A stretch of DNA of 64,000 bases from Streptomyces sp. ADI95-17 (GTDB taxonomy: Bacteria; Actinomycetota; Actinomycetes; Streptomycetales; Streptomycetaceae), in NCBI RefSeq assembly GCF_003846175.1, contig NZ_ML123048.1:513556-577555 (forward strand), in the 5' to 3' direction. How positions within the stretch are numbered: the stretch's first letter is position 1; every line of letters begins with the position of its first letter. This document shows positions 1 to 64,000 of the stretch, piece after piece. Under the pieces are notes generated by a model that saw only the letters and a list, made by a program, of their open reading frames with translations, had not been told where the DNA came from and did not search any database. The translations under genes and the position numbers were made by a program.

Positions 1-86
1 CCGACTGACGCGGCACCGACCGCACAGCAGACTCTTTCCCGGCACCGGCGAGAACCGCCGGCACCGATCACGGACGGGGAAGAGCG

Positions 87-1595
87 ATGAGCAGTCACAC
101 ACGCCGAAGGATCCTCCAGGGAGCGGCGCTCGCGGCGGCCGGCAGTGTCGTCGGCGGTTACGGTCTCGGCCACTACGCCGGCGAGGCGCAGGCCGCCACC
201 CGTGGTACGGCGGCCGGGGGCGGCGAGTCGACTCCCTTCCTGGAGGGCGCGTTCGCGCCGGTCACGGAGGAGCTCACCGCGTTCGGCCTCGAAGTGACCG
301 GCCGGGTGCCGCACGACCTGGACGGCCGCTATCTGCGTACCGGCCCCAACGCGCTGGGCCTTGAGGACCCGCGGGCCCACCACTGGATGCTCGGCGACGG
401 CATGGTGCACGGGGTGCGGCTGCGCGGTGGGCGCGCCGAGTGGTACCGCAACCGGTGGGTGCGTTCCTCGCAGGTGGCGCGGAAACTGGGCGAGCCGTAC
501 CCGGGCGAGGTGCCCCCGGACGACTTCCCCTGCAACACGCACGTCATCCCGTACAAGGGACGGATCCTGGCCCTCCAGGAGAGCGGGCCGCTGCCGTACG
601 AACTGGACGGCGAGCTGAGCACGGTGCGCACGTACGACTTCCGCTCCACGCTGGAGGGCGCGTTCACCGCACACACCAAGTACGACGTGGCGGCGGACGA
701 GCTGCACGCGGTGACGTACTACCCGACCTGGGACCACGTACGGCACCTGGTGATCGACCGGACCGGACGGGTGGCGCGGACCAGCAGGATCCCGGTGGCG
801 GACGCGCCGATGATGCACGATTTCGCTCTCACCGGGAAGTACGTGGTGATCGTCGATGTGCCGATCACCTTCGACATGGCGGCCGCCGAGTCGGGCGCAC
901 CCGTGCCGTACGTGTGGAACCCGAAGCACCCGATGCGGGTGGGGGTGATGCCTCGCGCCGGCGGCGCCACCCGCTGGTTCGAGATCGACCCGGTGTACTA
1001 CTCGCACACGCTCAACGCGTACGACCAGGGCGACACCGTCGTCATGGAGCTCACCACCATGCCCGCGCCGTTCTACGCCGCGGGCCGGGGCAACGGCGGA
1101 CCCTCCACGACCGGCACCCCCGTGCTCGACCGCTGGACCATCGACCTGCGCGCGGGCCGCGTCCGCAGCACCCGCGTCGACGATCTGCCGCAGGAGTTCC
1201 CCCGCGTCAACGAGTCCCTGGTGTCGCGGCGGCACCGCTTCGCGTACGCGGCGAGCGCGGCGGAGATGTGGCGTGCGTACGAGACGGTGGACGGGGTGCC
1301 GCCGGACGAGAAGTTCACCAACTGCCTGGTCAAGCACGACATGCTGCGCGGCAGCCGCCAGGTGCACCGCTTCCCGGACGGCGCGGCGGCCGGCGAGCCG
1401 GTGTTCGTACCGCGCCGCGGGGCGCGCGACGAGGACGACGGCTACCTGCTCTCCTATGTGCACAACCCCGACCGCGGCGCGAGCGACCTGGTGATCCTCT
1501 CCGCCCAGGACTTCACCGCCCGCCCCCTGGCCCGCATCCACCTGCCGGGGCGGGTGCCCCTCGGCTTCCACGGGAGCTGGGTGCCGGACGCGTGA
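87..1595 (+). CDS. Tat-exported carotenoid oxygenase (RPE65/CCD family)
   Basis: 502 aa. The N-terminus has a twin-arginine signal (RRR at 6-8, then an Ala/Gly-rich hydrophobic stretch to about residue 36), so export by Tat is expected. The rest matches the carotenoid/stilbene cleavage oxygenase family, a seven-bladed propeller whose Fe(II) is held by four histidines. Candidate ligands with family spacing are H196 (FTAHTKYD), H244 (MMHDFALT), H307 (YSHTLNAY) and H495 (GFHGSW). Such enzymes cleave a C=C bond of carotenoids, apocarotenoids or stilbenes with O2. The substrate cannot be told here, since no carotenoid genes are nearby. The ATG follows a gggaag Shine-Dalgarno. The gene converges on the hydrolase ending at 1718. 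Export of this enzyme class is less usual than cytosolic location. Confidence 0.85.
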   Translation: MSSHTRRRILQGAALAAAGSVVGGYGLGHYAGEAQAATRGTAAGGGESTPFLEGAFAPVTEELTAFGLEVTGRVPHDLDGRYLRTGPNALGLEDPRAHHWMLGDGMVHGVRLRGGRAEWYRNRWVRSSQVARKLGEPYPGEVPPDDFPCNTHVIPYKGRILALQESGPLPYELDGELSTVRTYDFRSTLEGAFTAHTKYDVAADELHAVTYYPTWDHVRHLVIDRTGRVARTSRIPVADAPMMHDFALTGKYVVIVDVPITFDMAAAESGAPVPYVWNPKHPMRVGVMPRAGGATRWFEIDPVYYSHTLNAYDQGDTVVMELTTMPAPFYAAGRGNGGPSTTGTPVLDRWTIDLRAGRVRSTRVDDLPQEFPRVNESLVSRRHRFAYAASAAEMWRAYETVDGVPPDEKFTNCLVKHDMLRGSRQVHRFPDGAAAGEPVFVPRRGARDEDDGYLLSYVHNPDRGASDLVILSAQDFTARPLARIHLPGRVPLGFHGSWVPDA

Positions 1596-1717
1596 GGGGG
1601 CGCCCCCGGCCACACGGGGCCTCAGATTCGGAGTCCGGGGGGCGGGCCCCCGCGCGGCCCGTCACTCCATGTGAACAGGCCGTCCCCCCCCCGTCCCGTC
1701 CCGCTCGCCCCACCGTG

Positions 1718-2311
1718 TCACGCGTCGCTGTCGTCGGCGTCCCGGGAGCGGAGGAACGTCAGTGTGCGGTCGAGGAGAAGTGCGGTGGCCCCGGCGTCGT
1801 AGGACGGCAGGGAGTTGTCGGCGAACAGGTGCCGGTCGCCGGGGTAGAGGTGCAGTTCGGCGTCGGCCGCCTCGTCGACGAGGGCGTGGGCCGCGTCCGC
1901 GTCGCCCTCGTCGGTGAACAGGCGGTCCGCCTCCATGGCGTGGATGCGTACCGGGAGCCGGGCCGGCCACGTCCCGAAGGCCGAGCTCGGAACGCAGGAG
2001 TGGACGAACACGGCGCCGCGTGCGCCCGGTCGGGTCTGGGCCAGTTTCTGGGCCGGCAGCACGCCGAGGGAGAACCCGATGTAGACCAGCTCCGCGGGGG
2101 CGTCGGTCACTGTACGGACGCCTCGGTCCAGCAGCTCGTCGAAGCCGGTCTTCTCCGCGTACGCCAGCCCCTCGTCCAGGGTGTCGAAGGTGTGGCCGTC
2201 GTACAGGTCGGGGGTGTGCACGGTGTGTCCCTCGCCGCGCAGGACGTCGGCGAAAGCGGTCACACCGGGGGTCAGGCCCTGGGCGTGATGAAACAGGAAC
2301 ACTTCGGCCAC
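1718..2311 (-). CDS. Dienelactone hydrolase-like alpha/beta hydrolase
   Basis: 197 aa, the size of a single-domain dienelactone hydrolase-like protein. The N-terminus VAEVFLFHHAQGLTPGV is the first strand and oxyanion region. IGFSLG occupies the nucleophile elbow, with Ser where the classical enzyme has Cys. A late Asp and the GDRHLF histidine complete a plausible triad. I chose the GTG start at 2311 because GGAGG sits 6 nt upstream and homology begins there; a longer in-frame extension to 2488 looks spurious. It is divergent from the diiron oxygenase, with the tandem palindromes between them, so the two may be co-regulated. Substrate unknown. Confidence 0.8.
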   Translation of the reverse strand: MAEVFLFHHAQGLTPGVTAFADVLRGEGHTVHTPDLYDGHTFDTLDEGLAYAEKTGFDELLDRGVRTVTDAPAELVYIGFSLGVLPAQKLAQTRPGARGAVFVHSCVPSSAFGTWPARLPVRIHAMEADRLFTDEGDADAAHALVDEAADAELHLYPGDRHLFADNSLPSYDAGATALLLDRTLTFLRSRDADDSDA

Positions 2312-2511
2312 CGTGAGCCTCCAACAGCCTTCGGACAATGATCGATCCACGAATCTAGAAGGTCCGGGACCTGTGCACAACAGCGGCTTGCCGGGCCACG
2401 GATGTGGAGCCGCGCCACGGGCGGCCTCCGGTGACGGATGGGGCGGACGCCCGTCGGACTCCGATGATCGATCGCGCGGATTCGTCACGAGGGGTAGGCC
2501 CGCACGCCACT

Positions 2512-2560
2512 CTTGCTATACGTTCCGTCTAACAGCTTGCTAGACGTCACGTCTAACAAG
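2512..2560. promoter_or_regulatory. Two tandem 25-bp palindromic operators (TetR-type)
   Basis: The second box (2536-2560) is a near-perfect dyad: cttgctagacgt, c, acgtctaacaag, with one mismatch between arms. The first box (2512-2536) is a degenerate direct copy, identical at 20 of 25 positions, one box length upstream. Long palindromes with a TAGACG/CGTCTA core are typical TetR-family operators. They lie about 100 bp before the diiron oxygenase start and 200 bp before the divergent hydrolase start. No TetR gene is adjacent. The rest of the 350-bp gap (2312-2661) shows no other gene. Confidence 0.7.
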
Positions 2561-2661
2561 CGATGGAGGCGCCCGGCAGCCAAGCACCCCGTCGAGCGGG
2601 CACGGGATGGGGTCGCGGTCGGCCGGCGTCGAGTCGATCTGTCGAATCGAGGAGCCGCACC

Positions 2662-3576
2662 ATGGCAAGCAGCACCCTTCGGCCGGAGGACCAGGACCGG
2701 CTCGACGAGCAGGACGTCGCCCGGCGGCTGCTCGACTCGTCGGCGAAGCTGTCGTACGACCCGGTCACCGAGGTGGACTGGGACACACCGCTGGACAAGG
2801 ACTTCCACGGCGCGAGCCCCGAGTGGAGCACGCTCTACGGCACGGCGTACTGGAACGAGCTGACCGACGCTCAGCGCAAGGAGCTGACGCGGCAGGAGGC
2901 CGCCTCGGTGGCCAGCACCGGCATCTGGTTCGAGATGATCCTCCAGCAGATGGTGCTGCGCGACATCTACACGACCGACGCGACCGACCCGCGCTTCCAG
3001 TGGGCCCTCACGGAGATAGCCGACGAGTGCCGGCACTCCATCATGTTCGCCCGCGGGGCGGCGAAGCTGGGCGCCCCCGCCTACCGGCCGCGCCGTGCGG
3101 TGGTCGAACTCGGCCGGGCGTTCAAGACCCTCGCGTTCGGCGAGGCCGCGTACGCCGCGATCCTGGTCGCCGAGGAGGTGCTCGACGTCATGCAGCGGGA
3201 CTGGATGCGGGACGAACGGGTCGCACCGTTCGTCCGCACCATCAACAACATCCATGTCGTCGAGGAATCAAGGCACATGAAGTTCGCCCGCGACGAGACC
3301 CGCAAACGGCTCCGGCACGCGGGCCCGCTGCGCCGGCAGCTCAACGCGTTCGTGATCGCGGTCGCGTCCTACTTCATCGTCACCAGCATGGTGAACCGCA
3401 AGGTCTACGAGAACGCCGGGCTCGACACCCGGCGCGCCCTCGCCGAGGCCGGGTCGAACGAGCACCACAAGTCCCTGATGCGGTCCAGCTGTTCGGGACT
3501 CATGGAGTTCCTGGCCTCGGCGCGTCTGCTCACCAAGCCCGCGCTGGCCCTCTACAAGCGCGCCAACCTGATCTGA
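2662..3576 (+). CDS. AurF-like diiron oxygenase
   Basis: 304 aa, matching the p-aminobenzoate N-oxygenase (AurF) family, a ferritin-like helical bundle with a carboxylate-bridged diiron centre. Ligand motifs visible: the E-rich helix RQEAASVASTGIWFE, E122-C-R-H125 (DECRHS), the EEVLDV helix, H198, and E202-S-R-H205 (VVEESRHMKF). AurF and CmlI convert aryl amines to nitro compounds; other members are uncharacterised. The start at 2662 has GAGGAG 7 nt upstream; ATG 2563 in the same frame lies within the leader. The ferredoxin reductase follows after 28 bp, giving a self-contained oxygenase/redox-partner operon. The tandem palindromes suggest tight inducible control. No amino-aromatic biosynthesis genes are nearby, so a detoxification or lipid-modification role is equally possible. 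Confidence 0.85.
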   Translation: MASSTLRPEDQDRLDEQDVARRLLDSSAKLSYDPVTEVDWDTPLDKDFHGASPEWSTLYGTAYWNELTDAQRKELTRQEAASVASTGIWFEMILQQMVLRDIYTTDATDPRFQWALTEIADECRHSIMFARGAAKLGAPAYRPRRAVVELGRAFKTLAFGEAAYAAILVAEEVLDVMQRDWMRDERVAPFVRTINNIHVVEESRHMKFARDETRKRLRHAGPLRRQLNAFVIAVASYFIVTSMVNRKVYENAGLDTRRALAEAGSNEHHKSLMRSSCSGLMEFLASARLLTKPALALYKRANLI

Positions 3577-3604
3577 TCCGAGCCGAGCGACCCGAGCTGA
3601 CGAG

Positions 3605-5254
3605 ATGACCTACGCCATCACCCAGACCTGCTGCAGCGACGCCACCTGCGTCGCCGTGTGCCCCGTCAACTGCATCCATCCGACACCGCAGGAGCGGGCC
3701 TTCGGCAGCACGGAGATGCTGTACGTCGACCCGAAGACCTGTATCGACTGCGGCGCCTGTGCGGACGCCTGCCCGGTCGACGCCATTTTCCCGGTGGACA
3801 GCCTGCCCGCCTCGCAGGCCGGGTACGCCGCGATCAACGAGGCGTACTTCGCCGGACAGGAGCCCGGCCCGGACAGCACGGGACCGAACTTCCACCACTG
3901 GAACGCGCCGTCCTTCGAGCGCAGCCTGCCGTCCGACTTCGCACCGATCCGCGTCGCGGTCGTCGGCACCGGCCCCGCCGGGATGTACGCCGCCGAGGAC
4001 CTCCTCCTGCACACCAACGCCGAGGTGACCCTGGTCGACCGGCTGCCCGTGGCCGGCGGACTGGTCCGGTACGGCGTGGCGCCCGACCACCCCGCGACGA
4101 AGAAGGTGGGCGACACCTTCGCGCGCTTCCACGACCACCCGCGGGTGCGGATGCACCTCGGGGTCGAGATCGGCAAGGACATCACCGCGGCCGAGCTCGC
4201 CGCCCACCACGACGCGGTGATCTACGCGGTGGGCGCCTCCACCGACCGCCGCATCGGCGTCCCGGGCGAGGAACTGCCCGGCAGCATCTCGGCGACCGCG
4301 TTCGTGGCCTGGTACAACTCCCACCCCGAGGTCGCACCGGACGCCGTCGACCTGTCCTCACGGCGGGTGGTCGTGGCCGGCAACGGCAACGTCGCGCTCG
4401 ACGTCGCCCGTATCCTCGTCGCGGATCCGGCGGCCCTGGCCGGTACGGACATCGCGGATCACGCGCTCGCGGCACTGTGCGCCTCGAAGGTGCGCGAGGT
4501 GGTCCTGCTCGGCCGGCGCGGACCGGAGCACGCGGCGTACAGCGCCTCCGAGTTGCTCGCCCTCAAGCACCTGCCGGGCGTGGAGCTCGTGGTCGACGAC
4601 CACGATCCGCGGACCGCCGCCACGATCGACGGCGCTGCGGCGGGCGAGAAGGCCGGGCTGCTGCGCGGCCTGGCCCGCGAGACGGTGGACTGGTCGCGTA
4701 CGCCCGGGTCGGAGCGGCGCATCGTCTTCCGCTTCCGCTCCGCCCCCGTCCAGGTGCTCGGCGACGACGCGGTACGAGCCGTGCGCGTGACGGGTGGTCC
4801 GGGCGAGCTGGACATTCCGGCCGGCACGCTGCTGCGGGCGGTCGGCTACCGCGGCGTGCCCGTCGCGGGGCTGCCCTTCGACGAGGCGACCGGCACCGTC
4901 CCGCACGAGGGCGGCCGGGTGAAGGGGATGCCCGGCACATACGTCGTCGGCTGGATCAAGCGCGGGCCCTCGGGCGGCATCGGGGCCAACCGTGCCTGCG
5001 CCGCCGAGACCGTCGGCACGCTTCTGGACGATGCCGTGGCCGGCTCCCTGCCCACACCGGCGCCCGCACCCAAGGCGTTCCTCCGGCTGGCCCGGAGCCG
5101 CAGCCGCCATGTCGTCGACGCCAGGGGGCTGGCCGCGATCGACAGGGCCGAGCTGGCGCGTGGCCGCGACGGCGGGCGACCGCGGGTCAAGTTCGGCACG
5201 GTTCCGGAGCTGATCGCGGCGGCGAAGGGCGGCCGCTGGAAGCTGCCGAGCTGA
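3605..5254 (+). CDS. FprB-type ferredoxin/ferredoxin-NADP reductase fusion
   Basis: 549 aa. The N-terminal ferredoxin domain (about 1-75) has two cysteine clusters, CCSDATCVAVCPVNC and CIDCGACADACP, of the 7Fe/8Fe type. It is followed by an adrenodoxin-reductase-like flavoprotein domain with the FAD motif VVGTGPAGMYAAE near 122 and the NADP motif VVAGNGNVALDVA near 260. The C-terminal GPSGGIGANR resembles the conserved GPxGxIGxNR of this family. This is the architecture of mycobacterial FprB. It would carry electrons from NADPH to the diiron oxygenase just upstream (28-bp gap, same strand, weak own ribosome site). Function as the dedicated redox partner is inferred from context. Confidence 0.88.
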   Translation: MTYAITQTCCSDATCVAVCPVNCIHPTPQERAFGSTEMLYVDPKTCIDCGACADACPVDAIFPVDSLPASQAGYAAINEAYFAGQEPGPDSTGPNFHHWNAPSFERSLPSDFAPIRVAVVGTGPAGMYAAEDLLLHTNAEVTLVDRLPVAGGLVRYGVAPDHPATKKVGDTFARFHDHPRVRMHLGVEIGKDITAAELAAHHDAVIYAVGASTDRRIGVPGEELPGSISATAFVAWYNSHPEVAPDAVDLSSRRVVVAGNGNVALDVARILVADPAALAGTDIADHALAALCASKVREVVLLGRRGPEHAAYSASELLALKHLPGVELVVDDHDPRTAATIDGAAAGEKAGLLRGLARETVDWSRTPGSERRIVFRFRSAPVQVLGDDAVRAVRVTGGPGELDIPAGTLLRAVGYRGVPVAGLPFDEATGTVPHEGGRVKGMPGTYVVGWIKRGPSGGIGANRACAAETVGTLLDDAVAGSLPTPAPAPKAFLRLARSRSRHVVDARGLAAIDRAELARGRDGGRPRVKFGTVPELIAAAKGGRWKLPS

Positions 5255-5459
5255 GCCAACAGGAGGGCACGGGAGGGGCGCTGGGCGCGGGGCCGGGTAC
5301 GGGGACGGCAACGGCGCCTGCCTGGCCGCTTCCCCGCCCTGCCCGCGGGGCCCCGCCCCCGCCCGGCCAGCGGCGTGCCCAGCCAGACGTTCATGATCAC
5401 TTCACCGGGAAGTCGACCGGGCCGCACCACTGCCTGTCTCACGACACCTAACGTCTCTG

Positions 5460-5491
5460 GTTCAGACCGGTTATTCATCCGTTATGCAACC
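5460..5491 (+). promoter_or_regulatory. Possible PHO box (three GTT-led direct repeats)
   Basis: Three consecutive units, gttcagaccg (5460-5469), gttattcatcc (5470-5480) and gttatgcaacc (5481-5491), repeat at about 11 bp and lie 50 bp upstream of a secreted phosphatase-type gene. Streptomyces PhoP binds 11-bp direct repeats whose best units read GTTCA plus a C-rich tail; the first unit matches best, the other two are degenerate. The rest of the 5255-5540 gap shows only GC-rich leader sequence. Confidence 0.4.
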
Positions 5492-5540
5492 AGGCCGGGA
5501 GTCCAGGACGGACTTCCCGGGCCGGAGAACAGGTACCCCC

Positions 5541-7157
5541 GTGAGACTCACCCCTCTCGTGATCGCCGCGACGTCCGTCGCGCTCGTCGCCCCGACCGCC
5601 GCGCAGGCCGACTCCCCCGGCACGCACACCCCGGCCGCACCCGGCGTCAGCGTCCCGGGCGGGCGGTACGAGCACTCCGTCGAGCTGAAGTTCCGGGCCG
5701 AGCGCGGCACCACCGTCCGCTACACGCTGGACGGCACGACCCCGACCCGTGACAGCCGCGCCTACTCCCCCGGGCGCCCGCTGCGGATCAAGAAGGACAC
5801 CAATGTCACCGCGGTCGCCTTCCGGGGCAAGCGGAGCAGTGTCCCGGTGTCCTACGGCTACCTGATCAAGTCGCGGGAGAAGCCGCTGGCCCGGCTCGTC
5901 GTCATGTCCGACGTGCACGTCGGCAGCCACGCGACCGCCGACAAGAAGTACGAGAGCTTCTTCGACACCATCGGGTCGATCTTCCCCGAGCCCGACGCGA
6001 TCCTGTCCAACGGCGACATGATCAACGACAACGGTGACGGCAAGGGCCCCGACCACAGAATCGTCTCCGAGATCTTCCAGGCCAATCTCGCCCGCAAGGG
6101 CATGACCGACACTCAGCTGCTGATCTCCAACGGCAATCACGACGCGAGCCTCGCCGCGATCCGGGCCGGCTATCCCAAGGCCTGGTTCCCCGACTCCGGC
6201 GGCGGCTACTACGAGTCCGACGTGAAGGGGCTGCACGTCCTCACGGTCAACACCGAGACGTACAACTCCGACACCGCCCAGCGCACTTGGCTCAAGGGGC
6301 GGCTCGCCGCGATCACCGCCGACCCGGCCTACGCGGGCAAGCCGGTCCTGGTCCAGGGCCACCGGCCCACCACCGGGACGACGATGGACGGCCAGCAGGC
6401 TTCCAACCCGCGGCTCGCCGAGGACCTGAGCGCCTTCCCGCAGGCCATCCTCTTCTCCGGCCACTCGCATCTGAACATCAACGACGACCGCTCGATCCAC
6501 CAACGCGACTTCACCTCGGTCAACGACGGTTCGATGTCGTACATCGAGGTCGACCACGGGTACCAGATGGTCACCGACGACGGTCTCGCCGACCGCTTCG
6601 AGTCGCCCACCGCCCAGGCGCTCTTCGTCGAGGTCTACAAGGACCGTACGGAGATAGCGCGGGTGAACATGGCCGCGGACAAGCACGACATCTACACCGG
6701 TGGCCAGTGGTCGGCGAACTGGCAGCCGCCGTACGCCAGCGCGGGCACCCTCGGCGGATCCACCTGGACCGTGCGGCTCAAGGGTTCGACGAGCGGGCAG
6801 ATCAAGGACAACTTCCGCTACACGGACGCCGAACGCAACACCGTGGCACCGAAGTTCACCACCCGCAGGCCGCTGTCCCGGGTCCAGGACGCCAGGGGCG
6901 GCACCGCGCTGCGGATCGCGCAGGCCACGGACGACCAGATGGTCCACCACTACGACGTCGATGTCACCGATGCCGCGACCGGCGCCTCGGTCGTCTCGTC
7001 CAAGGTCCTGTCGGACTACTACTTCATGCCCCGCCCGAACAGCCTGGACATCCCGGTGCCGGGCACGGTCCGCAGTGGCCGGTACGTGGCCCGGGTCGTC
7101 GCCGTCGACGCGTACGGGAACGCCTCCCCGGCCGCCTCGCTGAGCTTCCGCAAGTAG
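5541..7157 (+). CDS. Secreted calcineurin-like metallophosphoesterase with chitobiase/FN3-like domain
   Basis: 538 aa from the GTG at 5541, where a signal peptide begins (RLTPLVIAATSVALVAPTAAQA, cleavage after AQA). Residues about 30-105 form a Fn3-associated/chitobiase C-terminal-like domain (YTLDGTTPT, GxPLxI). The catalytic domain carries all metallophosphoesterase blocks in order: D-x-H (SDVHVG), GD (NGDMIND), GNHD (SNGNHDA), GH (QGHRPT) and GHSH (FSGHSHLN), which bind two metals. A C-terminal beta-sandwich of about 140 aa follows. It probably hydrolyses phosphate mono- or diesters outside the cell. An in-frame ATG at 5484 lies upstream but would bury the signal peptide. A perfect hairpin terminates it. 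Confidence 0.85.
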   Translation: MRLTPLVIAATSVALVAPTAAQADSPGTHTPAAPGVSVPGGRYEHSVELKFRAERGTTVRYTLDGTTPTRDSRAYSPGRPLRIKKDTNVTAVAFRGKRSSVPVSYGYLIKSREKPLARLVVMSDVHVGSHATADKKYESFFDTIGSIFPEPDAILSNGDMINDNGDGKGPDHRIVSEIFQANLARKGMTDTQLLISNGNHDASLAAIRAGYPKAWFPDSGGGYYESDVKGLHVLTVNTETYNSDTAQRTWLKGRLAAITADPAYAGKPVLVQGHRPTTGTTMDGQQASNPRLAEDLSAFPQAILFSGHSHLNINDDRSIHQRDFTSVNDGSMSYIEVDHGYQMVTDDGLADRFESPTAQALFVEVYKDRTEIARVNMAADKHDIYTGGQWSANWQPPYASAGTLGGSTWTVRLKGSTSGQIKDNFRYTDAERNTVAPKFTTRRPLSRVQDARGGTALRIAQATDDQMVHHYDVDVTDAATGASVVSSKVLSDYYFMPRPNSLDIPVPGTVRSGRYVARVVAVDAYGNASPAASLSFRK

Positions 7158-7164
7158 CGGGGCC

Positions 7165-7203
7165 GGGACCGGGCGGCTCCCTCCCGGGGTGCCGCCCGGT
7201 CCC
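7165..7203. terminator. Bidirectional hairpin terminator
   Basis: Perfect 13-bp arms, gggaccgggcggc and gccgcccggtccc, with a 13-nt loop, between the convergent metallophosphoesterase and DoxX genes. There is no T-run, as is usual for streptomycete terminators. Confidence 0.7.
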
Positions 7204-7228
7204 GACTCCGGCCTTCGGCGCGGTCCGG

Positions 7229-10022
<2,794 letters not shown>

Positions 10023-10130
10023 CGCACGGACACCGTGGCCTCGTGGACCGGCCCGCACACCACGAGGTCGCGGCGTCCATGAGGTCACTGCCGCGCCGGG
10101 TCACGGCCGGCCGTCCATAGGATGCACCCC

Positions 10131-10679
10131 ATGTCACTCCCCCATGCGATTCTCACCGCCCTGCTGGAGAAGCCGTCGTCCGGGCTGGAGCTGACCCGCA
10201 GGTTCGACCGGTCGATCGGCTACTTCTGGTCCGCCACGCATCAGCAGATCTACCGGGAACTGGCAAAGCTGGAGCAGGCCGGCCAGATCCGGGCGCTGCC
10301 CTCGGAGCAGCCCGCCCGCGGTCAGAAGAAGGAGTACGAGGTGCTGCCGGCCGGCCGCGAGGCGCTCCGCGCCTGGGTGGCCCGCCCGGAGGACCCCAAG
10401 CAGGTCCGGGATCCGCTGCTGCTGCGCATGCGGGCGGCGGCGGTCGTCGGAGCCCCTGGCCTGGACGCGGAACTCCGCCGCCACCTGGGCCTGCACCGCC
10501 GGCAGCTGGCGGAGTATCTGGAGATCGAGGAGCGGGACTTCCCGCCCGGACGGGACTCCGAGGAGGACCGGCTGCGGCACCTGGTGCTGCGCGGCGGCAT
10601 CGACCTGGAGAACTTCTGGATCGGCTGGCTGACCCGGGCGCTGGGCGAGGACGGGCAGCCCGGTCCGTCGGGCGTCTGA
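10131..10679 (+). CDS. PadR family transcriptional regulator
   Basis: 182 aa. The N-terminal winged helix (about 1-85) has the PadR pattern: AILTALLEKPSSGLELTRRF, then FWSATHQQIYRELAKLEQAGQI, then the KKEYEVLPAGREAL wing. The C-terminal half is the Vir-type helical dimerisation domain (residues 95-170). The ATG at 10131 has AGGA 9 nt upstream; an ATG 9 nt earlier (10122) is possible. It follows fadH by about 110 bp and probably controls fadH/doxX, perhaps responding to a fatty or aromatic acid derivative; the ligand is not known. Confidence 0.88.
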   Translation: MSLPHAILTALLEKPSSGLELTRRFDRSIGYFWSATHQQIYRELAKLEQAGQIRALPSEQPARGQKKEYEVLPAGREALRAWVARPEDPKQVRDPLLLRMRAAAVVGAPGLDAELRRHLGLHRRQLAEYLEIEERDFPPGRDSEEDRLRHLVLRGGIDLENFWIGWLTRALGEDGQPGPSGV

Positions 10680-10756
10680 GGGCAGGGGTGACGAGTCGGG
10701 GCGACGCCACGTGCCGCTGCCTCGGGAGGGCCGGACCGTCCACCGCTCCCGGCCCG

Positions 10757-11728
10757 CTACGGCCCGCCCACCGGCACCCGGTCGAGTTCGAGATCCGGGC
10801 GCAGTACCCGACCGCCCACCGGCCCCCGGCTCCCGGTCACCACGCGTGACGGTGATCCGGCCGGCGGCACCACGGCCGCCGTGGCCCGGTCACCGAGGGC
10901 CGAGGTCTGCGCCTGGGCGCGGCTGAGCAGAATCACGCCCCGCACTGCCGCCGCCGTACCGAGCAGTGCCAGGAGAAGGCTGGTCGCACCGCCCTGGAGG
11001 CGTTCGCCGAGCAGGGCGAGGCCGATGGCCGCGGCGGCCACCGGGTTGGCGAGGGTGACGACGGCCAGGGGTGCGCCGAGGCCGCCCCGGTAGGCGGTCT
11101 GGGAGAGCAGCAGCCCGCTCATCGCGAACGCGGAGACCAGCAGCGCGACGACGACCAGGCGCCAGCTGAACAGCGGACCGGTGTGGTCGGTGACCGAGAC
11201 GGTCAGGGTCTGGGTGAGCGCGGAGGCGACTCCGGACGTGATGCCGGAAGCCGCCGCGTGCCGCAGGCCCGGACGCGCGCCCGGGCGGCTGAGGCCGGCG
11301 ACGACCGCCATCGTCCCGGCCCCGACGGCCAGCGCCTCGGGCAGGCTGAGCGTCTCGTGCGGGGCGGTACCGCCCGCGGTCATCAGCAGGGCGCCGAGGC
11401 CGAGCAGGGTGAGGATGGTGCCGCGCCACTCGGTCCTGGTGACCCGGCGTCCGGCGGCCCTGGCGCCCAGCGGGACCGCGGCGACCAGGGTGAGGGCGCC
11501 GAGCGGCTGGACGAGGGTGAGCGGGCCGTATTTGAGCGCCGCGACGTGCAGCAGCGCTCCCCCGGCGTTCAGCGCGACCGCCGACCACCAGGCGCCCCGT
11601 CCCAGCAGCCGCAGTACCCCGGCGCCCGGTTCGGTCCGCCCGGCGAGCCGGGCCTGCGCCACCGCGGCCGACGCGTAGGCGGCGGCGGAGACCAGGGACA
11701 GCGCGACCGCGATCACGGTGGCGTTCAT
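10757..11728 (-). CDS. EamA/DMT-type transporter
   Basis: 323 aa with about nine to ten hydrophobic helices and the internal duplication of the drug/metabolite transporter superfamily (MNATVIAVALSLVSAAAYASAAVAQ at the start, later LGAPLAVVTLANPVAAAAIGLALLGERL). It is most like the DMT subfamily with an N-terminal exposed tail and long polar C-terminus common in Streptomyces. Its ATG overlaps the stop of the PAP2 gene (ATGA at 11725-11728), so the two are translationally coupled and presumably regulated by the TetR upstream. Substrate unknown. Confidence 0.78.
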   Translation of the reverse strand: MNATVIAVALSLVSAAAYASAAVAQARLAGRTEPGAGVLRLLGRGAWWSAVALNAGGALLHVAALKYGPLTLVQPLGALTLVAAVPLGARAAGRRVTRTEWRGTILTLLGLGALLMTAGGTAPHETLSLPEALAVGAGTMAVVAGLSRPGARPGLRHAAASGITSGVASALTQTLTVSVTDHTGPLFSWRLVVVALLVSAFAMSGLLLSQTAYRGGLGAPLAVVTLANPVAAAAIGLALLGERLQGGATSLLLALLGTAAAVRGVILLSRAQAQTSALGDRATAAVVPPAGSPSRVVTGSRGPVGGRVLRPDLELDRVPVGGP

Positions 11729-12612
11729 CGACGCGCTCCGGTCGGGCCCGTCGAGACGTACGAGGACGCGGAGTACGTCCGCGAACCGGCGTACCCGGTG
11801 GAAACCGCGGGCTCGGCGGTCCCGGGCAGCGCCGACGGCACGGGTTCGCCCGGCGCGGGCAGCCACGGGAGGTGTGCCGGGACCGGGTCCGTGCGCGGCA
11901 GCCGCAGCGCCGCGAAGGCCACCGCGAGCAGCGCCGACACCACGATCGAGTCGAGCCAGTAGTGGTTGGCCGTGCCGACTATCACCAGCAGGGTGACGAG
12001 CGGATGCAGCAGCCACAGCCAGCGCCACCGCGACCGGGTCGCGACGATCAGCCCGACGGCGACCATCACCGCCCAGCCGAAGTGCAGCGAGGGCATCGCG
12101 GCGAACTGGTTCGCCATCGAGTCGGTCGCGGGCGTCGCCCCGTACACCGACGGTCCGTACACCTGGCCGGTGTCGACCAGTCCGGTGGCGGCCAGCAGCC
12201 GCGGCGGGGCGAGCGGGAAGAGGAGGTGGAGGGCGAGCGCGGCACCGGTGAGTGCGGCGAGGATCCGGCGCGACCATATGTAGTGGCGCGGGCGGCGCCA
12301 GTAGAGCCACACCAGGAAGAGCAGCGTGGCCGGGAAGTGCACGGTCGCGTAGTAGGTGTTCGCGAGGTGGATCAGCGTCTCGTTGTGCAGCAGCAGGCTC
12401 TGCACCGCGCCCTCGCCCGGCAGGTGTACGGAACGCTCGAAGTCCCAGACGTTCCCGGCGTTTCGAAACGCCTCGTCGACATGACCGTTCGCGGCCTGCC
12501 GGCCGAGTTTGTAGATCACGAAGAGTCCCACGACCAGAAGAAGTTCGCGGACGAGGGGCGGTCGGGCAGAACTGTCCGGCTCCCGATCTGCTGGCTCGCT
12601 ACCGGCGTACAT
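11725..12612 (-). CDS. PAP2 superfamily membrane phosphatase
   Basis: 295 aa with five or six transmembrane helices. The lipid phosphatase motifs are recognisable: KLGRQAANGH (motif 1 region), PSLHFGWA (variant of PSGH), and a final NHYWLDSIV with His and Asp in the H-x3-D motif. The PSLH variant groups it with the inositol-phosphotransferase/Aur1-like branch. It probably dephosphorylates a lipid phosphate or transfers a phospho-head group at the outer membrane face. The ATG at 12612 ends 58 bp from the operator array. First gene of an operon with the DMT transporter. Confidence 0.82.
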   Translation of the reverse strand: MYAGSEPADREPDSSARPPLVRELLLVVGLFVIYKLGRQAANGHVDEAFRNAGNVWDFERSVHLPGEGAVQSLLLHNETLIHLANTYYATVHFPATLLFLVWLYWRRPRHYIWSRRILAALTGAALALHLLFPLAPPRLLAATGLVDTGQVYGPSVYGATPATDSMANQFAAMPSLHFGWAVMVAVGLIVATRSRWRWLWLLHPLVTLLVIVGTANHYWLDSIVVSALLAVAFAALRLPRTDPVPAHLPWLPAPGEPVPSALPGTAEPAVSTGYAGSRTYSASSYVSTGPTGARR

Positions 12613-12670
12613 CACCCGGTGCCCCTTTGCTGACGAAGCGGTGTTACGGCGGCATGGTCCAGTCCATGCC

Positions 12671-12740
12671 GTATCGATACGCCAGTGTACCGATACGCGA
12701 ACGTATCGGTACACGCGCGTATCGGTACACTGGCGTATCG
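12671..12740. promoter_or_regulatory. Operator array: 24-bp inverted repeat plus extra CGTATCGGTACAC copies
   Basis: A perfect 24-bp inverted repeat joins 12675-12698 and 12717-12740. Each arm holds a 13-mer, cgtatcggtacac (inverted at 12685-12697, direct at 12718-12730), and an extra half site CGTATCG. A third full 13-mer in direct orientation sits between them at 12702-12714. The array fills the space between the divergent PAP2 and TetR starts and is almost surely the TetR regulator's own operator, allowing several dimers to bind. Confidence 0.8.
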
Positions 12741-12776
12741 AAGACCTCGCCGCAGATTCGCCGAGAGGGAAAACAC

Positions 12777-13400
12777 ATGTCGCCGCAGGAAACCGCACCG
12801 GGACCGGCACAGACGCCACGCCGCTCGAAGATCACACCTGAGCGGGCGCAGGAGTTCTACGCGGCGGTGCTCGACATGCTCAGAGAGTCCGGCTACGAGG
12901 CACTCACCATGGAGGGGGTCGCCTCCCGGACCCGTTGCGGCAAGTCCACGCTCTACCGGCAGTGGGGCTCCAAGCCCGAACTGGTCGTGGCCGCGCTGCA
13001 CGGCACCCGGCAGGCACTGCTCCCGCACATCGACACCGGCTCGCTCGCGGGGGATCTGCGCGAGGCGGCACGGGCGATCGGTGCGGGCTCCGGCCGCGAC
13101 ACCCCCCTCATGCACGCGCTCAGCCATGCCGCGCTGCAGAGCCCCGAGCTGCTGTGCGCGCTGCGCGAGGCGCTGATCCTGCCCGGCCTCGCGACGATCG
13201 ACGACATGGTCCGGCGCGGTGCGGAGCGCGGCGAGATCCCGGCGGACAACCCGGCGGCGGAGTTCGTCTCCGCGCAGCTGCTCGGCGCGATGCGCGCCCG
13301 GCCGCTGCTGGAGGGGAAGTACGCGGACGAGGTGTATCTCACGCGCTTCGTGGACAACGCGATCCTCCCCTCGCTCGGACTGGGCGCGTCCTCGGCCTGA
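12777..13400 (+). CDS. TetR family transcriptional regulator
   Basis: 207 aa. The HTH (about 20-65) reads EFYAAVLDMLRESGYEALTMEGVASRTRCGKSTLYRQWGSKPELV, typical TetR. The C-terminal region resembles TetR_C_11/33-type ligand domains. The ATG at 12777 follows gagggaa. It is divergent from the PAP2/DMT operon and flanked by the CGTATCGGTACAC array, so autorepression plus control of the operon is the simplest reading. A strong hairpin (13491-13528) ends the transcript. Confidence 0.9.
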   Translation: MSPQETAPGPAQTPRRSKITPERAQEFYAAVLDMLRESGYEALTMEGVASRTRCGKSTLYRQWGSKPELVVAALHGTRQALLPHIDTGSLAGDLREAARAIGAGSGRDTPLMHALSHAALQSPELLCALREALILPGLATIDDMVRRGAERGEIPADNPAAEFVSAQLLGAMRARPLLEGKYADEVYLTRFVDNAILPSLGLGASSA

Positions 13401-13490
13401 GGACCGCCCCTGCAGACGTGGGCCGTTGTCCGAGCGGATGACGACGGCCCGCCGGCGCCGCACCGTGGGGACGGGGGCGGCGCACCATCC

Positions 13491-13528
13491 GGGCGGCCGG
13501 TGACCCCTTGGGGAGTCACCGGCCGCCC
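13491..13528 (+). terminator. Hairpin terminator after tetR
   Basis: Perfect 14-bp arms gggcggccggtgac and gtcaccggccgccc with a 10-nt loop, 90 bp past the TetR stop. Confidence 0.7.
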
Positions 13529-13571
13529 GCGGTTGCACCCGCACGCCATCGCGCCCGGACCGACGACTGTT

Positions 13572-13593
13572 CCACCAAACAAACAGTTGGTAG
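13572..13593. promoter_or_regulatory. Possible TetR-type operator before the SDR gene
   Basis: Imperfect dyad ccaccaa, 8-nt spacer, ttggtag, 67 bp upstream of the SDR start. The CCAA/TTGG half sites resemble operators of lipid-catabolism TetR regulators, but the spacer is not symmetric. Confidence 0.35.
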
Positions 13594-13659
13594 ATTCTCC
13601 CGACCGGCCGGCGCGGGCTCCGGCCGCGCACGCATTCCGGAGAACGGCGGGGCGGACCC

Positions 13660-14487
13660 ATGGACATCGGCAATCCCATCGACTTCACGGGGCGAGCGGT
13701 GATCGTCACCGGCGGCACGAAGGGCATCGGTGCCGCGATCGCCGAGGCGTTCCTCGCCGCCGGCGCGGAGGTGCTGGTCTGCGGCCGCGGCGAACCGCCG
13801 GAACTGCCCGGAAGCGGCGCACGCCGGGCGCACTTCCGGTCGTCCGACGTCCGCGACCCGGCGGCCGCCGCCGGGCTGGCCGACGCGGCGGTGCAGCGGT
13901 TCGGACGGCTGGACGTGCTCGTCAACAATGCGGGCGGCTCCCCCGACGCGGACGCGGCCACCGTGTCACCACGCTTCGTCGAGAAGATCGTCGCCCTGAA
14001 TCTGCTGGCCCCGTTCTACGTGTCACAGGCGGCCAACCGGATCATGCAGGGGCAGCGCGACGGGGGCTCGATCGTCAACATAGGCAGCGTCTCCGCGCAC
14101 ACGCCGCAGCCGGGCACGGCCGCGTACACGGCGGCGAAGGCCGGCCTGCTGGGGCTGACCCGGGCGCTGGCCCTTGAGTGGGCGCCGAAGGTGCGGGTCA
14201 ACCACATCACGACCGGGCTCGTCCGCACACCGAGCGCGGCGCCGGTCTACGACGAGGACGGCGGCGCCGCGGTGGCCGGGGTCGTCCCGATGCGGCGGAT
14301 GGCGGCGCCGGACGACGTGGCGCGCGCCTGCCTGTACCTGGCGGGCGATCTGGCCGGGTACGTCAACGGCGCCGACCTGGCGGTGCACGGCGGGGGCGAG
14401 GTACCGGCAAGGTTCCTCGCAGCGAAGCGGGGACCGGGCGACGGGAGCGACGGGGCCAGGGGACCCCGGCCGCAGGAGCCGCGCTGA
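13660..14487 (+). CDS. Short-chain dehydrogenase/reductase
   Basis: 275 aa classical SDR. The cofactor motif TGGTKGIG is at 19-26, the NNAG motif near 90, the catalytic Ser in NIGSVSAH, and YTAAKAG gives the catalytic Tyr and Lys. Arg and Cys after strand beta-2 (VCGRGE) suggest NADP(H) preference. The last 25 residues are a polar tail. NAD(P)-dependent oxidation of a hydroxyl or reduction of a ketone; substrate unknown. It has no obvious operon partner; the next gene starts behind a nested dyad 90 bp downstream. Confidence 0.87.
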   Translation: MDIGNPIDFTGRAVIVTGGTKGIGAAIAEAFLAAGAEVLVCGRGEPPELPGSGARRAHFRSSDVRDPAAAAGLADAAVQRFGRLDVLVNNAGGSPDADAATVSPRFVEKIVALNLLAPFYVSQAANRIMQGQRDGGSIVNIGSVSAHTPQPGTAAYTAAKAGLLGLTRALALEWAPKVRVNHITTGLVRTPSAAPVYDEDGGAAVAGVVPMRRMAAPDDVARACLYLAGDLAGYVNGADLAVHGGGEVPARFLAAKRGPGDGSDGARGPRPQEPR

Positions 14488-14502
14488 CGAAAGCGCGGGA
14501 AA

Positions 14503-14569
14503 CTCTTTTTCTCGTCCTCTTGACGATAATCACCGCCTCCCCTTATCGTCCACATGACGAGAAAAAGAG
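14503..14569. promoter_or_regulatory. 67-nt nested dyad in front of the SPFH gene
   Basis: Outer perfect 14-bp arms ctctttttctcgtc (14503-14516) and gacgagaaaaagag (14556-14569). Inner perfect 8-bp arms gacgataa (14522-14529) and ttatcgtc (14543-14550). Both pairs share the same centre (14536) and are separated by equal 5-nt spacers. The right outer arm reaches into the gaggggg ribosome site of the ATG at 14580. Either two operators arranged symmetrically or an mRNA hairpin able to hide the ribosome site. Confidence 0.65.
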
Positions 14570-14579
14570 GGGGCCCGAC

Positions 14580-15593
14580 ATGGCCGACATCACCAGGCGC
14601 TTCGGCTGGCGCCATCTGCGCTCCGCGCCCACCGCGCACATCCGCCACCACAAGCGCGGCCGGCTGGCCCACGACGGGCCCGGGCTGAGCTTCTGGTACC
14701 GGTCATTGAGCGCCGCACTCTCGGAAGTCCCGGTGAACGACAGGGAGTTGGCGATGGCGTTCCACGCCCGCACCTCCGACTTCCAGGACGTGACCGTGCA
14801 GGCCACCGTGACGTACCGGATCAGCGACCCGGCCGAGGCGGCCGCCCGGCTGGACTTCTCGGTCGACCCGGACACCGGGGTCTGGCGCGGTGCGCCGCTG
14901 GAGCAGATCGCCACCCTGCTCACCGAGACCGCCCAGCAGCACACCCTGGACGTGCTGGCCAGGACCGCGCTGGCCGAGGCGCTGGTCGACGGTGTCGCAT
15001 CGGTACGCGACCGGGTCGCGGCAGGGCTCGCCGCCGAACCGCGACTGCCCGCCACCGGGATCGACGTGGTCGCGGTACGGGTGGTGGCGATCCGCCCCGA
15101 GGCCGAGGTGGAGCGCGCCCTGCGCACCCCCGCCCGCGAGCAGATCCAGCAGGAGGCCGACCGGGCCACCTACGAGCGCCGCGCGGTTGCCGTGGAGCGG
15201 GAACGGGCCATCGCCGAGAACGAGCTCGCCAGCCAGATCGAACTTGCCCGCAGGGAAGAGCAGTTGGTCGAGCAGCGCGGCACCAACACCCGCCGCGAGG
15301 CCGAGGAGAACGCGGCGGCCGACGGGGTGCGCGCCGAGGCCGAGGCGGCACGCAAGGTGCGGCTGGCCCGCGCCGAGGCCGAGGCCGCCCGCGAGGTCGG
15401 CGCCGCACGGGCGGAGTCCCAGGCGGCCTGGCTGCGGGTGCACGGCGAGGTGGATGCCGCGACCCTGCACGCCCTGGCGGCGACCAGGCTCGCCGAGAAC
15501 CTGCCGCGCATCGACAGCCTCACCCTCTCCCCCGACGTGCTCACCGGACTGCTCAGCAAGCTCGGCAGCGCCGGACCGGACACCCGGGCATGA
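14580..15593 (+). CDS. SPFH/Band-7 domain protein
   Basis: 337 aa. Residues about 30-180 form an SPFH domain: VNDRELAMAFHARTSDFQDVTVQATVTYRISDP, with LLTETAQQHTLDVLARTALAEAL before a long charged coiled coil (about 185-300) rich in Glu, Arg and Ala. There is no N-terminal membrane helix, unlike most stomatins, so the protein may be a soluble or peripheral scaffold. The gene overlaps the NAD-kinase-like gene by 4 bp (ATGA), so equal expression and a joint complex are likely. Family members build membrane microdomain scaffolds; the job with a nucleotide enzyme is not established. Confidence 0.82.
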   Translation: MADITRRFGWRHLRSAPTAHIRHHKRGRLAHDGPGLSFWYRSLSAALSEVPVNDRELAMAFHARTSDFQDVTVQATVTYRISDPAEAAARLDFSVDPDTGVWRGAPLEQIATLLTETAQQHTLDVLARTALAEALVDGVASVRDRVAAGLAAEPRLPATGIDVVAVRVVAIRPEAEVERALRTPAREQIQQEADRATYERRAVAVERERAIAENELASQIELARREEQLVEQRGTNTRREAEENAAADGVRAEAEAARKVRLARAEAEAAREVGAARAESQAAWLRVHGEVDAATLHALAATRLAENLPRIDSLTLSPDVLTGLLSKLGSAGPDTRA

Positions 15594-16489
15594 GTCTCGC
15601 CCCGCGCGCGGTACTGGTCCACCGCACCACCGAGTACGAGGAGTTGCTGGCCCGGCACGGCACACACGGGCAGGCCGCGTTCTTCCTGTCCAGCCGAGGC
15701 CGCTCCATCGACGAGGTGGCACGGCGGCACCGGCAGACCCGGCAGGCGCTGGCCGACGTGGCGGCGGCCGTACCGCTGCAGTGGCGTCAGTCGCGGGTGG
15801 AGCGCGCGGATCTCGACCGCTTCCTCTTCGGGCCGGAGGACGTGGTGGTCGTCGTCGGACAGGACGGGCTGGTCGCCAACGCGGCCAAGTACCTCTCCGG
15901 CCAGCCCGTGGTGGGCATCGACACCGACCCCGGGCGCAATCCGGGCGTGCTCGTCCGTCACCGGCCCCGCGACGCGGCCGCCCTGCTCCGGGCGGCCGTT
16001 TCCCCCGGCGGCACGGCGGACGAACTCACCATGGTCGAGGCGGTGTCCGACGACACCCAGCGCCTCCTCGCCCTCAACGAGATCTACCTCGGCCCGCCCG
16101 GCCATCAGACCGCCCGCTACCGGCTCGGCCCGGACGCCCCCGACGCGCCCGTCGAGCCGCAGGCCTCCTCCGGCGTACTCGTCGGCACCGGCACCGGCGC
16201 CACGGGCTGGATCCGCTCGCTGTGGCAGGAACGCCACAGCGAACTCCGCCTCCCGGCACCCACCGATCCGCGCCTCCTCTGGTTCGTCCGCGAGGCCTGG
16301 CCGTCGCCCGCGACCGGCACCTCGCAGGTCGCGGGCGAGCTGGGGCGCGAAGAGGGGCTGAGGCTCACCGTCGAGTCCGACCGGCTGGTGGTCTTCGGCG
16401 ACGGGATGGAGACGGACGCACTGGAACTGACATGGGGCCAGACCGTGCGGCTGGGCATCTCGGCGATCTCACTGCGCCTGACCGTCTGA
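15590..16489 (+). CDS. NAD(+) kinase-like protein coupled to the SPFH gene
   Basis: 299 aa, similar to the ATP-NAD kinase fold. The phosphate-binding motif GGDG is GQDG here (90-93, VVVGQDGLVANAAKYL). The NAD-binding N-E pair (LNEIYLG, N163/E164) is kept, and GTGTGATGWIRS (199-210) corresponds to the second nucleotide segment. It would phosphorylate NAD or bind it as a sensor; the Gln replacement leaves activity open. The usual housekeeping NadK is longer in the N-terminal domain and sits elsewhere in actinobacterial genomes. Translational coupling to the SPFH gene is the main functional hint. Confidence 0.78.
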   Translation: MSLAPRAVLVHRTTEYEELLARHGTHGQAAFFLSSRGRSIDEVARRHRQTRQALADVAAAVPLQWRQSRVERADLDRFLFGPEDVVVVVGQDGLVANAAKYLSGQPVVGIDTDPGRNPGVLVRHRPRDAAALLRAAVSPGGTADELTMVEAVSDDTQRLLALNEIYLGPPGHQTARYRLGPDAPDAPVEPQASSGVLVGTGTGATGWIRSLWQERHSELRLPAPTDPRLLWFVREAWPSPATGTSQVAGELGREEGLRLTVESDRLVVFGDGMETDALELTWGQTVRLGISAISLRLTV

Positions 16490-16663
16490 TCTCCCGACCG
16501 GCCGGTAGCCCGGCCGGCTGACCGCCGGGTCGCCCGGCCGTTGCTCCGTGGTGCGGCCCGCGCGGAGGGCGGCGACGCGGTTGTCCGTAGGCTGCCCCGT
16601 ACGACCGGAGTGCCGGGCCCGTGCCCGCGGCCCTCCCCGCCTGCGAGGAACACAGGGAGCACC

Positions 16664-17176
16664 ATGACGACCACACCCGCGGACGACTCTTCCCGCAACA
16701 CCCGCCCGCCGAAGGCACAGGCGGCGCTCGGGGTGGGTGTCGTCGTACAGGACGGCCATGGACGGATCCTCCTCGGCAGGCACCACGGCGGAACCTGGGA
16801 ACTGCCCGGCGGCAAGGTCGACCCGACGCACGAGTCGATCGCCGAGGCGGCCGTGCGTGAGCTGCGTGAGGAGACGGGGCTTGAGGCCGATGCGGCGGGC
16901 GTACGCGTCTTCGCCATGCTCCACGACGTGGTCGGGGGCATCAACCGGGTGTCGATGGGCGCCGAGGTGACCGTACGGTCGGGAGTCCCGCGGGTGACCG
17001 AACCGCATCTGATCAGCGCCTGGCGGTGGACGGGTCTCGACGCCCTGCCCGGGTCGCTGTTCGCCCCCTCCGCGCAGGTGCTCGCGGCCTGGCGCCCGGA
17101 CCTCTCGATCGAGCACCCGCCCGCGCACCGGCTGATGATCGCGGACGGCACGGCCGCCGCCGGGACCGACGCATAA
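16664..17176 (+). CDS. Nudix hydrolase
   Basis: 170 aa. A complete Nudix box GGKVDPTHESIAEAAVRELREET starts near residue 49 and matches G-x5-E-x7-R-E-x2-E-E. The surrounding strands (ALGVGVVVQDGHGRILLGRHHGGTWELPGG) resemble MutT/NUDT15-like cytosolic nucleotide hydrolases. It hydrolyses a nucleoside diphosphate-X compound; which one cannot be told. ATG 16664 has AGGGAG 5 nt upstream. Confidence 0.88.
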   Translation: MTTTPADDSSRNTRPPKAQAALGVGVVVQDGHGRILLGRHHGGTWELPGGKVDPTHESIAEAAVRELREETGLEADAAGVRVFAMLHDVVGGINRVSMGAEVTVRSGVPRVTEPHLISAWRWTGLDALPGSLFAPSAQVLAAWRPDLSIEHPPAHRLMIADGTAAAGTDA

Positions 17177-17195
17177 CCTTGCCCCATTAATCATT

Positions 17196-17214
17196 TGCCT
17201 AGTGCTCGTAGGCA
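17196..17214. promoter_or_regulatory. Small inverted repeat before the FBP gene
   Basis: tgccta and taggca, 7-nt spacer, 18 bp upstream of the FBP start, inside an AT-richer patch (attaatcattt) that may be its promoter. No Shine-Dalgarno is visible, so a leaderless or very short-leader transcript is possible. Confidence 0.35.
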
Positions 17215-17231
17215 GAGTTAGCGTCCCCCGC

Positions 17232-17726
17232 ATGAAGGCCGTGAATGAGCAGGACATCCGTACGTCGTTCGTCAACTGCTCCAAGGGAGAGGCCAAACGT
17301 CTGCCGCTCCCCCGCGATCTGGAGGAGCAGCCCTGGGACGATCTGGACTTCCTGGGATGGCGGGATCTCTCCGCCCCCGGGCGCAGCTACATCGTCACCG
17401 AACGCGGCGGCGAACTCATCGGCGTGACGCTCCGCTTCCCCTCCCAGCAGCGCGGCTTCCTCCATCGGAGCATGTGCTCGCTGTGCCTCACCACGCACCC
17501 GGGGAGCGGCGTCTCGCTGATGACCGCCCGCAAGACCGGCGCGGCGGGGCGCGAGGGCAATTCGGTCGGGCTGTACATCTGCACCGACCTCGCCTGTTCG
17601 CTGTATGTCCGGGGCAGGAAGATCGCGGCGCCCGGCGCTCGCTTCAAGGAGTCCCTGACGGTGGCGGAGCAGGTGGAGCGGACCAGGAGCAACCTCGACG
17701 CGTTCCTGGGCAAGCTCTTCGACTGA
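17232..17726 (+). CDS. FBP-domain (EF-G-binding type) zinc-finger protein
   Basis: 164 aa. The C-terminal half matches the treble-clef zinc finger of the FBP/EF-G-binding family: CSLCLTTH (about 79-86) and CTDLACSLYVRG (about 120-131) supply four cysteines. FusB-type relatives in Firmicutes bind EF-G through this finger and free stalled or fusidic-acid-locked EF-G from ribosomes. In actinobacteria the role is untested. Start at ATG 17232; no good ribosome site. Converges on the P450. An EF-G paralogue is encoded 34 kb away in this window. Confidence 0.8.
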   Translation: MKAVNEQDIRTSFVNCSKGEAKRLPLPRDLEEQPWDDLDFLGWRDLSAPGRSYIVTERGGELIGVTLRFPSQQRGFLHRSMCSLCLTTHPGSGVSLMTARKTGAAGREGNSVGLYICTDLACSLYVRGRKIAAPGARFKESLTVAEQVERTRSNLDAFLGKLFD

Positions 17727-17752
17727 GGTGGCGACAGGCCCGGTGAGCGCCT

Positions 17753-18979
17753 TCAGGCAGGGGCGCCGGCGGTGAAGGTGACGGGCAGTCGCTCCGGGCC
17801 GCGCAGCCCTCCTGGGCGCCACCGCAGTTCGCCGGGCGGCACGGCCAGGGCGAGGCCGGGAAGACGGCGCAGGGCGGTGCCGATGGCGATCTGGCCCTCC
17901 AGCCGGGCCAGCGGCGCCCCCAGGCAGTAGTGGATGCCGTGTCCGAACGCGAGGTGGGCGTTGTCCTGCCGGGAGATGTCCAGGCGGTCGGGTTCGGGAA
18001 ATTGGTCCGGATCGCGGTCGGCGATCGCGGATGCCACGAGCACGGTCGCGCCGCGCGGGATGTCCACCCCCGCGATGGTGACGTCCTCGCGTGCGAACCG
18101 GGCGATGCCGGGGTTGACCGGTCCGTCGAAGCGCAGGAACTCCTCGATCGCCCCCGGCAGCAGCGCCGGGTCCTCCCGCAGCCGCCGGAACTGGTCGGGG
18201 TGGGCGAGCAGCGCCGCGATCCCGCTGCCGATGAGGTTGACGGTGGTGATGTATCCGGCCGCCAGCAGCAGGAAGGCCATGGCGATCAGCTCGTCCTCGT
18301 CCAGCCTCCGCTCCTCGTCCCGGGCGGCCACCAGGGCACTGAGCAGGTCGTGCCCGGGCCGGGCCCGCTTCGCCCCGATCAGCCCGGTCAGATAGCCGTG
18401 CATGCGCCGCCACGCCTCGTCGGTCCGCGCCGGATCCGGCGGCTCGGCGCCCTGCAGGACCAGGTCGTCGGTCCACCGCTGGAAGTCGCCCCGGTCCGTC
18501 ACCGGGACGCCGAGCAGTTCACTGATCACGGTGACCGGGAGCGGCAGCGCGAAACCGCCCACGAGGTCCGCGCACCCGTCGGACACGATCTCGTCGAGCA
18601 GCCGGTCGGCGATCTCCTGGACGCGGGGCCGCAGCTCGGCCACGCTGCGCGCGGTGAACGCCTTGGACACCAGGCGGCGCAGTCGGGTGTGGTCGGGGGG
18701 ATCGGTGCGGAGCATGTTGCGCAGTACGGATCCGCGGTCCGTGGCGGGCAGCCGCTCGATGAGCCGGGGGTCCGACGCATCGGCGACGTCGCTGCTCAGC
18801 CGCGGGTCGGAGAGGGCCGCGAGGCCGTCCTCGTACCGTGTGACGAGCCACGCCTCCAGGCCCCCGGCGATGACGGCACACCGTACCGGGCCGTCCTCGC
18901 GCAGCTGCCGGTAGACCGGGAAGGGGTCGGCCACGAAGGCCGGATCGGTGTAGGGAAGAAGGACCGGCTGCTGACTCAT
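17753..18979 (-). CDS. Cytochrome P450 (CYP107-like)
   Basis: 408 aa, normal for a soluble bacterial P450. Heme signature FGHGIHYCLGAPLAR with the Cys ligand near residue 356, EEFLR as ExxR in helix K, and PPDHTRLRRLVSKAFT in helix C. The I-helix reads LLLAAGYITTVNLIG: the usual acidic residue before Thr (AGxE/DTT) is Ile, so proton delivery to oxygen must use another residue or the substrate. ATG 18979 has GGGAGG 6 nt upstream. No ferredoxin gene is adjacent. Substrate unknown. Confidence 0.92.
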   Translation of the reverse strand: MSQQPVLLPYTDPAFVADPFPVYRQLREDGPVRCAVIAGGLEAWLVTRYEDGLAALSDPRLSSDVADASDPRLIERLPATDRGSVLRNMLRTDPPDHTRLRRLVSKAFTARSVAELRPRVQEIADRLLDEIVSDGCADLVGGFALPLPVTVISELLGVPVTDRGDFQRWTDDLVLQGAEPPDPARTDEAWRRMHGYLTGLIGAKRARPGHDLLSALVAARDEERRLDEDELIAMAFLLLAAGYITTVNLIGSGIAALLAHPDQFRRLREDPALLPGAIEEFLRFDGPVNPGIARFAREDVTIAGVDIPRGATVLVASAIADRDPDQFPEPDRLDISRQDNAHLAFGHGIHYCLGAPLARLEGQIAIGTALRRLPGLALAVPPGELRWRPGGLRGPERLPVTFTAGAPA

Positions 18980-19086
18980 CACGCCTCCCTGAGACCACTC
19001 CGCTCTGCCCCGTTCAGCCTGCTTCGTACCAGCGTAGTGGGCCGAGTGGCCCCGGGCGTCCGGGCCGCTCGGGGCGCCGAGGCGGG

Positions 19087-19653
19087 TCAGGGCGCCGGTT
19101 CGCCGTTCCCGTGGCCCCAGGTCCGCAGCAGCACTCTCCGCCCCTTCGCCTCCCGCGCGACGGGTTCGTCCGTGGTGGGCGCGAATCCCGCAGATCGTGC
19201 CACGGCGGCACTCGGGGCGTTGTCGGCCTCTATCCGGAGCAGCACGCGCCTCGCTCCGCAGTGCTGAAGGGCGTACCCGGTGGCGACCGTGACCGCTGCG
19301 GACGCCAGCCCCCGACGCCGGAACCGGGATCCGACACCGTAGGCGAGTTCGATGTCCCGGTCGTCCAGGTCGTCCCACCAGATCAGCACCTCGCCCTGCG
19401 GCTGCCCGCCGTCGGCCGTGATGGCCAGTTGCACACGACGGCCCTCGGCACGGGCTTCACGGGCCCGCCCGAGGTACGCGCGAGCGGCTTCCGCGTCGAA
19501 CGGTGAGGGTACGGGCGTCCAGCGGTCGATCTCCGGATCGTCGTACATCTCGATCAACGCGGGGATGTCCGCTTCGTCCCACTCCCTGAGCACGATGTTC
19601 TGCCCGGCAAGGCGAACAGGGGCGGCGGGTAAGGTTCTCGGCTGATTCTTCAT
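19087..19653 (-). CDS. GNAT N-acetyltransferase (RimJ/RimL type)
   Basis: 188 aa. LREWDEADIPALIEMYDDPEIDRWTP is the RimJ/L N-terminal pattern, and ELAYGVGSRFRRRGLASAAV is the acetyl-CoA pyrophosphate loop (R-x-x-G-x-A). C-terminal NAPSAAVARSAGF fits the last GNAT strand. Acceptor unknown: protein N-terminus or small amine. No clear ribosome site at ATG 19653. Confidence 0.85.
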   Translation of the reverse strand: MKNQPRTLPAAPVRLAGQNIVLREWDEADIPALIEMYDDPEIDRWTPVPSPFDAEAARAYLGRAREARAEGRRVQLAITADGGQPQGEVLIWWDDLDDRDIELAYGVGSRFRRRGLASAAVTVATGYALQHCGARRVLLRIEADNAPSAAVARSAGFAPTTDEPVAREAKGRRVLLRTWGHGNGEPAP

Positions 19654-19846
19654 GGGTTGATCGTGCCTTGTCCGGTGCCATCACCACAGCTCCAAGACCG
19701 GATATCGCCGGTCGGCCGGCGGCGCGTCCAGCCGCTGGGAATCCGGCAGGGCGCCGGGCAACTCGGTGCGCGGGAGCAGCGGTTGTACGCCTTCGGCGAG
19801 GCGACAGGAAGCCGGGCACCCGGGCCCCGACCGACCCGGGAACGGC

Positions 19847-19884
19847 CGAAGGGCCGCTCCAGATTTCTCTGGAACGACCCTTCG
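19847..19884 (-). terminator. Hairpin terminator after tRNA-Pro (copy 1)
   Basis: Outer 7-bp stem cgaaggg/cccttcg, an internal loop, then ccaga-tttc-tctgg. It starts about 19 bp past the tRNA 3' end on the minus strand. Confidence 0.55.
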
Positions 19885-19902
19885 ACCTGCGACTCTCACA
19901 AG

Positions 19903-19976
<74 letters not shown>

Positions 19977-20025
19977 ATGCGGTTCCCCCGGTGTTTCCCG
20001 GCGGGCTCGCAGGACAAACATTACC

Positions 20026-22659
20026 TCACTCCGAGGACCGGATCGACGCCCGTGCCTGGTGGGCGCGGTTTGCCAGGGATTCCGCACCGCATGCGGTGGC
20101 CAGTTTGTGGGCCCGGGCGAGTTCGCGCGGTGAGCGGATCGCGATGCCGTAGTCGACGAGGGCCAACGCGTGTTCGTACGCGGACGGGGATGCCTCCAGG
20201 TGGCGGACCGACTCGGCCAGCAGGTGGGTGGCGTCCTCGGGGGCGGCGAACAGGGCGACACAGCGCAGTGCCTCACCGATCGCGGTGTCCGTGCCGAAGC
20301 GCTCGGCGTGCACCCGGGCCGTGGTGGCGAGTTGGGCGGCGCGGGCCGGGTCCTCCTCGGTCAGGGCCCGGGCCAGGTCACCGGCCCAGGGTGCCCACAC
20401 CCCGTTGAACCTGCCTCGGGGTTCGAGAGCATGGCCGGCCGCTTCGAGTTCGACGATGGCTTCCTTCGTACGGCCTTCGGCCAGCAGCAGCCGACCGCGG
20501 ACGCACGGGCCGTCGGGCAGCACCATCGCGCTCGGGTAGGGCGCGCCGAAGGCGTAGCGGTCGGCGATCTCGCGGGCCTCGGTGACCCGGCCCCGGGCGA
20601 CCAGGGTGTCGATGAGCAGGCAGGCCGCGTCCCAGTGGACCGGAAGTCCGCTGCCGACGCGGTCGGCGAGGCGCAGTCCTTCGCGCAGGAAGCCCTCGGC
20701 CTCGGCGAGACGTCCGCGTCGGCGGTGGACCAGTCCGAGCAGGGTGTGCGCGAACGCGAGGTGCGCGCCGCTCCAGCCGGAGATCTCGAAGGCGCGGACG
20801 GCCTCGCCGAAGAGTTGCTCGGCCCGGTCGAGATGGTCGGTGAAGGCGTAGGTGATGCCGACGAGGGTCGGCAGTTCGAAGCCCCACTCCGAGTCGGTCC
20901 AGCCCAGTCCCCGGGCGGGGTGGCCGTCGACCAGGGCGCGTTCGCAGAGATCGACGATCAGCTGGGAGTTCTCGCCGCGCAGCATGGCGTCGAAGGCGCG
21001 GAGCGTGAGCAGGGCGCGCTCGGCGTTGTCGCGGCCCTGCAGGTGGTCGGCGTTCCGTGCGAGGCGGCCGGATCGGCCGGGGCCGTCCTCCTCGCCCGCC
21101 TGCATGCCCTCCCAGAGGAAGTGGGCCGCCTGGAGCCGCATCAGGCCGGGGCCCGGGGCGGTGCGGGCGGCCTCCGCGGCGAGGGCGCTCGCCGCTTCCT
21201 TGAGCTGGTTGTTGTGCGAGTGCGCGGCCGCGAGCCGGTAGGTGGCGTCGACCCGCTGGTCGACGTCGAGTCCGGGCATGTCGAGGGCGTCGCGCAGGTG
21301 CTGGACGGTGGTGGCCGGGGAGCTGAGCAGGGTGGCGCAGCCCAGTTCGTACAGCAGGGTGGCCTTCACGCGTTGACGCGGTGGCTCCTGCAGGGCTCGT
21401 TCGAGGCAGCGGCGGGCGGCTTCCGGGGCACCGACGGCGAGGTGCTGTTTGGCCGCTTCGCGGAGCTGCTCGACCAGTTCCTGGTCGTCGTCCGGGTGCA
21501 CTTCGAGCAGGTGGCGGGAGGCCGCCGCGGGGCCGAGTCCCGCGCGGGTGATCGCCCAGGCGGCGCGGCCGTGCATGGCGGTGCGGGTGGCCGGCGGGAT
21601 GGACCGGTACACCGCGCTCGCGATGAGCGGGTGGACGAACTCCAGCGGATCGAAGCCGGTGACGATACGGGCCTCGCGCAGCCGCGCCGTGCAGTCGGCG
21701 GCCTCGGCGGAGCTCATGCCGGCCAGGGTGGCGGCGAGGTCCTGGGAGATGTCGGTGCCGAGGACGGCGGCGGCCCAGGCGAACCGGTTGGCGTTGGTGC
21801 CGAGTCGTTCGAGCCGGGCCACGAGGCCGCTGCCGCGGGCCGAGGCGCCGAGCTCGCGCAGCAGTCCGGCCGACTCCTCCAGCGGTGCCAGTTCGCGGTC
21901 CTGGACCTTGGCGACGAGTTCGACAGCCTCGTAGGGGTTGCCGCCGGTGACGGCCCACACCTCTCGGCAGAACGGGTCGTCGGCGTGTTCGCCGAGGGCC
22001 GCGCGGACCAGTTCCGCGGTGGCGTCGGGGGTGAGGGCGCGCAGCGCGACCCGGACCTGGGAGGGGTGGGCGCTGCCGAGTCCGCTCTCCTTCTGCCGCG
22101 CGGCCAGCTCTTCCGGCCGGTGTGCCTGGACCACCAGGACGGGCAGTTCGCCGAGGCGGGCGGTGAAAGAGGCGAGCCAGGCGAGGGATTCGCCGTCCGC
22201 CCAGTGCGCGTCGTCGATGATGAGCAGCAGCGGACGGTGACTCAGCCGGGACGCGAGCCGGGCCACCACGAAGTCGAGGCCGTCCCGCACACCTTGCGGA
22301 TCGGGCTGCGGGCCGGTCGGCTCGGCCAGTCCGAGGGCGGGTGCGGCGATCTCGAACCAGGACCCGAACAGGGCCCGCACCTCGTCGGGCGGGAACCGGT
22401 CGAGTGCTGGTTGCAGCAGTTGGCGCACGACGTGGAACGGGACGGAGGTGACCGTTTCGCCGCCTCTCGCGGACCAGACGGTGCAGCGGTCGGCGGCGAT
22501 CGTCTGGATCTCGCCGAGCAGTGCTGTCTTGCCGATGCCTGCCTCGCCGCTGAAGATCAGCAGCCCGCCGACGGCCTGGGCGCCACAAAGGGCGTCCACG
22601 GCTTGTGTGGCGGCAGCGAGTTCCGGTTCGCGCTCGTACAGCGGCCGGGACGGCTTCAT
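20026..22659 (-). CDS. MalT/LAL-like STAND ATPase without a C-terminal LuxR HTH
   Basis: 877 aa. P-loop FSGEAGIGKTALL (about 36-48), Walker B region LLLIIDDAHWADGESLAWL, then a long array of helical repeats from about 380, as in large LuxR-type (LAL) regulators. Those end in a 65-aa LuxR helix-turn-helix. Here the protein stops at ESLANRAHQARASIRSSE, just where the linker to the HTH would begin, so no DNA-binding domain is visible. The tRNA-Pro gene lies 50 bp past the stop. ATG 22659 has GGAGGG upstream. It may act as a signalling ATPase through partners or be a shortened regulator. Confidence 0.82.
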   Translation of the reverse strand: MKPSRPLYEREPELAAATQAVDALCGAQAVGGLLIFSGEAGIGKTALLGEIQTIAADRCTVWSARGGETVTSVPFHVVRQLLQPALDRFPPDEVRALFGSWFEIAAPALGLAEPTGPQPDPQGVRDGLDFVVARLASRLSHRPLLLIIDDAHWADGESLAWLASFTARLGELPVLVVQAHRPEELAARQKESGLGSAHPSQVRVALRALTPDATAELVRAALGEHADDPFCREVWAVTGGNPYEAVELVAKVQDRELAPLEESAGLLRELGASARGSGLVARLERLGTNANRFAWAAAVLGTDISQDLAATLAGMSSAEAADCTARLREARIVTGFDPLEFVHPLIASAVYRSIPPATRTAMHGRAAWAITRAGLGPAAASRHLLEVHPDDDQELVEQLREAAKQHLAVGAPEAARRCLERALQEPPRQRVKATLLYELGCATLLSSPATTVQHLRDALDMPGLDVDQRVDATYRLAAAHSHNNQLKEAASALAAEAARTAPGPGLMRLQAAHFLWEGMQAGEEDGPGRSGRLARNADHLQGRDNAERALLTLRAFDAMLRGENSQLIVDLCERALVDGHPARGLGWTDSEWGFELPTLVGITYAFTDHLDRAEQLFGEAVRAFEISGWSGAHLAFAHTLLGLVHRRRGRLAEAEGFLREGLRLADRVGSGLPVHWDAACLLIDTLVARGRVTEAREIADRYAFGAPYPSAMVLPDGPCVRGRLLLAEGRTKEAIVELEAAGHALEPRGRFNGVWAPWAGDLARALTEEDPARAAQLATTARVHAERFGTDTAIGEALRCVALFAAPEDATHLLAESVRHLEASPSAYEHALALVDYGIAIRSPRELARAHKLATACGAESLANRAHQARASIRSSE

Positions 22660-22767
22660 GCCTACCCTCCCCAGGGTGGTGCGGATGGCTTTCGACACTA
22701 GTCGTGTCCGGGGGTCCACGGACAGTGGTTCGGACAGTTCGCCGCAGGTGCGGGGCACAATCGTGGC

Positions 22768-23295
22768 GTGGAAGAGACTGGCAGGGACCGCGACATCGAG
22801 GGCCGGGCGCGCAACGCCCGCCCGCGCGACGGGCTGGGACGCCCCCTTCCCTACGGGGCTCCGGGGGTCGAACGGCAGCCGGAGGGGGTGGTCCGTGCCC
22901 CGGAGGAGACGGTGCGCGAGGCGCAGCGGCTGCTGGACGCGGGAATGCCGTTCCATGCGCACGAGGTGTTCGAGGACGCGTGGAAGTCGGGCCCGGTGGC
23001 GGAGCGGGAGTTGTGGCGCGGTCTCGCGCAGCTGGCCGTGGGGCTGACCCATGCGGCCCGGGGCAATGCGACGGGCGGGGCGCGGCTGCTGCGGCGCGGG
23101 GCGGCGGCACTCGCGGAGTTCGCCGGGGCCCGGCCGTACGGGATGGGTGTCGACGGGCTGATCGGCTGGGCCGGGGAGCTGGCGGGGCGGGTGGAGGCGG
23201 CCGACAGTGACGGGGCGGCCGGTGACGGGGCGCTGCGCGGCAAGCCGGTCGATGCGATCGCCGAGGCGCCGTGTCTGCGGCCCCCGACGCGTTAG
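22768..23295 (+). CDS. DUF309 domain protein
   Basis: 175 aa with a GTG start. The central block AQRLLDAGMPFHAHEVFEDAWKSGP then ELWRGLAQLAVGLTHAARGNATGGARLLRRG (about 52-112) is the DUF309 helical bundle with the conserved His-x-His-E-V-x-E. Function unknown in all species I know of; the motif looks like a small metal or nucleotide pocket. Divergent from the MalT-like ATPase across about 110 bp. Confidence 0.82.
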   Translation: MEETGRDRDIEGRARNARPRDGLGRPLPYGAPGVERQPEGVVRAPEETVREAQRLLDAGMPFHAHEVFEDAWKSGPVAERELWRGLAQLAVGLTHAARGNATGGARLLRRGAAALAEFAGARPYGMGVDGLIGWAGELAGRVEAADSDGAAGDGALRGKPVDAIAEAPCLRPPTR

Positions 23296-23415
23296 CCGGG
23301 CCGTGGAACCGAGGGCCGGGATGTGGCCGGGCAGACACCGGAGCCGGGTCATATTGCGCCGCCCGTCGCCCGGAGCGGTGAACAGGGCCGCCCGTACCCA
23401 TTACGATCGCGCGTC

Positions 23416-23928
23416 ATGAGCATTTCTGACCAGGACCAGGCCGTGGACACCCCGATACCTGTCCCCGAGGCCGGTTCCAAGGCCGGTTCCGAGGCCACTT
23501 CCGAGGCCAAGGCCGAGACCGAGCCCCGGGCCGAGACCGCGACCGAGCCTGAGACCGAGGCCGAGACCGCGACCGTGACCGGGACTGTCGCGGGGGCGGA
23601 GACGGAGCCGGGTCTGGACACGGAGCCGGAGCTGGAGACGCAGCCGGGGGCGGACGAGGACACCGAGGACCGGAAGCTGACACCGCGCCAGGCGAGACGG
23701 CTGCGGATGGTTCTCTCCTCGGTCGGCATGGCCGCGATGGCGGTGGTCCTCGCGCTGCGGATCGCCAGCCGGTCGTCCGTCCTGGTGGTCGGGGTGTACG
23801 GGCTCGCGCTGATCCTGTGCGGGATCGTGATCGAGCTGAGCCGCAACGGCCGTACCCGGCTCGGCAGTTGGCTGCTCGCCGTCGGCCTGGTCGCGGCGAT
23901 CGGCTCGGACTGGCTGCTGATTCCCTGA
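23416..23928 (+). CDS. Small membrane protein with acidic low-complexity N-terminus
   Basis: 170 aa. The first 85 residues are low complexity, dominated by Glu, Thr, Ala and Pro in imperfect repeats (ETEPRAETATEPETEAET). A basic segment RQARRLRM precedes three hydrophobic helices (about 98-115, 120-137, 148-168). The tail end, DUF3017-like in layout, ends DWLLIP. Function unknown. The repeat tract is visible as GAGACC/GAGGCC repeats in the DNA and may vary in length between strains. Confidence 0.7.
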   Translation: MSISDQDQAVDTPIPVPEAGSKAGSEATSEAKAETEPRAETATEPETEAETATVTGTVAGAETEPGLDTEPELETQPGADEDTEDRKLTPRQARRLRMVLSSVGMAAMAVVLALRIASRSSVLVVGVYGLALILCGIVIELSRNGRTRLGSWLLAVGLVAAIGSDWLLIP

Positions 23929-23935
23929 CGTACGG

Positions 23936-25171
23936 TCAGCGCGCCGAGATCCGTACGGTCCCGCCGTGCGGATCGGCCCGGTCGAGCCAGTCTCCGCGCA
24001 GGTGGAACGGGCGGTCCGGTACGGCGGGCAGCAACAACCGCTGCCGGTGGAGCTCCCGGCCGTCCTGGCGGACTAGGAGCAGCGGCGCGGTGAGTCGCCG
24101 GTCGGTGCGCAGGGTGAGGCGGCCGTGGAGCGGGAGGTCGCCGGCCGGGCCGACGAGGTTCGGGGCGATCCACCGCAGTGGGGATTCGACCGCGATGGAC
24201 GGCCGTCCGGTGGGCCACTCGCCGGCTGTCAGGTGGCGCAGTACGGGCGCGGCGACGGCCCGGCCCTCGGCGAGGGCGACGCCCGCGCTCTCCACGCCGT
24301 GCAGCAGGTTGCCGACGGCGAAGACTCCGGTGCGGTTCGTGCGGTGGGATGCGTCGTACGCGGGGCCGCGGGTGCCGGGGTCGAGGGTGATCTCGCCGCG
24401 CCGGGCCAGTTCGTGGTCGGGGATCCAGTCGCCGGTGAAGACGACGGTGTCGCAGCGCAGGGTCGCGGTCCGGCCGTCGTGGTGCCGCACCAGGACCCCG
24501 GTGAGCCGTTCCCGGCCGGTCAGGGCGGTGAGGGTGGTGCGGCCGAGGACCGGGGTTCGGTCGCCGGTCCGGGTCAGGGCGGTGAGCCGGGAAACCGGCC
24601 GGTCGCTGACCACGGCGACGACGTCCACGCCCGCGATGCGCAGGGTGTCGGCCGCGGCACGGCTGATGGGCCCGTCGCCGATGACGACGGCCCGGGTGCC
24701 GATGCGTTGCCGGTACAGGTGGACGGCCTGCTGGAGCTCGCCGGTGGTGTAGACGCCGGGCGGGCGGCTGCCGGGGACCAGGCGGGCGCTGCGGGGGCGT
24801 TCGCGGGCGCCGGTGGCGAGAATCACCGCGCGGGCGGTGATCCGTTCGAGGCCGGTGGGTGCGGTGGTGTCCACGGTCAGCGGTCCGGCCCAGCCGGTGA
24901 CGGTGACTCCGGTACGCAGTGTGGCTCCGGCGCGTTCGGCGGCGGCCACGCAGCTCCGGGCGTACGCGGGCCCGGTCGCGCCTCCCCGGCCCATGGTGTG
25001 GCCGCCGAATCCGCCGTGGTGGCAGTGGCGGGGGATGCCGCCGGCGGCCTGTTCGCGTTCCAGGATCTCGACCCGGCCCGCGCCGGACGCGGCGAGTTCG
25101 GCCCCGGCGCCGAGGCCGGCCGGGCCGCCCCCGACGATCAGCACGTCGACGGTCCGCTCGTGCCGGGTCAT
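23936..25171 (-). CDS. FAD/NAD(P)-dependent oxidoreductase, GlpB/HcnB-like
   Basis: 411 aa. FAD motif VDVLIVGGGPAGLGAGAEL at 9-27, ATG motif VILATGAR, NAD motif VVIGDGPISRAAADTL, and a late GVFAVGNLLHG that closes the FAD site. This is the two-dinucleotide-binding fold of HcnB and of the flavoprotein in anaerobic glycerol-3-phosphate dehydrogenase-like complexes. About 70 extra residues form a beta-rich C-terminal tail. Its start overlaps the upstream flavoprotein by 4 bp (ATGA at 25168), third gene of the kinase/dehydrogenase operon. Probably hands electrons from the first flavoprotein to another acceptor. Confidence 0.82.
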   Translation of the reverse strand: MTRHERTVDVLIVGGGPAGLGAGAELAASGAGRVEILEREQAAGGIPRHCHHGGFGGHTMGRGGATGPAYARSCVAAAERAGATLRTGVTVTGWAGPLTVDTTAPTGLERITARAVILATGARERPRSARLVPGSRPPGVYTTGELQQAVHLYRQRIGTRAVVIGDGPISRAAADTLRIAGVDVVAVVSDRPVSRLTALTRTGDRTPVLGRTTLTALTGRERLTGVLVRHHDGRTATLRCDTVVFTGDWIPDHELARRGEITLDPGTRGPAYDASHRTNRTGVFAVGNLLHGVESAGVALAEGRAVAAPVLRHLTAGEWPTGRPSIAVESPLRWIAPNLVGPAGDLPLHGRLTLRTDRRLTAPLLLVRQDGRELHRQRLLLPAVPDRPFHLRGDWLDRADPHGGTVRISAR

Positions 25172-26592
25172 GACCGGGCTTCCTCGAAGAGTGCGCGGAC
25201 CGCGGCCCCGCAGTAGAACCCCTGGCAGCGCCCGTTCCCGGCTCTCGTCCTGCGGCGCAGACCGTCCGGGGAGCGCGGCGGCACCGGGCCGGCCAGTGCG
25301 TCCCTGATCTCGCCCGCGGAGACCCGCTCGCAGTGGCAGACCAGCGTGCCGTACGCGGGGTCGGCCGCGACGCGTTCGGCGTCCTGGTACGGGCGCGGGA
25401 AGGCCTCGCCGAGGTTGGGCATGGTGACGGGCGGCAGTTCGGACGGGGTGCCGAGATCGAGGCCCGAGTCGCCGAGCAGGTCGACGACGTGTGCGGCGAT
25501 GGCCATGGAGGCGGTGAGTCCGGTGGAGCGGATGCCGCCGACGGTGATGTGGCGCCGCTCCGGCCGGGACTTGATGCGGTAGTCCTCCTGGCCGGTCGCG
25601 GCACGGAGTCCGGCGTAGACGGCGGTGACTTCCTCGTCGAGCAGTGCGGGCAGGATGCGGCGGCCCTTCTCGCGCAGCAGGGCGATCGCGCCGGCGGTCG
25701 AGCCGGTGGCGGTCTTGTCGTCGAGGTCCTCGGCGGTGGGGCCGAGCAGCACATTGCCGAAGACGGTCGGTGCGACCAGTACGCCCTTCCCGGCGGCGGT
25801 GGGCACCGGCAGCAGGATGTGGTCGACGAGATCGCGGGCGAGCTTGTCGAAGACGATGAGCTGGCCCCGGCGCGGGGTGACGGTGAAGTCGTCGTGGCCG
25901 AGTTCCCGGTCGAGTTCGTCGGCGTGGAGTCCGGCGGCGTTGATCAGGTGGCGGGTGCGCAGCGGCCCCCGGGTGGTGGTGAGGGTGTGGACTTCGTCGT
26001 CGCTGTCGATGTGCCGTACCCGGCAGTTGAGGTGCAGATGGACTCCGGCGCGTACGGCCTGGATGGCGTAGGCGAGCGGGGTGGTCCAGGGGCAGATGAT
26101 GCTCTCGTCGGGGATTTCGAGCGCTCCGAGGGCGCCCGGTCCCAGATGGGGTTCGCGGGCGCGCAGTTCCCCGGCGTCCAGGAGGCGTGCCGCGCGGTAG
26201 TCGTTCCGCTCCGCCTTCGCCAACAGGGCGGGCAGTGCGGCCAGTTGTTCTTCGTCCCAGGCGACGAGCAGGGCTCCGACGCGTTCGACGGGGATGCCGG
26301 TCTCGGCCGCGTACGCGCGGAGTCTGTGCTGCCCCTCGCGTACGAGCCGGGCTTCCAGGGAGCCGGGTACGGCGTCGAATCCGGTGTGCAGGATGGCGGT
26401 GTTGGCCTTCGACGTGCCGTTGCCGATGTCGTCGGAGGCGTCCAGGAGTGCGGTGCGCAGCCGGTAGCGGGCCAGTTCGCGGGCGATTGCGGCGCCGACG
26501 ACGCCCGCGCCGACGACGGTCACGTCGTAGGGCTGGGTGCCGGACGGCTCGTCGGCGGTGAGTTCACCGGCCGTGGTGATCGTGAGGGGCAT
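25168..26592 (-). CDS. GlpA-like FAD-dependent dehydrogenase with BFD-type [2Fe-2S] domain
   Basis: 474 aa. FAD motif VTVVGAGVVGAAIARELARY near 23-42, a DAO-type core including INAAGLHADELD and RRGQLIVFDK, and a C-terminal BFD-like cluster CHCERVS...CQGFYC with four cysteines. This is the arrangement of GlpA (anaerobic G3P dehydrogenase large subunit) and of related catabolic dehydrogenases. With the kinase just upstream it would oxidise glycerol 3-phosphate or a related polyol phosphate. The start is uncertain: ATG 26592 (chosen, weak GAGAG upstream) or ATG 26619, which overlaps the kinase stop. Confidence 0.82.
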   Translation of the reverse strand: MPLTITTAGELTADEPSGTQPYDVTVVGAGVVGAAIARELARYRLRTALLDASDDIGNGTSKANTAILHTGFDAVPGSLEARLVREGQHRLRAYAAETGIPVERVGALLVAWDEEQLAALPALLAKAERNDYRAARLLDAGELRAREPHLGPGALGALEIPDESIICPWTTPLAYAIQAVRAGVHLHLNCRVRHIDSDDEVHTLTTTRGPLRTRHLINAAGLHADELDRELGHDDFTVTPRRGQLIVFDKLARDLVDHILLPVPTAAGKGVLVAPTVFGNVLLGPTAEDLDDKTATGSTAGAIALLREKGRRILPALLDEEVTAVYAGLRAATGQEDYRIKSRPERRHITVGGIRSTGLTASMAIAAHVVDLLGDSGLDLGTPSELPPVTMPNLGEAFPRPYQDAERVAADPAYGTLVCHCERVSAGEIRDALAGPVPPRSPDGLRRRTRAGNGRCQGFYCGAAVRALFEEARS

Positions 26593-26611
26593 CGGGTGGC
26601 TCTCGTACGTC

Positions 26612-28045
26612 TCAGGCATGGTCCAGCAGGGTCTGTACGGCGGTCCGGAACCCGGCGAGCCGTTCGGCCGCCTCGTCGGCGCCGATCCGGGGTTCGTACA
26701 CGGCGGCGGGCTTCCAGTCGGGCAGGGCCTGCCGGACGGGGAGTCGCGGGTCGAGGCCGAGCCGGGCGACGGCTCCGACGCCGAGTGCGGTGACGTCGGG
26801 CAGTGCGGACACCTCTACGGGCCGTTGCAGCAGGTCGGCCTGGGTCTGCATGAGGAGTCCGGAGCGGGTCAGGCCGCCGTCGACGCGGAGCGAGGTCAGT
26901 GGTGAGCCGAGATCGGTGGCGACCGCCTCGGTGAGTTCGACGACCTGGGCAGCGATGCCTTCGCACAGGGCGCGCACCAGATGACCCCGGGTGGTGCCGA
27001 GGCCGAGGCCGGTCACCGATCCGCGCAGGTCGCCGCGCCACCAGGGGGCGGCGAGTCCGGCGAGTGCCGGTACGAAGGTGACGCCGCCGGAGTCGGGCAC
27101 GGACGCCCCGACCGGGTCGAGGTCGGCCGCGCCGGAGATCACCCCCAGGCCGGTGAGCCAGTCGACGGCGGACGCGGCGGTGTAGACCTGCCCGTCGAGG
27201 CAGTAGCTCGTACGGCCGCCGAGCCGCCAGGCGACGCAGCTGACCAGTCCGGTGGAGCCGCGGCGCGGGACGGGCCCGGTCTGGGCGAGCAGGAAGGCGC
27301 CCGTTCCGTAGGTGCATTTGGCGTTGCCCGGGTCCAGGGCGTTCTGGGCGAGCAGCGCCGCCTGCTGGTCGACGAGCAGCCCGGTCAGCGGGAGTTCGCC
27401 GCCGAAGGCGGTCGTCGTGCCGACCGTGCTGTCGCAGTCGACGACGTCGGGCAGTGCCTCGTCGCCGAGGCCGAAGACTTCCAGGGCCCGGGGCGACCAG
27501 CCGGCCCGGTCGAGGTCGAGCAGTTGGGTGCGGCCCGCTGTGGCCACGTCGGTGACGAACGCGCCGGTCAGCTGGTGGACGAGCCAGGAGTCGCTGGTGG
27601 TGACGACGCCCTCGCGGGTGAGTTCCCGGCGGATCCAGGCCATCTTCGGGGCGGCGAAGTACGGGTCGAGCGGAAGCCCGGTGAGGCCGGTCAGCTCTTC
27701 GTCGTACGAGGTGAGTTCGGTGCAGATCGAGGCGGCGCGCCGGTCCTGCCAGACGATCGCGTCGGTGAGCGGCCGTCCGGTTTCCCGGTCCCAGGCGAGC
27801 ACCGTCTCGCCCTGGTTGGCGAGGCCGACCGCGACTACGGGTTCGGCGGCTTCCCGTAACGCCCGGCGGCCGGCTTCGACGACCGAGCCGAGCAGTTCGG
27901 CGGGGTCGGCCTCGACCACTCCCCCGGCGCCGTGCCGCGGTCTCACCGGCACGGAAGCGGAACCGATCACACCGCGCTCGGGGCAGATCACCAGAGCCTT
28001 CGTCCCCGACGTGCCCTGGTCCACGGCGAGTACCGGGCCTGTCAT
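26612..28045 (-). CDS. FGGY carbohydrate kinase, probably glycerol kinase-like
   Basis: 477 aa. N-terminal phosphate loop VLAVDQGTSGTKALVI, ADP-binding region DQQAALLAQNALDPGNAKCTYGTGAFLLAQTG and late LRVDGGLTRSGLLMQ are FGGY family marks. The DQQAAL-to-GTGAFLL block looks most like glycerol kinase, while the first loop (GTSGTK rather than GTTSSR) points to a divergent member. ATP-dependent phosphorylation of glycerol or a similar polyol. First gene of an operon with two flavoprotein subunits. ATG 28045 follows GGAGAG. Confidence 0.8.
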   Translation of the reverse strand: MTGPVLAVDQGTSGTKALVICPERGVIGSASVPVRPRHGAGGVVEADPAELLGSVVEAGRRALREAAEPVVAVGLANQGETVLAWDRETGRPLTDAIVWQDRRAASICTELTSYDEELTGLTGLPLDPYFAAPKMAWIRRELTREGVVTTSDSWLVHQLTGAFVTDVATAGRTQLLDLDRAGWSPRALEVFGLGDEALPDVVDCDSTVGTTTAFGGELPLTGLLVDQQAALLAQNALDPGNAKCTYGTGAFLLAQTGPVPRRGSTGLVSCVAWRLGGRTSYCLDGQVYTAASAVDWLTGLGVISGAADLDPVGASVPDSGGVTFVPALAGLAAPWWRGDLRGSVTGLGLGTTRGHLVRALCEGIAAQVVELTEAVATDLGSPLTSLRVDGGLTRSGLLMQTQADLLQRPVEVSALPDVTALGVGAVARLGLDPRLPVRQALPDWKPAAVYEPRIGADEAAERLAGFRTAVQTLLDHA

Positions 28046-28487
28046 CGACTCTCCAGTGGTGCGGAAGCTCTGCGGCTTGAACGGAATCGTGATCACTGAA
28101 CTCGACGCCCAGAGTGGTGCAGACCACCGCGTACGTCAAGGGCCGTCCGGGACGCGACCGGAACAACCAGTACATCTTTCAACGTCCTGGTGAACCAACC
28201 GACTTGAGTAAGATCCGCGAATCGGTCCGGGGTTCGGAGCGACTGGCCTTACACTCACCGCCGAGCAACAACCGGACGCTTTAGGGCAGTTCGATTTTCA
28301 ACAGCTGCTTCACCCCCCACGTCCTTGAGGATTGATGAGACCGACACCCTGCCCCGAGCCCCCGACCACCGGTGCCCCGGCCTTCCGCAGCTGCACGGGC
28401 TCCACGCCACCAACGGGTTGCGTGACGTGCTGAGGAGATCTCCCGACCGTCATATGCCGGCCTGTCGCTCAGGGACAGGACGAGTCC
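28046..28487. other. Intergenic region between divergent kinase and hypothetical genes
   Basis: 442 bp without a convincing gene. It holds one short dyad, gtggt-gcag-accac at 28114-28127 (TGGT-N4-ACCA, a GntR-like shape), and an 8-bp palindrome gtgatcac near 28090, both upstream of the kinase and possible operators. The right half is AT-richer (ttttcaacagctgcttc) and should hold the promoter of the 28488 gene. Confidence 0.45.
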
Positions 28488-29495
28488 ATGGCCAACAGTG
28501 ATTTCCGGCCGGTCTACCACCCGGCCGGCCATGACAACGATCTGCGGGTCGCGTTACAGGACTTGCGCACCGGACGCTGGATGTCCATGCGCAATCTGCT
28601 GGAGAGCACCCCGGACTGGACCCTGTGGACCCAGCGCACCCAGGTGCTCGGAGCGGTCGCCGCCGGTTCGGACGCGGTGCAGGCCTGGCTGGCCGAGGAC
28701 CCCCGGAGCACCGCCGCCGCGGTGATGCACGCGCGGGTCGTCGTCGAACGGGCGGTGCGCGCCCACCGCGAGGCCCACCACCGGGCCCAGGAACTGTGGT
28801 CGGAGGCCTGGCAGGCGTGCCGGACGGCGGCGAACGCCTCGCCCGCGGACCCGGTGCCCTGGGTGTGCCTGCTCGCCCTGTCCCAGCTCGACGAACACCA
28901 GCAGCTGGAGGAACACCGGCTGCACCCGCCGGGGCCGATGCTCTTCCCCGGTCCGTGGGGACTGCTGGCCGAGGCCGACAAGCGCGATCCGTGCAACCGC
29001 GAGGCCTACCACCGGATGCTCCAGTTCGTGTACGCGCGAAAGGCCGGAGGATCGCTCTCGGAGGCCGTCAACTTCGTCCAGTGGGCCGCCTCCGCGGCAC
29101 CGGACGGCTCCGCGCTGCACGTGCTGCCGCTGTATGTGCGGGTCGAGCGCTACCGCCGCGAGCAGGGCCACGAGAAGGCCCTGGACCTGCACTGGGTCAC
29201 CGAGGACGCGGAACGGGACGCGGCCCGTGCGCTGGAGCTCTGGTTCCGTCGCACACCACCGATCTCGCACTCCCTGCTCGATCTCAACCACCTGGCCCAC
29301 GCCCTGTGGGGAGCCCTCCAATTCGCCGACGCCGCAATGGTGTTCGAGGAGCTCGGCCCCTATTTCACCTCGGTTCCATGGGTGTACCGCACACGGGGCC
29401 GCAAGGGCCCCGGAGACGCGGAGGACGTCTTCCTGCGCGCCCGCAGCCGCTGCCTCTCCGTCTCCCGCGGCCCCGGACGGGGGCCGCAGCGCTGA
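28488..29495 (+). CDS. Hypothetical helical-repeat protein
   Basis: 335 aa, not recognised with confidence. It is mostly helical with Ala/Leu/Arg-rich antiparallel pairs (ALQDLRTGRWMSMRNLLESTPDW, then WTQRTQVLGAVAAGSDAVQAWLAEDP), resembling TPR-like repeats. There is no signal peptide or membrane helix. The ATG has a modest AGGA upstream. It precedes the APC permease by 88 bp on the same strand and may share its transcript. Streptomyces genomes carry similar proteins of unknown role. Confidence 0.72.
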   Translation: MANSDFRPVYHPAGHDNDLRVALQDLRTGRWMSMRNLLESTPDWTLWTQRTQVLGAVAAGSDAVQAWLAEDPRSTAAAVMHARVVVERAVRAHREAHHRAQELWSEAWQACRTAANASPADPVPWVCLLALSQLDEHQQLEEHRLHPPGPMLFPGPWGLLAEADKRDPCNREAYHRMLQFVYARKAGGSLSEAVNFVQWAASAAPDGSALHVLPLYVRVERYRREQGHEKALDLHWVTEDAERDAARALELWFRRTPPISHSLLDLNHLAHALWGALQFADAAMVFEELGPYFTSVPWVYRTRGRKGPGDAEDVFLRARSRCLSVSRGPGRGPQR

Positions 29496-29583
29496 GCGAC
29501 GGCACCGCGATGCCCTGTGCCCGCCCCGTCCCGAACCGATGACCGACCGTCCCTTTTCACCACCGCTCATGGAGGTTTTCCCG

Positions 29584-31113
29584 ATGTCCATATCCACCCC
29601 GACCCAGTCGGGTGCGGAGGCAACCCCGCCGAAGGACGAGGAGGAGCGGCTGCGCGAACTCGGCTACCAGCCGGTGCTCGCCCGCCGCATGGGAGGCTTC
29701 GGCAACTTCGCCATCAGCTTCTCCGTCATCTCGATCCTGTCCGGCTGCATGACCCTGTACGGCTTCGGCATGTCGACCGGTGGTCCGGCCGTGATGCTCT
29801 GGGGCTGGGCCGGTGTCGGGCTCTTCGTGCTCTGCGTCGGCATGGCGCTCGCCGAGGTCACCAGTGCGTACCCGACCTCGGGGGCGCTGTACTACATGGC
29901 CGACCGGCTCGGCGGCCGCAAGTGGGGCTGGTACACCGGCTGGCTGAATCTGCTGGGTCTGCTGGGCGCGATCGCGGGCATCGACTACGGTGCGGCGCTG
30001 TTCACCGGCGCGCTGATGAACCTCCAGTGGGGATTCACCCCCACACCGGGCAAGACAATGATCATTTTTGTCTGCATCCTGCTGCTGCACGCCGTGCTGA
30101 ACCTCTTCGGTGTCCGCCTCGTCAGCGTGCTCAACTCCATCAGTGTGTGGTGGCACCTCGCCGGTGTCGCGGTGATCGTCACCGTGCTGGCGATCGTGCC
30201 CTCGCACCACCAGTCGCCGTCGTTCGTCTTCACCGAGTTCGTCAATGACACCGGCTGGCACAACCCGTTGTACGTGGCGGCGATCGGTCTGCTGCTCGCG
30301 CAGTACACCTTCTGCGGCTACGACGCCTCGGCCCACCTGTCGGAGGAGACGTCGAACGCCTCCGTGACGGCGGCCAAGGGCATCGTCCGCGCGATCTGGG
30401 TCTCCTGGATCGCCGGCTTCGTGCTGCTGGCCGGGCTGACCTTCGCCATCCAGGACTACGCGGGCACCCAGAAGAGCGCCACCGGGGTGCCGCCGGCCCA
30501 GATCCTGATCGACGCGCTGGGCACCTCCGGGGCCACCGCGATGCTGCTGATCGTGATCGCGGCCCAGCTGTTCTGCGGCAACGCCGAGGTCGCCGCCGCG
30601 AGCCGGATGGTGTTCGCGTTCAGCCGGGACAACGCCCTGCCGGGTTCGGCGCTGTGGCGCAAGGTGAGTGCGCGCACCCAGACGCCGGTCAACGCGGTGT
30701 GGTTGTCGGTCGTCGTGGCCGGGGTGCTCGCGCTGCCCTCGCTGTACTCCGCCACCGCGTACGGTGCGGTGACCGCGATCAACGTCATCGGCATCACGCC
30801 CGCCTACGCGATCCCGATCTTCCTGAAGCTGCGTTCCGGGAGCCGGTTCGAACGCGGGCCGTGGCATCTGGGCCGCTGGAGCAAACCGATCGGCTGGATC
30901 GCCGTGGTGTGGGTCGCCATCGTGACCGTGCTGTTCCTGCTCCCGCAGTCCTCCCCGGTGACGGTCGACTCGATGAACTACGCGTCGATCGCACTGATCG
31001 CGGTGCTGGCCCTGGCCACCGTGTGGTGGTTCGTCGCCCGCCGTTCGTACAGCACGCCTTCGGCGTACGGGAACGCACGCGAGCAGGCCGAGATCGAGGA
31101 AGGCATCGTCTGA
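29584..31113 (+). CDS. APC-family amino acid/polyamine permease
   Basis: 509 aa, twelve predicted transmembrane helices. The start region ELGYQPVLARRMGGFGNFAISFSVISILSG is characteristic of the AAT/GABA/choline-type permeases, followed by LAEVTSAYPTSGALYYMA. ATG 29584 is preceded by GGAGG at 29571-29575 (8-nt spacer), which rules out the earlier ATG at 29569. Imports an amino acid, GABA, ethanolamine or polyamine by proton symport; the substrate cannot be fixed from sequence. Confidence 0.88.
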   Translation: MSISTPTQSGAEATPPKDEEERLRELGYQPVLARRMGGFGNFAISFSVISILSGCMTLYGFGMSTGGPAVMLWGWAGVGLFVLCVGMALAEVTSAYPTSGALYYMADRLGGRKWGWYTGWLNLLGLLGAIAGIDYGAALFTGALMNLQWGFTPTPGKTMIIFVCILLLHAVLNLFGVRLVSVLNSISVWWHLAGVAVIVTVLAIVPSHHQSPSFVFTEFVNDTGWHNPLYVAAIGLLLAQYTFCGYDASAHLSEETSNASVTAAKGIVRAIWVSWIAGFVLLAGLTFAIQDYAGTQKSATGVPPAQILIDALGTSGATAMLLIVIAAQLFCGNAEVAAASRMVFAFSRDNALPGSALWRKVSARTQTPVNAVWLSVVVAGVLALPSLYSATAYGAVTAINVIGITPAYAIPIFLKLRSGSRFERGPWHLGRWSKPIGWIAVVWVAIVTVLFLLPQSSPVTVDSMNYASIALIAVLALATVWWFVARRSYSTPSAYGNAREQAEIEEGIV

Positions 31114-31216
31114 TCCGGCCCGACTCCCGCCGGCCCTTCCGGAGCCGCCCGGCCGACAGGCCGCGGCCCGGGAGGGCCGCGTGCTTGTCGGGCCCACCCC
31201 GAGCGGTGCCCCGGCA

Positions 31217-32491
31217 CTACGGCAGCCAGAGGCAGGCGGCGGCCAGGAGCGCCACCGTCGCCCCGCCGGTGAGCACCGGCACATTGCCCAGCCAGGCGGC
31301 GAGCGCACCGCCACCGAGCGCACCGATCGGCACCGTGCCGATGAGCGCGGCCTGCAGGACCCCGGCAACGCGGCCCTGGAGTTCGGGCGGTGTGATCAGC
31401 TGCTGGGTGGTGGTCATGGAGATGGCCCAGACCGTGGCCGCGAGACCGAAGACGAACTGGTACGCCAGCAGCGCCGGGAAGCCCGGGCCCAGGGATGCGC
31501 CCGGGATCAGGAAGATCGCGAGGGCGGCCACCACGGCGCAGATCCGGGTCGCCGCGGCCAGCCCGATGGTGGCGGCGAACCGGCCGGCCAGCAGCACTCC
31601 GAGTACGGTGGCGACGCTGAACGCGGCGTAGACCGTCCCCAACTGCCAGGCCGGCAGCCCGAGATCGCGGGTGGCATAGAGCACGAAGAGCGCGTCGGCG
31701 GCTCCGCTGCCGAGATTGAACCCGGCCCCCGCGAGCACCTGTCGGCGCAGCACCCGCTCACCGCGCACCACTTCGAGTCCGGCACGCAGCGCGGCCGTTC
31801 GGGACTCCTTCTCGTGACGGGCGTGCCGGACCGGGGAGTTGAGTGTCGCGGGCAGACCGAGGAGCAGCAGCGCTTCGATCCCGTACGCCACGCAGGCGGC
31901 CAGCAGTGCGGTGGAGGCCCCGGTCAGGCCCACCAGGACACCGCCGAGGGCGGGGCCGCCGATCTGCCCGGTGGTACGGGCTCCGGTCAGCGCGGAGTTG
32001 GCGGAGAGCAGCTGCTCGGGGTGCACGACCCTGGGCAGGGCCGCCTGAAGGGCGACGGCCAGCATGGAGGTCAGTGCGCCGGACGCGGTGGCCACCAGGT
32101 ACAGCTGGGGCAGCCCGAGCCGTCCGAGGGCGTCCGCCACGGGTACGGAGCCGACGACCAGCACCTGAAGAACGGTGAGGAGCACGGTCAGTCCACGCAG
32201 CCGTGCCCGGTCGACCAGTACCCCGGCGAACGGGCTGAGCAGCGCACCGGGGAGGTAGCTCAGCGCCATCAGTGCGGAGGCGCCGAAGGGCCCCGCCCCC
32301 AGCCGGGTGACGGCGAGCAGCGCGAGGGCCAGGGTGGTGACCTGGCGCCCGACGGAGCTGGCGATCTGTTCCCCGCACAGCAGCGCGAACGGCCGGTGGC
32401 GCAGCAGCGCGCGCCCGGCTCGCCGCGGCTGTCCGGTGCCGGGGGGACGGGCACCGGCGGCAGGGGGCGGCGGGTCGGGCTGCTGCTCCAT
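31217..32491 (-). CDS. MFS exporter in the RiPP operon
   Basis: 424 aa, twelve helices, MFS_3/EntS type: FALLCGEQIASSVGRQVTTLALALLAV at the start, LSPFAGVLVDRARLRGL as loop 2-3 motif, and a repeat in the second half (LLAGRFAATIGLAAATRI). Such pumps export siderophores, antibiotics and modified peptides. It begins 5 bp past the DUF5825-type gene, with a weak ribosome site of its own, so it is the last gene of the precursor/radical SAM operon and the likely exporter or self-resistance pump for its product. Confidence 0.83.
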   Translation of the reverse strand: MEQQPDPPPPAAGARPPGTGQPRRAGRALLRHRPFALLCGEQIASSVGRQVTTLALALLAVTRLGAGPFGASALMALSYLPGALLSPFAGVLVDRARLRGLTVLLTVLQVLVVGSVPVADALGRLGLPQLYLVATASGALTSMLAVALQAALPRVVHPEQLLSANSALTGARTTGQIGGPALGGVLVGLTGASTALLAACVAYGIEALLLLGLPATLNSPVRHARHEKESRTAALRAGLEVVRGERVLRRQVLAGAGFNLGSGAADALFVLYATRDLGLPAWQLGTVYAAFSVATVLGVLLAGRFAATIGLAAATRICAVVAALAIFLIPGASLGPGFPALLAYQFVFGLAATVWAISMTTTQQLITPPELQGRVAGVLQAALIGTVPIGALGGGALAAWLGNVPVLTGGATVALLAAACLWLP

Positions 32492-32496
32492 CCCGT

Positions 32497-33102
32497 TCAG
32501 ATGTCGGTGCAGGGGACGGGCCACCGGCGGATGCGCGGCGGCAGGGCCACCGCCCAGCCGTCGGTCACCCGGGCGAGGCGCTCGGCCGCCAGCAGGTCCA
32601 CCGCTTCCCGGCCGACGGCGTCCAGCGCGGCCACGGCGGTGGGGTCCTGGACGGTGCGGAAGGCGGCGAGCAGATCGGGATCGTCGATCGTGAAGCGGGC
32701 CGCGGCCGACGGCTCCCGGCGGTCCATGACGGTGACGAAGTCCGGTCCGCGCCGGTGGTAGAGCTGTCCGTAGGCGTGGCGCTCCCGCCAGGTGGTGAGC
32801 TCCGCCGGTTCGCCGGGCAGGGGGCCGGGGGCCGGCAGGTGGCGCAGCAGACCGGCCGTCCCGGCCACCTCGTGCGCGGGCCCGGTGAACAGCGGGTCGT
32901 CGGTCGCCGGAAGCCAGCGCACCACGAGGTCGTGGCTCTGGCACTCGCGCAGGAACCGGACCGCTTCCGCCGCCGGGCGGCCGCCCGCCCCCAGCCGCAG
33001 CGGTTCGTCGACCGTCACCAGCCGTCCGCGGATCCGGTGCGGCACCCACCCGGCCGGCAGGGCGGGCGCGGTGCGGGTCGGGGGTGCGGGCAGGGGGCTC
33101 AT
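32497..33102 (-). CDS. DUF5825-type partner of a RiPP radical SAM enzyme
   Basis: 201 aa. Contains VRFLRECQSHDLVVRWLP and LPGEPAELTTWRERHAYGQLYHRRGPDFVTVMDRRE, and ends LPPRIRRWPVPC. I recognise it as the DUF5825 family that travels with RiPP-maturing radical SAM C-methyltransferases in Streptomyces; this assignment is from memory of the family, not a search. The biochemical role is unknown; a precursor-binding or accessory function is an inference. Its ATG overlaps the radical SAM stop (ATGA at 33099-33102), implying tight stoichiometric coupling. Confidence 0.72.
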   Translation of the reverse strand: MSPLPAPPTRTAPALPAGWVPHRIRGRLVTVDEPLRLGAGGRPAAEAVRFLRECQSHDLVVRWLPATDDPLFTGPAHEVAGTAGLLRHLPAPGPLPGEPAELTTWRERHAYGQLYHRRGPDFVTVMDRREPSAAARFTIDDPDLLAAFRTVQDPTAVAALDAVGREAVDLLAAERLARVTDGWAVALPPRIRRWPVPCTDI

Positions 33103-35015
33103 CCGGCGGCCTTCTCTCCGTTGTCCGGCGTGCCCGATGCCCCGCCGGCCGTCCCGTCCGGCGCCTGGGCGCGCTCGACCGACCGGACCGGTACGTGCCA
33201 GGTGGGCAGCGACACGTAGGAGCGCCCGTCGTCGAAGAGGAGTCCCAGCGCGACCGTTTCGCGGAGCCACGCGTCCAGCTCCGCTCCGGTCGGCGGGTCC
33301 CCGTCGGCCGTGAGCAGCCGGTGCAGTGCGCTCCGGGTGCGGCCCGCTTCCAGGTGGCGCAGGGCGGCGGCGTGCCAGCCGGTCAGCCGGTGGGTGCGGC
33401 GCGGCCAGCCGTGGCGCCGGTCGTGGACGAGGAGCGTCTCGTCGCCGGTGGGCTGTTCCAGGACCAGGGTCGAGGCGGGATGGCCGGTGTACCAGTCGCG
33501 GGCCGCGGCCTTCAGCCGCGCCTCGGTCCCGCCGCCGATCCCGGCGGGCGGGGTGTCGAAGAGGTAGACCAGATCGGCCAGTTGGTCCTCGGGCAGGTCG
33601 TAGACATGGCGGTACATCTCGGCGGGACGGCGTTGCGGAAAGCCGAGCGCGGGGTTGGCGAAGTTGGGGCTGAACCGCTCCAGTTGGATGCGGTGGGCGC
33701 CGCCGGGCGGCTGGAGGTGGACGAGCGCCGGCATCTGGTCGATGACGGAGGCGTAGTCCTGGTCGGTCTCCCCGGGGAATCCGTACAGGTAGTTCCAGGA
33801 GCAGGTGAGCGAGTGGTTCTCGCACTCGCGCAGGGTCCGGATGTTGCGGGAGCCGCTGACGCCCTTGTCCATGAGGTCCAGGGCCCTGTTGCTGAGGCTC
33901 TCGATGCCGGGCTGGATGTGGACCGAGCCGGCGCGGGCGAGCAGTTCCAGTTGCTCGGCGGTGAGGTTGGACTTGACCTCGTAGTGCATGCGCAGGTCCC
34001 AGCGGCTCTCGGCGGCGAGCGGGAGGAAGTCCTTGAAGTAAGCCATGTCGATGATGTTGTCGACGGTGACGATGTCCAGGATGCGGTGACGCCGGACCAG
34101 GCGGTCGACCTCGTCCCAGAGCCGGTTTCCGGGTTTGGCCCGGAAAGTCATCGCCGAGCCGTTGAGCCCGCAGAAGGTGCAGTGGTGCTTCTCGCCCCAC
34201 CAGCAGCCCCGGGCCCCCTCCACCACCAGTTTCGGGTGGACGTACTCGGCGACCGGGGAGGCGTCGACGGCCTGCTGCCAGAGGTCGTAGTCGGGCGAGG
34301 GGATGTCGGCGGGTGCGACGGTGCGCCGGGACTCCTCGTTGGCGCGCGACTCCTGCCCGTCCCACCAGCAGAGTCCGGGGACGTCGGCGGGCGCGGTGCC
34401 CGCGTCGATGTGGGTGAGCAGGGCGGGCAGGGCGTACTCCCCCTCGCCGCGCACCACATGGTCGACGAAGCGGTGGTTGCGGTGCAGTGCGTGGCCCATC
34501 GGGCCGTCGCAGTTGCTTCCGCCGAACACCACGGTCAGTCCGGGGCGGCGCCGTTTGAGTTCCGCCGCGAGCGCCAGTGAGGAGACGTTCTGCATGAACG
34601 TGGTGGTGAAGCCCACGACATCGGGGGCCTCGTCGAGTATCGCGTCCGCGCTCTCCTCGATGAACTCCGCCGCGTGGACCCGCATCGCGGTCGCGGTGGA
34701 GATGTCGGTCCCGCGCCGTGCGGCGTACTCCTTGAGCTGCGCCACACCCCATTCGGGGTCGTTGTACAGGACGCCGGAGAACACCCAGTCCCCGAGTCCG
34801 TCAAAGATCGATTCGCTGCCGACCGCGACATGGTCACCGGGGCGCAGCGCCCCCTTCGAGCGTTCCAGCAGGAATTCCGCCCAGCGCAGGGAGCCGTGGA
34901 ACTCGCGCACCTCGTCGTCCGGCCGGGTCCGGTCCAGCAGCGCGTGCAGCAGCCCCACCTGGAGCGAGGGGAGTTCGATCGGCTGCCAGGGCATGGTCAC
35001 CAGATGTATTCGCAC
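33099..35015 (-). CDS. B12-dependent radical SAM RiPP C-methyltransferase
   Basis: 638 aa. Residues about 1-200 form a cobalamin-binding Rossmann domain (VGFTTTFMQNVSSLALAAELKRR, VVFGGSNCDG). The radical SAM cluster motif is C271-x7-C279-x2-C282 (GCWWGEKHHCTFCG), a long spacing typical of the RiPP-maturation subgroup (rSAM_ocin type). The barrel continues through VDNIIDMAYF and IQPGIESLSNRAL. A C-terminal domain (about 480-638) may bind substrate. It should add methyl groups to unactivated carbons of a peptide using methylcobalamin and SAM. GTG 35015 has GGGAGG 5 nt upstream. Directly downstream of the 27-aa peptide gene. Confidence 0.9.
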   Translation of the reverse strand: MRIHLVTMPWQPIELPSLQVGLLHALLDRTRPDDEVREFHGSLRWAEFLLERSKGALRPGDHVAVGSESIFDGLGDWVFSGVLYNDPEWGVAQLKEYAARRGTDISTATAMRVHAAEFIEESADAILDEAPDVVGFTTTFMQNVSSLALAAELKRRRPGLTVVFGGSNCDGPMGHALHRNHRFVDHVVRGEGEYALPALLTHIDAGTAPADVPGLCWWDGQESRANEESRRTVAPADIPSPDYDLWQQAVDASPVAEYVHPKLVVEGARGCWWGEKHHCTFCGLNGSAMTFRAKPGNRLWDEVDRLVRRHRILDIVTVDNIIDMAYFKDFLPLAAESRWDLRMHYEVKSNLTAEQLELLARAGSVHIQPGIESLSNRALDLMDKGVSGSRNIRTLRECENHSLTCSWNYLYGFPGETDQDYASVIDQMPALVHLQPPGGAHRIQLERFSPNFANPALGFPQRRPAEMYRHVYDLPEDQLADLVYLFDTPPAGIGGGTEARLKAAARDWYTGHPASTLVLEQPTGDETLLVHDRRHGWPRRTHRLTGWHAAALRHLEAGRTRSALHRLLTADGDPPTGAELDAWLRETVALGLLFDDGRSYVSLPTWHVPVRSVERAQAPDGTAGGASGTPDNGEKAAG

Positions 35016-35035
35016 TGAGCCTCCCACGGCACGGT

Positions 35036-35066
35036 GGCGGACGCCGGGCCGCGCCCGGCGTCCGCC
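35036..35066 (-). terminator. Attenuator-like hairpin between precursor peptide and radical SAM genes
   Basis: Perfect 14-bp arms ggcggacgccgggc (35036-35049) and gcccggcgtccgcc (35053-35066) with a 3-nt loop. Located between the peptide stop (35105) and the methyltransferase start (35015). Partial termination here would give more precursor than enzyme transcript, a common RiPP arrangement, or protect the peptide mRNA 3' end. Confidence 0.7.
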
Positions 35067-35104
35067 CTTCTCGTCGCTGTCCGGCCGGACCGGAGCATTG
35101 CGGT

Positions 35105-35188
35105 TCAGCGCGTCGGACGTTTCTCGATCGTCTGCCGTTCGCGGTTCTTCGCTTCTTCCTCGCGGACCACGACCTTCTTGATCTCCAT
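35105..35188 (-). CDS. Candidate RiPP precursor peptide, 27 aa
   Basis: Begins MEIKKVVVREEEAK, ends TIEKRPTR, 27 residues, very hydrophilic: eleven Lys/Arg and six Glu around a VVV patch, no Cys, Ser, Gly or aromatic residue. ATG 35188 is preceded by GGGGAGG at 5-6 nt, one of the strongest ribosome sites in the window, which argues that the small ORF is real. It lies 89 bp upstream of a peptide-type radical SAM methyltransferase on the same strand, with a hairpin between. There is no obvious leader/core boundary. Possible methylation sites include the Val patch, Gln, Thr, Ile or Arg residues. I do not recognise it as a known class. Confidence 0.72.
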   Translation of the reverse strand: MEIKKVVVREEEAKNRERQTIEKRPTR

Positions 35189-35225
35189 GTGCCCCTCCCC
35201 TCGGCGTTCGGTCTCAAGTCCGTTG

Positions 35226-35255
35226 ACGTTAGGTCGCGTTGTGACGCAGTGGCAA
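35226..35255 (-). promoter_or_regulatory. Possible promoter of the RiPP operon
   Basis: On the minus strand TTGCCA (35250-35255), 17-18 bp, then CTAACG/TAACGT (35226-35232), about 38 bp before the precursor ATG. A fair sigma-70/HrdB-type match. Confidence 0.4.
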
Positions 35256-35336
35256 GGGTGCCTGCTGGGGCCGGTGGGGCGTACTGGGCGTTCCGGGGCC
35301 GTGGCCGGCCGGGGACCGATCGCTATGCTGCGTGCC

Positions 35337-35357
35337 GAGCGCTCACCGGAAGCGCTC
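35337..35357. promoter_or_regulatory. Two AGCGCTC sites before the DeoR/LacI-type regulator
   Basis: gagcgctc (35337-35344, itself palindromic) and agcgctc (35351-35357), 14 bp apart, 42-62 bp upstream of the regulator start. AGCGCT cores are usual in LacI-family sugar operators of Streptomyces (for example the CebR type). Confidence 0.45.
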
Positions 35358-35398
35358 AAACGAACAGTGCGCGGCGGTACGGCGAGGGGGCCAGCAGC

Positions 35399-36559
35399 AT
35401 GCGGGAGCCGGTTGAACTCAGGCGGCAGCGGATCCTGTCGGTGGTGGAGTCGCGCGGCGCCGTCAAGGTCAGCGCCCTCGCGGCCGAGCTCGACGTCTCG
35501 GTGGTCACGGTCCGGCGGGACGTGGAGGAGCTGGCCCGGGAGGGGCGGCTGCGCCGCGGGCACGGGGTGGCCCGTCCGGTACGGGAGCCGGTCCCGACCG
35601 CCGCGGTCCCGGCGGCCCGGGGCAAGGAGCCGGGCGGGGACGCCGGGGCGGTCGCCCTGGTCGTCCCGGAGCGGCACACGTACCTGTACGAGACCCTGCA
35701 CGGCGCCCGCTCCGTCCTGGAGGAGTCCGGGATCCGGATCGCCCTGCACATCGCGCCGCCGTCGGCCGGTGCCGAACGTCCGCTGGTGGAGCGGGCGCTG
35801 GCGGACGGGGCGCGCGGGTTGCTGATCGCGCCGCGCTGGCGCAGCGCCCGCTCGGAGGAGCTGGACTACGGCTGGCTCGCGAACGTGGGGGTGCCGACCG
35901 TGCTGATGGAGCGGCGGCCCCGGCCGGGCAGCGCGCTGCACGCCCTGGACTCCGTCTGTTCCGACCACTGGTACGGGATCCATCTCGCCGTGGACCATCT
36001 GGTGTCGCTGGGGCATCGCCGGATCGTGCTGGCCGCCCGGGACGACAGTCCGACGGCGCGCAGCATCCGTACCGCGTTCGCCGAGATCGCGGCGGCCCGT
36101 CCGGAGGTGGCGCAGTGGTCGGTGGTGCTGAGTTCCTCGCAGGCCGTACCGGGCCCGGACACCCCCGCCCCGGCGGGGGCCCGCGGGCCCGCCGGGGCGG
36201 GCGACGGCCGTGCCGTGCTCGACCTCGCCGCGCTGCTGCGGGAGCAGGGCGTGACGGGCGCCGTGCTGCACGGCGACGTGGACGCGCTGATGCTGGTGCA
36301 GCGGCTGGCGGAGAGCGGTGTCGAGGTGCCCCGGGACTGTTCGGTGGTGGCGTACGACGATGTGGTCGCGGCGCTCGGCAGCCCGCCGCTGACGGCGGTG
36401 GCGCCGCCGAAGGCGGAGATCGGACGGGCGGCCGCCGAACTGCTGCTCCACCGGCTGTCGGGCGGAGCGGGCGCGAGCGGTCCGGTGCGCCGCACGGAGC
36501 TGCTGCCCACGCTGAAGGTGCGTGGATCGGCCCAGGAGCCGCCCCGCTCCATCGACTGA
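35399..36559 (+). CDS. Transcriptional regulator: DeoR-type HTH with LacI-type sensor
   Basis: 386 aa. Residues 1-60 are a DeoR-like winged helix (ELRRQRILSVVESRGAVKVSALAAELDVSVVTVRRDVEELAREGRLRRGHG). From about 80 a periplasmic-binding-like LacI sensor domain follows (VALVVPERHTYLYETLHGAR, HLAVDHLVSLGHRRIVLA, VPRDCSVVAYDDV). DNA-binding and sensor modules thus come from different families. ATG 35399 has gaggggg 8 nt upstream. It reads into the ABC importer operon and should be its sugar-responsive repressor. It is divergent from the RiPP precursor, so shared control is possible. Confidence 0.87.
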   Translation: MREPVELRRQRILSVVESRGAVKVSALAAELDVSVVTVRRDVEELAREGRLRRGHGVARPVREPVPTAAVPAARGKEPGGDAGAVALVVPERHTYLYETLHGARSVLEESGIRIALHIAPPSAGAERPLVERALADGARGLLIAPRWRSARSEELDYGWLANVGVPTVLMERRPRPGSALHALDSVCSDHWYGIHLAVDHLVSLGHRRIVLAARDDSPTARSIRTAFAEIAAARPEVAQWSVVLSSSQAVPGPDTPAPAGARGPAGAGDGRAVLDLAALLREQGVTGAVLHGDVDALMLVQRLAESGVEVPRDCSVVAYDDVVAALGSPPLTAVAPPKAEIGRAAAELLLHRLSGGAGASGPVRRTELLPTLKVRGSAQEPPRSID

Positions 36560-36614
36560 TCGTTTGACCGCTTTTATTTTCTTCTGAGCGATCTCTTGAC
36601 CAAGTAACGATCAG
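36556..36614. promoter_or_regulatory. Inverted repeat and promoter of the ABC importer operon
   Basis: ctgatcgtt (36556-36564) and aacgatcag (36606-36614) form a perfect 9-bp inverted repeat around an AT-rich core (cttttattttcttct). Inside, related direct motifs tgatcgtttgacc and cgatctcttgacc repeat, the second containing a TTGACC -35 candidate. Likely operator and promoter read by the regulator just upstream. Confidence 0.5.
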
Positions 36615-36662
36615 CCGATCAGGATTCCCCGTGAGCCGTTTCAGCAGCCGCGGGAGGCGCAC

Positions 36663-38024
36663 ATGCCCGGACGACAGAGCCGTCGATCCGTGCTCGCCAC
36701 GATCGCCGCCCTGCCGTCGGCAGCTGCGCTCGGCGCCTGCGGCGGCGGGACGTCGGCGGCGGTTGCCACGCGCGGCACCGGCGCCGCGGCAGACGGGGGC
36801 GGCAGGCGCCCCACCCGCATCACGTTCTGGTCCGCGCTGCGCGGCAGCCAGGACGTGGTGGACGCGTTCAACCGCACCCACGACACCGTCCAGGTCGACT
36901 TCCAGCAGGTCCCGGCGGGCTCGATGGGCGGGTACGCCAAGCTCAGCAACGCCGCCCGGGCGGGCAACGCCCCGGACGTCGCGACGATCGAGTACCCCCA
37001 GATCCCCGGCTTCGCCATCGACGGGGTCGCCCGGGACATCACCGGCCTGGTCGGCGACCGGCTGCGCGCCGCGCTGCTGCCGCAGGCGCTCGGCCTGACC
37101 ACCTTCGACCGGCGGGTCTTCGGCGTGCCGCTGGACGTCGAGCCGATGGTGATGCACTACCGCACCGACCTGTTCGCCGAGTACGGCCTGCCGGTCCCAC
37201 GCACCTGGGCGGAGTTCGAGGAGGTGGCCCGGACGGTGCGCCGCAAGGCCCCCGGCCGCCGCCTGGCGGCCTTCGCCACGGACGGCGCCCCGCAGTTCGC
37301 CTCGTTCGCCTGGCAGGCCGGTGCCCAGTGGTTCGACACCCGGGCGGGCGCCTGGAACGTGTCGTTCGCCGACGCGCCGAGCCGCCGCGTCGCCGCGTAC
37401 TGGCAGCGGCTGATCGACCAGGACCTGGTCGTCGTGAACGCGGTCGACGGCCGGCAGTACGACGCCCAGATCGGCGGCGGCCGGGTCCTCACCCGGCTCA
37501 GCGGCGCCTGGGAGGCCGGAGCGCAGATGAACGCCCGGCCCGCGCAGAAGGGAAAGTGGGCCGTCGCGCCGCTGCCCCAGTGGAGCCCGTCCGCCGCCGT
37601 GCTCGGCACCCACGGCGGGTCCACCTTCGCGGTCACCTCCGGCAGCAGGCACCCGGAGGCCGCCATGGAGTTCATCGAGTGGCAGGTCTCGCACCCCGAC
37701 GCGCTGCGCGCCCGGCTCGCCGGCGGCACCAGCAGCCAGTACCCGGCCGCCCCCGGCCTGGTGGCCGTCGGCCGGAGGGCCTTCGACCGCGGCTACTACA
37801 ACGGTCAGGACCTCTACGCGCTCTTCGAGCAGGAGGCGCACAAGATCCGGGACGGCTGGACATGGGGGCCGCGGATGTCCGCCTCGCTGAAGGTGATGCA
37901 GGACGGCTTCGCCCGGGTGGGCGGCGGCCGGGGCTCGGTGATCGACGCCGTGCGCGCGACCCAGCGGGGCACCATGCCGGATCTCAGGGCCCTGGGCCTG
38001 GCCACCACCGAGCACAGCACCTGA
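36663..38024 (+). CDS. Sugar ABC transporter substrate-binding lipoprotein
   Basis: 453 aa. The N-terminus RRSVLATIAALPSAAALGAC has a twin-arginine-like start and a lipobox (LGAC, Cys26). The mature part fits family-1 extracellular solute-binding proteins: ITFWSALRGSQDVVDAFNRTHDTVQVDF, PQIPGFAIDGVARDI, and late GGSTFAVTSGSRHPEAAMEFIEW. It binds an oligosaccharide or polyol-type ligand outside the membrane and delivers it to the two permeases that follow. GGGAGG lies 5 nt before ATG 36663. Confidence 0.9.
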   Translation: MPGRQSRRSVLATIAALPSAAALGACGGGTSAAVATRGTGAAADGGGRRPTRITFWSALRGSQDVVDAFNRTHDTVQVDFQQVPAGSMGGYAKLSNAARAGNAPDVATIEYPQIPGFAIDGVARDITGLVGDRLRAALLPQALGLTTFDRRVFGVPLDVEPMVMHYRTDLFAEYGLPVPRTWAEFEEVARTVRRKAPGRRLAAFATDGAPQFASFAWQAGAQWFDTRAGAWNVSFADAPSRRVAAYWQRLIDQDLVVVNAVDGRQYDAQIGGGRVLTRLSGAWEAGAQMNARPAQKGKWAVAPLPQWSPSAAVLGTHGGSTFAVTSGSRHPEAAMEFIEWQVSHPDALRARLAGGTSSQYPAAPGLVAVGRRAFDRGYYNGQDLYALFEQEAHKIRDGWTWGPRMSASLKVMQDGFARVGGGRGSVIDAVRATQRGTMPDLRALGLATTEHST

Positions 38025-38105
38025 CCGAGCCCCCTTCACCCCAAACCGGCAGCAGCCCCCTTCACCGGCGGCAGACCTCCCAGCAGCAGAGAGGCAGGTG
38101 ACACC

Positions 38106-39122
38106 ATGACCAGCCCGATCACCACCCCCGCTTCCGCCCCCTCGCGCCCTCCCGTACCCCCGTCGGGGACCTCTCCGGTGCCGCCGCCGGCCGCCGCATC
38201 GGCACGCCGGGCCCGCAGGCACGCCCGGCGCCGGGAGCTCGGCGCGTGCGGCGCCCTGATGACCCCCTTCTTCATCCTTCTCGTGACGGTTTTCCTGATC
38301 CCCGTCGGGACGGCCCTGTGGCTCAGCTTCTTCGGCGCCGACCAGCCCGGGCTCGGCTTCGGCCCGGAACGCACCGTCTTCGTCGGGCTGCGCGGCTACA
38401 CCGCCGTGCTGACCGACCCGACGTTCCTCGGCGGACTGGGCACCGTCGTCCTGTACTGCCTGATCTACATCCCGCTGATGGTGACCGGCGCCCTCGCGCT
38501 CGCCCTGCTGCTGGACTCCGGGGTGGTACGGCTGCGGTCCTGGGCCCAGCTCGGGCTGTTCCTGCCGCACGCGGTGCCCGGCATCATCGCGGCCGTCATC
38601 TGGCTGTACCTGTACACCCCGGGGCTCAGCCCGGTGATCGACCTGCTGGCCGGGGCCGACATCACCGTCGACTTCCTCGGTGTGCACACCGTGCTGCCGT
38701 CGATCGTGAACATCGCGCTGTGGAGCAATCTCGGCTACAACATGGTCGTCTTCTACGCCGCCCTCCAGGCCGTACCGCGCGAGGTGATCGAGGCATCGGT
38801 GGTCGACGGCGCGGGTCCGGTCCGTACCGCGCTCCAGGTGAAGGCACCGCTGGTGCGTTCGTCGATCGTGATGGTCGCGATGTTCACCCTGATCTTCGCC
38901 CTGCAACTGTTCACCGAACCGATGCTGCTGAGCCAGGCCACACCGATGATCGGCTCTCGGTTCTCGCCCAGCATGTACATCTACGACGCGGCGTTCACCC
39001 GTAACAACTACGGCCTCGCCGCGGCCGCCTCGGTCGTCCTGCTCGTCTGCACGATCGCGCTCTCCTACGGCGTCACCCACTGGTCCAACCGCGTGGGGGC
39101 GCCCGAGGAGGACACCCGGTGA
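38106..39122 (+). CDS. Sugar ABC transporter permease (MalF/UgpA type)
   Basis: 338 aa, six or seven helices after a 55-residue Pro/Ser-rich cytosolic start. The EAA loop is VPREVIEASVVDGAGPVRTALQVKAP, which docks with the ATPase. It overlaps the second permease by 4 bp (GTGA). No ATPase gene occurs in the operon; Streptomyces importers of this class normally share the MsiK ATPase. Confidence 0.9.
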   Translation: MTSPITTPASAPSRPPVPPSGTSPVPPPAAASARRARRHARRRELGACGALMTPFFILLVTVFLIPVGTALWLSFFGADQPGLGFGPERTVFVGLRGYTAVLTDPTFLGGLGTVVLYCLIYIPLMVTGALALALLLDSGVVRLRSWAQLGLFLPHAVPGIIAAVIWLYLYTPGLSPVIDLLAGADITVDFLGVHTVLPSIVNIALWSNLGYNMVVFYAALQAVPREVIEASVVDGAGPVRTALQVKAPLVRSSIVMVAMFTLIFALQLFTEPMLLSQATPMIGSRFSPSMYIYDAAFTRNNYGLAAAASVVLLVCTIALSYGVTHWSNRVGAPEEDTR

Positions 39123-39991
39123 GCGCGGTCTCCGGCCGGACCGCCGCCGCGCGGCGGCCCCGGCTCCTCGGCCGCGCCGTCGTCAACCTCGTCGTCGGCA
39201 TCTCGGTGCTGTACACACTGCTGCCCGTGCTGTGGCTGGTCCTCGCCGCCTCGAAGGACCGCGACGCCCTGTTCGGCAGCGATGTCCTGTCGCTGGACCA
39301 CTTCTCCTTCGCACAGAACCTGAAGGACCTGTTCACGATGGACGGCGGACTGTACGGGCGCTGGTACGGAAACAGCCTGCTGTACGCGGTCCTCGGCGCC
39401 GCGCTCGGCGCGATGGTGAGCATCGCCTGCGGGTACGCCTTCGACAAGTACCGCTTCGCGCACAAGGAGAAGCTGTTCGCTCTGGTGCTGGCCGCGGTGA
39501 TGGTGCCGCAGACCGTGCTCGCGCTGCCGCTGTACCTGATGGCGTCCGGCACCGGCCTCGTCAACACCTTCTGGTCGGTCTTCGTCCCGGTGCTCTTCAA
39601 CCCGTTCGGGGTCTACCTCGGCCGGATCTTCAGCCGGGGCTACGTGCCGGACGAGGTGCTGGAGGCGGCACGGCTGGACGGCGCCGGCGAGCTGGCCGCC
39701 TACTTCCGGGTCGCCCTGCGGATGCTGGGACCGGGCCTGGTCACCGTCTTCCTCTTCCAGCTCACGGCGATCTGGAACAACTTCTTCCTGCCGATGGTGA
39801 TGCTCTCCGACCAGCACCTGTATCCGGTCAGCCTCGGTCTCTACACCTGGAACAGCGCCGCCGTCGTCTCGCCCGAGTACTACCCCGTCGTGATCATGGG
39901 TTCGCTCCTCGCGGTCCTGCCGTTGATCCTCGCCTTCGCCCTGCTCCAGCGTTTCTGGAAGTCGGGGCTCACCGCGGGGGCCGTGAAATGA
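39119..39991 (+). CDS. Sugar ABC transporter permease (MalG type)
   Basis: 290 aa, six helices, GTG start overlapping the previous stop. EAA loop VPDEVLEAARLDGAGELAAYFRVALRM, with FNPFGVYLGRIF just before it. Pairs with the upstream permease to form the channel. Its stop is near the start of the dehydrogenase gene, continuing the operon. Confidence 0.9.
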   Translation: MSAVSGRTAAARRPRLLGRAVVNLVVGISVLYTLLPVLWLVLAASKDRDALFGSDVLSLDHFSFAQNLKDLFTMDGGLYGRWYGNSLLYAVLGAALGAMVSIACGYAFDKYRFAHKEKLFALVLAAVMVPQTVLALPLYLMASGTGLVNTFWSVFVPVLFNPFGVYLGRIFSRGYVPDEVLEAARLDGAGELAAYFRVALRMLGPGLVTVFLFQLTAIWNNFFLPMVMLSDQHLYPVSLGLYTWNSAAVVSPEYYPVVIMGSLLAVLPLILAFALLQRFWKSGLTAGAVK

Positions 39992-40032
39992 CCGGAGCAC
40001 CGCCACCGTCCCATCCCTCTGCCAGGAGAAAG

Positions 40033-41082
40033 ATGCCCAGGACCAGCCCTGCCTCTTCCGAAGCTCCCCTCACCCCGAACCGGCCGCGCGCCGCCGTGGC
40101 CATGAAGCCGGGCGCCGCGACCGCGCTCCTCGACGCCCGGTCCCTGGCCGCGCTCGACGAGGTCTGCGATCTCGCGGACCTCCCCGCCCTCGACGACTTC
40201 ACCACCGACCGGGCCCGCGCCGTACTGGCGGACGTGGAGATCCTGGTCACCGGCTGGGGCTGCCCGCCGCTGGACGCGGCCGCCCTGGCGGCCGCCCCGC
40301 GGCTGCGCGCGGTCGTCCACACCGCGGGCAGCGTCCGCGGACACATCACCGAGGAGTGCTGGGACCGCGGCATCGAGGTGTCGTCGGCGGCCGCCGCCAA
40401 CGCCCTGCCGGTGGCCGAGTACACCGTCGCGATGATCCTGCTCTCCGGCAAACGGGTCCTGGAACGGGCCCGTGAGTACCGCGCGGAGCGCCGGCGCGAC
40501 AACTGGCTCGCCACTCCCGCAACGGTCGGGAACCACGGCCGCACCATCGGCATCCTGTCCGCCTCGCTGATCGGCCGGCGCGTCATCGAACTGCTGCGCC
40601 CCTACGACCTGCCCGTCCTGCTGCACGATCCGTACGTCACCGACGCGGAGGCCGCGGCGCTCGGTGTGCGGCCGGTCGGCCTCGCGGAACTCTTCGCGCA
40701 GAGCGACGTGGTGAGCGTCCACACCCCGCTGCTGCCGTCCACCCGCGGGCTCGTCGACCGTGAGCTGCTCACCTCGATGCGCCCGGACGCCGTGCTGATC
40801 AACACCGCGCGGGGCGCCGTCGTCGACCAGGAGGCGCTCACCGACGTACTCCGGCAGGACCGGATCCGGGCGATCCTCGACGTCACCGATCCCGATCCAC
40901 TGCCCGCCGCACACCCTCTCTGGGACTGCGACAACGCTCTGATCACCCCGCACCTCGCGGGCTCGCAGGGCAATGAATGGCAACGACTGGTCGGCCTCGC
41001 GGTCGGCGAGATCGGCCGCTGGGCCGCGGGCGACGGTTTCGCCCATTCCGTACGACGCGAAAGGCTGGCATTCCTCGCATGA
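40033..41082 (+). CDS. D-2-hydroxyacid dehydrogenase-like protein
   Basis: 349 aa. Matches the D-isomer-specific family: catalytic residues recognisable as R in NTARGAVVDQEAL, E in ILDVTDPDPLPAAHPLWD and H in ITPHLAGSQGNE. The NAD motif normally GxGxxG reads TIGILSASLIGRRVIELL, so two of its glycines are replaced, which may alter cofactor affinity. Start chosen at ATG 40033 (AGGAG 4-5 nt upstream); ATG 39988 overlapping the permease stop is an alternative. The ABC operon context suggests oxidation or reduction of a sugar-derived acid. Confidence 0.83.
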   Translation: MPRTSPASSEAPLTPNRPRAAVAMKPGAATALLDARSLAALDEVCDLADLPALDDFTTDRARAVLADVEILVTGWGCPPLDAAALAAAPRLRAVVHTAGSVRGHITEECWDRGIEVSSAAAANALPVAEYTVAMILLSGKRVLERAREYRAERRRDNWLATPATVGNHGRTIGILSASLIGRRVIELLRPYDLPVLLHDPYVTDAEAAALGVRPVGLAELFAQSDVVSVHTPLLPSTRGLVDRELLTSMRPDAVLINTARGAVVDQEALTDVLRQDRIRAILDVTDPDPLPAAHPLWDCDNALITPHLAGSQGNEWQRLVGLAVGEIGRWAAGDGFAHSVRRERLAFLA

Positions 41083-42980
41083 CCGCTCCGCATCCGATCT
41101 CACCCATCGAACTCCCGGCGGACGACCGGGAGTCGAGCCCGTACACCGGCTACACCCGCGCACACTGGGAGGCCGCCGCCGACGGGCTGCTCCGGGCCGC
41201 CTGGCAGTGGGCCACCCCGGGCGGCGCCCTGCTGGACCTGCCGGGCCGGCCGTCCGCGTCCGGTGTGCGTTCCGACGGTCTGGAGGGGTACGCACGCACC
41301 TTCCTCGCCGCCGCCTTCCGGGTGGCGGGCGCGGAGGGCAAGGATCCGCACGGCTGGCTGGACCGGTACGCCGACGGGCTCGCGGCGGGTACCCGTACCC
41401 CCGGCCGTGACGACGCCGAGTCCTGGCCGCTGATCCGCGACCACACCGTCTTCGGCCAGCCCATGGTCGAGTCCGCCTCGGTGGCGATAGGTCTGCGGCT
41501 GACCCGGCCGTGGCTCTGGGACCGGCTGGACGCCGGGGTCCAGGACCGGACCGAGGAGTGGCTGCGCGACGCGCTGCGGCACGTCCCCTCTCCCAACAAC
41601 TGGTACCTCTTCCCCTACTCCGTTGCCGGGTTCCTGGAGTCCGTGGGCCGTGGCGACGCGGAAACGGCACGGGCCAAGCAGCGGGCCCTCGATCTGCTGG
41701 AGGGCTGGTACCGGGGCGACGGCTGGTACGCGGACGGCGACGGCCGGGCCTTCGACCACTACAACGGCTGGGCGCTGCACCTCTACCCGGTGCTGGACGC
41801 GCATCTGTCGGGCGACGCCGGACTGTCCGCGCACTACGGCGCCCGGCTGCGCGAGCACCTGGAGGGCTTCTCGCTGCTGTTCGGCGGCGACGGTGCGCCG
41901 ATCCACTTCGGCCGCTCGCTGACCTACCGTTTCGCGGCGGCCTCGTCGGTGGCGCTCGGCGCCGTCAGCGGGCACACCCCGCTCACTCCCGGCGCCTCGC
42001 GGCGGGTGATCAACGGATCGCTGCGCTACTTCCTGGAGAGGGGAGCGACCGGTACGGACGGGCTGCTGAACCTGGGCTGGCACGGCCCGCACGAGGCGTC
42101 GCTGCAGAACTACTCGGCGCCCGCCTCGCCGTACTGGGCGTCCAAGGCCTTCGTCTCGCTGCTCGCCCCGGAGGGCCATCCGCTGTGGACGGCGACCGAG
42201 GAGCCCGCGCCGAGCGAGGGCCCCGACCGGGTGCTCGCACTGCCCGCGCCGGGGCTGCTCGTCCAGACCACCCGCGCGGACGGGATCGTACGGCTGCACA
42301 ACCACGGCAGTGACCATGTGCGCCCGCACGAGGGCGAGTCGGGTGTGCAGGACGATCCGCTGTACAGCCGCCAGTCGTACTCCACGGTGACCGGCCCCAC
42401 CTCGCGGGGGAACGCGGCGGACAACCACCTGTCCGTGGTCGTCGCCGGGGCCCGCAGCGGTCGCCGGGTCATCCGTGCGCTGGGCGCCGGCGGGGGCGAC
42501 GGCTGGGGCTGGGCCGCCTCCTGGCACCGCCCGGTGTTCACATCGGGCTCGCCGATGGTGCCGGGACTGCGGGTGGAGAGCGTCACCGCGGTGCGCGGGC
42601 GGTACGAGCTGCGGGTACACCGGGTGCTCGGCGCGCCGGACGGGGCTCGGGTGGAGCAGACGGGCTGGGCGACCGGCCGCGACGAGGCCTTGGCCTCCGA
42701 GCTGCACGGCCTGCACGGCTGGGAGTCCCGGGACGAGGTACGGGCTCCGCAGGGCACCGCGTACACGCCCTGGGCGGTGGTGCCCCGGCTGTCCGCGTCC
42801 GCGACGGGCTCGGTGGTGCTGGTGGCGCTGGCCTCGCTGACCGCGGAGCCCGACGCGGCGCCGCTGGACTCGGTGGTCGACGCGGTGACGGTGGACGGGG
42901 ACACCGTGGAGGTCCGCTGGGCCGAGGACGGGACGACGACACGTATCGGCTTCGAGCCGGTGACGGTCACGCACGGGTGA
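41079..42980 (+). CDS. DUF2264 protein
   Basis: 633 aa. The N-terminal two thirds are an alpha/alpha-type barrel with DUF2264 marks: LLRAAWQWATPGGALLDLPGRPSASG, WLRDALRHVPSPNNWYLFPYSVAGFLE, DGWYADGDGRAFDHYNGWALHLYPVL and PIHFGRSLTYRFAAASSVAL. The remainder is a beta-rich C-terminal domain. Such proteins often sit in polysaccharide-use clusters and are thought to act on uronate or modified sugars, but activity is not established. No signal peptide, so it would act on imported material. Overlaps the dehydrogenase by 4 bp (ATGA). Last gene of the importer operon. Confidence 0.85.
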   Translation: MTAPHPISPIELPADDRESSPYTGYTRAHWEAAADGLLRAAWQWATPGGALLDLPGRPSASGVRSDGLEGYARTFLAAAFRVAGAEGKDPHGWLDRYADGLAAGTRTPGRDDAESWPLIRDHTVFGQPMVESASVAIGLRLTRPWLWDRLDAGVQDRTEEWLRDALRHVPSPNNWYLFPYSVAGFLESVGRGDAETARAKQRALDLLEGWYRGDGWYADGDGRAFDHYNGWALHLYPVLDAHLSGDAGLSAHYGARLREHLEGFSLLFGGDGAPIHFGRSLTYRFAAASSVALGAVSGHTPLTPGASRRVINGSLRYFLERGATGTDGLLNLGWHGPHEASLQNYSAPASPYWASKAFVSLLAPEGHPLWTATEEPAPSEGPDRVLALPAPGLLVQTTRADGIVRLHNHGSDHVRPHEGESGVQDDPLYSRQSYSTVTGPTSRGNAADNHLSVVVAGARSGRRVIRALGAGGGDGWGWAASWHRPVFTSGSPMVPGLRVESVTAVRGRYELRVHRVLGAPDGARVEQTGWATGRDEALASELHGLHGWESRDEVRAPQGTAYTPWAVVPRLSASATGSVVLVALASLTAEPDAAPLDSVVDAVTVDGDTVEVRWAEDGTTTRIGFEPVTVTHG

Positions 42981-42985
42981 GCACC

Positions 42986-43027
42986 GGGGTGCGCGGCTCG
43001 GGAATCCCCGTAACCGCCGCGCACCCC
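42986..43027. terminator. Bidirectional terminator between DUF2264 and lutC
   Basis: Perfect 12-bp arms ggggtgcgcggc and gccgcgcacccc with an 18-nt loop between convergent genes. Confidence 0.7.
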
Positions 43028-43045
43028 GCCCGCCGGGCGTCGGCC

Positions 43046-43678
43046 CTACACGTCCGTCCTGATCACCACGGCCAGGGTGCGCGGACCGTGCACGCCCTCC
43101 ACCCGCTCCAGCTCGATGTCGGAGGTGGCCGAGGGACCGCTGATCAGCGTCGTCGGCCGCTGCGGCACCAGCCGTGCCACGGCTTCCGGCACACCGGCCT
43201 CGACCGTCGACAGATCGACGACGCAGACATGCAGATCGGGGACCAGGGAGAGCGCCCGCCGTCCCTGGTCCGGCGAGCCGTCCAGGAAGATGGTGCCGGT
43301 CTCGGCGCAGCTGACGGCCGAGGCGGTGACGACGCCGTCCAGCGCGTCGAGCCGGGGCGCCGGGATGTCGTCGGAGTCCTGCTGGACCTCGCCGTCGTAC
43401 CCGTCGAGCCAGCCGGCGTCGAGCCCGGCCGGCACACCGATCCGCCGTGCCCCGCGCTCCCGCAGCACCTCGGCGACGACGTGTGCGGTGCGGTCGGCGG
43501 TGCAGGTGTGCACGGTGGCCTTGTAGTCGACGAGCCGGTCGGTGAAGAGGGCCAGGCGTTCGTCGTCGGGGAGGGTGCGGCCGGTGCGGTAGCCGCGGGG
43601 GACGGCGACGTCGGGGGCGGGGGCGAGGGAGAGGGCGTCCTTGATCCTGCCCAGCACCGTTTCGCGAGCGGTCGTCAC
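43046..43678 (-). CDS. lutC: L-lactate utilisation protein LutC (LUD domain)
   Basis: 210 aa LUD-domain protein. Motifs AETGTIFLDG and LVPDLHVCVVDLSTV are typical of LutC. With LutA and LutB it forms the iron-sulfur L-lactate dehydrogenase complex that oxidises lactate to pyruvate at the membrane. GTG 43678 follows GGAGGAG and overlaps the lutB stop. Confidence 0.9.
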   Translation of the reverse strand: MTTARETVLGRIKDALSLAPAPDVAVPRGYRTGRTLPDDERLALFTDRLVDYKATVHTCTADRTAHVVAEVLRERGARRIGVPAGLDAGWLDGYDGEVQQDSDDIPAPRLDALDGVVTASAVSCAETGTIFLDGSPDQGRRALSLVPDLHVCVVDLSTVEAGVPEAVARLVPQRPTTLISGPSATSDIELERVEGVHGPRTLAVVIRTDV

Positions 43679-45219
43679 TTCTCCTCCTCCGGCTTCCTGC
43701 GGTTCTGCTCGTACTCGTCCGCGGCGGCCCGCATCGTCGCGGCGCCCTCGGCCGATGCCAGCCAGGAGCGGAAGGTCTGCTTCGGCGGCACCTCGGTGTC
43801 CCGGCTCTCGCTCCAGCCGTCGAACGGCGGCGGGAGATGCGAGATCTTGCCGTCCCGCCCGCCGAGGACGCGGCCGATCCCCGCCCCCTTCTGCGCGGCG
43901 GTGAAGAGCTTCGGATGCTTCATGACGGTGGCCGCGGCCTTCATGGCCAGCTTCTCCGCCGTGGTGCCGGACTGCTCGGTGTGCTGGTGGCGCAGCTCGA
44001 CCAGGAGCGAGGGAATGTCGATCTTGACCGGGCAGGCGTCGAAACAGGCGCCGCAGAGGCTGGAGGCGTACGGCAGCGAGCTGTTGGGGTCGTCCTTGGC
44101 CGCGTGCATCCCGGCGAGCTGCGGAGTGAGGACCGCGCCGATCGGTCCGGGGTACGTCGATCCGTACGCGTGGCCGCCGGCCCGTTCGTACACCGGGCAG
44201 ACGTTGAGACAGGCCGAGCAGCGAATGCAGTTGAGGGCCTCGCGTCCGATCCGGTCGGCGAGCGCCGCGGTGCGGCCGTTGTCGAGCAGGACCAGATGGA
44301 ACTCCTGCGGTCCGTCGCCCGGCGTCACCCCGGTCCACATCGAGGTGTACGGGTTCATCCGCTCGCCGGTGGAGGAGCGCGGCAGCAACTGCAGGAACAC
44401 TTCGAGGTCCTGATAGCGCGGCAGCACCTTCTCGATGCCCATGACGGTGATCAGGGTGTCGGGCATCGTCAGACACATGCGGCCGTTGCCCTCGGACTCC
44501 ACGACGGCGAGGGTTCCGGTCTCGGCGATGCCGAAGTTCGCCCCGGAGACCGCCACCTTGGTCGTCATGAACTTCTCGCGCAGGTAGGCGCGGGCGGCGG
44601 CGGCGAGATGCGCCGGCACGTTGTCCAGGCTCGGGTCGACGCCCGGGATCTCCTTGAGGAAGATCTGCCGGATCTCGTCGCGGTTGCGGTGGATCGCGGG
44701 CACCAGGATGTGCGACGGCTTGTCGTGCGCGAGCTGGACGATCAGCTCGGCGAGGTCCGTCTCGTACGGGGTGATGCCGACCGATTCGAGGTGTTCGTTG
44801 AGGCCGATCTCCTGGGTGGCCATCGACTTGACCTTGATGACGTCGCTGCTGCCCGTCGCCCTGACCAGCCGGGCGACGATCTCGTTGGCCTCGACGCCGT
44901 CGCGCGCCCAGTGGACGGTGCCGCCGCGCTCGGTGACCTTCCGCTCCAGCTGCTCCAGGAGTTCGGGGAGCCGGTTCATGGTGTCGGTCTTGATGGCCGA
45001 ACCCGCCTCGCGCAGCGCTTCCCAGTCGGGCAGTTCGCCGGTGACATCGAGGCGTTTGGCGCGGATGGTGCGGGTGGCCCGGCCGAGGTTGCGGCGCAGT
45101 TGTTCGTTGCGCAGTTCGTCGTGGGCGGCCTCGGGGAACTTCCGGTCGCCGCGTAGATTGCCCGTTCCGTACGGGGAGCGGGGCGGGGTCGCGGGCATGC
45201 CGAGGAAGGTGCTGCTCAT
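43675..45219 (-). CDS. lutB: L-lactate utilisation iron-sulfur protein LutB
   Basis: 514 aa. The LUD domain (about 60-300) includes VSGANFGIAETGTLAVVESEGNGRM. It is followed by two CxxCxxCxxxCP-type clusters, CIRCSACLNVCPVY and CGACFDACPVKID, that bind [4Fe-4S]. The C-terminal extension ends with a Lys/Glu-rich tail. Middle gene of lutABC, coupled on both sides by 4-bp overlaps. Confidence 0.93.
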   Translation of the reverse strand: MSSTFLGMPATPPRSPYGTGNLRGDRKFPEAAHDELRNEQLRRNLGRATRTIRAKRLDVTGELPDWEALREAGSAIKTDTMNRLPELLEQLERKVTERGGTVHWARDGVEANEIVARLVRATGSSDVIKVKSMATQEIGLNEHLESVGITPYETDLAELIVQLAHDKPSHILVPAIHRNRDEIRQIFLKEIPGVDPSLDNVPAHLAAAARAYLREKFMTTKVAVSGANFGIAETGTLAVVESEGNGRMCLTMPDTLITVMGIEKVLPRYQDLEVFLQLLPRSSTGERMNPYTSMWTGVTPGDGPQEFHLVLLDNGRTAALADRIGREALNCIRCSACLNVCPVYERAGGHAYGSTYPGPIGAVLTPQLAGMHAAKDDPNSSLPYASSLCGACFDACPVKIDIPSLLVELRHQHTEQSGTTAEKLAMKAAATVMKHPKLFTAAQKGAGIGRVLGGRDGKISHLPPPFDGWSESRDTEVPPKQTFRSWLASAEGAATMRAAADEYEQNRRKPEEEK

Positions 45220-45983
45220 CGGACGGCCTCCGTGGGGACGTACGGCGAGGTGCGGGTGGCGGAGAGGACCTGCGCGAGGTGCAGGGTGCGGGTACCGGAC
45301 CTGATGCGGGAGAGCCCGCCGCCGATGTGCATCAGACAGGACGAGTCGCCCGCGGTGCAGACATCGGCCCCGGTGGTGGCGATGTTGCGCATCTTGTCCT
45401 GGAGCATCGCGGTCGACGTCTCGGCGTTCTTGACGGCGAAGGTGCCGCCGAAGCCGCAGCAGGAGTCGGCCTCGGGGAGTTCGACGAGGTCGATGGAGTC
45501 GACGGCACGGAGCAGCTTCAGTGGCTTGTCACCGACGCGCAGCATCCGCAGCGAGTGACAGGTGGGGTGGTACGTCACCCGGTGCGGGAAGTACGCGCCA
45601 ACGTCGTCCACGTCCAGGACGTCCACGAGGAACTCCGACAGCTCGTACGTCTTGGCCTTGACGGTGGCGACGCCCGCGCGCAGCGCCGCGTCCCCGTACC
45701 GTTCGGCGACGATCTCGTGCTGATGACGGACCGAGCCCGCGCACGATCCGGACGGCATCACGACGGCGTCGATCGAGGCGTCGCCGAACTGGTCGGCGAA
45801 GTTGCGGACCAGGGGAACGGGTTCGCGCTGATAGCCGGTGTTGACGTGCATCTGACCGCAACAGGTCTGCCCCGGCGGGAACACCACGTCGTGGCCCAGG
45901 CGGGCGAGCAGGACCGCGGTCGATTTCACCGCCTCGGGGAAGAGCGTGTCTCCCAGACAGGTGGCGAAGAGTCCGATGCGCAT
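45216..45983 (-). CDS. lutA: L-lactate utilisation protein LutA (CCG domain)
   Basis: 255 aa with the two CCG-type cysteine blocks of heterodisulfide-reductase-like subunits: CLGDTLFP...GQTCCGQMH and TYHPTCHSLR...DSCCGFGGTF. First gene of the operon. ATG 45983; a perfect GntR-type operator lies 30-44 bp upstream. Confidence 0.93.
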   Translation of the reverse strand: MRIGLFATCLGDTLFPEAVKSTAVLLARLGHDVVFPPGQTCCGQMHVNTGYQREPVPLVRNFADQFGDASIDAVVMPSGSCAGSVRHQHEIVAERYGDAALRAGVATVKAKTYELSEFLVDVLDVDDVGAYFPHRVTYHPTCHSLRMLRVGDKPLKLLRAVDSIDLVELPEADSCCGFGGTFAVKNAETSTAMLQDKMRNIATTGADVCTAGDSSCLMHIGGGLSRIRSGTRTLHLAQVLSATRTSPYVPTEAVR

Positions 45984-46012
45984 GGGGGTCTCTCCGATCG
46001 CTTCTGCATTTT

Positions 46013-46027
46013 TATGGTCCGACCATA
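46013..46027. promoter_or_regulatory. LldR/GntR operator before lutA
   Basis: TATGGTC-C-GACCATA, a perfect 15-bp odd palindrome that fits the FadR-subfamily pattern TnGTnnGACnA. A second copy lies before the regulator gene at 46989. Confidence 0.8.
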
Positions 46028-46161
46028 CTAGCCTCGGTCCGGAACGCGAGGGATGCGGCGCCGCGATCCACCGGGCGAGGGATTGATTAGCATGCACCTG
46101 ACAATGACGCATTGCGTCCGTACATCTCCGGTCCGTCCGGCCGGAGCCGTACGTGGATGCG

Positions 46162-46908
46162 TCAGGAATCCCCTGGCGCCCGGTCGGAGTTCTCGTCGAC
46201 CAGCGTGCCGTGGAGGCTGCGGATGTGCTTCTCGACCAGGTCGGCCGCGCTCACGCCCTCGCCCGCGCGCACCAGCCTCAGCAGCTCGGTGTGCTCGGCG
46301 TTGAGCGCGGCGGCCGTGGCCGGCCAGTCCTCGGCCGCCTCCAGCGCGCGCAGGATCAGCGGTCGCACCGACTCGCGGACGGCGGAGGTGAGCGTCGAGG
46401 TCAGTTCGTTGCCGGAGCTGCGGGCGATGTGCACATGGAACCGGGTGTCCAGATCGTTGAACTCCAGGACCGGAACACCCGGCTCCGCCATGCGTACGAC
46501 CAGCGCCTCCGCCTCGTCGAGATCCTCCGGGGAGGCGTTGCGCGCGGCCGCCTCGAAACTGGACCGCTCCAGCACGACGCGCGCCTCCAGGACGTCCTCC
46601 AGGCTGTAGCTGCCCAGCGCGAAGTGCAGTCGCAGCAGCCGCCCGAGCGCGTCGTCGGGGTGGCGCACGATCCGCGCCCCGGCGTCCGGCCCCCGGCCCG
46701 GCTGCGCGACCAGTACCCCGATGGTCTCCAGCACCCGAAGCGCCTCGCGCAGCGCGGACCGGCTGACCCCGAGCACCGGCGCGAGCTCGCGCTCGGGCGG
46801 CAGCCGGTCGCCCGCCCGCAGTTCACCGGCGAAGACCCGCTGCTCGATGCTCTGGAGCACCAGCTCATGCGTACGGGACTGCCGTACGGGTTGCCATTCG
46901 ACGGGCAT
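46162..46908 (-). CDS. lldR: GntR/FadR-family regulator of lactate utilisation
   Basis: 248 aa. N-terminal GntR winged helix (TGxLxxGDRLPPERELAPVLGVSRSALREALRVLE pattern, about 20-70) and an FCD ligand domain (DLDTRFHVHIARSSGN, then NAEHTELL and EKHIRSLH, whose His and Asp residues bind a metal). It sits upstream of lutABC, and both promoters carry TGGTC-n-GACCA sites, so lactate-responsive repression plus autoregulation is likely. ATG 46908 follows AGAGG. Confidence 0.88.
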   Translation of the reverse strand: MPVEWQPVRQSRTHELVLQSIEQRVFAGELRAGDRLPPERELAPVLGVSRSALREALRVLETIGVLVAQPGRGPDAGARIVRHPDDALGRLLRLHFALGSYSLEDVLEARVVLERSSFEAAARNASPEDLDEAEALVVRMAEPGVPVLEFNDLDTRFHVHIARSSGNELTSTLTSAVRESVRPLILRALEAAEDWPATAAALNAEHTELLRLVRAGEGVSAADLVEKHIRSLHGTLVDENSDRAPGDS

Positions 46909-46988
46909 CCGTCACCTCTTGCCTCGGCCGGAACCGTCCGGTTGCCGTCGCTTCTGTCACTGGATCTTCAACTATGTCACACACCGCA

Positions 46989-47003
46989 TATGGTCGGACC
47001 AAA
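46989..47003. promoter_or_regulatory. LldR/GntR operator before the regulator gene
   Basis: TATGGTC-G-GACCAAA, the same TGGTCnGACCA core as the lutA operator, 81 bp upstream of the regulator start. Confidence 0.75.
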
Positions 47004-47069
47004 GAGGCGATGCCTGCCCGGCGTTCCCGCCCGGCAGGTGTTCGCCGGCCCGGTCCGGGCGAGGCCCGC

Positions 47070-48116
47070 TCAGTAGGTGACGACGATGCGGCGCCCCACT
47101 CCGTCCACCTCGATCCGGCCGCCGAACGGAATGATCTGCTGGGGGTCGGTGTGACCGAGGCCGACATCGAGGACGGCCATGGTCTCGGGGGCGTACTCGC
47201 CCAGTGCCCGCAGCACCGCTTTCCGCTGCTCCGTGCGGTACCGCTCCCCGGCCTCGGCTCCGAGGGGCTTCTCGAACGACCAGTTCTTGGCCCGGCCCAT
47301 GAGGAGGGCGGGGAACTGCCGGAGCAGCCCGCGCTCCCCCATGCTCCGCAGAATCCAGTAGACCTCGTCGGCCGACGGCATCTCCTCGCTCGTTTCGAGG
47401 AACAGCACCCGCCCCGCGTAGTCGTCCACCGGCCGGATCTCGCGATCGGCCATCAGCAGCCAGGAAAGGATCTCCAGATTTCCGCCCCAGCTCGCGCCCC
47501 GCACGTTCCTGCCGTCGGCGTTGTGCCAGATCCAGCCCCCGCAGGGCAGCATCTCGGGCTCGGAGTCGAAGGTGCGGGGGTCCTCCCATCGGCCGTTCTC
47601 CCCGTTGGACTCCTTGGACGGGGTGAGTTCGAAGTCGCCCCGGGTGAAGAGGGCGGCGCGCATGGAGTCCGCGGTCAGCGGGTGCATCGCGCCGGGACGC
47701 CCCAGTTCGACCATGACCGTTCCGCCGTGGTAGCCGACGATGCCCAGATTCTCCAGGTACACCAGCAGGTTCGTGCAGTCGCTGTACCCGAAGAACGGCT
47801 TGGGATTGGCGCGCAGGAGCTCACGGTCCAGGTGCGGCAGCACGGTGATCTGGTCGTCGCCGCCGATGCTGGAGATCACGGCCTTGATGCCGGGGTCGGC
47901 GAACGCCGCGTGGATGTCGGCGGCGCGTTCCTGCGGGGTGGAGCCCGGCTTCCTCGTCGTCGGGTACTCCACCGGTTCGAGGCCGAAGTCCTCCCGGAGC
48001 CTGCGCAGCCCCAGTTCATGGGGCAGCGGCAGGATGCCGGGGAGACCGGAGGAGGGCGACAGCACGGCGACGCGGTCGCCGGGCCGGGGCTTGTCGGGGT
48101 ACGTGTGGGTCGACAT
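47070..48116 (-). CDS. LD-carboxypeptidase / MccF-like S66 peptidase
   Basis: 348 aa. Nucleophile Ser in FGYSDCTNLLVYL (about 112), Glu in RVLFLETSEE and His in LGHTDPQQIIPFG give the S66 triad. The tyrosine-rich loop WGGNLEILSWLL is also typical. Family members cut peptidoglycan L,D-bonds or, in MccF, cleave the microcin C amide to give immunity. The cytosolic form without a signal peptide and its length fit the MccF branch. It may protect against peptidyl- or aminoacyl-nucleotide toxins. Confidence 0.88.
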   Translation of the reverse strand: MSTHTYPDKPRPGDRVAVLSPSSGLPGILPLPHELGLRRLREDFGLEPVEYPTTRKPGSTPQERAADIHAAFADPGIKAVISSIGGDDQITVLPHLDRELLRANPKPFFGYSDCTNLLVYLENLGIVGYHGGTVMVELGRPGAMHPLTADSMRAALFTRGDFELTPSKESNGENGRWEDPRTFDSEPEMLPCGGWIWHNADGRNVRGASWGGNLEILSWLLMADREIRPVDDYAGRVLFLETSEEMPSADEVYWILRSMGERGLLRQFPALLMGRAKNWSFEKPLGAEAGERYRTEQRKAVLRALGEYAPETMAVLDVGLGHTDPQQIIPFGGRIEVDGVGRRIVVTY

Positions 48117-48215
48117 CCGCCGAGCCTAGGGGCCGGGAACTTGAGCGTCGCCACGTTTTGCCGGCCCGGCCGCCGGAGGACCGGGCGGCGAACACCGCGA
48201 CGAAGACTCGGGCCG

Positions 48216-48995
48216 TCACCCGTCGAAGGATCCGTGGCGGCCTGCGCCGCCTCCGAAGCGTTCGGCCCCGGCCTGCGTCTCTCCCGCCGTCAGCGGCACC
48301 AGGCCGTGCCGGTACTCCTGGGCCAGCGCCTCCGGTTCACTCAGACCGTGCTGCTCGCGTACCGAGAGCCGGTCGTGGCGCAGACACAACTGCGGGAAAG
48401 CGGCGATCTCGTGGGCGAGCCGCTCCGCCGTGCCGCGCGCCTCGCCGGGTGGCACGATCCGGTTGGCGAGCCCGATGGCGTACGCCTCGGCCGCCGGGAC
48501 GGGCCGCCCGGTGAGGATCATGTCCATGGCCCGGCTCTCGCCGATCAGCCGCGGCAGCCGTACCGTTCCCCCGTCCACCAGCGGCACACCCCAGCGGCGG
48601 CAGAACACCCCGAACACCGCGTCGTCCTCCGCCACCCGGAGATCGCACCAGAGGGCGAGCTCCAGCCCGCCGGCCACGGCGTGGCCGGAGACCGCCGCGA
48701 TGACGGGCTTGCCCAGGTGCATACGCGTCGGCCCCATCGGCCCGTCGCCGTCGGCCCGGACCTCGTTGCCCCGCTCCGTACCGATGCCCTTCAGGTCGGC
48801 ACCCGAGCAGAACGTACCGCCCTCGCCCCACAGCACGGCGACGCACGCGTCCGGATCGGCATCGAACTCCCGGAAGGCGTCGGCCAGTTGCCGGGCGGTG
48901 GGGCCGTCCACGGCGTTACGGACCTCGGGCCGCCCGAGGATCACGGTGAACACCGGCCCGTCGCGCTCGATCCGCACGGCTGCTTCTTCACTCAT
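48216..48995 (-). CDS. Enoyl-CoA hydratase/isomerase
   Basis: 259 aa crotonase-fold protein. Oxyanion-hole segments GTFCSGADLKG (about 61-71) and AVSGHAVAGGLELALWCDLRVA (about 104-125); GVPLVDGGTVRLPRLIG contains the position of the second catalytic acid, here Asp rather than Glu. Substrate unspecified. ATG 48995 has GGGAGG 7 nt upstream. Confidence 0.88.
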   Translation of the reverse strand: MSEEAAVRIERDGPVFTVILGRPEVRNAVDGPTARQLADAFREFDADPDACVAVLWGEGGTFCSGADLKGIGTERGNEVRADGDGPMGPTRMHLGKPVIAAVSGHAVAGGLELALWCDLRVAEDDAVFGVFCRRWGVPLVDGGTVRLPRLIGESRAMDMILTGRPVPAAEAYAIGLANRIVPPGEARGTAERLAHEIAAFPQLCLRHDRLSVREQHGLSEPEALAQEYRHGLVPLTAGETQAGAERFGGGAGRHGSFDG

Positions 48996-49106
48996 CGTTC
49001 GGCCTCCCACAGGGACGGCGGACGGCCCCGCCGACTTCATCGATCCGGGTCGATCCGGCACAGCTGATTCATGTGATTCTCACGCAAACGTTCTACGGTG
49101 GGGCGC

Positions 49107-49994
49107 GTGACCCAGATGAGCCCGCCCGGCTGGCACCCAGACCCCGGGTATACAGGAATCGGCCCCGTCCACGAGCGCTGGTGGGACGGCACCCGGTGGA
49201 CCGACCAGCTCCGCGTACCGCCCGCCACGATCCGGCGCCGCCGGATGCGCGTCGGACTGGGCATCACCGCCGCAGTGGTGGTCCTCGCCGCCATCGGGGG
49301 CGGCGTTTCCCTGCTGTCGGACAAGTCCGGCGACGACAACGATCGCGCGGCCACGGTCCCGTCCGCCCCGCCCTCGGACTCGCCCCGTCGTGGTCCGGGC
49401 GCACCGGGAGGCGGCGGCGGGAGCGGCGCCCCCGAGCAGCAGCTGCCGGGGACCGAGGACGGCTACGCCACGGACCTGGCCAGCGGGATCAGCCTCCCGG
49501 TGCCGGACGGCTGGAAGGGCAGCTCCGGGGTCGCGGGCGCGGGAGTGACGACGGGTGAGTACCCGTGTCCAGGCGACACGTCCCAGCAGTGTGTGCGCGG
49601 CGGGGTGTTCTCGATGCCCGCGAAGGGCCTGAAGCTCGACACCACGACGGCGAAGGACACGGCGGTGAAGGACATCTCCGCCAACGCCACGGATTCGTAC
49701 GGCGAGAAGATCTACGGCGGCATCACCTCGCACGAGGAACTCAGGTCCGGTCCGGTGACCGTGGCCGGTGAGCAGGGCTACCTGGTGCGCTGGAAGGTGG
49801 TGACGAAGAACGGTGACGACGGGTACGTCCAGTCGCTGGCCTTCCCGTCGCCCCGCTCGAAGGACCTGCTGATCGTGGTGCGGTCCGGCTTCGACGTCAA
49901 TTCCAAGGCGCCCGCGCTCTCCGTCATGGACGACATCACCAAGGGCATCAAGGCCTCGTCGGGAACGGGCTCCGGCCCCGGCACCACCGCGTAG
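49107..49994 (+). CDS. DUF2510 membrane-anchored protein
   Basis: 295 aa. The DUF2510 start PPGWHPDPGYTGIGPVHERWWDGTRWTDQ precedes one transmembrane helix (about 50-72: VGLGITAAVVVLAAIGGGVSLL). A Pro/Gly-rich linker and an extracellular domain of about 175 aa with two Cys (YPCPG, QQCVRGG) follow. Function unknown. I prefer GTG 49107 (ggtgggg upstream) to GTG 49098 and ATG 49116, which are also in frame. Ends at a strong hairpin. Confidence 0.78.
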   Translation: MTQMSPPGWHPDPGYTGIGPVHERWWDGTRWTDQLRVPPATIRRRRMRVGLGITAAVVVLAAIGGGVSLLSDKSGDDNDRAATVPSAPPSDSPRRGPGAPGGGGGSGAPEQQLPGTEDGYATDLASGISLPVPDGWKGSSGVAGAGVTTGEYPCPGDTSQQCVRGGVFSMPAKGLKLDTTTAKDTAVKDISANATDSYGEKIYGGITSHEELRSGPVTVAGEQGYLVRWKVVTKNGDDGYVQSLAFPSPRSKDLLIVVRSGFDVNSKAPALSVMDDITKGIKASSGTGSGPGTTA

Positions 49995-50027
49995 GGCACG
50001 GCCCGGCCCGGACGAAGGGCCCTGGGC

Positions 50028-50069
50028 GGCCCGCCTTCGTGCACCCGGGTGTGAGTACGAAGGCGGGCC
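50028..50069 (+). terminator. Hairpin terminator after the DUF2510 gene
   Basis: Perfect 13-bp arms ggcccgccttcgt and acgaaggcgggcc with a 16-nt loop, 34 bp past the stop. Confidence 0.7.
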
Positions 50070-50115
50070 GGGCTGAGTACGCCGACCGATCCACCGGCGG
50101 GCGGTCGCTGGTCGA

Positions 50116-50451
50116 ATGACCATCATGCTTCCTGACGCACCGTCCCGCCCCCGCATCCAGCACGTCGCCGGCGCCGGCACGACACTCGCGCTGTCACTGG
50201 CCCCGCTGGTGATCGGCGTGCTGCTCGCCAAGTCCATGGCGGCGGATCCGATGACTCCGGTGAACGCGCTGGTCACCCGGGGCGGGCAGCCCGTACCCAT
50301 CTCGCCCGCGCAGTGGCGCGGCTGCGGCCGGCAGGTCCTGCGCAAGTGGAAGGGCCCGCTGAAGGCGGGTCGGCATCCCGTCGCGCTGGTGCGGCGGTGC
50401 CCCGGGGTCCGGCGTACGCGCCGCCTGGGAGAGCTGCCGGTCGGGCACTGA
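50116..50451 (+). CDS. Small hypothetical protein with one hydrophobic segment
   Basis: 111 aa. One hydrophobic stretch (about 22-39, GTTLALSLAPLVIGVLLA) then a basic Arg-rich tail. No ribosome site is visible at ATG 50116 (or 50125) and no family is recognised. It fills the gap between a terminator and the convergent methyltransferase. May be real or chance. Confidence 0.35.
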   Translation: MTIMLPDAPSRPRIQHVAGAGTTLALSLAPLVIGVLLAKSMAADPMTPVNALVTRGGQPVPISPAQWRGCGRQVLRKWKGPLKAGRHPVALVRRCPGVRRTRRLGELPVGH

Positions 50452-50488
50452 GCGAACGGCGGTCCCGGCGCCCGGGGCCGGCCGGGTA

Positions 50489-51121
50489 TCAGGCCCGTCG
50501 GCAGTGCAGGAACAACTGGGGCTCGGCCACCGCCGCTTCGTACTCCGGGGTGAACAGGGTGCTCTGCTCCCACAGCACCGAGAGGCCGGCCGCGGTGACC
50601 AGCTCGGTGAACTCCTCCGGGCCGAAGCTCGTCGCCCGCACCTCGTGCCCCATGAAGACGACGCCGAAGTCCTCCACGTCCAACGGCACCGTGGCCACGA
50701 CCAGATGACCGCTGGGAACCAGCAGCCGGCCGAGCTTCCGCAGCAGCCGGAACTGGTCGTCGCGGGACATCTGAAGCAGTGAGAAGTACGCGCAGACCGC
50801 GTCGAAACTCCCCTCGTCCAGGGCGAGTTCAAGAATGTCGGCGCATTCGAACCTGGCGTCGGGAACCTGCCGGGCCGCCAGTTCGACCATGCCCGGCGAG
50901 ACGTCCACCCCCAGCACTTCATGGCCTGCCCCGGTGAGGGTCTGCGCGGTCGGCCGCCCCGTTCCGCTGCCGACGTCCAGGATCCGGCTGTGCGGCGTGA
51001 GGTCGCCCAGCAGCCGTTGCAACGAGGTGTGGTGGGCGGCGGATCCGGCGAACGCCCGCTCGTAGTCGGCGCCCAGCGCGTCGAACACCGTGGCGGCAGC
51101 GCGGCCGTGGTCTCCGTCCAT
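50489..51121 (-). CDS. Class I SAM-dependent methyltransferase
   Basis: 210 aa. Motif I ILDVGSGTGRPTAQTL (about 47-62), acidic loop VLGVDVSPGMVE, motif II AVCAYFSLLQM, and PSGHLVVATVP after it: a Methyltransf_25/11-type fold. The target molecule is unknown. ATG 51121; aaggga 9 nt upstream. Divergent from the EF-G paralogue and its leader ORF. Confidence 0.87.
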   Translation of the reverse strand: MDGDHGRAAATVFDALGADYERAFAGSAAHHTSLQRLLGDLTPHSRILDVGSGTGRPTAQTLTGAGHEVLGVDVSPGMVELAARQVPDARFECADILELALDEGSFDAVCAYFSLLQMSRDDQFRLLRKLGRLLVPSGHLVVATVPLDVEDFGVVFMGHEVRATSFGPEEFTELVTAAGLSVLWEQSTLFTPEYEAAVAEPQLFLHCRRA

Positions 51122-51326
51122 CGATGTGGTCCCTTCCCCAAGCGCCGTGCCGTGCGGTTCCCCGAGGATCGTTTCATCATTCGTCGGCGCCCACAACGCC
51201 CGCCTCTGGGGGACGGGGGCCGCGAAATCCGGTTTCCCGCCGCCCGCGCGTTTCCTACACTCACCACGAAACGCGCGCCACGACGGCATGGTGACGCGCA
51301 CCGTGACCAGTGAGGGGAGACCGGCC
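51122..51326. other. Divergent promoter region of methyltransferase and EF-G leader
   Basis: 205 bp with no gene. Contains tttcatcattcgtcgg and acgaaacgcgcgcc patches that are AT-richer than the surroundings and could hold the two promoters; no clear dyad seen. Confidence 0.4.
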
Positions 51327-51443
51327 GTGCGCTACCGCACCGCTGTTGTCGTTCCCTCGTCGCGGTACGAGGTGATCCTGGTGTCTTCGTGCGCCCGGTG
51401 CAGGCTGCGCGGCCCGCACCGGTCCCCCGCGACGGACAACTGA
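51327..51443 (+). CDS. 38-codon upstream leader ORF of the EF-G paralogue
   Basis: GTG start with GAGGGGAG about 8 nt upstream, a strong ribosome site. The peptide begins [17 protein letters not shown], carries [10 protein letters not shown] and ends SPATDN. The stop is 148 nt before the EF-G-like start, with stem-loops gcccggc/gccgggc (51453-51475) and caccgg/ccggtg (51483-51503) between. This layout suits a translation-sensing attenuator, but coding is inferred only from the ribosome site and position. Confidence 0.5.
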
Positions 51444-51452
51444 CCTCGCAGC

Positions 51453-51503
51453 GCCCGGCGTCGATACGGCCGGGCGGTCGCCCACCGGAGTGACACACCG
51501 GTG
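51453..51503 (+). promoter_or_regulatory. Stem-loops between leader ORF and EF-G paralogue
   Basis: Stem 1: 7 bp gcccggc (51453-51459)/gccgggc (51469-51475). Stem 2: 6 bp caccgg (51483-51488)/ccggtg (51498-51503). Possible attenuator elements in the 148-nt leader; alternative pairings are not assessed. Confidence 0.4.
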
Positions 51504-51591
51504 CGGAGGTCTGCGCCCGGCCTGGTCACAGGCCCGTTCGTCCGGGAATCGCGCCCTCCCGTTCCGGAAGAATTCCGAAAGGCCATGGGCC

Positions 51592-53688
51592 GTGCGTACC
51601 GAACTGCACCGTCAACCCACCAGTCCGCCGACCGACGTCCGCAACCTGGGCATCCTCGCCCACGTCGATGCCGGCAAGACCACCGTCACCGAGCGGATCC
51701 TCTATCTCACCGGCGCCGTCCACAAGCAGGGCGAGGTCCACGACGGGACGACCGTCACCGACTTCGACTCCCAGGAACGCGACCGCGGAATCACCATCTT
51801 CGCCGCCGCGGTGAGCTGCTCGTGGGACGGTCACCGGATCAATCTGATCGACACCCCGGGACATGTCGACTTCTCCGACGAGGTGGAGCGCTCGCTGCGG
51901 GTGCTCGACGGCGCGATCGCGGTGTTCGACGCCGTCGCGGGCGTCGAACCGCAGAGCGAGTCGGTGTGGCGGCAGGCCGACCGGCACGGGGTGCCTCGGA
52001 TCGCCTTCGTCAACAAGCTGGACCGTGCCGGGGCCGACCTCGACACGGCGGTCGCATCGATCAGGGACCGGCTGCACACCGTCCCGCTGGTGGTCCAACT
52101 GCCGATCGGGAGCGAGGACGGGTTCGGCGGAGTGGTGGATCTGCTGCGCATGCGGGCGCTGCTCTGGGCCGACGACGGCACCTTCGAGGCGGGGCGGGTG
52201 CCCGATGCGCTGCGCGAAGAGGCGCTGCGGCGCAGGCGGCTGCTGGAGGAGACGGTGGCGGAGCTCCATCCGGCGGCGCTGGAGGAGTTCTGCGCGGAGT
52301 CGTCGGTCTCCGAGCAGACGCTGCGGGCCGCGCTGCGCGACCTGACCCGTACCGGCGAAGGTGTTGTGGTGCTGTGCGGTTCGGCCTACCGCAACCGCGG
52401 TATCGAGCCGCTCCTGGAGGCCGTCGTGGCCTACCTGCCCTCGCCGCTGGACGTGCCGCCGGTGCGCGGCACCCTGGACGGCGCGGTGCAGGAGCGGCCC
52501 GCCGATCCGGCGGCGCCGTTCGCCGCGCTGGTGTTCAAGGTGAACTCGACGGCCACCGGCCGGCTGACCTGCCTGCGGGTGTACTCGGGAACGATCCGGA
52601 AGGGGGACACGGTGCTGGACGCGGGCGCGCGGCGCCACGAACGCGTCGGGCGGATCCTGCGTGTGCAGGCCGGCCGGCACACCGACGTCGACACGGCGGT
52701 GGCCGGGGACATCGTCGCGGTGATCGGTCTGAAGGCGGCCCGCGCCGGGGCCACCCTGTGCGCACCTGCGGCGCCGCTGGTCCTCGAACCGCCCGCCGCG
52801 GCCGACCCGGTCGTCTCGGTGGCGGTCGAGGCCCGGCGGCGCACCGACACCGAACGCCTGGTGACGGCGCTGGCGCGGCTGGTCGAGGAGGATCCCTCGC
52901 TGGCGGTCCGCACCGACCCCGAGACCGGGCAGACGGTGCTGTCGGGCATGGGGGAACTGCATCTGGAGGTGGCGGTGGAGAAGATCCGGCGTGCGCACGA
53001 GCTGGAGATCGCTGTCGGCAGGCCGCAGGTGGCGTACCGGGAGACGGTCGCCCGTGGGGTGTCCGGGCTGGTGTACCGGCATGTGAAGCAGGACGGCGGC
53101 GCCGGGCAGTTCGCCCATGTCGTCATCGACGCGGAGCCGTTGGGGGCCACCGGTGACGGCGGTGCGGACGGCGGGCCCGACTTCGTGTTCCGGTCGACCG
53201 TGGTCGGTGGCCGGGTGCCGCAGGAGTATGTGCGGGCGGTGGAGGCCGGCTGCCGGGACGCACTGGCCGAGGGTCCGCTCGGCGGGCATCCGGTGACCGG
53301 GCTGCGGGTCACACTGACCGACGGGGCCACCCACTCCAAGGACTCCTCGGAGATGGCGTTCCGCACGGCCGGCCGGTTCGCGCTCCGTGAGGCGTTGCGG
53401 GCGAGCGCGATGGTGTTGCTGGAGCCGGTGGCCGAGGTCACCGTCACCGTGCCCGACGACGCCGTGGGCGGGGTCCTCGGCGATCTGGCCGCGAGGCGCG
53501 GCCGGGTCTCCGGCTCGACCGCGCGGGCCGGCACCGCGGTGATCACGGCGACCGTGCCGCTGGCCGAGCTGTTCGGCTACGCGACCCGGCTGCGCAGCCG
53601 GACCCAGGGCCGGGGAACGTTCACCTCCCGCCCCACCGGCTACGCCCCGGCGCCGAGCCCGGTCTCCCCCGGGACAGCGGACCGGTGA
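51592..53688 (+). CDS. Elongation factor G paralogue (EF-G2/FusB type)
   Basis: 698 aa, the length of EF-G. G1 AHVDAGKT, switch I region [19 protein letters not shown]3 DTPGHVDF, G4 NKLD, then the EF-G domain II ([22 protein letters not shown]), domain IV ([15 protein letters not shown]) and domain V ([12 protein letters not shown]). The overall pattern is EF-G rather than a tetracycline ribosomal protection protein, but switch I differs from housekeeping FusA, which should lie in an rpsL-rpsG-fusA-tuf operon, absent here. S. coelicolor also has a second EF-G. It may act in ribosome recycling, stress or antibiotic tolerance. GTG start 51592, ribosome site weak (aaagg), preceded by a leader ORF. 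Confidence 0.87.
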
Positions 53689-53696
53689 CGACCGCG

Positions 53697-53726
53697 CCGG
53701 CCCCTCCCGTTCGCGGGCGGGGCCGG
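53697..53726. terminator. Bidirectional terminator after EF-G paralogue
   Basis: ccggcccc/ggggccgg outer stem with an inner cccg-ttcg-cggg hairpin (UUCG tetraloop) between convergent genes. Confidence 0.65.
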
Positions 53727-53746
53727 TCCGGCCGCACCGCGGCGGT

Positions 53747-56392
53747 CTACGGATGCGCCGGGATCACACAGTCGTCCTCCTGCGCGGGTGCGCGCCCGGT
53801 CGGCCAGGCCACTCCCTCGAACGTCAGCCGTTTCGAGCCGGGTTCGAGATGGACCACGGACAGGGCCTTGTTGTACGGGTTGCCCGCGTTGGTGAGGCAG
53901 ATCCAGCCGCCGGCTCCGCGCACCCTCAGATCGGCGTTGAGCTTCCCGAGGTCTTTGCGGATCCGGTCGGCCGAGGGCACTTCCTGCCCACTGGTGTGGA
54001 CCGCTCGCGCCAGTGCCCTGGAGGCGGTGAGGACGACGTCGTACGTCACGATGGTGCGCCCGTCGTCGAGGTACACGTCACCGATGGTCCCGGCCTGGTC
54101 CGTGATGCTCTGCCGCAGTGTCTCCATCGCGTCCTCGGCCTCCCTGAGGTAGAGCGGCGGCTGCTGTCCCTTGTGCTTCGGGTCCTGCTGCCACTTCCGC
54201 AGCTCGGTGGACCACGCGTCGGGGTGTGCCGGGGCGGCGTAGCGGATGGTGACGGACGGTTTCCCGGATCCCGGGTCGCCCTGGAGCAGGGCGCGGTGCC
54301 GGTCGTCGAGGCGCTGGTCGAGGGTGGTGGCGTCGGAGCCGGTGATCACCGTGTACGACTTCTTCTCGCGGCAGTAGGTGGTGGCCAGCTTGTTGACGAA
54401 CAGTTTCAGATGGAGGGCGCGGCCCGCGAAGTAGATGACGTGGGCGTTGGAGCGGCAGATGTTTCCCGCGAAGTCCTCGAACTCGTTGGGGGTGACGCCC
54501 GCCTCCTCGACGTCCGGGGACTCGAAGCGCATGTCCTGGACCCCGCCCTGTGCCTTGCCCGCTCTGGCCTCGGCGAAGGCGTCCCGCAGCGAGCGGTTGT
54601 AGTCGTCGCCGGGCCGGTCGTCGGTGACCAGGGCGGTCTCCGCCCCGGCGAGTCGGGGGTCGAAGGCGAGCAGTGCGCGGGCCTGGTCCTTGGTGGTGGA
54701 GACGGCCCGGGCGAGCCCGGGGAAGGGAACCGTTTCCTTCCCTTCGGGGTTGGAGAAGTCGTCGGCCGTCACCACACTGGCGACGGCCGGGAGCTTCAGC
54801 GTGTTGGTCACGTACGTGAGGGCTTCCTTGGTCTTCGTCACGCTGAGGTTGAACCCGACGACGGCCCGCAGGTCGGGTTCCTGGCGCTGGAGCTGATCGA
54901 CCGTGCCGCGCCATTCCCCGTAGCCCTTTCCCGGGTTGGCGAGGACGAGGCGGATGGGCGGCTTCGCGGAATCCACGCCGTTCGCTCCGGCCTGGGCCAG
55001 ATAGGCCCCCTGGATCTCGCTGAGGATCTGGCGCTGGACCGCCGGGTTGTCCGACTCCATGGGGATGAGCAGGGCGACGGTGGCGTGCTTCGCCGCGGCG
55101 ACCGCCTTGTTCTGTTCCGCGATCCGCGCGAAGACCTCGGGCATCCCGTCGTAGGTGGGCATGAACACGCCGCTGCCGTCGGAGACGCCCAGGCACTCCT
55201 CGCCGTGCACCTGAAGTCCGTTGCCGCAGCTCTCCGGCTCGCGGAAGAAGCCGTAGTAGGTGCCCAGTCCGGCCGCGGCGAGCGCCAGTGCCGTGACCAC
55301 GGCGGTCACCGGCCCCAGGATCCGGCGACCGGGCCGGCGGCCGGGCTGCGGGTCGGGCGCGTCGTCCAGGGTGATCTGGACCAGGCGGCTCGGCAGCGGG
55401 GTACGGCCGCCGCGGCTCCGTTCCTCCGCGACCCGCACCCGCTCGCCGAAGCGCTCCTCGATCGCCTCCGCGAGGGCGGCCGCCGCCGCGGCGGGCTTGG
55501 CGCCCTCCGTGGGCGTGGCCCCGTCCGGCTGTGAGGTGGTGACGACCACGGGGTACACGCGAAGCGCGCGGAACTCCCCGTCGTACGCCTCCATGAGCCT
55601 GTCCCGGATGACCCGCCGCGCGTCCACGGTGTCCACGTCCGGCAGCAGGAGCACGGGGCGGCGGGCCCGGTTGAGGCGGCGGACGGCACCGTAGTGCGCG
55701 TCGATGTCGGCGAGCAGGGCCTCGACGAGCAGCAGCTGTTTCGCCGCCGCGGGCTCGCTGCGCAGCCGTTCCAGCTCTTCGCAGACGGCCTCGAAGGTGC
55801 GCTGCCGGGGAAAGCGCCGGGTGCCGTACCAGCGGACGGTCCGGTGGTGCGGGAACCTGAGTGCGTTGACGACCTTCAGGAGCAGGCCGACCAGCCCCCC
55901 GCCCATGCGTTCGCTGACGTACGGGTCGTCCAGGAGGGGGTTCAGCCGGGGACGCAGCTCGGGCAGAGTCTGCCGGCGTTCCTCGGTGATCGCCTCCCTG
56001 ATCTGCCGCTTCAGGTCGCCGATCTGGCGCGGGTGGGACTGGGTCGCGACGGGCTGCCATTCGTAGAGCGCCGTACGGGCCGCCGCGAAGCGCGGGAACA
56101 CTATGGGCAGACCGTGTGCCACCCGGCCGCCGTAGCCGCACCCCTCGGTCATCGCCTGCAACTGCTCGACGACCAGGCCCTCCTCGTCCTGGCCGGCCGG
56201 GACATCGCTCGGATTGTTGACCGGCACGACGCCCCGGTAGTTCCTGAGCAGCGCACCGAGCCACTGTCTGACGGGGGCGGGCGCACCCTCGACCTGAACG
56301 ACGAGCGCACCGTATCTGCGCTCGAAGCGCACCCGCTTGCGGGTGAATCGCTCCCTGAAGGTCAACTGCGCCAGGACATCGTCCAGCCCCAT
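53747..56392 (-). CDS. Membrane-anchored periplasmic-binding-protein-like sensor
   Basis: 881 aa. About 1-365 is a cytosolic domain with no family I can name: RYGALVVQVEGAPAPVRQWL, LRFPHHRTVRWYGTRRF, and RRPVLLLPDVDTVDARRVIRDRLMEAYDG, which looks like a Walker B/NTPase-type strand but has no P-loop. One transmembrane helix follows (about 368-390: ILGPVTAVVTALALAAAGLGTYYGFF). About 400-881 is an extracellular type-1 periplasmic-binding fold like branched-chain amino acid receptors (VALLIPMESDNPAVQRQILSEIQGAYLA, AVVGFNLSVTKTKEAL, AHVIYFAGRA). With no permease nearby, it reads as a transmembrane sensor rather than an importer part. ATG 56392 has GGGGAG upstream. Confidence 0.75.
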   Translation of the reverse strand: MGLDDVLAQLTFRERFTRKRVRFERRYGALVVQVEGAPAPVRQWLGALLRNYRGVVPVNNPSDVPAGQDEEGLVVEQLQAMTEGCGYGGRVAHGLPIVFPRFAAARTALYEWQPVATQSHPRQIGDLKRQIREAITEERRQTLPELRPRLNPLLDDPYVSERMGGGLVGLLLKVVNALRFPHHRTVRWYGTRRFPRQRTFEAVCEELERLRSEPAAAKQLLLVEALLADIDAHYGAVRRLNRARRPVLLLPDVDTVDARRVIRDRLMEAYDGEFRALRVYPVVVTTSQPDGATPTEGAKPAAAAAALAEAIEERFGERVRVAEERSRGGRTPLPSRLVQITLDDAPDPQPGRRPGRRILGPVTAVVTALALAAAGLGTYYGFFREPESCGNGLQVHGEECLGVSDGSGVFMPTYDGMPEVFARIAEQNKAVAAAKHATVALLIPMESDNPAVQRQILSEIQGAYLAQAGANGVDSAKPPIRLVLANPGKGYGEWRGTVDQLQRQEPDLRAVVGFNLSVTKTKEALTYVTNTLKLPAVASVVTADDFSNPEGKETVPFPGLARAVSTTKDQARALLAFDPRLAGAETALVTDDRPGDDYNRSLRDAFAEARAGKAQGGVQDMRFESPDVEEAGVTPNEFEDFAGNICRSNAHVIYFAGRALHLKLFVNKLATTYCREKKSYTVITGSDATTLDQRLDDRHRALLQGDPGSGKPSVTIRYAAPAHPDAWSTELRKWQQDPKHKGQQPPLYLREAEDAMETLRQSITDQAGTIGDVYLDDGRTIVTYDVVLTASRALARAVHTSGQEVPSADRIRKDLGKLNADLRVRGAGGWICLTNAGNPYNKALSVVHLEPGSKRLTFEGVAWPTGRAPAQEDDCVIPAHP

Positions 56393-56507
56393 CCGTACTC
56401 CCCGTTGTCGGACGGCGAATCGGCGATCACTATAGTGTCAAGTAGGCGTAGGAAAACGGAAGTTGGAGATTCGACATCTTCAGCTGTCGCGGTTGTGCGG
56501 GCCGGTC

Positions 56508-56536
56508 GGCGGGACCGTGCGCACGACGGTCCCGCC
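56508..56536 (-). terminator. Hairpin terminator after the DUF4246 gene
   Basis: Perfect 11-bp arms ggcgggaccgt and acggtcccgcc with a 7-nt loop, 70-100 bp past the stop at 56605. Confidence 0.65.
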
Positions 56537-56604
56537 CAACGGTTTCGACGGCCCCTTGCCGGACTCGGGGGTCCTGAACTTCACACGCTCAGGGCGGACG
56601 AGGC

Positions 56605-58113
56605 TCAGTGCTCGCAGAGGGAGAATTCTCGTTCGTAGAGCTGATCGTTGTGTTCGTCGACGAAGAACTTGCGTTCCTGCATGAGTTGTTCGCGGTAGTT
56701 CTCAGCCTGTTCGAGCGTCATGGTCGAGGTCGCGGACCACGGTTGCTGCGGCGGCACATCGGATGTCGAGACGATCTTTTCCGACGGGTCGACCAGGAAG
56801 AACGCAAGGATTCTGCGGTGTCCGGGGCGAGTGGGGTCCACGAGGCGGAATGAACCGACGCGGTGTTGCAGGATGTTCGGGAACGCCAGGCAGCGACCCG
56901 CCGGCGTGGACGCCGATCCCAGCATCTGGTTGAGTGCGTCTTCGTCCTCCAGGCCGTAGACCTCACGCAGACCGTTGTCGTCGTTCTGTTCGTAGCTCGG
57001 GTCGTCGAGTGCCGCCCGGAAACTCAGCCGGCTCTCGGTGATGTTCTCGCTGTCCCAGTAGTAGATGCCGGTCGAGACGATCCGCTCGTTCAGCATCCCC
57101 TCGACATGCCAGGAACCGCCGGGGTATTCGGGCTTGTCCGGGGTGAGGTGAATAGTGGCGAGCTTGGCGATGACCTGGAGACTGCGGCCGCGCAGGTCGA
57201 CCCGGGCGGATTCATCGGGCAACGCGGGCGGGGTGAAGGCCGGGGCGTCCGGGATGACCGGGCGGCGGTTTTCCCACCAGTCGTCCTGGGCCGCTTCCCA
57301 TGCACGGAGGGCTTCCGCGTAGGCCTCGTCATCGCTGTAGGAAGCCTTGTCCGGATACTCAGGTTCCGAGTCGTACCACCCGTACGGATCGGCGTCGATC
57401 CGCAGGGGCCTCGGGTGGCGCAGATCGGTGAGCACGTTCTCCAGCAGCGGGCGCATGCGCGCGAGCAAGTCCGGCAGCACGGAGGCCAGTTCGTGATGAG
57501 CCTCGGGGTGGACGTTGTTGACGTACGAACGGAAGGTGACATCGCCGTCGTCACTGACGTCGACGTCCGTGGGCAGCCACTGGAACCTCTCCGAGAACTC
57601 GTACTTCGAGTAGCGGTCCGTCGGGTTCCGCCAAGCCCGCTCGGGCGCGCCGCTCACCTCTCTCACCAGGCAGAACAGTGAGGGATGAACCAGATCCAGT
57701 ACCTGGCCGTCGGATCCGGGGTGCCAGTCCTGTTCTGCCTCGGGGACCTGTTCCAGAACCCGGACCGCCTCGCGCAGCCGGGATCCGAGCCGGTCGTCGA
57801 CCAGTGTGTCCGACTGCCACACCCCGTCGACGGCGGATACCTCGATGCCGGTTCGTCCGTCCCGCAACGAGGCGTAGTGCACGAGTTCGGCGAGCACGTA
57901 TCGAACCTGTGCTTCGGTGAGGCCCTGGGCGACCGCTTCCTGCGTCCACCTGGCGACGATGTCGGCATCGTTCATCTTGTCGAACCACGCCGGCTTCGCC
58001 CGAATGTGTGCGCTGCACTGCATCATCTGGAGTTCCCGCAGCGTTCGGGGCGCCGCGAACGATATGGAACGGGAAGCATGAAAGGGCAGCGGGAAAGCAG
58101 ACAGGCCGGTCAA
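56605..58113 (-). CDS. DUF4246 family protein
   Basis: 502 aa. Recognised blocks: LPFHASRSISFAAPRTLRELQMMQ at the N-terminus, GSWHVEGMLNERIVSTGIYYWDSENITESRLSFRA near 330, and GHRRILAFFLVDPSEKIVSTSDVPPQQ near the C-terminus. DUF4246 proteins, best known to me from fungi, look like Fe(II)/2-oxoglutarate-type dioxygenases (H-x-E and a distal H/R), though activity is unproven. The TTG start at 58113 is preferred because the family N-terminus begins there (AGGGA about 10 nt upstream); ATG 58026 would cut it off. A less strict codon bias than its neighbours fits possible acquisition. Confidence 0.8.
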   Translation of the reverse strand: MTGLSAFPLPFHASRSISFAAPRTLRELQMMQCSAHIRAKPAWFDKMNDADIVARWTQEAVAQGLTEAQVRYVLAELVHYASLRDGRTGIEVSAVDGVWQSDTLVDDRLGSRLREAVRVLEQVPEAEQDWHPGSDGQVLDLVHPSLFCLVREVSGAPERAWRNPTDRYSKYEFSERFQWLPTDVDVSDDGDVTFRSYVNNVHPEAHHELASVLPDLLARMRPLLENVLTDLRHPRPLRIDADPYGWYDSEPEYPDKASYSDDEAYAEALRAWEAAQDDWWENRRPVIPDAPAFTPPALPDESARVDLRGRSLQVIAKLATIHLTPDKPEYPGGSWHVEGMLNERIVSTGIYYWDSENITESRLSFRAALDDPSYEQNDDNGLREVYGLEDEDALNQMLGSASTPAGRCLAFPNILQHRVGSFRLVDPTRPGHRRILAFFLVDPSEKIVSTSDVPPQQPWSATSTMTLEQAENYREQLMQERKFFVDEHNDQLYEREFSLCEH

Positions 58114-58342
58114 TTCTCGTGGTCCCTACAGTCGGTGTGCGGTGGCGGGAAGGATAGCTCGGCAGACTGACACCGCAGCCGTGAGCTCTGTCTTCAGCTT
58201 GATCGGGACGTACCCCTCGGCCACGCAGGGTTCGAGTGCGCGGTCGTGCGACCGAGCCGGGATCACCACAACGACCCCGGACGCACGAAAGGCCGCCCTC
58301 TCATGGATGAGAGAACGACCTCCGACCTGCGTTTCCGCACAG
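58114..58342. other. Upstream region of the DUF4246 gene and tRNA 3' flank
   Basis: No protein gene seen. It contains the promoter side of the DUF4246 gene and, from 58289, the tRNA terminator. Confidence 0.5.
58289..58321 (-). terminator. Hairpin terminator after tRNA-Pro (copy 2)
   Basis: Stem ctctcat (58298-58304)/atgagag (58307-58313) with flanking agg/cct pairing, about 22 bp past the tRNA 3' end on the minus strand. Confidence 0.55.
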
Positions 58343-58416
<74 letters not shown>

Positions 58417-58542
58417 ATGCCCGCCTGACCTGGGGTTTCCCCCTGGCTGAACGCGCATGAGAACAATACCGCACTCGGGCGGGTGGTCACGAACGCCTTT
58501 ACCGCTTGACCTCAACCGCGCTTGATGTTCAACGCTGGTCCC

Positions 58543-59244
58543 ATGACGAACACCACCGCCGCACCGGCGCGCGACCATCGTGACATGTACCGCCTGATGA
58601 GCCTGATGACCGGGGCAGAGAAGCACGGCCCTGCGGCGACCTCCACCCTCGACGTCCTCTGGGTGCTGTACGACCGGGTACTGCGGGTGACGCCGGACAC
58701 CGTCGACGCGCCCGACCGCGACCGGTTCCTGCTGTCCAAGGGGCACGGGCCGATGGCCTACTACGCGGTGCTGGCCGCGCACGGGTTCTTCGGCGAGGAG
58801 CTGCTGCCGGGGTTCGGGTCGTACGGATCGCCGCTCGGGCACCATCCGGACCGGATGCTGGTGCCGGGGGCCGAGATCGGCAGCGGGTCGCTGGGGCACG
58901 GGTTGCCGCTGGCCGTGGGGAGTGTGCTCGGGCTTCGGGCGCAGGGGCTCACCGACCCCCGGGTGTGGGTGCTGGTCGGCGATGCCGAGCTGGACGAGGG
59001 CAGTAATCACGAGGCGCTCGCCTACGCGGGCCCGGCCGGGCTGGAGCAGCTGCACACCGTGGTGATCGACAACGCTTCGGCCTCGTACGCCCGGCCGGGC
59101 GGGATCGCGGCCCGGTTCGAGGCGGCGGGCTGGTCGGTCGCCTCCGTCGACGGGCGGGACCACGAGGCGCTGTACGCGGCCTTCACCGCGCCGCACCCCG
59201 GGCGGCCCCGGGCCGTGGTCGCGCACGTCGACCCCAAGCCCTGA
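58543..59244 (+). CDS. Transketolase, N-terminal (ThDP-binding) subunit
   Basis: 233 aa, the first half of a split transketolase. FLLSKGHGPMAYYAVLAAHG, PLGHHPDRMLVPGAEIGSGSLGHGLPLAVG and the ThDP/Mg motif VLVGDAELDEGSNHEALAYA (GD-x26-N type, ending IDNAS) are present. Paired with the next gene, it should transfer two-carbon units between sugar phosphates or act as a DXS-like condensing enzyme on an unknown substrate. ATG 58543 lacks a ribosome site; ATG 58525 is also in frame. Confidence 0.88.
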   Translation: MTNTTAAPARDHRDMYRLMSLMTGAEKHGPAATSTLDVLWVLYDRVLRVTPDTVDAPDRDRFLLSKGHGPMAYYAVLAAHGFFGEELLPGFGSYGSPLGHHPDRMLVPGAEIGSGSLGHGLPLAVGSVLGLRAQGLTDPRVWVLVGDAELDEGSNHEALAYAGPAGLEQLHTVVIDNASASYARPGGIAARFEAAGWSVASVDGRDHEALYAAFTAPHPGRPRAVVAHVDPKP

Positions 59245-59299
59245 TCGCACCGGGCGAACGGCCGAATCCACCGCACACAGCACGAGAGGGACACTTCAG

Positions 59300-60202
59300 A
59301 TGGACACGATGCGTGACCGCTTCATCACCACCACGTCGCAGCTGCTGGACGAGGACCCGCGCCTCGCCCTGGTCCTGGCCGAGATCAGCCGGGACGGCTT
59401 CGGCCCCGCCGCACGGGCCCATCCGGACCGGGTCGTCAATGTGGGAATCAGGGAGCAGCTGCTGATCGGGGCGGGTGCCGGGATGGCGCTCACCGGGCTG
59501 CGGCCGATCGTGCACACCTTCGCCAGCTTTCTGGTGGAGCGGCCGTTCGAGCAGGTGAAGCTGGACTTCGGCCACCAGGGAGTGGGCGGGGTGCTGGTGA
59601 GCGCCGGAGGCTCGTACGACTGGCCCGCCGGTGGGTTCACCCATATGTCGCCGGGCGATGTCGCGCTGCTGGACACACTCGACGGCTGGACGGTCCATGT
59701 GCCGGGCCACCCGGACGAGGCCGAGGAGCTGCTGCGGCAGGCCGCGGCCGGGGACGGCCGGGTGTACGTACGGCTGTCGCTGCAGTCCAACGAGCGGGCG
59801 CGGCCGGTCGGCGCGGGGGCCGGGTTCACCGCGGTGCGGGAGGGGACGGACGGGGTGGTGATCGCGGTCGGGCCGATGCTCGACAACGTGCTCGCCGCGA
59901 CCGAGGGGCTCGACGTGACGGTGCTGTACGCGACGACGGTGCGTCCGTTCGACGCGGCCGGGCTGCGGCGGGCGGTGGGTGATCACCGGGCCGCCGATGT
60001 GGTGATCGTCGAGCCGTATCTGGCGGGCACCTCGACCGCTGCCGCCAATGACGCGCTCGCCGAGCTGCCGCACCGCGTGCTGGGGCTGGGTGTGGGGCGG
60101 GCCGAGCTGCGCAAGTACGGGGAGATGGACGAGCACCTCGCCGCGCACGGGCTGGACGCGCGGGGGCTGCGGGAGCGGATCGGCGGATTCCTCCGCCGCT
60201 GA
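59300..60202 (+). CDS. Transketolase, C-terminal subunit
   Basis: 300 aa, pyrimidine-binding and C-terminal domains. VVNVGIREQLLIGAGAGMALTG carries the catalytic Glu of the pyrimidine domain (E in IREQ), then HTFASFLVERPFEQVKLDF and a C-terminal regulatory domain (VTVLYATTVRPFDAAGLR). Follows the N-terminal subunit by 55 bp with its own gagggac ribosome site. Housekeeping transketolase is a single-chain protein, so this pair is an accessory enzyme. Confidence 0.88.
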   Translation: MDTMRDRFITTTSQLLDEDPRLALVLAEISRDGFGPAARAHPDRVVNVGIREQLLIGAGAGMALTGLRPIVHTFASFLVERPFEQVKLDFGHQGVGGVLVSAGGSYDWPAGGFTHMSPGDVALLDTLDGWTVHVPGHPDEAEELLRQAAAGDGRVYVRLSLQSNERARPVGAGAGFTAVREGTDGVVIAVGPMLDNVLAATEGLDVTVLYATTVRPFDAAGLRRAVGDHRAADVVIVEPYLAGTSTAAANDALAELPHRVLGLGVGRAELRKYGEMDEHLAAHGLDARGLRERIGGFLRR

Positions 60203-60261
60203 TCCGGGCGGAGCGGGCCAGAGCGGGGCGGGCGGCGACGTGGTGGTGCGGGGGAGCACGG

Positions 60262-60296
60262 CGACGCCGCCGGTGGTGGTGTGACCGGCGGCGTCG
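60262..60296. terminator. Bidirectional terminator between transketolase and beta-helix genes
   Basis: Perfect 13-bp arms cgacgccgccggt and accggcggcgtcg, 9-nt loop, in the gap between convergent genes. Confidence 0.7.
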
Positions 60297-60365
60297 TTGT
60301 GCTGTGGTGTGGTGGTTGTGCTTCGGCTGCGTGTCGCCGGGCGGGCCGGCGGCGCGGAGGAGCCG

Positions 60366-62582
60366 CTACGGGTGGACGAGCACCTGGGACAGTGCCACGC
60401 GGCCGGTGCCGGACGTCACGATCCGCACCGTGCGGGTACGGCTGTCCAGGTCCAGGACCGTCGGGCGCAGCGCCTTCCCGCTGACGTGGATCGTTCCGTC
60501 GTCAGTGACCACGTCGAAGTCGGCGGTCGTCGAGGAGGAGTTGTTCCAGATCTCGATCTGGCGGATCCGCCGCTCGGTGCCCAGGTCGACCTGCCACCAG
60601 GCGCCCGCCTCGGACAGGGTGCGGGTGTCCGTGTTGGTGTCGCCGTCCAGGGCGAGTGCCGCGTCCGCCGTGCCCTCGGTGGAGGACTGGGTGGCGGTGC
60701 CGGTGCGGGCCAGGTCGGTGCGCAGCTGCTCGACGGGGCCGCCGTGGGCGCCTGCCCGGCTCGCGACGGCGAGGGCCTCGGCCGGCAGCCGGTCCAGGCC
60801 GGTGAGGTTGTCCGTCATGACCGAGCCCTTGCCGCCGAGTGCGGGCGCGGCGGTGTCGGTCCAGTTGCCCCGGGCGGTGTTCTCGATGCCGTAGTCCGCC
60901 CAGTTGGAGACCCACTTGTACCCGATCCGGGTGATGACATTGCGTTCGACGCGGATGTGCGAGGACTGCTCGTCGAGGTAGATGCCGTTGCCGTCGCGCT
61001 CGGTGTTGCCGAAGGCGGAGCGGTTGATGTAGTTGCCGGACAGGACCGTGCCCGGCTGGGCGCCCTGGGTGTAGATGGCCCCGCCGTCGTGCTGCTCCCG
61101 GGCGACCTCCATGACGTCGGTGATCCGGTTGCCGGTCACCTTGTTGTCGCGCAGGACGGACTTCTGGGACTCGGGCTGGTTCCAGCCCCAGCCGACCGAG
61201 ATCCCGGAGTACGGGAGGTGGTCCAGGCTGTTGTGGTCGATGGTCAGCCCGGCCTCGTACCCGGCCCAGATGCCCACCGAGTCGGTGTACTCGACTCCGG
61301 AGCGGGTGATGGTGTTGTACGCGACGGTGTTCCGCTCCCCCGCGAGCGCCGCCGACGGCATCGGCTCGGTGTCGCCCACGTAGACGGCGCCCGAGGACAG
61401 GTCGGTGAAGGACGAGCGGGTCACGGAGCTGTCCTTGGTGCCCGCTTCGAGGATCGCGCCCGCTCCGCCGAGCCGGGTGAACCGGCCGTTCTCGATGCTG
61501 ATGTGCCGGCCGCCGCGGACGGTCACCGCCGCGGAGGGCTTGGTGTAGAAGCGGCCCGCGTGGTCGACGGGGCCGGTGGCTCCGGTCAGGGTGAGACCGG
61601 CCTGCATTCCCGCGTAGCCCTCGTCGGTGCCCGGCTGACGGTACGCCGCGTACGCGAAGCCGATCCCGCTGACGGTGACGTCATGGGCGCCGTCGACGAC
61701 GAGCAGTTGTTCGGTGTGCGGGGTGACGGTCTGTGCGCGGCGCATGTTCTCGCCCTTGCGCGGCAGGTAGGTGACGGTGCGGTCCTTCGAGTTCCAGACG
61801 AACTCGCCCGGCTGGTCGAGGAGTTCGGGGGCGTTCTCGAAGAAGGCGACGCCGCTGTAGCGGGTGGAGTCGACCGTGGTGGAGTCCCAGGCGGGGCCGG
61901 TGCGATCGGTACCGCTCGCCGAGTTGGTCCAGCAGGGCTGGGCGAAGGTCATGACATCGCCGTTCACTGCCGTGATCCGGCAGTGGTAGTTGCGCCAGCG
62001 GACCCGGATGACGGCTTCGGCGTCGGTGGGGCGCTGCCACTTGGCGATGCCCGTCGCGACCGCGCCGGTCATGCCGGTCCTCGTGGCGTCGCAGGTGCTC
62101 GCCGCGCAGGCCTCACCGCGGGCGGGGGTGGCGCGCCTGCCGTCGACGAAGAGCTGGCGGGGGGTGACGCCGGCCGGGACCCCGGCGGTCCAGGTGCCGT
62201 CGGCGTTCTGCCGCCAGCCGGTGATGTCCCGTCCGCCGGAGAGGACGGGGCGGGTGCCGGGGGCCGCGCTCCAGGTGACGGTGCGGCCGTCCTTCCCGGA
62301 GTCGGCGGCGCCGAGCCTGAGCGGTTCGTCGAGCTTGTACGTGCCGTTCTTCAGCAGGACCCGGACGTCGCGCCCGCTCTCGGTGCGGGCGCGGTCGCGG
62401 GCGCCCTCGGGGGTGCAGGGGCGGGCGACCGTACAGGAGTTTCCGTGTCCGTCCGGGGCCGCGTACAGGGTGCGGGCGCCCGGTGCGGCCTGGGCGGTGG
62501 GGGCGACGAGAAGTGCGGCCAGGAAGGCGGCGGTGGCGGCAGCGGCGGTTCCTCGTACGGTGTTCAGGGGGCGGCGGTTCAC
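60366..62582 (-). CDS. Secreted right-handed beta-helix protein with discoidin-like domain
   Basis: 738 aa. Signal peptide VRGTAAAATAAFLAALLVAPTAQA. Then a pectate-lyase-like beta-helix: LYAAPDGHGNSCTVARPC at the front, and repeated rungs such as HISIENGRFTRLGGAGAI, SSVTRSSFTDLSSGAVYVG, NTVAYNTITRSGVEY and HIRVERNVITRIGY. The last 140 aa (ATQSSTEGTADAALALDGDTNTDTRT, WWQVDLGTERRIRQIEIWN) form an F5/8 type C/CBM32 domain for sugar binding. Probably a polysaccharide lyase or glycosidase acting outside the cell. The GTG start 62582 overlaps the aminopeptidase stop, so both form one operon. Confidence 0.85.
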   Translation of the reverse strand: MNRRPLNTVRGTAAAATAAFLAALLVAPTAQAAPGARTLYAAPDGHGNSCTVARPCTPEGARDRARTESGRDVRVLLKNGTYKLDEPLRLGAADSGKDGRTVTWSAAPGTRPVLSGGRDITGWRQNADGTWTAGVPAGVTPRQLFVDGRRATPARGEACAASTCDATRTGMTGAVATGIAKWQRPTDAEAVIRVRWRNYHCRITAVNGDVMTFAQPCWTNSASGTDRTGPAWDSTTVDSTRYSGVAFFENAPELLDQPGEFVWNSKDRTVTYLPRKGENMRRAQTVTPHTEQLLVVDGAHDVTVSGIGFAYAAYRQPGTDEGYAGMQAGLTLTGATGPVDHAGRFYTKPSAAVTVRGGRHISIENGRFTRLGGAGAILEAGTKDSSVTRSSFTDLSSGAVYVGDTEPMPSAALAGERNTVAYNTITRSGVEYTDSVGIWAGYEAGLTIDHNSLDHLPYSGISVGWGWNQPESQKSVLRDNKVTGNRITDVMEVAREQHDGGAIYTQGAQPGTVLSGNYINRSAFGNTERDGNGIYLDEQSSHIRVERNVITRIGYKWVSNWADYGIENTARGNWTDTAAPALGGKGSVMTDNLTGLDRLPAEALAVASRAGAHGGPVEQLRTDLARTGTATQSSTEGTADAALALDGDTNTDTRTLSEAGAWWQVDLGTERRIRQIEIWNNSSSTTADFDVVTDDGTIHVSGKALRPTVLDLDSRTRTVRIVTSGTGRVALSQVLVHP

Positions 62583-64000
62583 GCGGAGGCCTTCCAGTCG
62601 GGGTGGCCGGGCATGGGCGGGTTCACGGCTCCGAAGAGCCAGTCGCGCAGGAACGGGTCGAGGGAGGAGTCGCGGGCGACGTCGACGGTGTGCCGGATGA
62701 ACGCCTCGCTGGTGTAGGTGGAGTCCTTGAAGCGCTTCACCCACTCGCGCATGACCTTGTCGAACTTCCGCTGACCGATCCGGAGGCTGAGGGCGTACAG
62801 GACCAGGGCGCCGCCGTCGTAGATGTTGGTGCCGCCGAGCGCCTTGGGCAGTCCGGGCGGGCCGTCGGCGGCGCGGACCGCGTCGAGCTTCTCGTACGTC
62901 GCCTTCATCTTGTCCTCAAGGACCGACCAGCCGCGCTCCTCGCCGTACAGGCCGGCGTAGTACACGGCGGGGCCCTCGTTGAGCCAGGCCTGTTGCCAGT
63001 CGTTGGGGGTGACGGAGTCGCCGAACCACTGGTGGACCAGTTCGTGGACCATGGTGGTCTCGTAGCCCGGCTGTCCGTTGGCGTTGAGCTTGAACCAGTT
63101 GGTGGAGAACAGGGAGAGGGTCTGGTTCTCCAGGGCGTCGGTGTAGCCGTCGTAGATGTGGACGCCGTAGACGGAGAACGGGTAGCGGCCGAACTTCGCC
63201 TCCAGCCAGGCCAGATGGTCCGCGGTACGGGCGGCGATCGGACCGTACTTGTCCTCCTGGCCCTGCGGGACGATGTGGCGCAGGGGAAGTCCGCGATGGC
63301 TGGTGCCGTACAGGTAGGTGCCCTTGACGACGGCGATGCCGATGAGTTCGGTCGCCATGCGCTCGCGGAGGGCGAAGTGCCAGACGGTGGAGCCGTCGGC
63401 GCGCGGGGTCTTGTGGAGGAGTTCACCGTTGGCGGCGGCGACATAGCCCTGTGGTGCGCTGATGTGGAAGGTCCACGTCGCCTTGTCGGACGGGGTGTCG
63501 TTGCAGGGCAGGAAGGTGTCGGCGCGGGAGGACTGGGCGGCGGATGCGAAGCCGCCGTCAGTGCCGAACTTCCAGCCGGTCAGGCCGAGTCTGGGCGCTT
63601 TGCCGTTGCCCCGGTAGCGGATTTCGGTGGTGAACGCCTGTCCGTTGTGGAGCGGGCGGGCGGGGGTGACGGTGAACTCCTGGCCGCTCTTGCCGGGTGC
63701 GAGCACCCAGGTGGCGGGGCGGCCGGCGACGGTGACGGAGTCGATGGTGTGTCCGTCGGTGTCCAGGTTGAACGCGGAGAGGTCCTGGGTGGCCTTGGCG
63801 TTGATCCGCACCACGGCGGTGAAGTCGTAGGTGACCGGGGTGAAGTCGAAGGTCAGGTCGTAGTGGACGACCTGGTATCCGCCGTTGCCGAGGGTCGGGA
63901 AGAGCGGGTCGCCGACGCCGTCCGAGCCTGGCTTCGGGTCGAAGCCGTGCGGCTGTGCGATGGCGGTCGAACCGAGTGCGGGTACGGCGACGGCCGCGGC
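62579..64000 (-). CDS. M1 family metallopeptidase, 5' end outside window
   Basis: 473 aa visible; the start lies beyond 64000. The visible N-terminus (AVAVPALGSTAIAQPHGFDP) is the tail of a signal peptide, so only a few residues are missing. Zinc motif HELVHQWFGD followed 18 residues later by NEG (H-E-x2-H-x18-E) is the M1 signature. Secreted aminopeptidase N-like enzyme, shorter than typical M1 members (no C-terminal ERAP-like helical domain). Cotranscribed with the beta-helix protein. Confidence 0.88.
   Translation of the reverse strand, partial: AAAVAVPALGSTAIAQPHGFDPKPGSDGVGDPLFPTLGNGGYQVVHYDLTFDFTPVTYDFTAVVRINAKATQDLSAFNLDTDGHTIDSVTVAGRPATWVLAPGKSGQEFTVTPARPLHNGQAFTTEIRYRGNGKAPRLGLTGWKFGTDGGFASAAQSSRADTFLPCNDTPSDKATWTFHISAPQGYVAAANGELLHKTPRADGSTVWHFALRERMATELIGIAVVKGTYLYGTSHRGLPLRHIVPQGQEDKYGPIAARTADHLAWLEAKFGRYPFSVYGVHIYDGYTDALENQTLSLFSTNWFKLNANGQPGYETTMVHELVHQWFGDSVTPNDWQQAWLNEGPAVYYAGLYGEERGWSVLEDKMKATYEKLDAVRAADGPPGLPKALGGTNIYDGGALVLYALSLRIGQRKFDKVMREWVKRFKDSTYTSEAFIRHTVDVARDSSLDPFLRDWLFGAVNPPMPGHPDWKASA

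Follow-up and report, generated by a model that had tools for sequence, protein, structure and literature searches.

The window analysed here is a 64-kb (64,000-nucleotide) stretch of the 10.03 Mb genome of Streptomyces sp. ADI95-17. An operon on the minus strand (35188-31217) comprises, from 5´ to 3´, a 27-codon open reading frame (ORF), a gene for a B12-binding radical SAM enzyme (rSAM), a gene for a DUF5825 protein and an MFS transporter gene. The original prediction described a compact, one-strand operon of the RiPP type, and this gene order and coupling are borne out by the coordinates and by Pfam and NCBIfam matches. The features are as follows, with their basis in parentheses.

35189..35200, minus strand: ribosome-binding site of the precursor gene, GGGGAGGGGCAC (sequence)
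35105..35188, minus strand: probable precursor peptide gene, 27 codons, MEIKKVVVREEEAKNRERQTIEKRPTR (sequence, family conservation)
35159..35188, minus strand: proposed mini-leader, residues 1-10, MEIKKVVVRE (start pattern common to loci with unrelated downstream parts)
35108..35158, minus strand: proposed core, residues 11-27, with an aliphatic residue followed by EKRP (alignment; the modification site is putative)
35036..35066, minus strand: 14-bp GC hairpin between the precursor and rSAM genes (fold, sequence)
33099..35015, minus strand: B12-dependent rSAM (TIGR03975), 638 aa, GTG start (Pfam, NCBIfam)
34170..34205, minus strand: [4Fe-4S] motif CWWGEKHHCTFC, C-x7-C-x2-C (sequence)
33222..33473, minus strand: predicted RRE-like winged-helix domain at the rSAM C-terminus, about residues 515-598 (AlphaFold model, VIA-align)
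32497..33102, minus strand: DUF5825 partner, PF19142 (Pfam, E 7.7e-22)
31217..32491, minus strand: MFS transporter, optional member (Pfam/NCBIfam)

The rSAM and DUF5825 genes share four bases (ATGA), as originally described, and the MFS gene follows directly in the same orientation. An amino-acid permease gene is situated beyond the MFS gene. On the other side of the operon, a DeoR-type regulator gene (35399-36559, plus strand) points away from it. The closest relatives at this locus, identified with an rSAM protein scan, are from Streptomyces.

Judged from its sequence and that of its relatives, the 27-codon ORF is very probably a genuine gene. Its translation is MEIKKVVVREEEAKNRERQTIEKRPTR, ended by a stop codon, and a GGAGG-type ribosome site is located immediately 5´ of the ATG, in agreement with the proposal that the ORF is well initiated. 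The GGGAGGG of this site is unchanged in all six sequences compared (the window and its five closest loci, L002, L003, L004, L010 and L034). The encoded peptide is identical in the same six. Eight bases of the ORF vary among them, all at third-codon positions, and every change is synonymous; the chance of eight out of eight third positions is approximately 1.5e-4, at 1/3 per base with the bases taken as independent. Clade-wide constraint is moderate: the mean dN/dS is about 0.4 for the 84-base set (0.21/0.52) and 0.65 for the 87-base set (0.21/0.33). These values were obtained from equal-length sequences without gaps, with identical DNA counted once and L148 left out (PELKK, outside the pattern). 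The 27-residue precursor has no match in Pfam or NCBIfam, a literature text search returned no occurrence of EIKKVVV, EKRPTR or MEIKKVVVREEE, and no description of the precursor family was found in literature, Pfam or NCBIfam searches. DUF5825 is mentioned in a preprint and in the published form of the same work.

Lack of conservation of the ORF beside homologous rSAM and DUF5825 genes had originally been named as a refutation, and the prediction withstands this check. The rSAM protein scan gave 521 relatives, the best 80 of which were kept; among these, 35 loci with an rSAM at least 70% identical to that of the window (L002-L034, L036 and L037) constitute the near clade. A precursor of the MEIKKVVVREEEAKNRERQTIEKRPTR family lies directly upstream of the rSAM gene in 32 of the 35 near-clade loci among these best 80 of 521. 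The remaining three are L037, in which the rSAM is truncated, and L030 and L032, a sister pair in the rSAM tree that retains rSAM and DUF5825 and in which the peptide model found no precursor at the locus. The genomes of L030 and L032 yielded no precursor at E up to 1 among the 150 of 185 and 150 of 203 candidates scored, in a search run with no positive control. Across 122 loci, which include the window itself (L147) and five pairs with identical rSAM that are probably the same genome twice, the peptide model (E up to 1, no filters) matches 48, with one match each; the match in L035 is weak (10 bits).

A search of other Streptomyces for the ORF upstream of rSAM/DUF5825 genes, which the original prediction had proposed, covered 392 genomes. 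The peptide model matches 15 of them, 13 strongly, one weakly at the operon (G226) and one elsewhere (G019, E 0.007), far from the DUF5825 gene of that genome. Fourteen of these matches adjoin enzyme genes: a near-clade DUF5825 gene is found about 1.8-2.0 kb away from ten, and the rSAM gene is directly downstream in G387, G236, G325 and G362. Conversely, a DUF5825 protein of at least 57% identity occurs in 13 of 295 genomes, and all 13 carry a MEIKKVVVREEEAKNRERQTIEKRPTR-family precursor, ten detected with the model and three (G268, G256 and G097) by reading the upstream DNA. The latter three are N-terminally extended and read KPEIKKVAV(R/K)DE...(D/E)KRP(S/A)S.

The near-clade operons are mobile. 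They occupy several chromosomal sites, often adjoining the core gene Pnkp, and one is located on a 1.7 Mb linear plasmid (NZ_CP108366). A Pnkp gene is found by the operon in 18 and a Hen1 gene in 16 of 38 loci (L002-L039). A functional tie to RNA repair was considered and rejected: of 121 Streptomyces genomes, 111 have Pnkp, and when 30 of these 111 Pnkp loci were read, 5 had the rSAM gene beside Pnkp. These surroundings therefore look like an insertion neighbourhood.

The peptide was originally thought to have no recognisable leader, a view that the comparison of loci does not support, because approximately ten N-terminal residues resemble one another even between loci with unrelated downstream parts. 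The near-clade peptides start with M-[ED]-I-[KR]-K-[VTI]-[VA]-[VI]-[RK]-[ED]; in the L005 group the start carries an N-terminal extension, and one member has L in place of I. They end with [IVT]-[ILMV]-[ED]-K-R-P and a few further residues. In all 33 distinct near-clade peptides, position 6 is occupied by V, T or I, position 7 by V or A and position 8 by V or I, and the dipeptide preceding [ED]KRP is IL, TI, VM, VL or IV. The description as Cys- and Ser-free is correct for the window peptide and does not extend to its family, in which Ser occurs in 21 and Cys in 1 of the 33 distinct near-clade peptides.

Precursors of the wider clade keep a similar start and differ completely in the downstream part. 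The L035 precursor is MEIKKVAVRAQTKAANKYSVGTTRRVNDNTKR, those of L039 and L041 begin with MKIKKV(A/S)IKKVTHG(S/T)CKY and that of L043 with MAIKRVEIKN. The L038 precursor consists of an MPVDKVVLK start with six PMIRSAAT-type copies, and the L131 precursor of an MELKKTITY start with VRVASSP-type repeats. The start can be described by M-x-[ILV]-[KRD]-[KR]-[VTI]-x-[ILVT], a pattern written after seeing the sequences. Of 3155 small ORFs with a ribosome site in the 80 loci, 23 fit this pattern, and all but one of them (22) occupy the position of the precursor. These sequence comparisons suggest that the ten or so N-terminal residues, including the VVV patch, most likely act as a short leader. Alternatively, the VVV patch could itself be the modification site, with the charged C-terminal part serving as a follower peptide. 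The narrow choice of residues at positions 6-8 would suit such a role, as would the methylation of Val and Ile by PoyC described in excerpts of PMC11285071. However, the N-terminal residues are the part that is common across the wider clade, and L038 and L131 repeat the C-terminal segment behind a single N-terminal segment, as would be expected of a leader with repeated cores. One N-terminal segment followed by repeated downstream cores makes VVV more plausible as a recognition strand than as a modified site, and modification of the patch itself is considered unlikely.

The hairpin originally noted between the precursor and the rSAM gene is present (35066-35036) and consists of 14 pairs with a 3-base loop. 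A stem forms at this position in all six of the closest sequences that were folded, and no T run was found 3´ of the hairpin. It is possibly a processing or attenuation element. A short ORF placed directly ahead of an enzyme gene, and in the window group also of a GC hairpin, might instead be a regulatory leader peptide (attenuator) that acts on the rSAM gene through the hairpin and is not a substrate. Several observations argue against this explanation, beginning with the missing T run. Only 2 bases separate the end of the ORF from the rSAM start in loci of the L016 type, which leaves no room for a hairpin, yet the peptide is conserved. Furthermore, related operons carry repeat-bearing ORFs at the same position, and amino acids, not codons, are kept among the closest six sequences. 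An attenuator thus appears very improbable, and a precursor peptide remains the preferred reading of the ORF. A sigma-70 promoter scan found none upstream of the precursor. A TTGC..TAACGT stretch is conserved in the alignment of the closest six. A cobalamin riboswitch or another known RNA was rejected, as the 64-kb window contains only two tRNAs at the Rfam gathering thresholds.

The rSAM contains B12-binding and Radical_SAM domains (Pfam) and scores 544 bits against TIGR03975, above the curated cut-off of 281.85; NCBIfam names this family RiPP maturation radical SAM C-methyltransferase. Together with the cluster motif CWWGEKHHCTFC, these matches confirm the B12-dependent enzyme with C-x7-C-x2-C that had been predicted. 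The motif recurs in all 34 homologous enzymes that were checked and is therefore not special to the window operon. A PDB sequence search with the rSAM returned one relative (9ccb, E 3.3e-6). C-methylation of unactivated carbons, which had been put forward as the likely chemistry, is favoured by the family name and by analogy to clavusporins, in which, according to excerpts of PMC12257519, a B12-rSAM/DUF5825 pair C-methylates amino acids. As this pair is known from clavusporin biosynthesis, the chemistry at the window locus would not be new. PoyC, which also carries C-x7-C-x2-C, methylates Ile and Val in excerpts of PMC11285071. Given these two precedents, the preferred methylation site would be the invariantly hydrophobic residue that precedes EKRP. 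Modification may alternatively fall on Lys, Arg or Pro within this motif.

The C-terminal domain of the rSAM was modelled with AlphaFold (pLDDT 86.7) and shows the order strand-strand-strand-helix-helix-helix-wing. The top VIA-align matches are structures of the leader-bound lasso RRE TbiB1, 5v1v (Z 9.2, 79 residues) and 5v1u (Z 9.1, 77 residues), in a ranking that covers Foldseek's candidates only. The next rows are at Z 8.1, and many DNA-binding winged helices reach Z 7-8. With Foldseek alone, TbiB1 ranks 36th (E 0.69), behind DNA-binding winged helices, and neither the rSAM C-terminal domain nor the DUF5825 model has a Foldseek match under E 0.001. Weak Pfam matches to PqqD (E up to 5, best 0.057) and to DUF5825 (best E 0.0057) occur in 3 of 24 rSAM C-terminal regions each. 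The C-terminal region of the window rSAM has neither match in Pfam, and no RRE model matches the enzyme at E ≤0.1 in Pfam or NCBIfam. Based on VIA-align and profile comparison, the modelled domain appears to be RRE-like. The predicted winged-helix fold resembles the TbiB1 and PqqD RREs; the position at the C-terminus of an rSAM and the homologous copy in DUF5825 set it apart from them.

In a mixed alignment of rSAM and DUF5825 proteins, the DUF5825 rows were placed on the rSAM C-terminal part, which prompted an hhalign comparison. The C-terminal half of DUF5825 is homologous to the rSAM C-terminal domain (probability 96.3, E 1.7e-9, 103 columns). For the DUF5825 model (pLDDT 92.5), lasso RREs are among the top VIA-align rows, though only at Z 3.4 and 3.3 and level with unrelated structures, and a PDB sequence search gave no credible relative, with one coat protein at E 0.28. 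The two proteins are also found fused. Full DUF5825 is joined to the rSAM in L002 (851 aa) and in Myxococcus L046 (875 aa), and its C-terminal half is joined to the rSAM in the L006/L009/L011/L145 and L028/L033 groups. Within the near clade (n=35), DUF5825 is separate in 27 loci, fused in six (L002, L006, L009, L011, L028 and L033) and missing from two (L010 and L037); the L033 rSAM has a disrupted frame close to its start, and the fused C-terminal part alone was called as one ORF. The absence of DUF5825 from L010 suggests that this protein may not be essential. Taken together, the homology, the predicted RRE-like fold and the fusions suggest that an RRE is built into the rSAM itself and that its partner holds a homologue of this domain.

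The MFS gene, which had been counted as an exporter of the operon, is present in the window on the same strand and is optional in the near clade: it occurs in 18 of the 35 near-clade loci, and an MFS gene of the window kind is absent in 17. Ten neighbour genes in the window were scanned, one of which has no Pfam match at all, and none gave a peptidase match. By comparison with these 0 of 10 neighbour genes, a Peptidase_S9 gene is present in four of four clavusporin-type loci scanned, which agrees with MpcP being a prolyl oligopeptidase, as stated in excerpts of PMC12951456.

The precursor was originally said not to fit familiar RiPP classes. The class is nevertheless partly known, as the enzyme pair, unlike the precursor, is of the clavusporin type. 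The clavusporins, whose surfactant role is given in the title of Zhang, Li, Overton and Seyedsayamdost (doi 10.1038/s41589-025-01882-8, via excerpts of PMC12257519), share with the window a TIGR03975 rSAM beside DUF5825, a short precursor gene just upstream and an MFS gene nearby. The Streptomyces clavuligerus locus L199 comprises genes for an MFS protein, an alpha/beta hydrolase, the precursor MQKDVIHNDPLAGDEENRKPSVGITITVPFRNAEDADED, the rSAM and DUF5825; MQKDVIHNDPLAGDEENRKPSVGITITVPFRNAEDADED was read from the DNA and is missing from the gene table of PLSDB, which is incomplete. Judging by the name, L199 is presumably the clavusporin locus. Its rSAM is 45.6% identical to that of the window. 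The 45 best matches of the S. clavuligerus rSAM among the tree rows are exactly the 45 rows of a clade in which the precursors, where recognised, mostly have M(Q/R)K..NDP-type leaders and many have a hydrophobic strand-like core. The rSAM tree, built with a quick method with SH-aLRT support only and with S. clavuligerus, L037 and L133 (short) left out, separates this clade from that of the window.

The same kind of enzyme pair and the identity of the S. clavuligerus rSAM would fit the production of clavusporin proper by the window operon. In contrast to clavusporin-type precursors, which have an MQKD..NDP leader and a hydrophobic ITITV-type core, the window precursor is charged, with an MEIKK leader and an EKRP core, and has neither of those elements. 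Moreover, no prolyl oligopeptidase (Peptidase_S9) was found among the scanned window neighbours, and the tree holds the two groups apart at about 45% rSAM identity. Clavusporin itself is thus a most improbable product. With a distinct precursor and a separate rSAM clade, the window operon is, as judged from sequence comparison, a variant of a known pathway kind with a distinct precursor family.

Other systems share single elements with the window. PoyC acts alongside many other maturases on a large proteusin precursor, and proteusin precursors of the polytheonamide type have a long nitrile-hydratase-like leader. The window operon differs in its single modifying enzyme with DUF5825 and in a precursor that is 27 aa as a whole and has no such leader. 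The likeness to PoyC of the polytheonamide pathway lies in a B12-rSAM C-methyltransferase with C-x7-C-x2-C that acts on a RiPP precursor (excerpts of PMC11285071). The YHxYxY biphenomycin-like clusters, as described in excerpts of PMC12257519, contain a second B12-rSAM and DUF5825, a pair also found in the window operon, and an MNIO; the scan of ten neighbour genes in the window detected neither an MNIO nor a further B12-rSAM.

The conservation of the ORF, its synonymous drift, its linkage to the enzyme genes, the enzyme family, the rSAM-DUF5825 fusions and homology, and the predicted RRE-like fold are established. From these elements we infer the substrate role of the peptide, its division into leader and core, its methylation and the site of it, its export and its final form. 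The locus is probably a RiPP operon, in which the 27-codon gene would encode the precursor peptide. Its MEIKKVVVRE leader would pair as a β-strand with the RRE-like winged-helix domain at the rSAM C-terminus, and perhaps also with the counterpart of this domain in DUF5825. The B12-rSAM, through its cobalamin domain and C-x7-C-x2-C cluster, would then C-methylate the C-terminal part at one or several residues, the most likely target being an aliphatic residue directly ahead of EKRP, and the MFS protein would export the product in the window lineage.

More speculatively, the TIGR03975/DUF5825 operons outside the clavusporin clade could form a mini-leader RiPP family, in which an N-terminal strand of approximately ten residues is read by an rSAM-internal RRE that has a homologue in DUF5825. 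The same enzyme type could in this way serve cores as unrelated as a single charged EKRP peptide and six-copy repeats. Since no linked protease was found and 17 of the 35 near-clade loci lack the MFS gene, the C-methylated peptide of the window type may be used uncleaved inside the cell; this extended proposal is tentative. Small precursors of this kind are easily overlooked in annotation. The role of DUF5825 as a second copy of the RRE-like domain of the enzyme is a proposal open to direct testing, and the repeat-bearing precursors of L038 and L131 would be good test substrates. If the proposed explanation is true, these operons would provide a simple system for the methylation of unactivated peptide carbons by means of a short strand-type leader and an enzyme-internal recognition domain.

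5´ of the window precursor gene, a block at window positions 35205-35260 (minus strand) with the end CCTAACGTCAACGGACTTGAG is strongly conserved across the six closest loci, namely the window, L002, L003, L004, L010 and L034. The promoter may lie within this block.

Parts of the operon are missing from individual loci of the near clade, whose radical SAM enzymes are at least 70% identical to that of the window. The L010 locus lacks the DUF5825 gene and shows a direct overlap between its MFS gene and the end of its radical SAM gene (L010:7875-7905); the L010 precursor is intact. The sister pair L030 and L032 retains both the radical SAM and the DUF5825 genes, and no precursor was found for either in the locus or among the scored genome candidates. 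In L015 and L129, the precursor is N-extended and carries the PEIK unit in triplicate (KPEIKPEIKPEIKKVAV) within its leader.

Four loci of the wider clade carry homologous protein genes just 5´ of the precursor:

L035:5126-5839, homologous to those in L039, L041 and L043
L039:5117-5821, homologous to those in L035, L041 and L043
L041:5009-5785, homologous to those in L035, L039 and L043
L043:5089-5793, homologous to those in L035, L039 and L041

The encoded proteins (234-258 aa; mutual identity 36-95%) resemble ferritin-type diiron proteins by eye, and a Pfam scan of three of them returned zero matches.

Two further wider-clade loci, L038 and L131, contain repeat-type precursors, which are neighboured by a TIGR03975-type enzyme and DUF5825. 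The L038 precursor (L038:5724-5921) comprises six PMIRSAAT-like copies, and the L131 precursor, located 5´ of the radical SAM gene, comprises several VRVASSP-like copies. A cytochrome P450 gene and an Asp/Asn hydroxylase gene are also located upstream in L038.

Homologous enzymes are also carried by plasmids of Rhizobium, Mesorhizobium and Sinorhizobium, which account for 26 of the 54 matching plasmid records (approximately 31-35% identity among the matches listed).
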